DNA of 32,552 nucleotides from NCBI GenBank assembly GCA_019694895.1, contig JAIBBA010000023.1, forward strand, positions 1-32,552, read 5' to 3'. Within the stretch, counting starts at the first letter, position 1, and the number at the start of each line of letters is the position of its first letter. The position numbers and the translations under genes were made by a program. Of this stretch, positions 1 through 32,552 are shown in pieces. The notes beneath the pieces were generated by a model. That model was not told where the DNA came from. It ran no database searches and was given only the letters and a program-made list of their open reading frames with translations. This DNA is from Chitinophagales bacterium (GTDB lineage Bacteria; Bacteroidota; Bacteroidia; Chitinophagales; BACL12).

Positions 1-67
1 TTTTCATATTATTTAATTTTAGTTGTTTAGTTAATAGTTTGTCAAGGGGTTCACATAGTGTTATTAT

Positions 68-250
68 CTACTTGATGTAGGCGTTTAGGCCTATTACAAC
101 AGGTTTGCCGTCAATCATTACAGTGGTTGGTTGATTGCCGTTTGTCGAGGCTACAACCGTTGTTTTCCCGCTTGCTGATGGTCTTTTTTGAATTGGTATC
201 TCAACGCAAAGTACGTCAAAACCATCTTTTTTCTTGATTTCTGCTTTCAT
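68..250 (-). CDS. Small hypothetical protein (60 aa)
   Basis: Sixty residues, ATG start, TAG stop. The protein is Lys-rich at its N-terminus and has a Thr/Val-rich middle with no motif I recognise. It is the last gene before the window edge in a run of small minus-strand genes. Upstream lie a remnant of a duplicated gene (288-327) and the first copy of a shared promoter/leader repeat, so it was probably expressed from a recombined leader. No function can be assigned; it is most likely one of the small accessory genes common in large phages. Confidence 0.5.
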   Translation of the reverse strand: MKAEIKKKDGFDVLCVEIPIQKRPSASGKTTVVASTNGNQPTTVMIDGKPVVIGLNAYIK

Positions 251-287
251 TTTAATTTATTTAGTTTAATAAATAGTTACTTAATTA

Positions 288-327
288 TTATTGAATATTA
301 CCGTAAATGTCAAATTCATATTCGTTT
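288..327 (-). pseudogene. Remnant of the 3' end of the 726-1331 gene
   Basis: This stretch repeats, with about one base changed, the last codons of the gene at 726-1331 (EYEFDIYGNIQ then TAA). Directly upstream is the same leader repeat that precedes that gene, with the body of the gene missing. The simplest reading is a duplicated gene that lost its internal part by deletion, leaving leader plus C-terminus. Confidence 0.65.
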
Positions 328-383
328 CTTTATTTGTTTAGTTAGTTATTGCCAAAATTGGCTGCAATTCACAAATAGGGTGA
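328..383 (-). promoter_or_regulatory. Leader repeat copy 1 (promoter box degraded)
   Basis: First of three near-identical blocks. It contains the inverted repeat GCCAA-AA-TTGGC at 351-362. The promoter box seen in the other copies is shortened here (minus strand CCTATTTG instead of TATATTTG), so this copy may be weak or dead, in line with the gene remnant that follows it. Confidence 0.5.
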
Positions 384-403
384 TTTTCAAATCGCCGGCA
401 AAT

Positions 404-646
404 TCATAACTCGTTATTTAATTCGTTAATAAACGAATTGAGCGCCTTCTCTGTTATGTTACTTTTCCTTTGATTTATTAGATACCTTGTTACTTCACTC
501 TTTGGCAACCGTTCTAATTTACCTAATGGATTATGAAACATACCAGTAATTAAATTAAGACCTATAATTTGATGTGTATGATACAGAGCGCCGGATTCCG
601 TAAGGTATCCTAATATACCAGCCTCATTCATATTTAGATTTTTCAT
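404..646 (-). CDS. Hypothetical protein (80 aa)
   Basis: Eighty residues with an ATG start about 40 bases downstream of the expected transcription start of leader repeat copy 2. The sequence is mixed, with a polar C-terminal helix rich in Asn, Lys and Glu and no recognisable motif. It forms its own small transcription unit between two copies of the leader repeat. Function unknown. Confidence 0.55.
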   Translation of the reverse strand: MKNLNMNEAGILGYLTESGALYHTHQIIGLNLITGMFHNPLGKLERLPKSEVTRYLINQRKSNITEKALNSFINELNNEL

Positions 647-650
647 ATTA

Positions 651-705
651 TTTTTGGTTATTTAGTTATTGCCAAAATTGGCTGCAATTTACAAATATAG
701 GGTAA
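651..705 (-). promoter_or_regulatory. Leader repeat copy 2: promoter with inverted repeat
   Basis: On the minus strand this holds TATATTTG (692-699), a match to the Bacteroidota -7 box TAnnTTTG, followed by the inverted repeat GCCAA-AA-TTGGC (671-682) in the untranslated leader of the gene at 404-646. The inverted repeat could be an operator or an RNA hairpin. No clear -33 box was seen. Confidence 0.6.
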
Positions 706-725
706 TTCCAAAACCGCGGAAAGAA

Positions 726-1331
726 TTATTGAATATTACCGTAAATGTCAAATTCATACTCGTTTATTTCTAAATGTTCCGCAACGACTTCATCAGAGGT
801 CATATTCTCATATCCAGATTCCAGCATATTATACAAATCTATACAAATATCCTTATATTTATTAATGATAAACTCTTCAAACGTGTCGTTAAATGAATAA
901 CAAAATTGGCTAAAATTATCTAAATTCTCAGCATGGGTTGAATTGAGTTCATAGCATAGTGAATGTTCGCAGGAATTCTCGTGGTAATAAAATCCTCTAT
1001 GTTTCCCCGATCCTGATAATAATACCTGGCTTTTAAGCCATTGCAGCCTCAATGGACTGACTTTTAATGTATTCCAAAATTCATTTATTAACTCTTTATT
1101 TATGCCTGAATACTCAAACATAGCGCCGTCGCCTTGTGACCAAAACCCCGAAAAGTATATTTTGTCAATATCAAAGTATTTTTTGTTATCCTCTTTGAAG
1201 TCATCAAAGATATATTCATACCAGTTATAATCCATATAATGTTCAGATTCTCGACACTTATTGATTGCCCTTTCTTTTGCCATATCTGATAGTTCGTTGA
1301 ATTTGAATAATCGTACTTCAGCAGTTCGCAT
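726..1331 (-). CDS. Conserved phage-type protein with FSGFWSQGDGA motif (201 aa)
   Basis: This 201-residue protein has an N-terminal 'LSDMAKERAINKCRE' helix, then a strand with the motif YFSGFWSQGDGA at about residues 58-70. That combination is familiar from a widespread phage and plasmid family, sometimes annotated as an antitoxin-like or stability protein, whose biochemical role I do not know. It is rich in aromatic and acidic residues. It is driven by leader repeat copy 3, and its last codons are duplicated at 288-327. Family membership is recognised from the motif; function is not established. Confidence 0.7.
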   Translation of the reverse strand: MRTAEVRLFKFNELSDMAKERAINKCRESEHYMDYNWYEYIFDDFKEDNKKYFDIDKIYFSGFWSQGDGAMFEYSGINKELINEFWNTLKVSPLRLQWLKSQVLLSGSGKHRGFYYHENSCEHSLCYELNSTHAENLDNFSQFCYSFNDTFEEFIINKYKDICIDLYNMLESGYENMTSDEVVAEHLEINEYEFDIYGNIQ

Positions 1332-1332
1332 C

Positions 1333-1392
1333 TTTATTTGTTTAGTTAGTTATTGCCAAAATTGGCTGCAATTTACAAATATAGGGTAATTT
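1333..1392 (-). promoter_or_regulatory. Leader repeat copy 3: promoter with inverted repeat
   Basis: Third copy of the block. TATATTTG on the minus strand (1376-1383) matches the Bacteroidota -7 box. The inverted repeat GCCAA-AA-TTGGC (1355-1366) lies between it and the ATG at 1331. Confidence 0.6.
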
Positions 1393-1410
1393 TCAAAGTC
1401 GTGGGTAAAA

Positions 1411-1719
1411 TTATTGAATAATATTAAACTCTTTCCTCCCATCTATATACATAGTAATATAATCACTTCCTCTAAGCATATCCCTTCCCTTCTTAGTTTG
1501 TGCCCAAATATAGGCCCTATTAACAATGCTTTTTTTATTCGTATCAATGTCATATTGGCGCTGGCTTAATAATTGGCTCAAACATTCTTTAAAACTCATA
1601 GCGCCTGTAATATACTCAATATTACCGTCACTTAAATGAACTGCAAAATTACAAATTATCGACTTTCCCATATTAGTTTTATTTAATGGCCAAAAACCGT
1701 TGACCGCGGGATGAATCAT
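1411..1719 (-). CDS. Hypothetical protein (102 aa)
   Basis: The ATG at 1719 overlaps the stop of the upstream gene by four bases (ATGA), so the two are probably translationally coupled. The protein begins with a short hydrophobic stretch, then mixed sequence with 'VHLSDGNIEYITGAMSFKE' and a basic C-terminal half containing 'TKKGRDML'. I do not recognise a family. It is the second gene of a two-gene unit. Confidence 0.55.
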   Translation of the reverse strand: MIHPAVNGFWPLNKTNMGKSIICNFAVHLSDGNIEYITGAMSFKECLSQLLSQRQYDIDTNKKSIVNRAYIWAQTKKGRDMLRGSDYITMYIDGRKEFNIIQ

Positions 1720-1937
1720 TGAATAACAATCTCCTCTACACTAACCTTATCACTATAATCAACACTAAGTATCTTAACCTTATTAAAGTTATTAGCTTGA
1801 CAGTATTGCCTGCTTGAATTAATTAGATCAGTTCGGTTAATGTAGCCCTTGCACTCAAAGATAATGTCGCTATCTTTGACTAATCTGTCAATACCTACAT
1901 TGTAAGCAATGACATACGTTTCTTTAATGGTAGCCAT
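1716..1937 (-). CDS. Hypothetical protein (73 aa)
   Basis: Short protein with an ATG start, mixed strand/helix-like sequence and no recognised motif. Its TGA stop shares four bases with the ATG of the next gene (1411-1719), which supports both being real and co-expressed. Function unknown. Confidence 0.55.
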   Translation of the reverse strand: MATIKETYVIAYNVGIDRLVKDSDIIFECKGYINRTDLINSSRQYCQANNFNKVKILSVDYSDKVSVEEIVIQ

Positions 1938-1982
1938 ATTTTATTTATTTTAAAGTTAATTAATTCAAAAAAGCAAAACCAA

Positions 1983-2177
1983 ATGGCTTCAAATCCCTCA
2001 GTATTGAACACCTACCCATTTTTACACAAATACAAGGCACGCTACATACCTACGCCTGGGGTTTGGCCCCTACAATGCGCCACAATCGACGATCGAGGCA
2101 TTGACCATGTTCGGACGTGGTTAGAAACAAAGCACCGTCAGAACGCATCTAAATGCGAAATAGGGCTATTCGACTAA
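1983..2177 (+). CDS. Possible plus-strand small protein (64 aa)
   Basis: An open frame that fills a gap of about 230 bases in which no minus-strand frame is open. It starts with ATG behind an A-rich stretch (AAGCAAAACCAA). The predicted protein has ordinary composition with a Tyr/Pro-rich first half and 'DHVRTWLETKHRQ' near the end. It would be the only plus-strand gene in the region and overlaps the 3' end of the gene at 2166-2357 by 12 bases, so it is uncertain. Confidence 0.35.
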   Translation: MASNPSVLNTYPFLHKYKARYIPTPGVWPLQCATIDDRGIDHVRTWLETKHRQNASKCEIGLFD

Positions 2178-2357
2178 AATGGCGGCATCATGTGCCGGAT
2201 AAATGTATGCTTTAGAGTACTTTTTGTAAAGTTTGATTGACATTACATTGTCAATATGTTCACAAATGGCACTAAAAGGCATTGAATTTGCCTTGTTTAT
2301 GTGGATATGGTAGCCCAACGGCATGCCGTCTATTGAGTTGCAAAATATGTATTCCAT
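2166..2357 (-). CDS. Hypothetical protein (63 aa)
   Basis: ATG start, 63 residues, with 'MPLGYHIHINKA' in the first half and a Tyr/Lys-rich second half. No family recognised. It follows the 56-aa gene at 2360-2530 with only two bases between them, so the pair is likely one operon. Confidence 0.5.
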   Translation of the reverse strand: MEYIFCNSIDGMPLGYHIHINKANSMPFSAICEHIDNVMSIKLYKKYSKAYIYPAHDAAILVE

Positions 2358-2359
2358 GT

Positions 2360-2530
2360 TTAAATATTAACGCGCTCTGAACGTGCCCATCGATACAGAC
2401 CTTCGTCGTTAAGTACCCACATACGACGTTCTGAATCGTTAATTCTGCAATCCGGTACTACTGCCCTGATGCAGCGATCTATTTCGGGCCTGTTTTCTTT
2501 GATCCACTGGGTCAAGCTTTTCTTTTTCAT
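2360..2530 (-). CDS. Short conserved phage-type protein (56 aa)
   Basis: A 56-residue frame beginning MKKKSLTQWIKENRPEID and ending in 'WVLNDEGLYRWARSERVNI'. The final motif (LNDEGLYRWARSxGV) is one I associate with a small protein common in tailed phages, of unknown function. The start is an ATG behind an A-rich leader. The gene is two bases upstream of 2166-2357. Confidence 0.65.
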   Translation of the reverse strand: MKKKSLTQWIKENRPEIDRCIRAVVPDCRINDSERRMWVLNDEGLYRWARSERVNI

Positions 2531-2665
2531 TTGTATTTATTTTGTATTTTAATAATTATACAATATACTATACTGCAATATAATACATTCACTTGCACAA
2601 GGTCAGAATAAACCCGCTATATTACAGACAGCACAAAATATTGCTCTGAATACGGCGCGGCGCGG

Positions 2666-2926
2666 CTATAAATCAGGATTGTAGAGGTGTTTGCCTGAAT
2701 CTAACTTTTCTTGGGTCTCTTTTTTCGATTCACCCAAAAATATATTCCTATATTTGCCCGTTGTTTTGGAATAATCCCAATTCCTGCCCAATGTAACTTG
2801 ACCATTATTGTCAATAAAGGCAATATTGGATGAATAACTTTGAAACATTCTGCCGTTGTCTGTCTCTATGACAAAATGATTAGGAACATCATTGCCCCTA
2901 TTAGATTGCATTTTTCTAACTTTCAT
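2666..2926 (-). CDS. Hypothetical protein (86 aa)
   Basis: An 86-residue protein with a basic N-terminus (MKVRKMQSNRG), a strand-rich middle ('HFVIETDNGRMFQSYSSNIAFID') and a Lys-rich C-terminus. The composition is that of a real, soluble beta-rich protein, but I cannot name a family. It is the first gene leftward of the 1.5-kb non-coding region. Confidence 0.55.
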   Translation of the reverse strand: MKVRKMQSNRGNDVPNHFVIETDNGRMFQSYSSNIAFIDNNGQVTLGRNWDYSKTTGKYRNIFLGESKKETQEKLDSGKHLYNPDL

Positions 2927-3074
2927 AACTATAAATTTAAGCTCATAAACCCGATGAGCGCGGGATGTTAATTAATAACTTACTTCTTACATTCGTGCCT
3001 TACACAGGCATACAGTGATAACAATATAAAGACTAACATATTCCTATTTTTTAGTTAGTTATTTAATAATTGTA

Positions 3075-3127
3075 CCCTTGCGCTGATTCGATCAGCTTGC
3101 ACATATATCACTATATTGCGGCAAGGG
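3075..3127. ncRNA. 53-nt three-way-junction fold (possible structured RNA)
   Basis: A closing stem CCCTTGC (3075-3081) / GCAAGGG (3121-3127) encloses two hairpins: GCTGAT-TCG-ATCAGC (3082-3096) and GCA-C-ATATA-TCAC-TATAT-TGC (3099-3119, one bulge). Almost every base is paired. A T-rich stretch follows on the plus strand (3128-3141), so a plus-strand transcript could end here. It is too short for a tRNA and lacks the hammerhead core. Function unknown. Confidence 0.4.
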
Positions 3128-3307
3128 CTTCTTTTATTCTTCTTAATTATAGGCTCATAAGCCGGACAATGGAAGATTGTCAATTAAAGTGGCTACCTTA
3201 ACCACTTGCTTATTATTACCTTAATTGTATTATATATAGTTGTATCTCAACCAGCTAAGCAACTTACATAGCCACTATATAGATCGTTTTCTGTTCAACT
3301 TGTTGAT

Positions 3308-3321
3308 TTGTTCACGAACAA
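3308..3321. promoter_or_regulatory. Palindrome TTGTTC-AC-GAACAA
   Basis: A perfect 6-bp inverted repeat with a 2-bp spacer in the gene-free region. The spacing and composition resemble an operator for a dimeric repressor; no partner protein can be named. Confidence 0.35.
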
Positions 3322-3943
3322 ACAAGCGCATTTTACCAACATTTCGGCATTGTGTTGCCTGCATTGTTGCCTATTTTTGCCACTGGATTGACTTACCTAC
3401 ATTATACCCACTTTTGCGCCCCGTTGTACGGTCCATGCCTCGTATCATTGTAGTAAGTCAATGCGATGTTTCAAAGAACTCATTTTCAGATCAGATTCAA
3501 CCGGCACTTACAAGGTCAAAACCTTTCTATCTTCCGATTTCCTCTTATCGCTCAATCACTTCCGATTGATGATACAAATATACATACAGCACAACCGAAT
3601 AACCGATACCCATAACTAGGTATTTTTAAAACATACTTTTTTATAATATATCAATGCACTGATACCCAACCGTTTATGTCGGCTTATGCCGCAAATCTTT
3701 TTTGCCATTTCCCAAAATTATCCCAAAATTACCCATAAGTAGTTATATCCCTCAACCCTTTGCCCTATTGGCCCGCGATCCCCTGCCTAATTCCCAAACC
3801 AAAAGCCCAAACAGCCCCCAATCCTTGTTAATATATTCTCATACATCTGTTATCTATTATATCTACTCAATTTATATACCCCGCCACTATCAACCCGGGG
3901 GATCCAAAAAACGATCCATTGCCCAGGGGGCGTGCGGGGTGTA

Positions 3944-4100
3944 TCCCGTGGACGTAGATGCGCAAGTACCGGAGGGGGACGCACAGATTGTGTGTAGTGG
4001 TTTGCTCCACGGACGGGAGTACACAAGTTGTGGAGGGTATTTGCCGCACGGACGTAGACACGCAAGTACCGGACGAGGACACAGAGTTGTGGAGGTATAC
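3944..4100. repeat. GC-rich imperfect tandem repeats
   Basis: Two copies of a block GGACGTAGAnrCGCAAGTACCGGA lie about 100 bases apart (3949-3973 and 4049-4073), each followed by a variant of ACACAGnnTTGTGnnG. A half-unit (4009-4040) lies between them. The G+C content is far above the surroundings. These could be iterons or protein-binding sites of an origin. Confidence 0.55.
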
Positions 4101-4409
4101 CCCTTATCTGGGCGCGTAAGTAATAGTTTGCGAAAAGTATCTAAAAGTGATACATTGCGCAAAAAATCTATCTTCGGGGATACGTAGCAGGGTGGTTGGG
4201 GATATATTAAGTGGGGGTAAGAAAAAGGCAGTTATATGTGTATATATTATAAATCCATCTGTAATATATAATAGTAGTTAATTACAGTCATGGTTGAGAA
4301 GGGGCTTTCGTATTTAAGGAGTATTTAATGTAGGTTGATTTTGGCATATCGGTATACAGGTAGTTGGTAATGGAGGGTTTACTACAGGGGTTGAGGTGTA
4401 TTTTATTCA

Positions 4410-4604
4410 TTACTTTATTCCGCGGATTGTGGTATCGAGACGATTGTGAAATCGAGACAATACGAAGTATCGAGACGATTCACGCACTGGCATGATTTGT
4501 GAGTAGAGTTTAGTGCCAAGTATCCTATATACCACCCAATAGGTCGATCCAAATTGAATAGTGGCTTTGTTAATATCTATAGGTGTAAGATATATCTGTT
4601 TCAT
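4410..4604 (-). CDS. Hypothetical protein (64 aa), coupled to a repeat ORF
   Basis: The ATG overlaps the TGA of the tetrapeptide-repeat ORF upstream (ATGA). It begins MKQIYLTPIDINKA and contains 'YWVVYRILGTKLYSQI', loosely like the Leu/Tyr spacing of the repeat family, then Ser-Arg-Tyr/Phe repeats (18-base period, 4431-4484). It may be a diverged member of the same family rather than an independent gene. Function unknown. Confidence 0.45.
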   Translation of the reverse strand: MKQIYLTPIDINKATIQFGSTYWVVYRILGTKLYSQIMPVRESSRYFVLSRFHNRLDTTIRGIK

Positions 4605-4753
4605 TCGCTTGTCTTTAAATCATCTCCAAGCTGCCTATAAAGCTGCCAACTAAGCTGCCAATAAAACGGACTATCAATCTGCAAATAAAGCGGCCTATCA
4701 AGCTGCCTATAAAGACGACTACTAATCCCCGAATTAAGTTCTATCTTGTCCAT
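4601..4753 (-). CDS. Tetrapeptide-repeat small protein (50 aa), copy 1
   Basis: Begins MDKIELNSGI and then runs in four-residue units of the form xQLY/xQLD (RLY RQLD RPLY LQID...), ending GDDLKTSE. At DNA level the period is 12 bases. The ATG immediately follows the TAA of the polymerase fragment (TAAATG), and the TGA overlaps the next ATG (ATGA). The regular Leu every fourth residue suggests a helical or superhelical fold; no function is known to me. Confidence 0.6.
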   Translation of the reverse strand: MDKIELNSGISSRLYRQLDRPLYLQIDSPFYWQLSWQLYRQLGDDLKTSE

Positions 4754-6190
4754 TTATTTATTCTTATACCATTTATAAAAAGCTACCTCATGTTCAGTCA
4801 TTATCCCCGCCGATACGGCAAGATCCAAGTGGCTGTCATAGTCAGGTGAACTCATTGTGTCAACATAGGGTCTATCATAATGAAATATAAAGTGATTGCG
4901 GGTAGTGTTTTCTAGGCTTTTGATATCGGCTTCACAAAGCTCCATATTGTCGTCTGGGATCAGCGATCTGCGAATATATTGCCCATAGGCTGCTCTGACT
5001 TTGGGCAGGTTAGCTACAACAGTATGTTTTATGCGTAGGGTATTGGTGAAGCCACCTGCGGTAGAGATGATGTGGTCTCTTTCTATGGAGTTGTGCTTAG
5101 GATTGGAAGAGCGGATAGCCTTATCAACAAATCGTTGGATCGTGGCTATTCGATCACTTAATATACCTGTATGTTCTAACAGTTGGACTTGGGGATATTT
5201 GGAGACTAAGGACTGAACTGACGGGGTTAGGGCTTTATCTTTGGTTAGAATAAGTTCTATGAAGTGCTTAGTGTCTCCTTTTAATTCCATTCGGTATGTG
5301 CAAGGTATCCATCCTAAACTCTTTAGCCAGCTCTTTAGCTGGATATCTGAATCGGGGTTGGGGTCTTTATATTTCTTTATGTATTTAATTTCTTCTGGGT
5401 AGTTATTAGAGTATTTGGCTGTATCGCGGTGCATTTCGGTGATGGGAATGTTGTCTTTGAAATATAGGTTCAGGAATTTCCCCGCCGGATTCGATAAATT
5501 GCCGTTCTTTAGGTACATAACTGAAGGTCTTTTTATGGAAGCGTATTCGGGTACTTTAGGCATGACCTGTTTAAGCTCGTAGTGCATTTCATCTAAATTG
5601 GATTTGAGTTTTGGGAGTATATCATATATGAACTCTAAATCTAACTTGAAGGGGTTTTTGGCTTGCATGGCTAAGCATTTCATTTTGAAGCTTAGGCGTT
5701 GTATGACATGGTGGAATGGTTTTTCGTTATAGAGTTCTTTGAAGTCAGCCATCATATTTTCGTACATAAGTATGTTTATGGTTACATCTCGTTCGCATCT
5801 ACGGATATAATCGTTGAGTGGCAGGTTTTCCCAATTGTCTATATCTATTTTTTGCATTCCTAAGAATGCTCCATGTGTGGATAAGCTATGTTTTTTCATA
5901 TCGGGGTAAAGATACCACGAAAGGGATAATGTGTCTATGAAGCGATTGCTTTTAGGGACTTTTATGTTGAGGATTTTTTCGAGGGCGGGGATATCGAATT
6001 GAATAATATTATGTCCTATGAAGGTTGCGTTCTCTTGTGTTAAGAATTTGCGCATACGATCATGATCTGTTATGGACACTGTTCGCCAAGCATTAGAGTT
6101 AGTGTCCTTAAATGCGTATGTCAGGACATGGATTATGTCGGGTGTGAGAGAGTTAAACTCTGCATCAAAAACGTATATTTTATCGGTCAT
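4754..6190 (-). CDS. N-terminal part of a T7-like family A DNA polymerase (478 aa)
   Basis: Residues 6-12 'VFDAEFN' give the exonuclease DxE motif, 'FIGHNIIQFDIPAL' (about 57-70) the second exonuclease motif, and 'YIRRCERDV' (about 128-136) the region of the third. The C-terminal part matches the palm entry of T7 polymerase: 'TAGGFTNTLRIKHTVVANLP', then 'EADIKSLENTTRNHF' (motif A with its Asp) and 'DYDSHLDLA'. The protein stops at 'FYKWYKNK', just before the fingers helix (motif B) and motif C, so it cannot polymerise alone. The missing half is not in this window. It may be supplied in trans, or the gene may have been broken by the repeat ORF that follows it. The exonuclease domain looks intact. 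Confidence 0.75.
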   Translation of the reverse strand: MTDKIYVFDAEFNSLTPDIIHVLTYAFKDTNSNAWRTVSITDHDRMRKFLTQENATFIGHNIIQFDIPALEKILNIKVPKSNRFIDTLSLSWYLYPDMKKHSLSTHGAFLGMQKIDIDNWENLPLNDYIRRCERDVTINILMYENMMADFKELYNEKPFHHVIQRLSFKMKCLAMQAKNPFKLDLEFIYDILPKLKSNLDEMHYELKQVMPKVPEYASIKRPSVMYLKNGNLSNPAGKFLNLYFKDNIPITEMHRDTAKYSNNYPEEIKYIKKYKDPNPDSDIQLKSWLKSLGWIPCTYRMELKGDTKHFIELILTKDKALTPSVQSLVSKYPQVQLLEHTGILSDRIATIQRFVDKAIRSSNPKHNSIERDHIISTAGGFTNTLRIKHTVVANLPKVRAAYGQYIRRSLIPDDNMELCEADIKSLENTTRNHFIFHYDRPYVDTMSSPDYDSHLDLAVSAGIMTEHEVAFYKWYKNK

Positions 6191-6327
6191 TTCGTAACAT
6201 TTAAATCTTCTCCAAGCTGCCTATCAAGTTTCAAACGAAACTGCCAATAAAGCTGCCAATAAAGCCGCCTAGCAAGCTGATCATAAAGCTGCCTATTAAT
6301 CCCCGAACTAAGTTCTATCTTGTCCAT
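6187..6327 (-). CDS. Tetrapeptide-repeat small protein (46 aa), copy 2
   Basis: Starts MDKIELSSGINRQLYDQL and continues in xQLY units to 'GEDLNVTK'. The TGA stop overlaps the ATG of the polymerase fragment (ATGA), so translation of the polymerase is probably coupled to this ORF. Confidence 0.6.
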   Translation of the reverse strand: MDKIELSSGINRQLYDQLARRLYWQLYWQFRLKLDRQLGEDLNVTK

Positions 6328-6340
6328 TTACACGGTAAAT

Positions 6341-6553
6341 TCATTCGCTTGTCTTTAAATCATCTCTAAGCCTCCAATAAAGCTCATCAAAAAGCTGCCA
6401 ATAAAGCGGCCTATCAAGTTTCAAACGAAGCATCCAATAAATCTGCCAATAAAGCGGCCTATCAAGGTTCAAACGAAGCCACCAATAAAGCTGCCTATAA
6501 AGCTGCTCATTAAGCTGCCTATTAATCCCCGAATTAAGTTCTATCTTGTCCAT
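6341..6553 (-). CDS. Tetrapeptide-repeat small protein (70 aa), copy 3
   Basis: The longest repeat ORF: MDKIELNSGINRQLNEQLYR, then xQLY/xRLxLD units and the shared tail 'DDLKTSE'. It lies directly upstream of copy 2. Between them only a 9-codon frame (MNLPCKWTR) bridges the gap and overlaps copy 2's ATG. The shared start and tail with copies 1 and 7 show recent duplication. Confidence 0.6.
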   Translation of the reverse strand: MDKIELNSGINRQLNEQLYRQLYWWLRLNLDRPLYWQIYWMLRLKLDRPLYWQLFDELYWRLRDDLKTSE

Positions 6554-6582
6554 TTACACCTCCAATTTCATTGATGGTAAAT

Positions 6583-6768
6583 TCATTTACTTCTTTTTCT
6601 AACCTCTTTTACTATCCGTATGAACATAATCCAAGACCACCAGCGATTCTTAAAAATTAAAAGCCTCGTGTTTTCCTCCTCACAGAAAATCCCAATACTC
6701 ATTAGTTCAATAACGCCAAAGAGATACAGAGAAGCAACGCCAAGTACAATATTTAAACAATATAGCAT
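6583..6768 (-). CDS. Small membrane protein (61 aa)
   Basis: Residues 3-28 are strongly hydrophobic (one or two membrane segments), followed by 'CEEENTRLLIFKNRWWSW' and a very basic tail 'VKEVRKRSK'. It is the first gene after a terminator and a clear TAnnTTTG promoter, so it probably starts the transcript that carries copies 3 and 2 and the polymerase fragment. The final codons overlap a 10-codon leader frame (MNLPSMKLEV) that reaches copy 3. No family recognised. Confidence 0.5.
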   Translation of the reverse strand: MLYCLNIVLGVASLYLFGVIELMSIGIFCEEENTRLLIFKNRWWSWIMFIRIVKEVRKRSK

Positions 6769-6782
6769 AAAATAATTTCAGG

Positions 6783-6790
6783 CAAATGTA
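6783..6790 (-). promoter_or_regulatory. -7 promoter box TACATTTG
   Basis: Minus strand TACATTTG matches the Bacteroidota -7 consensus TAnnTTTG. It lies about 15 bases before the ATG at 6768 and just downstream of a terminator, as expected for a new transcript. Confidence 0.55.
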
Positions 6791-6830
6791 ATACAGATTT
6801 GGAATATAAAGTGTGAATAATATGTTAAAT

Positions 6831-6876
6831 AAAAAAGCCGCCTAATCAGGTGTTAATCGGAACTCTGACTGGCGGC
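6831..6876 (-). terminator. Rho-independent terminator
   Basis: Minus strand GCCGCC(A)GTCAG...CTGATTAGGCGGC followed by TTTTTTATTT. A strong stem plus T-run closes the nrd-linked operon after the gene at 6899-7063. Confidence 0.85.
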
Positions 6877-6898
6877 TATGAAGAAAAATTTGCTTGTC

Positions 6899-7063
6899 TT
6901 AAATAGCGTTGTACATATTTTGGAATATAGAGATGTTCATGTCTCGTTCTAAATGATCATATAATGTCCAGTTAAGATAGACATCAATATTGGAACTTAC
7001 CATACTATGCATATCCCAGTATAGTTTAGAGTGGAAAGTTGGTGCGAGTCTTATTGTTTTCAT
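6899..7063 (-). CDS. Small protein, diverged repeat-family member (54 aa)
   Basis: ATG start, MKTIRLAPTFHSKLYWDMHS..., with Leu/Tyr-Trp spacing ('SKLYW', 'LNWTLYDHL') that resembles a worn copy of the tetrapeptide family. It follows the repeat ORF at 7074-7214 by ten bases and is the last gene before the terminator. Function unknown. Confidence 0.45.
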   Translation of the reverse strand: MKTIRLAPTFHSKLYWDMHSMVSSNIDVYLNWTLYDHLERDMNISIFQNMYNAI

Positions 7064-7073
7064 GTTGTGGTTT

Positions 7074-7214
7074 TTACAATCGCCAATATAGTTCCCGGTA
7101 GAGTTGGCTGTGAAGTTTATCTTGTAGCTTCCAATAGATTCTCCAGTAGAGCACCCTTCTTAGCCCCCATTCAAATTTCCGCCTATCAAGAGAAGTAGGT
7201 TCTATCTGTTTCAT
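7074..7214 (-). CDS. Tetrapeptide-repeat small protein (46 aa), copy 4
   Basis: Begins MKQIEPTSLD and ends in 'YWRIYWKLQDKLHSQLYREL' type units. The ATG overlaps the TGA of the upstream gene (7211-7429), so it is translationally coupled. It is more diverged than copies 1-3. Confidence 0.5.
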   Translation of the reverse strand: MKQIEPTSLDRRKFEWGLRRVLYWRIYWKLQDKLHSQLYRELYWRL

Positions 7215-7429
7215 TTCTTTGCTTTGATATCACGATATAATCTTTCAAAAAATGAATCCTCTGTCCAATACCAACTACAAGAACAGCTTCCTCCACGGCG
7301 ACCAAGCGTGCCTAATCCTTCTTCTATATCTGTAATGGCATCTTCAACTTTGACAGAACCTAATTTGCGCCTCTGATCATTTAATGCCGGAAGTAGTTTT
7401 TTGATATTGTATAATTCAATTTTTTTCAT
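7211..7429 (-). CDS. Hypothetical protein (72 aa)
   Basis: Begins MKKIELYNIKKLLPALNDQR, with an acidic helix 'VEDAITDIEEGLGTLGRRGG' and an odd 'SCSCSWYWTED' patch. The start MKKIEL echoes the repeat family, but the body is not repetitive. It follows copy 5 by nine bases and overlaps copy 4 by four. Function unknown. Confidence 0.5.
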   Translation of the reverse strand: MKKIELYNIKKLLPALNDQRRKLGSVKVEDAITDIEEGLGTLGRRGGSCSCSWYWTEDSFFERLYRDIKAKK

Positions 7430-7438
7430 ATTGTGATT

Positions 7439-7570
7439 TTATATTAGGTCTAAATAAATCTGATCATAAAGCAGCCAATAAAGCTTCCAACGAAGCTGCA
7501 TATAAATCTGCATATAAAGCTGCCTATAAAGATTCTCATGAATCTGCAAATTAAGTTCTATCTGATCCAT
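7439..7570 (-). CDS. Tetrapeptide-repeat small protein (43 aa), copy 5
   Basis: MDQIELNLQIHENLYRQLYM... in xQLY/xQIY units to 'YDQIYLDLI'. It lies nine bases after the nrdA stop and nine before the next ATG, within the same operon. Confidence 0.55.
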   Translation of the reverse strand: MDQIELNLQIHENLYRQLYMQIYMQLRWKLYWLLYDQIYLDLI

Positions 7571-7579
7571 GTTTACCTA

Positions 7580-10141
7580 TTAAGAAGCACAAGATGCACA
7601 CTCAGCCGCAAAAGCACTCTCATTCCTCTTTTCAGTGCTCGCAAATAGTCTTACTGGCTTGTCAACTTGACTTTGTGTTTTTAAATAATAACAACCTGTC
7701 TTTAATCCCCACTGCCATCCATAAATCAATGCAGATGATATTTTGGTATAATCTGGATTTGCAAAATATAAATTCATAGATTGTGATTGATCTATATATA
7801 ATTGCCTGTCAGCCGCCATGTCTACAATATGTTTCATAGGTATTTCCCATACGGTAAGATACTTTAGCTTTAAATCATCAGGAATTTCAGTGATTCTTTG
7901 CACCGACCCACTATCCGCCACTATTCGTTTCCTAATATCAGGAGTCCAAAGTCCTAATCTTTCAAGATCAGCCACTAAATACTTATTGATCAGAACAAAT
8001 TCACCGATTCCCGTAGCACGGGTGTAAATATTTGAATTAAATGGCTCAAAACACTCGTTGACACCTAAAAGTATGGATGTTGAAGCTGAAGGCATTAAAC
8101 CTATCAATAAAGAGTTAGCCATTTTTATCGGCTCATCTGATATTTTGCCTCTAATATCATATCCTTTAGAATATGGTGAATCCTGCCATGCTGGATAACA
8201 CTTAATCTCTCCTAATTCATTGGAGGCCGTAAAAGCACCTCTGTATAAAGCCTTAAATATCTCTTTGTTGAGTTCTTTAGCCTCTTCGGAGTAAAAAGCT
8301 ACGTTAGCTTTAGCGTAGAAATCGGCAAGTCCAGCGACACCTATGGCTATCGCTCTTTGTTCTTTGCCAGCCTTTTCCGCTGCTTCGTTTGGATAGTGTG
8401 TCTTATCTATTACTTTATTAAGCATTAAGGCTATGGTGTAAGCTGTTTCCTCTATCTCAAACATTGTAGGGTTTTCGGCAAGATTTACAAGACCCAAAGT
8501 GCATTGGGCGGTGTAATTGGAGTCGGAAACTTCGGTTATTTCGGCACAGTTTCCTGTGAGTATGCCGTTGAAAATTACCTTACCTCTGAGAGGTTCTGTA
8601 ACGCAATAAGTATCATGAAGTCCTTCTAATTTATTGATTGCTTTTACTTTTACACCTATGATAGTTTCTTGGAACATGCCTGTTACTACCTGTGGTATAT
8701 TCCATCTATATAGCTCATCCCCGGCTGTCAAATCTTCGGCTCTAACTTCAATCTCGTTGGTAGATTTAGACGGATCAAAAATATAAAACTTATGGTAATT
8801 TGTGCAATCTATCCTATGTCCGTTACTAAACTCGATACGAAGTAGTTCTTTGTCAATACCTGTTTTAGTAGGCATAACAGTTGACCACTCCTCACCGTTC
8901 CAGCATTCTATCTGCTTTCCAACTAACTCGGATATTTTTAAATAACCTTGTCTTGTAAGTATCAACGTATCACCATGTACACATAGATTTGACTGCTTTA
9001 CAACGCCAATATTATTCTGCATATTATGCTTATTGGCATTATCTTTATGGAATATATATGGAGTTCCAGATTTAACCATGCTCGTAATAATAGCATCCCA
9101 AATTCTCTTTGGATTAATAGGTGTCCCAATTCCTAATTCCACCGCCTTGTCATATTCAGACTTAAAAGCATCACCATGTAAGTTCTCAAAAGGAGTTAAT
9201 CCGCTTTTCTTAATATCATTAGGGCAAAATAAATACCAATCCCTACCGTCTTTAAGGCAGTTCATGAACACATCGTTCAGGGTTATGGCTGTAAAAACAT
9301 CTCTGGCTCTAAGCTTCTCATCCCCGATTGGAAGTCTTAATTCAAGAAAGTCTAATACGTCCTTGTGCCATACTGATAAGTACAACGCACAACTTCCTGA
9401 TCTTGCGCCCTGACGGAAGAATCTCATGTGTGATTGAACCATATCGGCAAATCGGGTAACACCACCTGCCTTATCTTTGAATGAAGATACTAAGCTGTCT
9501 TTTGATCTAAGGCAGTCTATGGACAGACCTATGCCTGCGCCTTCTCTGGAAGCCTCGCTTATGGCATTGAGTGTATTCAAAATACCTTCTGTGCTATCTG
9601 ATTCCAGCTTGGTCAGATTGCATGATATAAGTCCTTTGCGTGAAGTACCTCCGTTTGTAAGAATGGGAGTGGCTACGGATCCACGTCGGGATAATAAGAT
9701 ATTTGCAAACTTATCTTGTTCTTCATGGGTGTCGGATAAGAATGATGCTACTCTATTGTACATCATATGGGGAAGTTCAATAGGTTCGCCTTTATCATTT
9801 CTAACGGAATACTTCTTTAGGAAAGTTAGTGCTCCGAAAATATCATACTGCAAATCTACATCCTGACATGGTACGCCAATGATCTTAGATTGACGAGTCA
9901 TAAGTATTCTTCCACCAAATAGGGAATAGTCTGGATGTTCGATGATGAGATCGGCGGCTTTATAGGCTAAGATTTCATCTATGGCTGTTGTAGTCATCCC
10001 ATCTTGTATGGATGGAACTATTTTTTGAAATAATATATCAGGATTTGTGCCGTGTAGCCCTTTGCATTGATCTTTGATGCGCTTCCATATTTTCCCTGGC
10101 GCAAATGTTTGTTTTGTTCCGTTGCTTTTAATTATTTCCAT
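7580..10141 (-). CDS. nrdA: Ribonucleotide reductase class I alpha subunit, with intein
   Basis: NrdA reduces ribonucleotides to deoxyribonucleotides together with NrdB. Residues 1-90 form a partial ATP-cone-like region. The first redox Cys is C174 ('LISCNL'), the thiyl-radical Cys is C532 in 'NC-AE' after splicing (E. coli N-L-C-L-E), the partner Cys is C547 ('QCTLGL'), and the C-terminal shuttle pair is C848/C851 ('ECASCAS'). A 145-residue mini-intein (387-531) interrupts the protein exactly before C532, so activity depends on protein splicing. The start ATG overlaps the stop of the upstream repeat ORF (TAATG). The operon also holds nrdB, typical of large phages that make their own dNTPs. 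Confidence 0.95.
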   Translation of the reverse strand: MEIIKSNGTKQTFAPGKIWKRIKDQCKGLHGTNPDILFQKIVPSIQDGMTTTAIDEILAYKAADLIIEHPDYSLFGGRILMTRQSKIIGVPCQDVDLQYDIFGALTFLKKYSVRNDKGEPIELPHMMYNRVASFLSDTHEEQDKFANILLSRRGSVATPILTNGGTSRKGLISCNLTKLESDSTEGILNTLNAISEASREGAGIGLSIDCLRSKDSLVSSFKDKAGGVTRFADMVQSHMRFFRQGARSGSCALYLSVWHKDVLDFLELRLPIGDEKLRARDVFTAITLNDVFMNCLKDGRDWYLFCPNDIKKSGLTPFENLHGDAFKSEYDKAVELGIGTPINPKRIWDAIITSMVKSGTPYIFHKDNANKHNMQNNIGVVKQSNLCVHGDTLILTRQGYLKISELVGKQIECWNGEEWSTVMPTKTGIDKELLRIEFSNGHRIDCTNYHKFYIFDPSKSTNEIEVRAEDLTAGDELYRWNIPQVVTGMFQETIIGVKVKAINKLEGLHDTYCVTEPLRGKVIFNGILTGNCAEITEVSDSNYTAQCTLGLVNLAENPTMFEIEETAYTIALMLNKVIDKTHYPNEAAEKAGKEQRAIAIGVAGLADFYAKANVAFYSEEAKELNKEIFKALYRGAFTASNELGEIKCYPAWQDSPYSKGYDIRGKISDEPIKMANSLLIGLMPSASTSILLGVNECFEPFNSNIYTRATGIGEFVLINKYLVADLERLGLWTPDIRKRIVADSGSVQRITEIPDDLKLKYLTVWEIPMKHIVDMAADRQLYIDQSQSMNLYFANPDYTKISSALIYGWQWGLKTGCYYLKTQSQVDKPVRLFASTEKRNESAFAAECASCAS
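8549..8983 (-). other. Mini-intein inside NrdA (145 aa)
   Basis: Starts at Cys387 ('CVHGDTLILT', block A) and ends at Asn531, followed by extein Cys532. Block B is 'HRIDCTNYHKF' with the TxxH pattern (T447, H450). Block F has 'HDTYCVTEPL' and block G 'VIFNGILTGN'. The usual penultimate His is Gly530. No endonuclease domain is present. The insertion sits at the radical cysteine, a known hot spot for inteins in ribonucleotide reductases. Confidence 0.92.
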
Positions 10142-10311
10142 TAGTGTGGTTGTATGTTTCTTAAAAGAATATCATGAATTGATAACAAGGAGTTTAAATC
10201 ATCCCAATGACTTGGCGAGGCAAGATCATCAATAAGCTTCAAGTAAAGCCATGGAAAAATCTGAATCTGAAGCGTATTACCAATCCCCGAATTAAGCTCT
10301 ATCTTATTCAT
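10141..10311 (-). CDS. Diverged repeat-family protein upstream of nrdA (56 aa)
   Basis: Keeps the family start (MNKIELNSGI), but the repeats have decayed ('LQIQIFPWLYLKLIDDL'). The stop TAA shares its last base with the nrdA start (TAATG), and its ATG overlaps the stop of copy 7 (ATGA), giving an unbroken coupled chain copy 7 - this ORF - nrdA. Confidence 0.5.
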   Translation of the reverse strand: MNKIELNSGIGNTLQIQIFPWLYLKLIDDLASPSHWDDLNSLLSIHDILLRNIQPH

Positions 10312-10514
10312 GTTTCATTTGTTGTCTTTAAATCTTCGTTAAGCTGCCAATAAAACTGCCCATCAAGCTGCCAATAAAGCTGCCTATAAAGCTGCCAATA
10401 AAGCTGATCATAAAGCTGCGCATCAAGATGCCTATAAATCTGCCTATAAATCTGCCTATCAAGCTGCTCATAAAGCTGCCTATTAATCCCCGAATTAAGT
10501 TCTATCTTGTCCAT
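10308..10514 (-). CDS. Tetrapeptide-repeat small protein (68 aa), copy 7
   Basis: The cleanest repeat: after MDKIELNSGIN come a dozen units of the type RQLY, EQLD, RQIY, WQLY, ending 'NEDLKTTNET'. Repeats begin at residue 12 and have a strict four-residue period. It lies 26 bases downstream of nrdB. Confidence 0.65.
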   Translation of the reverse strand: MDKIELNSGINRQLYEQLDRQIYRQIYRHLDAQLYDQLYWQLYRQLYWQLDGQFYWQLNEDLKTTNET

Positions 10515-10540
10515 TTACACGGTAAATTCAATATCTAACT

Positions 10541-11494
10541 TTAAAAATCTCCTGAATATATATCACCACTTATCTCAATCTCGGTATAATCATTATTCCC
10601 TCTTCCCTCAAAGAAATTACCCCTCCTGCCTAATGCTATCCTTGCCATATAATCCAAAGGGTTCTGCACGTTAAATTCAGGCTCACAATCAAAATCCATC
10701 AGCACTGTATCTGTCGTGTATCTGACATATTGTATCATCTGATCTTTTGTTAATCCATCTAATCCTTCCGGCATTGACTCGTTGACAAATATTTCTTCAA
10801 CTGTGCAGCACTCCAAGATAATCTCTCGAACTCTTGCCTGATCTAATTTATTACTATTTGGAACATAATTTTTATAAAGGTGATTGGCAAATTCATAATG
10901 AGTGTTCTCGTCTAAAAGTATTAATTCATTAGCTCTCCCCAGCCCCAGCATTTTGTTACGGGATCTATACCAAAAAATACCTGCAAATGTGGATGAAAAT
11001 GCAATACCCTCGACACAGGCAAATGCCACAAGTCTTTCTTCAAATGAAGGAGATTCAATCCACTTGATTGCCCAATTAGCTTTATCGGCAACTGTTTTCA
11101 TCTTAGATACAGCGTTAAACATGGCATCTTTCTCTACCAAGTCTTTGATGTAGGTATCTACTAATAGTCCATACATATGTGCGTGTACACATTCTATGGC
11201 TGCTTGGAACATATAGAAATACTGAGCTTCGGGAATATCTACTTCTCTGAGAAAGTTGAGTGCTAAGTTCTCTATAACTATTCCGTCTGATATACTGAAA
11301 AAGGCTAATAGGTTTTTAAGATAAACCTGTTCTTTTTCGCTAAGTTCGCTAAACCTATCTTCTGATAGGTCTATTTCTTCTGCTACCCAGTTTTGCTTCT
11401 GGGCTTTTTTATATCTATCCCACAGGTCTATATGTTTTATTGGTAGAATAGACCATCGTTTTTCTTCTTTTTGTGATTGGTTGTGGTTTGTCAT
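10541..11494 (-). CDS. nrdB: Ribonucleotide reductase class I beta subunit
   Basis: NrdB holds the dimetal centre and radical that start catalysis in NrdA. Predicted ligands are D42 ('EEIDLS'), E101 and H104 ('ECVHAHMY'), E162 ('CVEGIAF'), E196 and H199 ('DENTHYEF'). Tyr108 sits where the stable tyrosyl radical lies in the eukaryotic-type R2 family ('HxxMY'). The length of 317 aa is normal for a phage R2, and the C-terminus 'GDIYSGDF' fits the tail that docks on NrdA. It is encoded upstream of nrdA in the same direction, separated from it by two repeat ORFs. Confidence 0.95.
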   Translation of the reverse strand: MTNHNQSQKEEKRWSILPIKHIDLWDRYKKAQKQNWVAEEIDLSEDRFSELSEKEQVYLKNLLAFFSISDGIVIENLALNFLREVDIPEAQYFYMFQAAIECVHAHMYGLLVDTYIKDLVEKDAMFNAVSKMKTVADKANWAIKWIESPSFEERLVAFACVEGIAFSSTFAGIFWYRSRNKMLGLGRANELILLDENTHYEFANHLYKNYVPNSNKLDQARVREIILECCTVEEIFVNESMPEGLDGLTKDQMIQYVRYTTDTVLMDFDCEPEFNVQNPLDYMARIALGRRGNFFEGRGNNDYTEIEISGDIYSGDF

Positions 11495-11515
11495 TGTAAT
11501 TGTCAGATTGTTTTG

Positions 11516-11668
11516 TTAAGAGATGGTCAATTTTATCTCTATCAGCACAAAAACGGTCCTAAATAGCCATCTATTAGATATATGCCATAGACTTAAGCAT
11601 TGTTCTGGAAGTTGTCTAACTATGGCAACCTCAAAGTCCGCAGTATATCTCAATTTTATACTTTTCAT
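11516..11668 (-). CDS. Small hypothetical protein (50 aa)
   Basis: ATG start, MKSIKLRYTADFEVAIVRQL... with a hydrophobic C-terminal half 'WLFRTVFVLIEIKLTIS' that could be a membrane segment. It lies between repeat copy 8 and nrdB in one operon. No family recognised. Confidence 0.45.
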   Translation of the reverse strand: MKSIKLRYTADFEVAIVRQLPEQCLSLWHISNRWLFRTVFVLIEIKLTIS

Positions 11669-11670
11669 GT

Positions 11671-11832
11671 TTACTTTATCGTTAAATATGCTTTAAGTTG
11701 ACCATAAAGATGCCAAAAGAGTGACCAACTAAGTTGTATATCAAGCTGGCTATAAAGCTGCCTATTAAGCTGCCAATTAAGCTGCCCATAAAGCTGATCC
11801 GAAATCCCTGATTTAAGTTCTATTATATCCAT
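11671..11832 (-). CDS. Tetrapeptide-repeat small protein (53 aa), copy 8
   Basis: Begins MDIIELKSGISDQLYGQLNW and continues in xQLN/xQLY units to 'KAYLTIK'. It is the first ORF after the terminator at 11842-11875, only about ten bases from its T-run, and two bases from the next ORF. Confidence 0.55.
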   Translation of the reverse strand: MDIIELKSGISDQLYGQLNWQLNRQLYSQLDIQLSWSLFWHLYGQLKAYLTIK

Positions 11833-11841
11833 ATTCTGTAA

Positions 11842-11875
11842 ATAAAACAGCCCCAGCGATTAACCGAGGCTGCTA
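11842..11875 (-). terminator. Rho-independent terminator or attenuator before the nrd operon
   Basis: Minus strand CAGCCTC-loop-GGGGCTG followed by TTTTATTT. It ends the upstream gene unit, but the next ORF begins about ten bases later with no room for a promoter, so read-through past this hairpin may control the nrd genes. Confidence 0.7.
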
Positions 11876-11905
11876 CTCGAACCAATGAAAAATGAACAAT
11901 TAAAC

Positions 11906-12298
11906 TTAGTCTTTCTGCTTCTTCTTGATGGCATCAAGTGGGTCAAACCTGTTCTGCTGGCCTACATAGTAAATACCTTTAGGAATAATTGAGGCTCTGT
12001 GGTCTTTTTTCTTGACGATCATCTTTATAGAAAAATCGTTGTTCAAGGATGCTAAATCTGATTGCAAGCTGTGATTCAAGATGCAATCTTCCTTAGCGTC
12101 AATGTAAAAGTCCTTTGTTTCAGTGTCCTCATACATTTCATAGTTTCCAAATAAGGCATGGAAGGATCCACTCCTTTCAGACGCTGCAATAGGTCGTTTC
12201 TCATGTAATAATTTAGCATATTTCGGTATAGATTTGATTCTAAACCACTGCGTATCCCCTTGCATGTGGTTGTGATTTGTAAATTGCAATTTATTCAT
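11906..12298 (-). CDS. Hypothetical protein (130 aa)
   Basis: ATG start. A mixed protein with 'WFRIKSIPKYAKLLHEKRP', 'SFHALFGNYEMYED' and a Lys-rich tail 'DAIKKKQKD'. It reads like a small soluble structural or DNA-associated phage protein, but no family is recognised. It follows the homing endonuclease by 24 bases and precedes the terminator, so it ends the unit begun at 14191. Confidence 0.55.
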   Translation of the reverse strand: MNKLQFTNHNHMQGDTQWFRIKSIPKYAKLLHEKRPIAASERSGSFHALFGNYEMYEDTETKDFYIDAKEDCILNHSLQSDLASLNNDFSIKMIVKKKDHRASIIPKGIYYVGQQNRFDPLDAIKKKQKD

Positions 12299-12322
12299 TT
12301 CTGAAGATTTTTAATGTGTTTA

Positions 12323-12964
12323 TCAAATATGTCTTTTTTTTCTGGTTAAAAAATAATCATTGTTTTCATAACATTTTTTCAAGAAGTTTAATGAGTCATT
12401 CTTTTTTAAGATAACCTTGTTTAGTATTGAATTGTCTCTATTTTTAATGGATAGAACTCTGATTTCATTATCCAAGTATGGAGATATATATTCTGTGAAA
12501 ATATTATATGTTTCACCGTTAAAGCATAAAACTATGTAACCATCATCTTTATTAATGCTACCATCTCCATCAAAATATCCCATCCAAAAGTTAATCTTAA
12601 GATTGTCGGGTATTAGCGTCATATTTACAAATGATTCTAATGCACCTTTTTTGGGGGTTATTCCTAAATTAATTAAATCATTATACATTTTAACAGAATA
12701 CAAATTTATCTCACAAGAATGAGTTTGCGTTTCATTCCTTATCCTTTCTCTAAATGTAAGTGGCTTTATGTACCCTATTTCATTGCGAAGCATATCCAAT
12801 ATATAAGAATCACTGTTTATGCAAGTAATCTGTATTTGCTTTGAACTCCTTTTTGTATTTATAATATTGCCATCAGCCATTAATAAACCTAAAAAATAAG
12901 CTTTGGCTTTAGTATCAATTGCCTCAAAGAAAGATTCATTATAAAACCACTTTCGCACGCACAT
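12323..12964 (-). CDS. LAGLIDADG homing endonuclease (213 aa)
   Basis: Two LAGLIDADG helices are clear: 'AYFLGLLMADGNI' (about residues 22-34) and 'FWMGYFDGDGSI' (about 126-137), each with the catalytic Asp. A single-chain enzyme of this length is normal for a stand-alone homing endonuclease, which cuts a long target and spreads by copying. The ATG follows the stop of the upstream gene with no gap (TAAATG), so it is translated with its host gene and probably inserted at or near the gene's 3' end. Confidence 0.9.
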   Translation of the reverse strand: MCVRKWFYNESFFEAIDTKAKAYFLGLLMADGNIINTKRSSKQIQITCINSDSYILDMLRNEIGYIKPLTFRERIRNETQTHSCEINLYSVKMYNDLINLGITPKKGALESFVNMTLIPDNLKINFWMGYFDGDGSINKDDGYIVLCFNGETYNIFTEYISPYLDNEIRVLSIKNRDNSILNKVILKKNDSLNFLKKCYENNDYFLTRKKRHI

Positions 12965-14191
12965 TTAATTAGCCGAGTTCCAAAGTAAAGGAACACTGTC
13001 AGGAACTCTCGATGGTCTGGCATACTTAGCCGCCGCTTCGGCAGTTTTAATTTCAGGAGGTACATTGATGAAATAATGTGAACCTGTGGAAGGGCAAATC
13101 TCATGAAGCCAAGCTAACTGTGCGCCAAGATTGCCTTTGCTGTCCATGGCCCAATCGTGCTTATCCTTTGTCTTGTAAAGCTCCAATATCTCAACGTGTC
13201 TTCTTTTTTCTCCGGATATGGAATATTCACCAGTGATCTCGTCAACTTGCAAGATGTCGTGATCCCCGTGATCCACTGTCCAAGAGTCCACTTTTTCTGC
13301 TTTAAGAAATTCCAACATACCCTGCTCGCCATGATTCTCTCGGATCAGTGTCATTACAGCAGCCCTTTGATCCTCGTTGTCTAATTCATTGAACTGATCA
13401 AATGTGAATGTTTTGTTTAACACCCCTTCAAACAATTCTTTTTCAACAACTCTGCCGTTGATATAGTAGCAGTCGTAGGGTTGGAACGTATAATTCCACT
13501 CTACTGCCTGTCCTTTGGTATTGTGCATTACCCAGTTGTTAGACTCATCCTGATAGATGCTTTTTGGGTGTCTTGACACAATAGCCACTTCTTCTCCTGT
13601 AATGACGGCATAGATACCAGCTTCTCTCTGTAAGGCAAATCCTTCTTCAAAGTCTTTATTCAATTCTTCCTCCAACGGAACGTTAAATTCATCCCTGATG
13701 AAGCTCCACCACGCGTAAAGTGCGGGTGAATAAATATTCATTGTAAAGACATAAGAATCTGATTTCTCTTTCAAATAATCTCTGAATATATCAGAATTAC
13801 GAGAAGACATATACTTTTTAATGTCGTTCTCAACGGTAGTCTGAAGCTCTTTAGCCGCAGTTGCTCTTTCTTTGGTAGTTTTCAGCTTAAGTATTTTCTT
13901 TACTGTTGGCTGATAGTATTTGTAGTTTAACGCCATGAAGTTGCGCATAAGTTGCATCTCCAAGGCGTTTTCGGTAGATAATACAACGGGAATCGCAAAA
14001 TTGCTTTTGGCATAATTCCATTCCACTGCTTTAGTGGCATCTAACAGGTTAAATTTCCTGTAAGTGTTTCTGTTGTAAATGTCACGGGTGGCATTTTCCT
14101 TGTATATGGGAATTTTTGCCTCGATTTCAGGAGTCATCTCCTTGATAATCTCTTTTTTGTTCTGTGTTTCTTTTTCTTTTAGATCCGACAT
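12965..14191 (-). CDS. Unknown 408-aa protein, DUF6745-like middle
   Basis: An acidic, soluble protein. The central part ('ALYAWWSFIRDEFNVPL', 'AVITGEEVAIVSRHPKSIYQDESNNWVMHN', then 'FDQFNELDNEDQRAAVMTLIRENHGEQGMLEFL') recalls the DUF6745 type of domain found in scattered bacterial and phage proteins of unknown function; I hold this loosely. The last 90 residues ('HVEILELYKTKDKHDWAM', 'PSTGSHYFINVPPE') look like a separate module. It is the first gene left of the cassette array and has its own promoter at 14209-14216. Confidence 0.6.
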   Translation of the reverse strand: MSDLKEKETQNKKEIIKEMTPEIEAKIPIYKENATRDIYNRNTYRKFNLLDATKAVEWNYAKSNFAIPVVLSTENALEMQLMRNFMALNYKYYQPTVKKILKLKTTKERATAAKELQTTVENDIKKYMSSRNSDIFRDYLKEKSDSYVFTMNIYSPALYAWWSFIRDEFNVPLEEELNKDFEEGFALQREAGIYAVITGEEVAIVSRHPKSIYQDESNNWVMHNTKGQAVEWNYTFQPYDCYYINGRVVEKELFEGVLNKTFTFDQFNELDNEDQRAAVMTLIRENHGEQGMLEFLKAEKVDSWTVDHGDHDILQVDEITGEYSISGEKRRHVEILELYKTKDKHDWAMDSKGNLGAQLAWLHEICPSTGSHYFINVPPEIKTAEAAAKYARPSRVPDSVPLLWNSAN

Positions 14192-14208
14192 ATTTTTTAA
14201 TTATGATG

Positions 14209-14216
14209 CAAATATA
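14209..14216 (-). promoter_or_regulatory. -7 promoter box TATATTTG
   Basis: Minus strand TATATTTG matches TAnnTTTG and lies 18 bases before the ATG of the 408-aa gene, giving a short leader. It separates transcription of the phage-like block from the cassette array to the right. Confidence 0.5.
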
Positions 14217-14289
14217 ATGATAGAATTAGTTATTATTAGTAATTTTCTCGGCGGTTTAACAAATCATTTGCTTTTGGGGGAGGCTTAGG

Positions 14290-14339
14290 CATAACAGAGT
14301 ATAAGCGGACATTAAAACGTCGCTTATACGGATGTTATG
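14290..14339 (+). repeat. attC-like site A (array left border)
   Basis: CATAAC-AGA-GTATAAGCG...CGCTTATAC-GGAT-GTTATG. Only 50 bases, with 9-bp inner arms. Nearly identical to site R. The left flank (GGCATAAC) does not match the right flank (GTTATGTG) but does match unit 18 (GTTATGCC at 28046). Confidence 0.75.
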
Positions 14340-15018
14340 TGTAATTGCTCCATACCGCTTCGATAGTCTTTACCCTTTGCCCTTGAATTTCGGTAAGAGC
14401 CGTAAAAGGCAACCAATCGGCTTTTGTATTTTCACAAACAATCACCTGTCCTTTTCGTGTTTTGCACCATTCGGCAAGTTCTGAATAATCTATACCATTA
14501 ACCGAGTAGTGTTCACCGCCAAATTGATACGGTGGGTCTATAAACCAAGTCGCTTCAATGTCAGGTAGGTTTTTGTAATCGCCAAATTGTGTTTCCCAAT
14601 GCTTAATTTCAGGCAATATCTTAGCAATTCTTTTTAATGCAAAGTTGGTTGTGCTTGCCCAATTTGGCTTAGATGCTACTTGGCAACTCCATTTCTGCAC
14701 AATGTTTCTTGGTGCTATACTACCTCTGTTAATACAAAAACCTATCAAGTCCTTATGTGGTTTTGGTAAATCAATTTGGCTAATATCCTGCCCACTATAA
14801 AAGTCAGCGTTATTTAATATCAATTCAGAACTTGCTTCGTTTATAAGCCAATTCCAAATGTCGTGTATCACATTATACTTTTCGTTAAGCAACACATTTT
14901 TGTTTCGGTGCAAAACACTATACCAAGCTGCCCCAGCAAACGGCTCTATTATTAAGTCGTACTTGGGCAAAGGGTAAAGTTTCGCAATCTTATTTTTACT
15001 TCCGTAATAACTAAACAT
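14335..15018 (-). CDS. DNA adenine N6-methyltransferase, D12/Dam class (227 aa)
   Basis: Adds a methyl group to adenine N6 using S-adenosylmethionine. The order of motifs is that of the alpha (Dam) group: 'FSYYGSK' at residues 2-8 (motif X), 'IIEPFAGAAWYS' at 23-34 (SAM-binding motif I) and 'FIDPPYQFGG' at 159-168 (catalytic DPPY). The length is near the family norm. The stop TAA lies in the core of site A, and the start is 26 bases before site B. It is cassette unit 1. No restriction partner is adjacent, so it is probably a solitary, protective enzyme. Confidence 0.92.
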   Translation of the reverse strand: MFSYYGSKNKIAKLYPLPKYDLIIEPFAGAAWYSVLHRNKNVLLNEKYNVIHDIWNWLINEASSELILNNADFYSGQDISQIDLPKPHKDLIGFCINRGSIAPRNIVQKWSCQVASKPNWASTTNFALKRIAKILPEIKHWETQFGDYKNLPDIEATWFIDPPYQFGGEHYSVNGIDYSELAEWCKTRKGQVIVCENTKADWLPFTALTEIQGQRVKTIEAVWSNYT

Positions 15019-15043
15019 TTTCGTTCCATAAACCGCAACTACA

Positions 15044-15137
15044 CATAACAGCGGCTTGGCGTAATGCCGCTATCAAGTGAGTGCGTAATTTTAAAATTTC
15101 TACAAACGGCACATACGCCAAGCCGCAAAACGTTATG
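15044..15137 (+). repeat. attC-like site B
   Basis: CATAACA-GCGGCTTGGCGTA...TACGCCAAGCCGC-AAAACGTTATG, 94 bases with 13-bp perfect inner arms. Its left flank (TACACATAAC) complements the start of unit 1 (GTTATGTGTA). Confidence 0.85.
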
Positions 15138-16206
15138 CCCCATTTAATAGCGACCCGAAAATGTGAGCGATTACATCAACAGTCCATCCGTTTCCGAGCA
15201 TTTTATAGCGTTGAGTATCTGAAACACAATCGGTATAATTATCAGGTACGGTTTGTAATCTTTCGCATTCTTTCGGTGTTAATTTTCTCCACCCTATTAT
15301 TTCAGTCAATACTTTTGGTGCGTGGTTAGCAGTAATCGTATAACTTTTTGTATCAGGGTAGTGTATTGTTCCAATTTCAGAAATACCGCTTTTGCGTTCA
15401 TCGTTTCGGTGCGGTCTTATTCCTCTATCTGTAATGCTAAGTCCTTTTATTCGTGGGTTTTCGCTACTCATTTTAACCAATAACCCAGCCTTGTTTCTTT
15501 TAATCATACTCTTTGCGTTTTCTTTGTAAATCGTTGCAAGTATGGTTTGGCTTTTATCTTTAATTGGTTCGCCAATTTCAATAATATCTTTCAGTAAAAT
15601 TCCTTTATCTGTTGGCAGTTCTGTTATTGGTATATTTGTCCAATATAATCGCTCTCTACTTTGAGCCGAAACAAGTTCAGAGTTTATCAAAATTGGTTTT
15701 ACACCCAATATTTCAGAAATAATGTTTTGGTGTTCAGCTTTCATTTTTACATTTTCAAGCATCCAGTATTTAGGTTGTGTTTCATTTTTCAACCTCACAA
15801 ATTCAAAAAACAATTTGCTTCGTGGGTCTTCAAAGTTCAGCCCTTTGCCAGCAAAACTAAATCCTTGGCATGGGCTTCCACCTATAAGCAAATCTATTTT
15901 AGTAATAAAACTACCACCGTTTTTTAATGGGTTATCGTTTTGGTGGTGAAATAATGCCCCATCTTCATATTGTATTCCACAAACATCGCCCAGTTGTATT
16001 GTTTTCGGGTAGTTGTTTTGCGTTACCTTTATTGCGTGTTTATCAACCTCGCTCGCAAAGTAATTATCGTATTCAATACCTACTCTATTTAATGCAATTT
16101 GACCACACGACATGCCATCGAAAAGCGATAAAACAGAAGAAAAACGGGGCATAACACCGTGTATAAAACATGGTGGGTTTTCTGCGTTATTTAAAGTTTC
16201 GTTCAT
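15133..16206 (-). CDS. C5-cytosine DNA methyltransferase (357 aa)
   Basis: Dcm-type enzyme. It has 'VLSLFDGMSCGQIAL' at 25-39 (motif I), 'GGSPCQGFSFAGK' near 109-121 with catalytic Cys113 (motif IV), 'MLENVK' (motif VI), 'QSRERLYWTNIP' (motif VIII), 'LTPKECERLQTVPDNYT' (motif IX) and 'MLGNGWTVDVIAHIF' (motif X). The enzyme proper begins around M19-P20. The first 18 residues, ending 'IHGV', are encoded by site C, and the stop codon lies in the GGGGCATAAC core. A second, similar cassette is at 24462-25577; the two differ mainly between motifs VIII and IX, where target recognition lies. Confidence 0.93.
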   Translation of the reverse strand: MNETLNNAENPPCFIHGVMPRFSSVLSLFDGMSCGQIALNRVGIEYDNYFASEVDKHAIKVTQNNYPKTIQLGDVCGIQYEDGALFHHQNDNPLKNGGSFITKIDLLIGGSPCQGFSFAGKGLNFEDPRSKLFFEFVRLKNETQPKYWMLENVKMKAEHQNIISEILGVKPILINSELVSAQSRERLYWTNIPITELPTDKGILLKDIIEIGEPIKDKSQTILATIYKENAKSMIKRNKAGLLVKMSSENPRIKGLSITDRGIRPHRNDERKSGISEIGTIHYPDTKSYTITANHAPKVLTEIIGWRKLTPKECERLQTVPDNYTDCVSDTQRYKMLGNGWTVDVIAHIFGSLLNGA

Positions 16207-16279
16207 TCTATTAAGTTATTTGTAATTTGATAGTTCTGTGGTTTCTATCCCACCACGTTTCATACACAACACGTTAGCC
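16149..16279 (+). repeat. attC-like site C (contains the start of unit 2's gene)
   Basis: GGGGCATAACA...CACGTTAGCC with imperfect arms GTGTATAAAACATGGTGGG / CCCACCACGTTTCATACAC. The ATG at 16206 is in the loop. The left core GGGGCATAAC complements unit 2's start GTTATGCCCC. Confidence 0.82.
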
Positions 16280-17047
16280 GCAATACTCGGACACCCTCCG
16301 AACTGCGACATTAAAATATTTTTCATCCTTCTCTATTCCTATAAAGTGGCGACCCGTTTTTTTACAAGCGATACCCGTTGAACCTAACCCCATAAAAGGG
16401 TCTAATACAATTTCATTTTCATTTGTAGAATTTTCAATTAGCAATTGCATAAGTTCAAATGGCTTTTCGCTTGGGTGTACTTTGTTCCTAATACCATCAA
16501 TATTTATTAGTGCTTTTGTCCCAATTTTATTAATATATTTCGCCTTACCCTTTCTAAACATAACTATAAACTCTATGTTCTTAAAATAATATTGCGTTGG
16601 AGTGTGCATCCCTTTTGCCCATACTAAAATATTTTGTTGCTTAAATCCAGATTTTATCCCTTCTTCAATTACAGTTTTTAAGTGTAAATCATTAGTCATA
16701 CAGTAAAAATGTGTTTGTTGTTTTAGCACTCTGTATATTTCAGGCATCCAATCAGAAAACTTAATTTCGTTTTCCTTAAATATCTTTCCTTTTTTAGCAT
16801 TTCTATTTGATGTATTTTTATCTTCTCTCCAATGCCCATTTATAAACCCAGTCCCTTTGTAATCCCCTGATTTAGTTACAGTATATGGTGGGTCAGTACA
16901 AACTAAATCCACCGAATTATCCGCAATTTTATCCATTTCCACAAGGCAATCACCCTGATAAAATGTACTGCGGCTAACACTGCATTGCTGCAATGGCGGC
17001 TGGACGTTGTTATTCGGCTGTATGTTATCAAATAAACTTTTCTGCAT
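16274..17047 (-). CDS. N6A/N4C DNA methyltransferase, beta class (257 aa)
   Basis: Catalytic motif 'DLVCTDPPYTV' near the N-terminus (DPPY at 52-55) and SAM motif 'LDPFMGLGSTGIACKKTGRHFIGIE' near the C-terminus, the beta-class order. Adenine N6 or cytosine N4 is the target; the sequence alone does not decide. Residues 1-26 (MQKSLFDNIQPNNN...CSVSRS) are encoded by site D, with the core GTTAGC read as Val-Ser. The TAA stop lies in the core at 16273. Cassette unit 3. Confidence 0.9.
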   Translation of the reverse strand: MQKSLFDNIQPNNNVQPPLQQCSVSRSTFYQGDCLVEMDKIADNSVDLVCTDPPYTVTKSGDYKGTGFINGHWREDKNTSNRNAKKGKIFKENEIKFSDWMPEIYRVLKQQTHFYCMTNDLHLKTVIEEGIKSGFKQQNILVWAKGMHTPTQYYFKNIEFIVMFRKGKAKYINKIGTKALINIDGIRNKVHPSEKPFELMQLLIENSTNENEIVLDPFMGLGSTGIACKKTGRHFIGIEKDEKYFNVAVRRVSEYCG

Positions 17048-17103
17048 GTATTCAACTTTAGTTATTAAATGCCGCCACTGGCAGCAATGCTTTCACGTTA
17101 GTG
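16972..17103 (+). repeat. attC-like site D
   Basis: GGCTAACA...CACGTTAGTG with arms GCATTGCTGC-x-TGGCGGC / GCCGCC-x-GCAGCAATGC. The ATG at 17047 is in the loop. The left core TGCGGCTAAC complements unit 3's start GTTAGCCGCA. Confidence 0.85.
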
Positions 17104-17883
17104 GCAATACTCCAAAGCCCTACGAACAGCGACATCGTAATATTGTTTTTCCTTTTCAATTCCTATAAATTGCCGATTTGTTTTAAGGCAAGCTAAACCG
17201 ATTATTCCTGAACCCATTGTGTTATCCAAAACTATATCGCCCTCATTTGTATAGGTTTTGACAAGGTATTCTAATAACTCCAAAGGTTTTTGTGTTGGGT
17301 GTTCTCTTTTTTTATCTTTCTTAAAGGTAATTATGGATATTGGATTTTTCTCATCATAAACTCTTTCTTTTTTATCAAATGTAGTATCGTTTAAAAAATC
17401 ACTTTTTACTGCATATCCTTTTATTGGTTTTTCCCTTTTTGTTTTTTGTGGGTTAAATTTTAAATAACCTCCTTTTGGTGTATATGTCATTTTCCCTTTT
17501 GAGAAAACTAAAATCAATTCGTGTTGCATCATTGGTCTATAATTTGCCATTGTAAATCCTGTAGGTATTACTTTATCCCAAACAAACTCATATCTAAATA
17601 GTTTTGGATTGCTCATTACTAAAGCACTTGCAAAAGGGTTTGATGCAAATAATAAAATACAACCATTATCTTTTATTATTCGCTCATATTGCTCCCAAAG
17701 TCTGTCAAATGGTAAAACACTATCCCATTTACAAGCAGTTGTCCCATAAGGCAAATCGCAAATAATAGCATCAATTGATTTATCCTCAATAAAAGGAAAA
17801 ACATCGAAGCAATCAGCATTCACAAAAGTACTGCCACTAACACGGGTTTGGCAAAATGGCTGTTCAGTAATTCTATCAATCAT
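17098..17883 (-). CDS. DNA methyltransferase with DLPYG motif (261 aa)
   Basis: Catalytic motif 'ICDLPYGTTACKWD' (DLPY at 43-46) and C-terminal SAM motif 'LDNTMGSGIIGLACLKTNRQFIGIEKEKQYYDVAVRR'. The DLPYGTT form is a known variant of the N6A/N4C family in phages and type II systems. In the SAM motif the usual GSGTT is GSGII. The N-terminal 18 residues (MIDRITEQPFCQTRVSGS) come from site E. The enzyme at 26067-26861 has the same N-terminus and C-terminus but a different middle. The stop TAA lies in the TGCCACTAAC core. Unit 4. Confidence 0.9.
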   Translation of the reverse strand: MIDRITEQPFCQTRVSGSTFVNADCFDVFPFIEDKSIDAIICDLPYGTTACKWDSVLPFDRLWEQYERIIKDNGCILLFASNPFASALVMSNPKLFRYEFVWDKVIPTGFTMANYRPMMQHELILVFSKGKMTYTPKGGYLKFNPQKTKREKPIKGYAVKSDFLNDTTFDKKERVYDEKNPISIITFKKDKKREHPTQKPLELLEYLVKTYTNEGDIVLDNTMGSGIIGLACLKTNRQFIGIEKEKQYYDVAVRRALEYCH

Positions 17884-17960
17884 TCGTTTTTAATTATTAA
17901 GTTTTGTATTCCAATTTAGCTTCGGGTTCAGCCACTTCGCCAAGCCCGAAAACGTTACCA
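17835..17960 (+). repeat. attC-like site E
   Basis: CACTAACA-CGGGTTTGGC-x-TGGCTG...CAGCCA-x-GCCAAGCCCG-AAAACGTTACC. The ATG at 17883 is in the loop. Nearly the same stem recurs as site P behind the paralogous gene, so the stem travels with this cassette. Confidence 0.85.
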
Positions 17961-17966
17961 GCAATG

Positions 17967-18728
17967 TTAAGACCGTGCATTATTCAACCTTTGGAGCGTT
18001 ATTTCAACTGCTCGTGGGTTAATATCACAGCCAATAAAATTACGGTTTAAATCTTTGCATACTTCGGCAGTTGTTCCTGAACCAAGATAAAAATCAGCCA
18101 CTAAATCGCCTTCGTTTGAGCTTGCATTGATTATCCGTTCTATTAATGCTTTTGGTTTTTGGGTATTATATTTAACCCCATTTTTTAGGAAATTAATATC
18201 AGTCCACACGTCTTGAACCAAATATGTACTTCCGTTCAAATAATCTGCTTTATCATTATTGAATCCTGCTTTTGTCTTACTTCTGTTTATTGTATTTGTG
18301 GCGTATTCTTTTCTTAATGATTTATGCTCGTGGTTAAATTTATAATATGTAGATTTGCTGTAAAATAAAATACAATCGTGTTTTTTAGGGTATCTATTTT
18401 TTGTGTTTGACATTGAGTTATAATACCACGAAATTTCATTTAGGAATCTATCATATCCAAAAATGTCGTCCATAATCAAACGAACCCAATGGTTTATCCT
18501 CGTATCCATTTGCAAATAAATACTGCCTGTATCTTTTAAAATGCGGTGCATATCTTTTATTCGTGGTATGTAGTGCGCTTCAATTTCACTTCGTATCGGT
18601 TTTAAATCTTGATAGTCTGCAAATTTCCTTCCAGTACCATAAAGAATATCACAGTAAATTAAATCTACCGTTCCACTTTCAATTTTCGACATTAACTCTA
18701 AGTTGTCGCAACATTCAATTTGTATCAT
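17967..18728 (-). CDS. DNA methyltransferase with DILYG motif (253 aa)
   Basis: Motif 'VDLIYCDILYGTG' (DILY at 27-30) stands where DPPY is expected, followed by 'GSIYLQMDTRINHWVRLIMDDIFG'. The C-terminal SAM motif is 'DFYLGSGTTAEVCKDLNRNFIGCDINPRAVEITL'. The architecture is that of the N6A/N4C family close to type III Mod proteins. It lacks the 30-residue N-terminal extension of its relatives at 20936 and 21832. Its cassette ends do not match (start GTTACCAGC, end GCGCATAAC), unlike its neighbours, so unit 5 may be a recombinant. Confidence 0.85.
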   Translation of the reverse strand: MIQIECCDNLELMSKIESGTVDLIYCDILYGTGRKFADYQDLKPIRSEIEAHYIPRIKDMHRILKDTGSIYLQMDTRINHWVRLIMDDIFGYDRFLNEISWYYNSMSNTKNRYPKKHDCILFYSKSTYYKFNHEHKSLRKEYATNTINRSKTKAGFNNDKADYLNGSTYLVQDVWTDINFLKNGVKYNTQKPKALIERIINASSNEGDLVADFYLGSGTTAEVCKDLNRNFIGCDINPRAVEITLQRLNNARS

Positions 18729-18767
18729 ATAATTTTATTTTAAGAATTTAATAAAGAAAGGCAAGCG

Positions 18768-18822
18768 CATAACACTGTGTATGTGCCATGAAATACACGG
18801 CACATACACTTGTCGTTATAAG
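18768..18822 (+). repeat. attC-like site F
   Basis: CATAACACT-GTGTATGTGCC-(11-base loop)-GGCACATACAC-TTGTCGTTATAAG: 11-bp perfect arms. A compact site of about 53 bases, close to the smallest classical attC sites. Confidence 0.85.
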
Positions 18823-18922
18823 CAAATGGCGGGACGATGAGCAACTTCGTCAACATCTACTCTCTCACAGAGAAGCTACCTCTCCGTCTAAGTATTTGCT
18901 GCTTCCGCCATCAGCTTATAAC
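18815..18922 (+). other. Non-coding cassette (unit 6)
   Basis: A 108-base unit between GTTATAAGC and GCTTATAAC cores. The ends extend into complementary arms (CAAATGGCGGGACG... / ...CGCCATCAGC), and the centre holds a CTCTCACAGAGAAGCTACCTCTC hairpin region, so the whole unit can fold. No plausible protein. It may encode a structured RNA or be a remnant cassette. Confidence 0.55.
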
Positions 18923-18965
18923 AGGGGCTATAAGAAATAAAACCCCTGCCAACGCTATGTTATTC
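18914..18965 (+). repeat. attC-like site G
   Basis: GCTTATAACA-GGGG...CCCC-TGCCAACGCTATGTTATTC, short arms. The left core complements unit 6's start. A second, identical copy is at 25751-25802. Confidence 0.65.
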
Positions 18966-19142
18966 AAAATATCTCTCAACATCTTTTGCATTAATGTCAA
19001 AAGGAACATGTTTGCCAAAATCTCCTGTCGCTTTAGTAACAGTTAAAATTCCGTTTCCATTTTTGTAAAGTTTTTTAACTTTAGCTGTGTATCCTGCCGT
19101 TTTATGCTTTACGACTGAACCTACTTTGATTTTTTTTGCCAT
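18960..19142 (-). CDS. Small basic protein, SH3/KOW-like (60 aa), copy 1
   Basis: I chose the start MAKKIKVGSVVKHKTAGYTA because it follows an A-rich leader and a good promoter; a longer frame opens 25 codons upstream but runs through the promoter. The pattern 'KVGSVVKHKTAGYTAKVKKL' recalls small beta-barrel (KOW/SH3-like) nucleic-acid-binding proteins; this is tentative. The stop TAA lies in the GAATAAC core. The same gene is repeated at 25797-25979. Confidence 0.6.
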   Translation of the reverse strand: MAKKIKVGSVVKHKTAGYTAKVKKLYKNGNGILTVTKATGDFGKHVPFDINAKDVERYFE

Positions 19143-19172
19143 TGTTTTTGTTTTTAAATTGTTTATGTTATG

Positions 19173-19180
19173 CAAATTTA
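19173..19180 (-). promoter_or_regulatory. -7 promoter box TAAATTTG inside unit 7
   Basis: Minus strand TAAATTTG matches TAnnTTTG, 31 bases before the ATG at 19142. It occurs again in the second copy (26010-26017). Transcription from it would continue leftward into units 6, 5 and 4. Confidence 0.5.
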
Positions 19181-19229
19181 CAAAATCCACCGCACGAAAA
19201 GGGATTTTACTTCTCATAGCCCCGAACCG

Positions 19230-19484
19230 TTATAAGCCATTTTTCCAACCGTTCTCTTTATCCCATAAAATTATACTACCACGTTTTATACTTTCCTTAA
19301 TCAAAGTTTTATCTGGATTGGAACAAGTGCATTTATAGGTATGTCCACAGTAGCATAATTTTTCTCCATACTCGTCTTTAGATTTTTCTCTCATTTCAAT
19401 CCAAGTTTTGTATGGAAATAAAAAACGGCTTATAACAGCGTATATACGCAATGCTTTCAGTTTTTCAATCAAATTTTTTATCAT
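19230..19484 (-). CDS. Small Cys-rich protein (84 aa)
   Basis: Contains 'LCYCGHTYKCTCSNPD' (about residues 43-58), a compact Cys/His cluster that could bind zinc. The N-terminal helix 'NLIEKLKALRIYAVISRF' is partly encoded by an arm of site I ('RIYAV' from the GCGTATATACGC arm). The stop TAA is in the GGCTTATAAC core. After this core there is no stem: the next unit begins directly at GTTCGGGG, so the separating site is lost or degenerate. Unit 8; function unknown. Confidence 0.55.
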   Translation of the reverse strand: MIKNLIEKLKALRIYAVISRFLFPYKTWIEMREKSKDEYGEKLCYCGHTYKCTCSNPDKTLIKESIKRGSIILWDKENGWKNGL

Positions 19485-19552
19485 AATTTCAATTTTTGTG
19501 TTTCAAATAAAGTTTTCGGTTGCACTGCGTATATACGCAAAACGTTATAGGC
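19427..19552 (+). repeat. attC-like site I
   Basis: GGCTTATAACA-GCGTATATACGC-AATGC...GCACT-GCGTATATACGC-AAAACGTTATAGGC. Each arm is itself a palindrome. The ATG at 19484 is in the loop. The left core complements unit 8's start GTTATAAGCC. Confidence 0.85.
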
Positions 19553-19637
19553 AAGCGGGCGGACGTGCTTCGATTGAAGTTCAGGATAGAAAAAAGTATT
19601 AAAAATTTTCCCTCCCTCTTTGTCTGCTCCGCAGCCA

Positions 19638-20738
19638 TTATATTTTTGATAGCCATTGTTCATATACTTGCTTTGCGATTTGTGCTGTCATTACTGGCGG
19701 AACGCTCATTCCGATTAAATACCCATATTTTTGCTCTTTAAAATCATAGTCTAATGGATAGCTGCCAGCCATTGAATACTCACTTTTATTTAAAATCCTT
19801 TGCGATTTGTTATAAAATATTCCTATACCGCTGTTTGGTCTAAACATTCCAATTATTGTTGGGCAAACCTCGTTATCGCTTATTTTATAACCACCAAAAT
19901 AACTCCCTTTTGCATATTCTGAAAAACTTGTACCTTCTTTTGTATTTAGCCATAATTCTTTTGCTTTTTCACTTGTTATAGTATTACTAAAATCTGTCTT
20001 ATCTTCTATTTCTTTAAATTTTATTTCAGGCTCATTAAATTCCAATTTTATTTCGGGCAAAATATCAAACAAGTTCATTTGCTTTAAAAAAGGCTTTGCC
20101 AAATCTTTACGCAATGCAATAAAAAAAACACGTTCACGTCTTTGCGGTACGCCCATTTTTGAAGCATCTAAAAGCCAATGTTGGCAGTAATAACCAGCCA
20201 AATCAAACTCACGGTATATTTGCCTTACATAGGCTTTCGCTTCGCCAAGTAACAAACCTTTTACATTTTCAGCAACCACAACTTTAGGTTGTAATTTCTT
20301 TGCCAAATCAATAAAATCAAAAAATAATGTATCTAAAACCTGTTCAGCTTGTCCTTCTCTAAATACTTTTTCTTTGCCCCAGTCCTTTTCTCTATTCCCA
20401 GCCATTGAAAAGCTACTGCAAGGCGGTGAACCATCCAAAATATCTAAATTGTATAATTCATCAGGCAAATCAGTTCGTAGTTTAAATGTCTGTATAGGCT
20501 CTAAATAAGCATATTTTGGATTGTGGTTAGCTTTGTATGCTTCAATCATTTTAGGGTCAATCTCATTGCATCCTAACACATCAAATCCAGCTAATTTATA
20601 GCCCATAGTTGAACCACCACCACAAGCAAAGCAACTAAATACTTTACCTTTGTCTTTAGTAAATACCGCATCCTTTAAAGTCCATTTGTAAGGGAAGTTA
20701 TGTTTGGTTTTTAAAAAACCATTTTCGCCATCGCTCAT
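19638..20738 (-). CDS. C5-cytosine DNA methyltransferase, second type (366 aa)
   Basis: Motif I 'VFSCFACGGGSTMGYKLAG' (33-51), motif IV 'DGSPPCSSFSMAG' with catalytic Cys107, motif VI 'VVAENVKGLLLG', motif VIII 'GVPQRRERVFFIAL', and motif X 'YLIGMSVPPVMTAQIA'. It is a full-length Dcm-type enzyme from a different subgroup than the two at 15133 and 24462. The ATG lies outside the attC-like site J, and a 94-base trailer separates the stop from the next core. Unit 9; no cognate nuclease adjacent. Confidence 0.93.
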   Translation of the reverse strand: MSDGENGFLKTKHNFPYKWTLKDAVFTKDKGKVFSCFACGGGSTMGYKLAGFDVLGCNEIDPKMIEAYKANHNPKYAYLEPIQTFKLRTDLPDELYNLDILDGSPPCSSFSMAGNREKDWGKEKVFREGQAEQVLDTLFFDFIDLAKKLQPKVVVAENVKGLLLGEAKAYVRQIYREFDLAGYYCQHWLLDASKMGVPQRRERVFFIALRKDLAKPFLKQMNLFDILPEIKLEFNEPEIKFKEIEDKTDFSNTITSEKAKELWLNTKEGTSFSEYAKGSYFGGYKISDNEVCPTIIGMFRPNSGIGIFYNKSQRILNKSEYSMAGSYPLDYDFKEQKYGYLIGMSVPPVMTAQIAKQVYEQWLSKI

Positions 20739-20795
20739 TTTTAATACTTTTTTCTTTAGTTATTCGATATAACTTTTGTGTTGAAAATCCCGCCA

Positions 20796-20931
20796 GCCTA
20801 TAACACGTGTTTTGTGCTATGTGGGCGGACGTGGTAAATTCAGCGTTTGTGCCTTTTGTCAGCTTTAGTGCAATGTTAAAAGTGTAGTGCATTAAATCCC
20901 ACACAGCACAAAGCACCTGAACGTTACCAGC
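20796..20931 (+). repeat. attC-like site J
   Basis: GCCTATAACAC-GTGTTTTGTGCTATGTGGG...CCCACACAGCACAAAGCAC-CTGAACGTTACCAG, 136 bases. The left core complements unit 9's start GTTATAGGC. Confidence 0.85.
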
Positions 20932-20935
20932 AATG

Positions 20936-21763
20936 TTAAGACCGTGCATTATTCAACCTTTTGAGCGTAATTTCAACAGCTCTTGGATTAATATCACAGC
21001 CAATAAAATTGCGGTTTAAATCTTTGCATACTTCGGCAGTCGTTCCACTGCCTAAATAAAAGTCTGCAACCAAATCGCCTTCATTGCTACTTGCTTTTAT
21101 AATTCGTTCAATCAGTGCTTTTGGTTTTTGAGTTGCATAACCTACACTTTCTCTTGTAAATTGGTTGTTTACTAAATAACAATCGTCCCATACATCATTT
21201 GGTATCTTGCCTTTGTCTTTTAATTCGCCTTGTGTAAAACCACTTTTTGCACGTTTATATCGTTTCTTTGTAGCTTCCGTATGTTCTATTCTAACATCAT
21301 CAGCGTTAAATGTATAATCGTTTGATTTGTTATAAAACAGAATATTGTCGTGTTTTTCTTTAAATGATTTTGTATCATTTTTCATTGTTCGGTAATGCCA
21401 TATAATTTCATTTCTAAAATTACCATATCCAAATATATCATCCATCATACAACGAACCCAATGCACTATTCTATAATCCATTTGCAAATAGATACTCCCT
21501 GTAATTTTTAAAACACGGTGCATCTCTTTCAATCTTGGTAAATAATGTGCTTCTATTATTTCACGCATTGGATATAAATCTTTATAATCCATAAAATCCT
21601 TTCCAGTTCCGTAAAGTATATCACAATAAATTAAGTCTATTGTATTACTTTCAATGGTTTTCATTAGTTCCAAATTATCAGAACAAAAACACTGCTGGTA
21701 ACACTCGCTATAAGTAATGGCGGGTTTCGTGTTGTTATTATCGTTTGTGCTTTCTATTGTCAT
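20936..21763 (-). CDS. DNA methyltransferase with DILYG motif (275 aa)
   Basis: I place the start at the ATG (MTIESTNDNNNTK) rather than an upstream GTG. 'DLIYCDILYGTGKDF' has DILY at 48-51; the SAM motif near the C-terminus is 'DFYLGSGTTAEVC'. The N-terminal 24 or so residues come from site K (core GTTACC within 'CYQQC'). It is nearly the same as the next gene (21832-22692) at both ends but different in the middle, where target recognition is expected. Unit 10. Confidence 0.88.
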   Translation of the reverse strand: MTIESTNDNNNTKPAITYSECYQQCFCSDNLELMKTIESNTIDLIYCDILYGTGKDFMDYKDLYPMREIIEAHYLPRLKEMHRVLKITGSIYLQMDYRIVHWVRCMMDDIFGYGNFRNEIIWHYRTMKNDTKSFKEKHDNILFYNKSNDYTFNADDVRIEHTEATKKRYKRAKSGFTQGELKDKGKIPNDVWDDCYLVNNQFTRESVGYATQKPKALIERIIKASSNEGDLVADFYLGSGTTAEVCKDLNRNFIGCDINPRAVEITLKRLNNARS

Positions 21764-21827
21764 TTGTTGTATTTTGATAGTGAGTAGTTCCAAAACCGCC
21801 ACTACTCATAGCGGAAACGTTACCAGC
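21694..21827 (+). repeat. attC-like site K
   Basis: GCTGGTAACACT-CGCTATAAGTAATGGCGG...CCGCCACTACTCATAGCG-GAAACGTTACCAGC. Almost identical to site L; both flanks match here. The ATG at 21763 is in the loop. Confidence 0.87.
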
Positions 21828-21831
21828 AACG

Positions 21832-22692
21832 TTAAGACCGTGCATTATTCAACCTTTTGAGCGTAATTTCAACTGCTCGTGGATTAATATCACAGCCAAT
21901 AAAATTGCGGTTTAAATCTTTGCATACTTCGGCAGTCGTTCCACTACCTAAATAAAAGTCTGCAACTAAATCATTTTCGTTTGAACTTGCTTTTATTATT
22001 CGTTCAATCAATGCTTTAGGCTTTTGTGATGTAAAATCATACCTTTCGTTAGATATTGGACTTAATTGAGGAATATCCCAAACATCATTCATTTTTACGC
22101 CATTTTTATTAGCATGAATTTTATATGGATGAGTGTTTTTACCTCTCTTCCAGTAAAAATAAGTTCCATTTATTTCATCGTATTCCCATTTATGGTTTTT
22201 TAATGTGGTTGGTTGATATGGTTGAAAAAGTTGATGAAATGTATAATTCTCGCTTTTTGAATATCTTAAAATATTATCGTGCATAGTTTGAAAGTTTCTG
22301 CATATACCCGTATATCTTTTATAGCTCCATATTATTTCATTCCGAAAGTTATTATATCCGAAAACATCATCCATAATACAACGCAACCAATGAACAATTC
22401 TGTAATCCATTTGCAAATAGATACTCCCTGTAATTTTTAAAACACGGTGCATCTCTTTCAATCTTGGTAAATAATGTGCTTCTATTTCACTTCGTATTGG
22501 TTTTAAGTCTTGGTAATCTCCAAAGTTCCTACCAGTTCCATAAAGTATATCACAATAAATTAAGTCTATTGTATTGCTTTCAATTGTTTTCATTAGTTCC
22601 AAATTATCAGAACAAAAACACTGCTGGTAACACTCGCTATAAGTAATGGCGGGTTTCGTGTTGTTATTATCGTTTGTGCTTTCTATTGTCAT
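21832..22692 (-). CDS. DNA methyltransferase with DILYG motif (286 aa)
   Basis: Sister of the 20936-21763 enzyme: same first ~50 residues and same C-terminal 'KPKALIERIIKASSNE' to the end, with a different central segment ('YKRYTGICRNFQTMHDNIL...NGVKMNDVWD'). DILY stands in place of DPPY; the SAM motif is 'DFYLGSGTTAEVC'. Inside the shared part short runs also alternate (GKDFMDYKDLYPM versus GRNFGDYQDLKPI), a mosaic that suggests gene conversion. The GRNFGDYQDLKPI version is closer to the unit 5 enzyme. Unit 11. Confidence 0.88.
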   Translation of the reverse strand: MTIESTNDNNNTKPAITYSECYQQCFCSDNLELMKTIESNTIDLIYCDILYGTGRNFGDYQDLKPIRSEIEAHYLPRLKEMHRVLKITGSIYLQMDYRIVHWLRCIMDDVFGYNNFRNEIIWSYKRYTGICRNFQTMHDNILRYSKSENYTFHQLFQPYQPTTLKNHKWEYDEINGTYFYWKRGKNTHPYKIHANKNGVKMNDVWDIPQLSPISNERYDFTSQKPKALIERIIKASSNENDLVADFYLGSGTTAEVCKDLNRNFIGCDINPRAVEITLKRLNNARS

Positions 22693-22756
22693 TTGTTCTA
22701 TTTTGATAGTGAGTAGCTCTAAAACCGCCACTACTCATAGCGGAAACGTTAGCTGC
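22623..22756 (+). repeat. attC-like site L
   Basis: GCTGGTAACACT-CGCTATAAGTAATGGCGG...CCGCCACTACTCATAGCG-GAAACGTTAGCTGC. Same stem as site K with a different right core. The ATG at 22692 is in the loop. Confidence 0.87.
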
Positions 22757-22761
22757 AAGCA

Positions 22762-22908
22762 CTACTGTACTGCATCAAATAAAGTTCCGTGATAAAAACT
22801 TTTATTAAAATCTCCCACCCTCTTTAAAATAATATCGTAATACTTTTGTTCTTTTTCCATTACTATAAATTGGCGGTTTGTATTCAAACAAGCTATTGCA
22901 GTTGTTAA
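22762..22908 (-). pseudogene. Displaced C-terminal remnant of a methyltransferase
   Basis: Reads 'TTAIACLNTNRQFIVMEKEQ' and on to a TAG stop without a start codon. It aligns with the C-terminus of the methyltransferase at 23520-24311 (TTAIAALNTNRNYICMEKDE...), beginning inside the SAM-binding motif. The HNH gene sits exactly between, so this is the original 3' end cut off by the insertion. Confidence 0.8.
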
Positions 22909-22909
22909 T

Positions 22910-23506
22910 TTATTTAAAATTGTGTTCGTATATTTTTTTTACCCAGTTTAAAAATTCATTTTGTGTCATTGTATTTTTTGCAGTATTACAATGCTTGCAG
23001 CAAGGAACGACATTATCTTTAAAATAGCCCAAATTGCTATCTATCCTATCTAAGCCATTGTAAGTAATAATACACCTTTCACTATTAGTTGTCCTGTGTC
23101 TATCTATTGATTTGTTTAATGGTTCACTTCCACAATAAAAGCAATTACTTTTTGATAGCAATATAAATTCATCAAGTTTTATATCTGTAATGGTTATATT
23201 TTTTTTCTTATTCCTTTTTTCTATTGTTGATTTATATAATTGCTTCCAAATAGCAATCTTTCTGTTATTTTCTTTATTTGGTGGATTTTTTCTATTACAC
23301 CCACAACTTTTACTTTTCCCTGAACGAATACTCTCTCCACTTGTTATATGACTGTTCCCACAATCACATTTACATTCATACCGTATTTGTCCTCTATTCC
23401 CTCGTTCTGAATGAATATCAAGTACTGTTAGTTTCCCAAACTTCTTGCCGATAATATCTATTACTTTGCCAATATTGATAATTGTTTTATTTTCAAATAT
23501 ACGCAA
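22910..23506 (-). CDS. HNH homing endonuclease (198 aa)
   Basis: The N-terminal part is a zinc-knuckle-like DNA-binding region ('GKKFGKLTVLD', 'YECKCDCGN', 'SKSCGCN'). The C-terminal HNH domain has 'CFYCGSEP', 'YNGLDRIDSNLGYFKDNVVPCCKHCN' and a closing helix. It starts with TTG (no ATG in frame nearby) 13 bases after the stop of the methyltransferase it invaded. The enzyme nicks or cuts its target and is copied into it; the insertion point falls in the conserved SAM motif of the host gene. Confidence 0.87.
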   Translation of the reverse strand: MRIFENKTIINIGKVIDIIGKKFGKLTVLDIHSERGNRGQIRYECKCDCGNSHITSGESIRSGKSKSCGCNRKNPPNKENNRKIAIWKQLYKSTIEKRNKKKNITITDIKLDEFILLSKSNCFYCGSEPLNKSIDRHRTTNSERCIITYNGLDRIDSNLGYFKDNVVPCCKHCNTAKNTMTQNEFLNWVKKIYEHNFK

Positions 23507-23519
23507 TTATCTATTATTA

Positions 23520-24311
23520 TCAAAACAATTTACTATTTTTATTTTCATGCCATTCTTTCACCCTTTTTAATCCTATGTTATAATAGTTTTCGTCTTTCTC
23601 CATACAAATATAGTTTCTGTTAGTATTAAGAGCTGCTATGGCTGTGGTACAACTTCCAGCACAATTATCAAGTATCAATTCGCCTTCGTTTGTATATGTT
23701 TTAATAAGATATTCCATAAGGTCTATTGGCTTTTGTGTTGGGTGTAATCTATCTTTATGTGGTATTCGCTTCGTTACTGTTATGATACTTTTGGGATTTA
23801 CTTTTGTATTATCATATCCATTTGCAAACCTTGTTTCGGGGGTATTTTTCACAAGGTCAGTTTTGCTTGTATTAGATAATTTGCTGTAATTTGAAACTAT
23901 ATTTTTTCTTCTATCTTCTTCTTTCCGTTCTGTAAATTGCCTATTAAATGTTGGTTGCTTTGAATAAAACAAAAGGATATTTTCGTGAACACTCATTATT
24001 CTTTTCCTAGCAATTAAATGACCAACTGGCATAACTTTATCCCAAATTAACTCCTGCTTAAATAGTTTTAAATTACTTGTTATTAATAAACTTGCAAATG
24101 GTTGTGTCGCTGTTAATGCTATTACTCCATTTGATTTTATAATCCTTTCGTATTGTTTCCAAAGTTTGTCAAATGGAATAATTGTGTCCCATTTGCAATT
24201 TGTCGTTCCGTAAGGTAAATCACAAAGTATCATATCAATACTTCCGTTTGGAATATTTTTCATAAGCTCCAAACAATCTCCTAATAATATTTCTTTTTTG
24301 CCCTCGCTCAT
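23520..24311 (-). CDS. DNA methyltransferase with DLPYG motif, HNH-invaded (263 aa)
   Basis: Catalytic 'ILCDLPYGTTNCKWD' (DLPY at 31-34). The SAM motif is 'LDNCAGSCTTAIAALNTNRN', in which the second Gly of GSG is Cys. The last 45 residues appear to be a substitute for the original C-terminus now found at 22762-22908, so the enzyme has normal length despite the insertion. The Cys in the SAM loop may reduce activity. Unit 12 holds this gene, the HNH gene and the remnant between matching ends GTTAGCTGC and GCAGCTAAC. Confidence 0.87.
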   Translation of the reverse strand: MSEGKKEILLGDCLELMKNIPNGSIDMILCDLPYGTTNCKWDTIIPFDKLWKQYERIIKSNGVIALTATQPFASLLITSNLKLFKQELIWDKVMPVGHLIARKRIMSVHENILLFYSKQPTFNRQFTERKEEDRRKNIVSNYSKLSNTSKTDLVKNTPETRFANGYDNTKVNPKSIITVTKRIPHKDRLHPTQKPIDLMEYLIKTYTNEGELILDNCAGSCTTAIAALNTNRNYICMEKDENYYNIGLKRVKEWHENKNSKLF

Positions 24312-24369
24312 TTTAATAAAATTTTTTGTTCGTGTTTCAATTTAAGTTCCTGCTAAATTTACCGTGCCA

Positions 24370-24470
24370 GCAGCTAACAAGCGGTATAGTGCAGTTTGCC
24401 AATTACGGCTGTGGTAAAGTGAAAGTGTCTGCAAGGCAAACCGACACCATACCGCCAGCCGTTATGCCCC
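24370..24470 (+). repeat. attC-like site M
   Basis: GCAGCTAACAA-GCGGTATAGTGCAGTTTGCC...GGCAAACCGACACCATACCGC-CAGCCGTTATGCCCC. The left core complements unit 12's start. Confidence 0.85.
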
Positions 24471-25577
24471 ATTTAAGAGCGGCCCGAAAATGTGTGCAAT
24501 TACATCAACCGTCCAGCCATTACCAAGCATTCGGTATCTTTGAGTATTACTCACACAATCCGTATAATTGTCGGGTACTGTTTGCAGTCTTTCACATTCC
24601 AAAGGAGTTATATAGCGAAAGAAAAACTCATCAGCAGGTATCCTATTTGGTAAAGTAAAAGGCACTACGACATTGTCTTTTGTTACAGTCGTTAAAGCAT
24701 TAGTTTTTCCATCGTATCTAAATTCAATGTATTGCTTTGTAACCCCTTGCGTTTTTTGCTTTCCGTCCTGTCTTTTTCCATCAATTAAATACCGTCCGCG
24801 CATAGCTGCAATCGCTTGTTCATTTTCAGGTAAATCCACAATCCCAAAAAACCTTTGATTACTGTATTTTTTGTGGTGGCTTGCTTCGAGCATCTGCATT
24901 TTGTCAGTATCAGAATGTACAGTTAATGGTTTGTTTTTCTTTTGGCTAACTCGTGCCAGCCATTGCATTGCCTTTTCTGTATAGTAATAGCTTTCAGTGT
25001 TTACACCTCGTTCCCGAACATCACCCCAGGTTATGCCCTTATCTATTGGTTCGTTTACATTTGGAATATTAGTCCAATAAAGGCGTTTTCTATTTTGAGC
25101 GGAAACCAGAGCACTATTTATGAAAATAGGTTCAACGCCTAAATGGTCTGTAATTATTTGCTCATACTCTTTTTTCATAAGTACGTTTTCAAGCAAAAAG
25201 TATTTAGGCTTTGTTTCTTCCAGCAATCTAACAAACTCAAAAAATAGTTTGCTTCTTGGGTCGTCAAAGTTTAATTGCTTTCCTGCGAAACTAAATCCCT
25301 GACAAGGACTTCCACCTATCAATAAATCAATTTTAGGCAAATCACTACCTTTTACTTTCGTTACATCGCCAAGCTGTATTGTATTTGGGTAGTTTGTTTG
25401 CGTTACCTTAATTGCGTGTTTGTCAATCTCACTCGCAAAATAATTATCGTATTCAATACCTACTCTATTAAGTGCTATTTGTCCGCAACTCATACCGTCA
25501 AAAAGAGATAAGACGGAAGAAAAACGGGGCATAACACCGTGTATAGGTAATGTGGGAGTTTCTGCTAATTCAATCAT
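24462..25577 (-). CDS. C5-cytosine DNA methyltransferase (371 aa)
   Basis: Paralogue of the 15133-16206 enzyme. Motif I 'VLSLFDGMSCGQIALNR', catalytic Cys92 in 'GGSPCQGFSFAG', 'LLENVLM' (motif VI), 'QNRKRLYWTNIP' (VIII), 'LECERLQTVPDNYT' (IX), 'MLGNGWTVDVIAHIFG' (X). The region between VIII and IX is different and longer, so the recognised sequence probably differs. The first 15 residues (MIELAETPTLPIHGV) are encoded by site N, and the A-rich start context ACGAATGATTGA is shared with units 4 and 16. The stop lies in the GGGGCATAAC core. Unit 13. Confidence 0.93.
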   Translation of the reverse strand: MIELAETPTLPIHGVMPRFSSVLSLFDGMSCGQIALNRVGIEYDNYFASEIDKHAIKVTQTNYPNTIQLGDVTKVKGSDLPKIDLLIGGSPCQGFSFAGKQLNFDDPRSKLFFEFVRLLEETKPKYFLLENVLMKKEYEQIITDHLGVEPIFINSALVSAQNRKRLYWTNIPNVNEPIDKGITWGDVRERGVNTESYYYTEKAMQWLARVSQKKNKPLTVHSDTDKMQMLEASHHKKYSNQRFFGIVDLPENEQAIAAMRGRYLIDGKRQDGKQKTQGVTKQYIEFRYDGKTNALTTVTKDNVVVPFTLPNRIPADEFFFRYITPLECERLQTVPDNYTDCVSNTQRYRMLGNGWTVDVIAHIFGPLLNGA

Positions 25578-25660
25578 TCGTTCTCGTATTTAAGTTTTTA
25601 GTAATTTGACAGGGTAGTGCTTCGTAATCCCACACTACCCATACACATTTCGTTATAAGC
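25526..25660 (+). repeat. attC-like site N
   Basis: GGGGCATAACACC-GTGTATAGGTAATGTGGGA...TCCCACACTACCCATACAC-ATTTCGTTATAAGC. Stem related to site C, as expected for paralogous cassettes. The ATG at 25577 is in the loop. Confidence 0.83.
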
Positions 25661-25759
25661 AAATGGCGGGACGATGAGCAACTTCGTCAACATCTACTCT
25701 CTCACAGAGAAGCTACCTCTCCGTCTAAGTATTTGCTGCTTCCGCCATCAGCTTATAAC
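25652..25759 (+). other. Non-coding cassette (unit 14)
   Basis: Copy of the 108-base unit at 18815-18922, again between GTTATAAGC and GCTTATAAC. Conservation without a reading frame suggests either very recent duplication or a role as RNA or DNA structure. Confidence 0.55.
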
Positions 25760-25802
25760 AGGGGCTATAAGAAATAAAACCCCTGCCAACGCTATGTTAT
25801 TC
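25751..25802 (+). repeat. attC-like site G, second copy
   Basis: GCTTATAACA-GGGG...CCCC...GTTATTC, same as 18914-18965. Confidence 0.65.
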
Positions 25803-25979
25803 AAAATATCTCTCAACATCTTTTGCATTAATGTCAAAAGGAACATGTTTGCCAAAATCTCCTGTCGCTTTAGTAACAGTTAAAATTCCGTTTCCATTTT
25901 TGTAAAGTTTTTTAACTTTAGCTGTGTATCCTGCCGTTTTATGCTTTACGACTGAACCTACTTTGATTTTTTTTGCCAT
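25797..25979 (-). CDS. Small basic protein, SH3/KOW-like (60 aa), copy 2
   Basis: Same protein as at 18960-19142 (MAKKIKVGSVVKHKTAGYTA start). The promoter box TAAATTTG lies 31 bases upstream of the ATG. The stop lies in the core. The right end of the unit joins the core of unit 16 directly, without a stem, exactly as in copy 1. Confidence 0.6.
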   Translation of the reverse strand: MAKKIKVGSVVKHKTAGYTAKVKKLYKNGNGILTVTKATGDFGKHVPFDINAKDVERYFE

Positions 25980-26009
25980 TGTTTTTGTTTTTAAATTGTT
26001 TATGTTATG

Positions 26010-26017
26010 CAAATTTA
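26010..26017 (-). promoter_or_regulatory. -7 promoter box TAAATTTG inside unit 15
   Basis: Second copy of the promoter at 19173-19180. It would drive the 60-aa gene and then units 14, 13 and 12 to the left. Confidence 0.5.
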
Positions 26018-26066
26018 CAAAATCCACCGCACGAAAAGGGATTTTACTTCTCATAGCCCCGAACCG

Positions 26067-26861
26067 TTAGTGGCAATACTCCGAAGCCCTCCGAACAGCG
26101 ACATCGTAATATTGTTTTTCCTTTTCTATTCCGATACCTATTCTATTGTTTTTTATAGCTGCTAAAATTGTTGTTCCACTTCCCATTGTGTTATCCAACA
26201 CCATATCTCCTTCGTCTGTATATGATTTCACAAGCATTTCAAGTAAAGCAAGTGGTTTTTGTGTCGGGTGTATTGTTCCATCAAGTTTAGTTTTCTGTTT
26301 ATCTGAAGCAAAAACTTGTACACTTCTTGGGTATCTGTCAGTTTCTCCACCACCACTTACATCTTGCTTTACTTTACCATACACTTCTGTTTTGTTACAA
26401 ACTTCGGCTTTCTTGGTATAGGTATTTACTGGTTTATGTCCTTCTGTTTTTTGTGGGTTAAACTTTGGTTTTTTGTTGTAAAATACTAAAATGTTTTCGT
26501 GTGCTTTCATAGGCATTTTCTTTGCATTAAAATATCCAGTTGCTTGTGTTTTCTCCCAAATCCATTCGTATTTTAACCATTCTAAATTTGAACACCCAAG
26601 CACTTTATCAAATGGTGTTTGTGCAAATAAAATCACCACACCATTTTTTTTTAGTATTCGTTTGTATTGCTCCCAAAGTTTACTCAAGTCTAAAACAGAA
26701 TCCCATTTGCAGTTAGTAGTCCCATAAGGTAAATCGCAAATAATGGCATCAATTGACTTATTCTCAATAAAAGGAAAAACATCAAAGCAATCAGCGTTTA
26801 CAAAAGTACTGCCACTAACATGGGTTTGGCAAAATGGCTGTTCAGTAATTCTATCAATCAT
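26067..26861 (-). CDS. DNA methyltransferase with DLPYG motif (264 aa)
   Basis: Catalytic 'ICDLPYGTTNCKWD' (DLPY at 43-46) and SAM motif 'LDNTMGSGTTILAAIKNNRIGIGIEKEKQYYDV'. The first ~47 residues are almost the same as in the 17098-17883 enzyme, including the attC-encoded MIDRITEQPFCQT, and the last ~18 are shared; the middle differs, so a different target is likely. The stop is in the TGCCACTAAC core. Unit 16. Confidence 0.9.
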   Translation of the reverse strand: MIDRITEQPFCQTHVSGSTFVNADCFDVFPFIENKSIDAIICDLPYGTTNCKWDSVLDLSKLWEQYKRILKKNGVVILFAQTPFDKVLGCSNLEWLKYEWIWEKTQATGYFNAKKMPMKAHENILVFYNKKPKFNPQKTEGHKPVNTYTKKAEVCNKTEVYGKVKQDVSGGGETDRYPRSVQVFASDKQKTKLDGTIHPTQKPLALLEMLVKSYTDEGDMVLDNTMGSGTTILAAIKNNRIGIGIEKEKQYYDVAVRRASEYCH

Positions 26862-26933
26862 TCGTTTTTAATTTTAGTAATTCTATTCAGTATTGGGTTC
26901 AGCCACTTCGCCAAGCCCGAAAACGTTAGCCGC
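26811..26933 (+). repeat. attC-like site P
   Basis: GCCACTAACAT-GGGTTTGGC-x-TGGCTG...CAGCCA-x-GCCAAGCCC-GAAAACGTTAGCCGC. Same stem as site E. The ATG at 26861 is in the loop. Confidence 0.85.
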
Positions 26934-27867
26934 AATACTCGGACAGCCTCCGAACAGCGACATCGTAATATTGTTTTTCCTTTTCAATCCCTATAAATTG
27001 CCGATTTGTTTTAAGACAAGCTAAACCAGTTGTTCCTGAACCCATTGTGTTGTCTAATACAATTTCATTTTCATTTGAGTATGTCTTTATCAAAAATTCC
27101 ATCAATGGTATAGGTTTTTGTGTTGGATGTAGCCCATTCTCTCTATTATACCTCAATATACTTTTTGGATAACCTGTTTTGTCTTGTATATATGTTTCCC
27201 TTTTACTTTCACTTGATAAATGTCCAAGTGTTCCTGCTTTACCTTTGTTTGATAAAATCAATTCAGTATCATCAAGGTAAAGGTTATATGTAACCTTTTT
27301 TACGGTTGAAAGTATTTCGTTATACTTATTTTCAATTCCAAATAAATCACATATTTTAGTCCATTGTTGTTTAGTTGGTAATTGCGAACCATTCATTTTA
27401 TTTGTAACCCAACCTGTCATTCCACCTGTTCTTGAAAGTTCTAATTTAGAAACATCAATTTGTTTCAAGTTAAGTCGTTTCATATTTTTAATCATAATAT
27501 CAGCAAACTCCATATTCGGTGTTTCATTATAAAATACTGATATAGTTTCGTGTATTTTTAATGGTTGGTGATTTACTAATTGAAAGTTACCAGCATTATT
27601 CTTTTCCCAAATCCAATCATATTTATACCAATCTAAATTAGAGGTTCGCAATAATGATGAAAACGGTTCTGAACCAAATAAAACAATTACACCTTTTTCT
27701 TTAATTATTCGTCTGTATTGTTCCCAAAGTTTATCGAAGGGTATAATTATATCCCAAACACAGGCAGTCGTTCCGTAAGGTAAATCACAGCAAATAAAGT
27801 CAATACTTTTATCAGGTATCAATTTCATTTGTTCTATTGTATCACCGTATCTTAAATCTATTGTCAT
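26926..27867 (-). CDS. DNA methyltransferase with DLPYG motif, long form (313 aa)
   Basis: Catalytic 'ICCDLPYGTTACVWD' (DLPY at 28-31), C-terminal 'LDNTMGSGTTGLACLKTNRQFIGIEKEKQYYDVAVRRLSEYCG'. It carries an extra central segment of about 60 residues ('NMKRLNLKQIDVSKLELSRTGGMTGWVTNKMNG...') that looks like a helix-turn-helix-type insertion in the target-recognition region. The start is ATG, outside site Q. The stop TAA is in the GCGGCTAAC core. The right core of the cassette is ACTGCTAAC, which matches its start only for six bases. Unit 17. Confidence 0.9.
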   Translation of the reverse strand: MTIDLRYGDTIEQMKLIPDKSIDFICCDLPYGTTACVWDIIIPFDKLWEQYRRIIKEKGVIVLFGSEPFSSLLRTSNLDWYKYDWIWEKNNAGNFQLVNHQPLKIHETISVFYNETPNMEFADIMIKNMKRLNLKQIDVSKLELSRTGGMTGWVTNKMNGSQLPTKQQWTKICDLFGIENKYNEILSTVKKVTYNLYLDDTELILSNKGKAGTLGHLSSESKRETYIQDKTGYPKSILRYNRENGLHPTQKPIPLMEFLIKTYSNENEIVLDNTMGSGTTGLACLKTNRQFIGIEKEKQYYDVAVRRLSEYCG

Positions 27868-27956
27868 AATTTTATTTTAATATTTTCCCACCGCACAAAA
27901 AAGAAAAGAAAAAGGTTCAGTTCTCCGATTGAACATTTTTGGTTTAAATCCGTACT

Positions 27957-28053
27957 ACTGCTAACAACGTATATAAGAAATGGCACATAAAGATTTGTGC
28001 TAAATTTCAAGTTCGTGCAAGTGCCACTTCTTATATACGCAATCCGTTATGCC
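27957..28053 (+). repeat. attC-like site Q
   Basis: ACTGCTAACAAC-GTATATAAGAAATGGCAC...GTGCCACTTCTTATATAC-GCAATCCGTTATGCC, with 16-18 bp arms. The right core GTTATGCC does not match the left core here but does match the left core of site A. Confidence 0.85.
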
Positions 28054-29378
28054 ATATCTTTCAAATGTTGTTCCTTTCTTCTGGCCAAATAATCTTTATT
28101 GTCTTTAATGTGCTTAATTAACTCAGGAGAAGGTTTGCCAAATGATTTAATAACTTCTTGTCGATAAATAGCTTTACGATCATTCAGCTTAGCCCTATCG
28201 CCATCCACATTGCTCCATCCCTTCATATATACCTCATCCATTACACCAGTCTTAGAAAAATGATTATGGGTAATCTTAGCCTGCTCACACCACTCACATT
28301 CATTTAATGCTTCCGCCTTTGCCCAAAGTAGATTGTCAACACCTACATGGGTAAGTTCAGTGGAAAATATCTCTCCGCCGATATAAGGCAAGAAATCCCT
28401 CCTAATCAAAAAATGTGTGTTTATATTCCCTTTATCGGGAAGCAATGGACCTTCATTAAATGAAACTAAGGCTTTGTTGTTCTTTAAAGAATGATCTATG
28501 GCTATTCTGACAGAATCCTTGTGAAATGTCATGTCATTAGCTGCATAGACAATATATTCTCCTGAAGTTTCATTGACACCCCGTTTTACCTTCTGTGGGA
28601 CAGTTTCGTCGCCATTGATAACATAGATATCAATCAAATTCTGCGGATAATCTAATGCCTTGATCGAATCTATGCAATCTTGCAATCCCTTAGCTCTCGT
28701 TCCTCCTATATCTAAATGGGGTAAAATGAATGATATAGTAGGCAATATCCACGATTTAGTGAATTTATGCATGGTTAATGATGCGTCTGTTATAATGGTT
28801 CTGCCAGTTTCATGATTATACGGATAAAATACATCTGGTTGAGTAATACATATCTTATCCTGATTATTAAGACAAATAGGCGTAAGAATATCCAGCGAAG
28901 ATTCATAGCATTTATCATCATCCCCCCGAAATTGCGAAATTACCTTATCCAGTGTTTCGGCTAAGATAGGGTTGCCTTTTGAAGAACCTATAACGGCTGA
29001 CCCTAAAATTATAGAGCCGGGGATAGTTCCATTGCCTTCCACTCCAATGACGAAATTCTCATTTTCGTATTTGTCAAATGTCTTACTGGGAAATACTTCT
29101 ACATCAGCGTCTAAGAACCATCCACCGTAAGAAAATAAATAGTAATACTGAACAAAATCCTTGAGCTTTGTCCATTTTTGTTTCTTGTGTGGAGAGTTAA
29201 TACACTGCCTAACATACTCATGGTCTATATTAATATTGTCAAGTGTTAGTAGTATATGCTCATATCCTGCTCTTGTCATCTTCTTCTGCGAGTCGATGCA
29301 CTTTTGGATATTTTGGGGGATTCCTATGTTAGCATCCTCTGAAAACCAACAGGTATATATGACTTTAGGTATCATCAT
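28047..29378 (-). CDS. Bifunctional glycosyltransferase, GT32-like plus GT2-like (443 aa)
   Basis: The N-terminal half (1-205) is a GT32-type sugar transferase: 'IPKVIYTCWFSEDANIG' and 'LKDFVQYYYLFSYGGWFLDADVEVF' with the DxD motif at D90/D92 that binds the metal and nucleotide sugar. The C-terminal half begins at about residue 213 ('ILPTISFILPHLDIGG') and has GT2-like features 'NETSGEYIVYAANDMTFHKDSV'. Two-domain enzymes of this kind occur in large phages and may glycosylate DNA bases, virion proteins or host surface sugars; which applies is not visible. The stop lies in the core of site Q. It is the last of three genes in unit 18. Confidence 0.85.
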   Translation of the reverse strand: MMIPKVIYTCWFSEDANIGIPQNIQKCIDSQKKMTRAGYEHILLTLDNINIDHEYVRQCINSPHKKQKWTKLKDFVQYYYLFSYGGWFLDADVEVFPSKTFDKYENENFVIGVEGNGTIPGSIILGSAVIGSSKGNPILAETLDKVISQFRGDDDKCYESSLDILTPICLNNQDKICITQPDVFYPYNHETGRTIITDASLTMHKFTKSWILPTISFILPHLDIGGTRAKGLQDCIDSIKALDYPQNLIDIYVINGDETVPQKVKRGVNETSGEYIVYAANDMTFHKDSVRIAIDHSLKNNKALVSFNEGPLLPDKGNINTHFLIRRDFLPYIGGEIFSTELTHVGVDNLLWAKAEALNECEWCEQAKITHNHFSKTGVMDEVYMKGWSNVDGDRAKLNDRKAIYRQEVIKSFGKPSPELIKHIKDNKDYLARRKEQHLKDMA

Positions 29379-29379
29379 C

Positions 29380-29610
29380 CTATTTGTTTACCTCATCCAT
29401 TACACCTTTCCACCACTCTGTAGATCCCTGTGCAGGAATCGTTTCGTATGGGGTAAAATGAGGATTGCTCATCAATATAATTTCCACCGATTTGCGAGCG
29501 CACATCTTGGCAATAGGTAATTCCATTGACCCTAAGTGATCGGGGATTATATCTACAAATTCTTTAATAATTCTTTCAGCCATTAAGGCTTGTGTTGTTT
29601 TATTTTCCAT
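29380..29610 (-). CDS. Hypothetical protein (76 aa)
   Basis: ATG start. An alpha-helical protein with 'ALMAERIIKEFVDIIPDHLG', 'MCARKSVEIILMSNPHF' and a C-terminal 'STEWWKGVMDEVNK'. The pattern resembles small phage proteins of unknown role. It ends one base before the glycosyltransferase start and follows a 53-aa gene by seven bases, so the three form one operon. Confidence 0.55.
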   Translation of the reverse strand: MENKTTQALMAERIIKEFVDIIPDHLGSMELPIAKMCARKSVEIILMSNPHFTPYETIPAQGSTEWWKGVMDEVNK

Positions 29611-29617
29611 GTTGATT

Positions 29618-29779
29618 TTATTGACTATACCAAGAAATAGATAGAACTCTAAATCTTTTTGTGAATGACAACAGCTCGTCTAAATCCAATATGATCATTT
29701 GCCAGACACCTTCTGTGGCATAATGAACTTTGATCTTAGGCGATGAAGGAACTGATTCTGATGTACTATTTTTTACCAT
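29618..29779 (-). CDS. Small hypothetical protein (53 aa)
   Basis: ATG start behind an AT-rich leader. MVKNSTSESVPSSPKIKVHY, then 'GVWQMIILDLDELLSFTKRF'. No family recognised. First gene of the glycosyltransferase operon, about 30 bases inside site R's left edge. Confidence 0.5.
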   Translation of the reverse strand: MVKNSTSESVPSSPKIKVHYATEGVWQMIILDLDELLSFTKRFRVLSISWYSQ

Positions 29780-29810
29780 TTTTAATACTTTATTTTAATA
29801 AATATTTCCA

Positions 29811-29861
29811 CATAACAGAGTATAAGCGGACATTAAAACGTCGCTTATACGGGTGTTAGCA
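29811..29861 (+). repeat. attC-like site R, near-copy of site A
   Basis: CATAACAGA-GTATAAGCG...CGCTTATAC-GGGT-GTTAGC. It differs from site A at one inner base and in the right core. The left core CACATAAC does not match the right core here but matches unit 22 (GTTATGTG at 31634). Confidence 0.78.
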
Positions 29862-29872
29862 GTCATATTGCC

Positions 29873-30112
29873 CTAATACTTATTTAGGCATTTTTCACTG
29901 CAAAATCCAATATAAGCAGTCGTACTATGTTCAACCCCACATTGAGGGCAATACGAACTGCTAACAGCAAATAAAAGCAATTTCTGTTTCAACTCAAATG
30001 AGCGTTTCCAATATTGCTTCCTGTTGCCGTAGTAAGTACCATCTCGCTCATTATCTGCTATCAGATTAGCAAGGTGGTTTAATTCTGCTTTTGTAAACTT
30101 TATCGTTTCCAT
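29873..30112 (-). CDS. Small zinc-binding-like protein (79 aa)
   Basis: N-terminal helices 'FTKAELNHLANLIADNE' and 'RKQYWKRSFELKQKLLLF', then 'YCPQCG...GFCSEKC' near the C-terminus, a CxxC-x(n)-CxxxC zinc-ribbon pattern. More than half of the gene lies inside site S: the two arms of the hairpin are coding sequence near residue 50 and upstream of the ATG. Unit 19; function unknown. Confidence 0.6.
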   Translation of the reverse strand: METIKFTKAELNHLANLIADNERDGTYYGNRKQYWKRSFELKQKLLLFAVSSSYCPQCGVEHSTTAYIGFCSEKCLNKY

Positions 30113-30146
30113 ATTAAACTGCTTTTATTTGCGTTCCGTTATACGC
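29957..30146 (+). repeat. attC-like site S (holds most of a gene)
   Basis: ACTGCTAACA-GCAAATAAAAGCA...TGCTTTTATTTGC-GTTCCGTTATACGC: 13-bp perfect arms separated by about 140 bases that include the start and N-terminal half of the gene at 29873-30112. The left core complements unit 19's start GTTAGCAGT. Confidence 0.8.
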
Positions 30147-30150
30147 AATA

Positions 30151-30669
30151 TTATTTTTTTGCCAACGCTTCAAAGACAATCTGAGTTGGTAAAAGTTTCT
30201 GACAGACATAAGCACTTGCATAAGGTGGATTAGTATCTGTTCCTGTAATATCGTATGACTTCATATATTTTACCCTTGTATTGAAATACATAATTTCAGG
30301 CGGATTATTTTTAAAAAGCTCAAAACGTTCCTTGCTTCCAAATATTCCCTCAATACCAACAAGCATTGCAAATGGTTTCCCGATTTCAAATAGCTTTTTA
30401 AAAACCTGTGTTTTACAACTGTACGGTGGGTTTGAAATAATGTAATCACATTCAGGAGTAGGTATTTCAAAAAAATCCCCATTCTCGTCAATGTGTGTTC
30501 TTATAACTTTACAACCGTGCTTTTCAAGTTCAGTTACAAACCTACTCTTTGGTGGGTCAAATGGACACCATACAGTAGTTCCTTTCTTTATGTATTTCAA
30601 TAAAGGCGTTATTGAGTATTCGTGTGTATAATACTCGTCATTTTTTCCGTTAATTAAATCTTGTTTCAT
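30151..30669 (-). CDS. Phage-type N6-adenine methyltransferase (172 aa)
   Basis: Compact single-domain enzyme with 'CDYIISNPPYSCKTQVFKKLFEIGKPFAMLV' (catalytic NPPY at 80-83) after a motif I-like 'VWCPFDPPKSRFV' (33-45). 'NDEYYTHEYSITPLLKYI' at the start is typical of the small phage adenine methyltransferase family. The C-terminal 'TGTDTNPPYASAYVC' is also usual for that group. The start is ATG outside site T. Unit 20. Confidence 0.82.
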   Translation of the reverse strand: MKQDLINGKNDEYYTHEYSITPLLKYIKKGTTVWCPFDPPKSRFVTELEKHGCKVIRTHIDENGDFFEIPTPECDYIISNPPYSCKTQVFKKLFEIGKPFAMLVGIEGIFGSKERFELFKNNPPEIMYFNTRVKYMKSYDITGTDTNPPYASAYVCQKLLPTQIVFEALAKK

Positions 30670-30715
30670 TCTGTTTTAAATTAAGTTATTGCCCACGCAC
30701 AAAAAAAATAATACA

Positions 30716-30802
30716 GCGTATAACAGCGGTTTTGTGCAAGTTGCCCCAACGCTAAAATCCAACGCTTCGCAACCATCACAAAGCCGCTGGGGCGTTATAA
30801 GC
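30716..30802 (+). repeat. attC-like site T
   Basis: GCGTATAACA-GCGGTTTTGTGCAAGTTGC...GCAACCATCACAAAGCCGC-TGGGGCGTTATAAGC. The left core complements unit 20's start GTTATACGC. The stem is closely related to site U. Confidence 0.87.
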
Positions 30803-30808
30803 AAGCTG

Positions 30809-31492
30809 CTACGTTCCTGCTACGTTTGACAATTTCGTTTGAAAAGAATTTGAAAAAAGCCCACCGCATAAAGAAGAAATACGATTTTCTGTATGATGAT
30901 AAAACTCTTTGTTTATTTCTATTCCAATATAATTCCTTTCGGTTCTAATACAAGCCTCAATAGTGCTTCCAGTTCCCATAAATGGGTCAAGTATCACCAT
31001 TCCCTTGTCTGTACTTGCTTCAATCAGCATTTGCAAAATATCCACAGGCTTTTCCATTGCCTTCTTTTTTCCTTTTTGGGTGCTTCTAATTACATCAGGC
31101 ATATATTTTCTAACTTGTCGGCTATTTTTAGTTCCAAAGAAAATACCTTCCCAAGTGTATTGCCAAGCATTTGAAGAATAACAACCGCTATGTCTTTCTT
31201 TATCCCAAATAATAATGTTATGCAATTTGAAATACTGCTCAAACCTTAAAAGCCATTCACTCATTTTGCTAAATGAAGTAAAACAATAAAAAGCACCATC
31301 AGGCTTTAATATTCTAAATAATTCAGGTAATACCAAAGGCATTACATTACTTCTTTCTCCAACCATCCAACCATCTCTAAAAGTTGTTTTCGTTCCGTAT
31401 GGTGGGTCTGTAATTACACAATCAATACTATTATCAGGTATTTTCGACAAAGCATTTAGGCAATCTTCGTTGTATATTTTATTTATTTCCAT
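30809..31492 (-). CDS. N6A/N4C DNA methyltransferase, beta class (227 aa)
   Basis: I chose the start MEINKIYNEDCLNALSKIPD because it begins at the usual distance before 'DCVITDPPYGTK' (DPPY at 29-32) and follows an A-rich ribosome site; the frame stays open for 51 more codons upstream, through site U, but that part looks non-coding. The C-terminal SAM motif is 'LDPFMGTGSTIEACIRTERNYIGIEINKEF'. Unit 21; solitary enzyme. Confidence 0.9.
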   Translation of the reverse strand: MEINKIYNEDCLNALSKIPDNSIDCVITDPPYGTKTTFRDGWMVGERSNVMPLVLPELFRILKPDGAFYCFTSFSKMSEWLLRFEQYFKLHNIIIWDKERHSGCYSSNAWQYTWEGIFFGTKNSRQVRKYMPDVIRSTQKGKKKAMEKPVDILQMLIEASTDKGMVILDPFMGTGSTIEACIRTERNYIGIEINKEFYHHTENRISSLCGGLFSNSFQTKLSNVAGT

Positions 31493-31557
31493 CGCTCTTT
31501 TTTTTAATTCTTTTATTACTGCTTCGATTAAAGTTTCCGTGTAATAAACCGCAGCCA

Positions 31558-31643
31558 GCTTATAACAGCGGTTTTGTGCAAGCTGCCCGACACACAAGCC
31601 CACGCTTCGCAGCCTGACACAAAGCCGCAAAACGTTATGTGCC
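31558..31643 (+). repeat. attC-like site U
   Basis: GCTTATAACA-GCGGTTTTGTGCAAGCTGC...GCAGCCTGACACAAAGCCGC-AAAACGTTATGTGCC. The left core complements unit 21's start GTTATAAGC. Confidence 0.87.
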
Positions 31644-31645
31644 AT

Positions 31646-32044
31646 TTATCCGACAGTTTCCTTAATCACACCAATTGCTTTTTCAATTGCTTTTACTCGT
31701 ATATCTAAGGCACTAACAGTTATTGAAATTCTATTACCAAAAAATATCCATCCATCATTCTCATACTTACCATATTTTTTAATGTAGCCATTAAGCATAC
31801 ATTGACATCTATAATATTGATTGTATGTTTGACAATTGTCTATCAAAATTTGCAACCTTTCTGAAAATATATATCTATGATAATCACCCCACGCATATTT
31901 TTGGTAATCAATTTTTCGGTTAATTAATTTATTCTTTTTAGACAACTTGTGAGGGTATCTTTTTAAGTGCAAAAACATCAAAAAACGGCGTACAACATTG
32001 GTATTGCTGCTATGCCGGGCTGACGTAATTCTATTTGACTTCAT
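31646..32044 (-). CDS. Hypothetical protein (132 aa)
   Basis: A basic N-terminal third ('HLKRYPHKLSKKNKLINRK'), a Tyr-rich middle ('YAWGDYHRYIFSERLQILIDNCQTYNQYY') and a helical C-terminus ('ALDIRVKAIEKAIGVIKETVG'). The first ~18 residues (RITSARHSSNTNVV) are encoded by an arm of site V. It could be a small DNA- or RNA-binding protein by charge alone; no family recognised. Unit 22. Confidence 0.55.
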   Translation of the reverse strand: MKSNRITSARHSSNTNVVRRFLMFLHLKRYPHKLSKKNKLINRKIDYQKYAWGDYHRYIFSERLQILIDNCQTYNQYYRCQCMLNGYIKKYGKYENDGWIFFGNRISITVSALDIRVKAIEKAIGVIKETVG

Positions 32045-32115
32045 ATCGTTTGTTTTTTTGTATTAATTCTATTCGGCTGCATCGCTGCACAGCAGCAATA
32101 CCTACCGTTAGCCGC
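31987..32115 (+). repeat. attC-like site V
   Basis: GGCGTACAACATT-GGTATTGCTGCTATGCCGG...CGGCTGCATCGCTGCACAGCAGCAATACC-TACCGTTAGCCGC. The left core is TACAAC instead of TAAC. The ATG at 32044 is in the loop. Confidence 0.75.
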
Positions 32116-32119
32116 AAGC

Positions 32120-32446
32120 CTAAGCCGACACCATAGCATCAGCGTATTGCTTAAAATATGACCTTTTAGTCTCCCAAATTGACACACCATCACTTTCGGC
32201 ATCAGTTGAAATATACTGCAATGTATCACCGTAAGATTGTGGAGTTGCCATATTTATCCAAATAACCATCTCAACGGTATTCCCGTCTTTAATCCATTTT
32301 GCAGCATCAGCAAAATACTCGTTCCAAAGTTTTTTTGCCTCGTCAAGTGTCAATTCCGACTTGTCGCAAACAATTTTGGTATCTCTAAAAATACCATCTT
32401 TCATTTTAGCGTACTGAAACGCACAGTTTTTTTTTTCTTTTAACAT
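32120..32446 (-). CDS. Hypothetical protein (108 aa)
   Basis: ATG start behind an AT-rich leader. A mixed alpha/beta protein with 'LTLDEAKKLWNEYFADAAKWIKDGNTVEMVIWINM' and a C-terminal 'ETKRSYFKQYADAMVSA'. No family recognised. Unit 23, with start core GTTAGCCGC but no clear matching right core or hairpin before the next GTTAGTGGC at 32489. Confidence 0.55.
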   Translation of the reverse strand: MLKEKKNCAFQYAKMKDGIFRDTKIVCDKSELTLDEAKKLWNEYFADAAKWIKDGNTVEMVIWINMATPQSYGDTLQYISTDAESDGVSIWETKRSYFKQYADAMVSA

Positions 32447-32499
32447 ATTGATATTATTGATGTTATAATTAATTATTTATATATAATAGTTAGTGGCAA

Positions 32500-32552
32500 T
32501 TAGACGTGATACCAGCGCCCATCTTTGTACTCAAATATACTTGACGCCAAGC
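32500..32552 (-). CDS. C-terminal end of a gene running off the window
   Basis: The best frame reads LASSIFEYKDGRWYHV then TAA, inside the next unit (start core GTTAGTGGC at 32489). A second open frame ends at the TAA of the core itself (..TSNCH). I prefer the first for its protein-like sequence. Too short to identify. Confidence 0.35.
   Translation of the reverse strand, partial: LASSIFEYKDGRWYHV

Follow-up and report, generated by a model that had tools for sequence, protein, structure and literature searches.

Phage proteins with fused tetrapeptide repeats are already known. In DUF6745 (PF20530) proteins of several phages, internal xQ[LV]x repeats are situated between an N- and a C-terminal domain. 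To our knowledge, no function has been assigned to DUF6745. Gp54 of mycobacteriophage Tweety is encoded by one long gene with AAxx repeats, whose 12-bp units have constant third codon positions and varied positions 1 and 2 (PMC2884959); units of this kind, in variable number, are also found in Che8 gp57 and PMC gp51. Gp54 has been reported as a tunable counter-defence protein, and mutants escaping prophage defence gain or lose repeats (PMC9262239, PMC8549241), although the mechanism is obscure. Variable-number tandem repeats also occur in a further phage gene, the VR2 region of bbp36 of Bordetella phage BMP-1, but there, as cited in PMC2884959, the element is 24 bp long and confined to a single gene.

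The DNA analyzed here (the window) spans 32,552 bases and makes up an entire contig in a draft genome. Its minus strand carries phage-type genes encoding the large and small subunits of ribonucleotide reductase (nrdA and nrdB), the exonuclease half of a DNA polymerase and many DNA methyltransferases. The window encodes tetrapeptide repeats like those of the DUF6745 proteins; however, these form about nine separate tiny genes dispersed among the polymerase and nrd genes, and a repeat-less homologue of the flanking domains is encoded nearby (12965-14191, minus strand, 408 amino acids [aa]).

In the order of transcription, this DUF6745-like gene is followed by a LAGLIDADG endonuclease gene, a 130-aa ORF, tiny ORF 8 (11671-11832; 53 aa), a small ORF (11516-11668) and nrdB. 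Next are tiny ORF 7 (10308-10514; 68 aa) and a degenerate member (10141-10311; 56 aa), which has the common start and weak repeats and overlaps the nrdA start through TAATG. The nrdA stop codon lies 9 nt before tiny ORF 5 (7439-7570; 43 aa), which is followed by a small ORF (7211-7429), tiny ORF 4 (7074-7214; 46 aa) and another tiny ORF (6899-7063; 54 aa). After a 130-nt gap come a 61-aa ORF, tiny ORF 3 (6341-6553; 70 aa) and tiny ORF 2 (6187-6327; 46 aa), the last overlapping the start of the polymerase fragment via ATGA. Immediately past this fragment, tiny ORF 1 (4601-4753; 50 aa) begins at a TAAATG junction, and two small ORFs (4410-4604 and 4288-4410) complete the series. All of these ORFs are on the minus strand, and most borders within the cluster are short overlaps or gaps. 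The small ORFs have only a start of the form M[DKN]xIx[LP] in common with the tiny ones. An earlier note, made from the DNA alone, had listed eight tiny ORFs; all are present, and their position between the polymerase, nrdA and nrdB genes and their ATGA, TAATG and TAAATG junctions had been described correctly, but the member at 6899-7063 had been overlooked.

The tiny ORFs are built of xQ[LIV]x units with a period of four residues, in which a constant Q-L pair alternates with two variable residues. Tandem Repeats Finder (TRF) detected 12/24-nt arrays at 4628-4714, 6241-6293, 6374-6525 (within tiny ORF 3, with higher-order repeats of 24/48 nt), 7466-7531, 10341-10483 and 11725-11796. When hydrophobic residues spaced exactly four apart were counted, the longest run reached 9-15 residues in seven of the eight listed ORFs (p ≤ 0.0002, residue shuffling). 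The degenerate ORF 10141-10311, with a run of 6 (p = 0.027), is a marginal case. The ninth member has 12 consecutive period-4 hydrophobic residues (p < 1e-4), and their phase, from residue 10 onward, matches that of most other members. In this ORF and in 7074-7214 the hydrophobic position is retained, mostly without Q, and the codons are varied, unlike the DNA repeat of the others. The start MDKIELNSGI, to which the earlier note had likened all eight, is not universal (7074-7214 begins with MKQIEPTSLD and 7439-7570 with MDQIELNLQI). The broader form M[DKN]xIx[LP] was found in 13 ATG-initiated ORFs of 35-80 aa across the window, and all 13 lie inside the tiny-ORF region.

Other frames are also open across the repeats (e.g. 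10328-10471), so an open frame by itself proves nothing. The evidence for translation comes instead from the period-4 protein pattern, from the diverged-codon member 6899-7063 and from homologues. Since two members keep the protein pattern with quite different codons, it is the protein and not the DNA pattern that is conserved. The earlier note had held that an absence of selection on the reading frame would speak against its proposal; here the in-frame pattern is conserved where the DNA differs.

Relatives of the tiny ORFs were sought in several collections. A tblastn search with a tiny protein against phages gave no match, as BLAST masks simple repeats; degenerate DNA patterns for repeated QL/QV units were used instead, and the many matches that were simple repeats in other frames were set aside. 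The exact MDKIELNSGI family, which the earlier note had proposed to look for in other phages, was absent from the viral contigs, phage records, related genomes and 84,980 species genomes searched; among the last, the start peptide gave one chance match, in an unrelated Rhizobiales protein. A search of 150 related genomes for the repeats revealed no relatives, no family matching the tiny ORFs was found in Pfam, PHROGs, NCBIfam or PADLOC, and a PADLOC run on the window proteins gave no match.

The wider class, however, recurs in phage contigs. Two architectures were distinguished: repeats in the middle of 400-500-aa proteins with flanks that match or resemble DUF6745, and free-standing ORFs of ~40-115 aa. 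The latter occupy at least about 20 loci with 1-18 tiny ORFs each, often joined by short overlaps. They include contigs L024 and L030 (ORFs of the form MKQV...QVKENLK, joined through ATGA), L032 (whose successive ORFs share 11 nt), L065 (some 26 nt shared, the tail being read in one frame and the head in another), L014 and L051; a later scan added L209, L220, L222, L240, L241, L268, L292 and L294.

Each phage has its own unit with nearly fixed third codon positions, CAG CTT NNT NNG in the window and CAA TTA NNC NNT in L065. Variation falls mainly on the first and second positions of the unit's last two codons, the fourth codon of the window unit being less strict; this unit pattern is common to the window, its relatives and the Tweety-type genes. 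For the variable codons, pN/pS was 1.7 in the window (bootstrap 1.2-3.1) and 2.7-7.6 in four other phages, values that are descriptive, as differences among tandem units are not independent. The low synonymous variation may stem in part from recent duplication or conversion instead of selection. The restriction of variation to particular codon positions made a diversity-generating retroelement worth considering; inspection of the ORFs brought no evident reverse transcriptase to light, and this candidate was set aside. The arrays also change at the level of strains. Of two sister contigs, L024 and L030, one has a 12-bp unit more than the other, and an exact deletion of 194 bp has joined two adjacent ORFs in frame; elsewhere the two show 5 mismatches across about 9.2 kb.

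The arrays might in principle be DNA-level repeats, such as iterons or recombination substrates, with the ORFs incidental. Within a phage the repeats are indeed nearly identical in DNA, and more than one frame is open. This explanation is nevertheless contradicted by 7074-7214 and 6899-7063, which display the protein pattern without the DNA repeat; moreover, fused homologues read the same frame, and most of the change falls on codon positions 1 and 2 in that frame. We regard it as highly improbable.

The earlier note had suggested that the tiny ORFs may be translational couplers; they would then chiefly carry ribosomes across nrdB, nrdA and the polymerase gene, and the peptides would be of little importance. 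The arrangement makes this plausible, as adjoining ORFs overlap or touch both here and in other phages, with ATGA, TAATG or TAAATG at most borders of the window cluster. The ORFs of L024, L014, L032 and L065 have conserved tails that extend over the start of the following ORF, and in L032 the tail also includes a GGAGG resembling a ribosome-binding site. Coupling leaves unexplained, however, the arrays of up to 18 tiny ORFs, mostly without intervening genes, the occurrence of the same repeats in fused form within DUF6745 proteins, the conservation of the protein pattern despite diverged codons and the excess of amino-acid-changing variation. As the main role of the ORFs it seems unlikely.

The structure of the 68-aa product of tiny ORF 7 (10308-10514) was predicted with AlphaFold2 as one continuous α-helix spanning residues 3-67 (mean pLDDT 91.9). 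In a model of the fused L109 protein, confidence was moderate for the two flanking domains and low for the repeats, which were predicted as helices; a fold search of this model against the PDB gave no significant match. A scaffold or filament, another suggestion of the earlier note, agrees with these predictions as far as a helical rod is concerned. The helices could bundle, with the DUF6745-like protein as cap or nucleator, and organize replication or virion parts; the location amid replication genes fits such a role. A structural part would, however, be expected to be conserved and not hypervariable, and the gain and loss of units and ORFs between sister strains also argues against it, so that we consider a scaffold no likelier than coupling.

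The main point had escaped the earlier note: the tiny ORFs look like the repeat region of DUF6745 proteins in detached form, and the same cluster has a repeat-less DUF6745-like gene. The product of 12965-14191 shows 34% identity over 269 aa to the C-terminal flanking region of the phage protein L050 (BLASTP, E 6e-41). Purpose-built domain models identified both flanking domains (C-domain, E 1.1e-31; N-domain, E 1.6e-6), without the repeats between them. The Pfam model PF20530 did not match this protein at E ≤ 1; the close relative L050 also scores below the cut-off of this model (21.9 vs 27 bits), whereas the more distant L044 and L056 pass. In a tree, the protein grouped with L109, L050 and L151 at full support.

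A repeat-less DUF6745-like gene is present on 10 of the 13 sampled contigs with free-standing ORFs, including the window, and absent from the other three (15, 20 and 66 kb). The association was also examined in reverse, starting from a DUF6745 motif pattern and not from the repeats. Among the matches listed, 45 genes had both domains (19 fused and 26 repeat-less). Tiny ORFs were found, among these matches, at 16 of the 26 repeat-less loci, but at only 1 of the 19 fused loci and 1 of 74 controls (Fisher, 1.2e-4 and 6e-11, respectively); several of these loci represent near-identical strains, and after grouping by hand tiny ORFs were present in ~9 of 16 repeat-less groups. The contig of the single fused locus with tiny ORFs also bears a repeat-less copy. 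In five repeat-less clusters there was no tiny ORF at the locus.

Sequences as simple as these repeats do not lend themselves to a tree of their own, and any support for common descent of the free-standing and fused repeats, as opposed to convergence, is indirect, coming from repeated switches between the fused and split states on the DUF6745 tree. Parsimony requires 10 changes between the fused and repeat-less states on a tree of 58 flank sequences, and branches with strong support make at least 5 of these unavoidable. The count may move by one because L063, labelled as fused, is really split (the stop-free sequence before its start runs, in another frame, across its tiny ORF). The fully supported group that contains the window gene comprises four fused and two split rows, the window being one of the latter. 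This distribution suggests that several phage lineages detached and multiplied the repeat region and retained the remainder of the protein.

The association with a particular gene would be unexpected for a selfish mini-gene that copies itself into gene borders, the third possibility raised in the earlier note. The copies are dispersed over several gene borders, as such an element predicts, and two of them have a common leader, GAATTTACCGTGTAAATGGACAAG. Nevertheless, neither terminal inverted repeats nor target duplications were apparent, no mobility gene was tied to the ORFs, and in other phages they form tandem arrays; their spread resembles duplication and recombination of repeat cassettes. 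A selfish element is thus very unlikely, less so only than a DNA-level repeat.

The explanation that we favour, still tentatively, is a split, multi-copy tetrapeptide-repeat system that partners the DUF6745-like protein, is a multiplied form of its central repeats and can be re-tuned for interaction with the host or its defences. Each tiny ORF would yield a single α-helix along which one stripe (Q-L/I) is constant and two others vary. As the repeat region appears to have been detached while the rest of the DUF6745 protein was kept, continued cooperation of the helices with this protein is suggested, and they probably act jointly with the repeat-less DUF6745-like protein from their own cluster, the presumed partner. 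In-frame recombination, at the level of 12-nt units and of entire ORFs, would reshuffle the repeats and change their length. Amino acid variety is apparently favoured, so that the phage may hold a stock of binding helices that can be re-tuned quickly.

The likeliest use of such a set would be contact with variable host factors, above all in counter-defence, as reported for Tweety gp54. BLASTP comparison of gp54 with L047 and with the window protein gave chance matches only, and by this search its N- and C-terminal regions showed no relation to DUF6745. Since gp54 is not related in sequence and its repeat differs, the functional parallel is an analogy, from which the counter-defence role is inferred; the physical partnership is likewise an inference, drawn from the split and fused architectures. 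A more far-reaching proposal, that this is an undescribed system in which a DUF6745 hub is served by an expandable library of hypervariable single-helix mini-proteins, one per tiny gene, that are reshuffled by recombination in frame between 12-nt units and form a modular counter-defence repertoire, appears less likely than not.

Tiny repeat ORFs are easily overlooked or dismissed by annotation, and these matched no family in the libraries searched. What is new is that a comparable repeat region has repeatedly been split into sets of tiny genes alongside a repeat-less remainder. Such split sets point to a physical partner for the helices, and they make repeat length and composition testable helix by helix.

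The minus-strand DNA polymerase ORF (window positions 4754-6190) appears to be truncated. It aligns only to positions 669-1017 of the phrog_17 profile, which is 1445 positions long, and the rest of the polymerase was not seen in the adjoining ORFs. Within NrdA, encoded on the same strand (7580-10141), there is an intein-like insertion at approximately residues 389-529, with CVHGDTL at its start and TGNC at its end. The Pfam Intein_splicing model gave a weak match to NrdA residues 426-479 (E 3e-5), below the cut-off.

A terminator-like hairpin (11846-11874, minus strand) is located between a 130-aa ORF and the tiny repeat ORF 11671-11832; hairpins of this kind occur in the region no more often than expected by chance. 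The segment 3700-4280 is of odd composition and lacks a convincing gene; it contains 37-nt direct repeats (3950-3986 and 4050-4086; 84% identity). Numerous DNA methyltransferase genes, several of them near-duplicates of one another, were found between positions 15100 and 27900. The near-duplicates comprise direct repeats of 200-300 nt sharing 66-98% identity, including one 300-nt stretch present twice (18795-19094 and 25632-25931; 98%).

The DUF6745-like gene is directly abutted by a gene for a LAGLIDADG-type endonuclease (12323-12964, minus strand). Inspection by eye of other phage loci revealed a small gene with a GDVLI...GExTGHxH-like pattern, frequently near the DUF6745 gene (loci L186, L065, L032, L307, L309 [gp37] and L310 [gp175]). 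The middle part of the DUF6745-type proteins of five phage loci (L059, L094, L130, L171 and L174) contains other period-4 repeats, with units such as SSLx, RELx, DATx and xxAV. Since these units differ, the spacing of the repeats is steadier than their residues.
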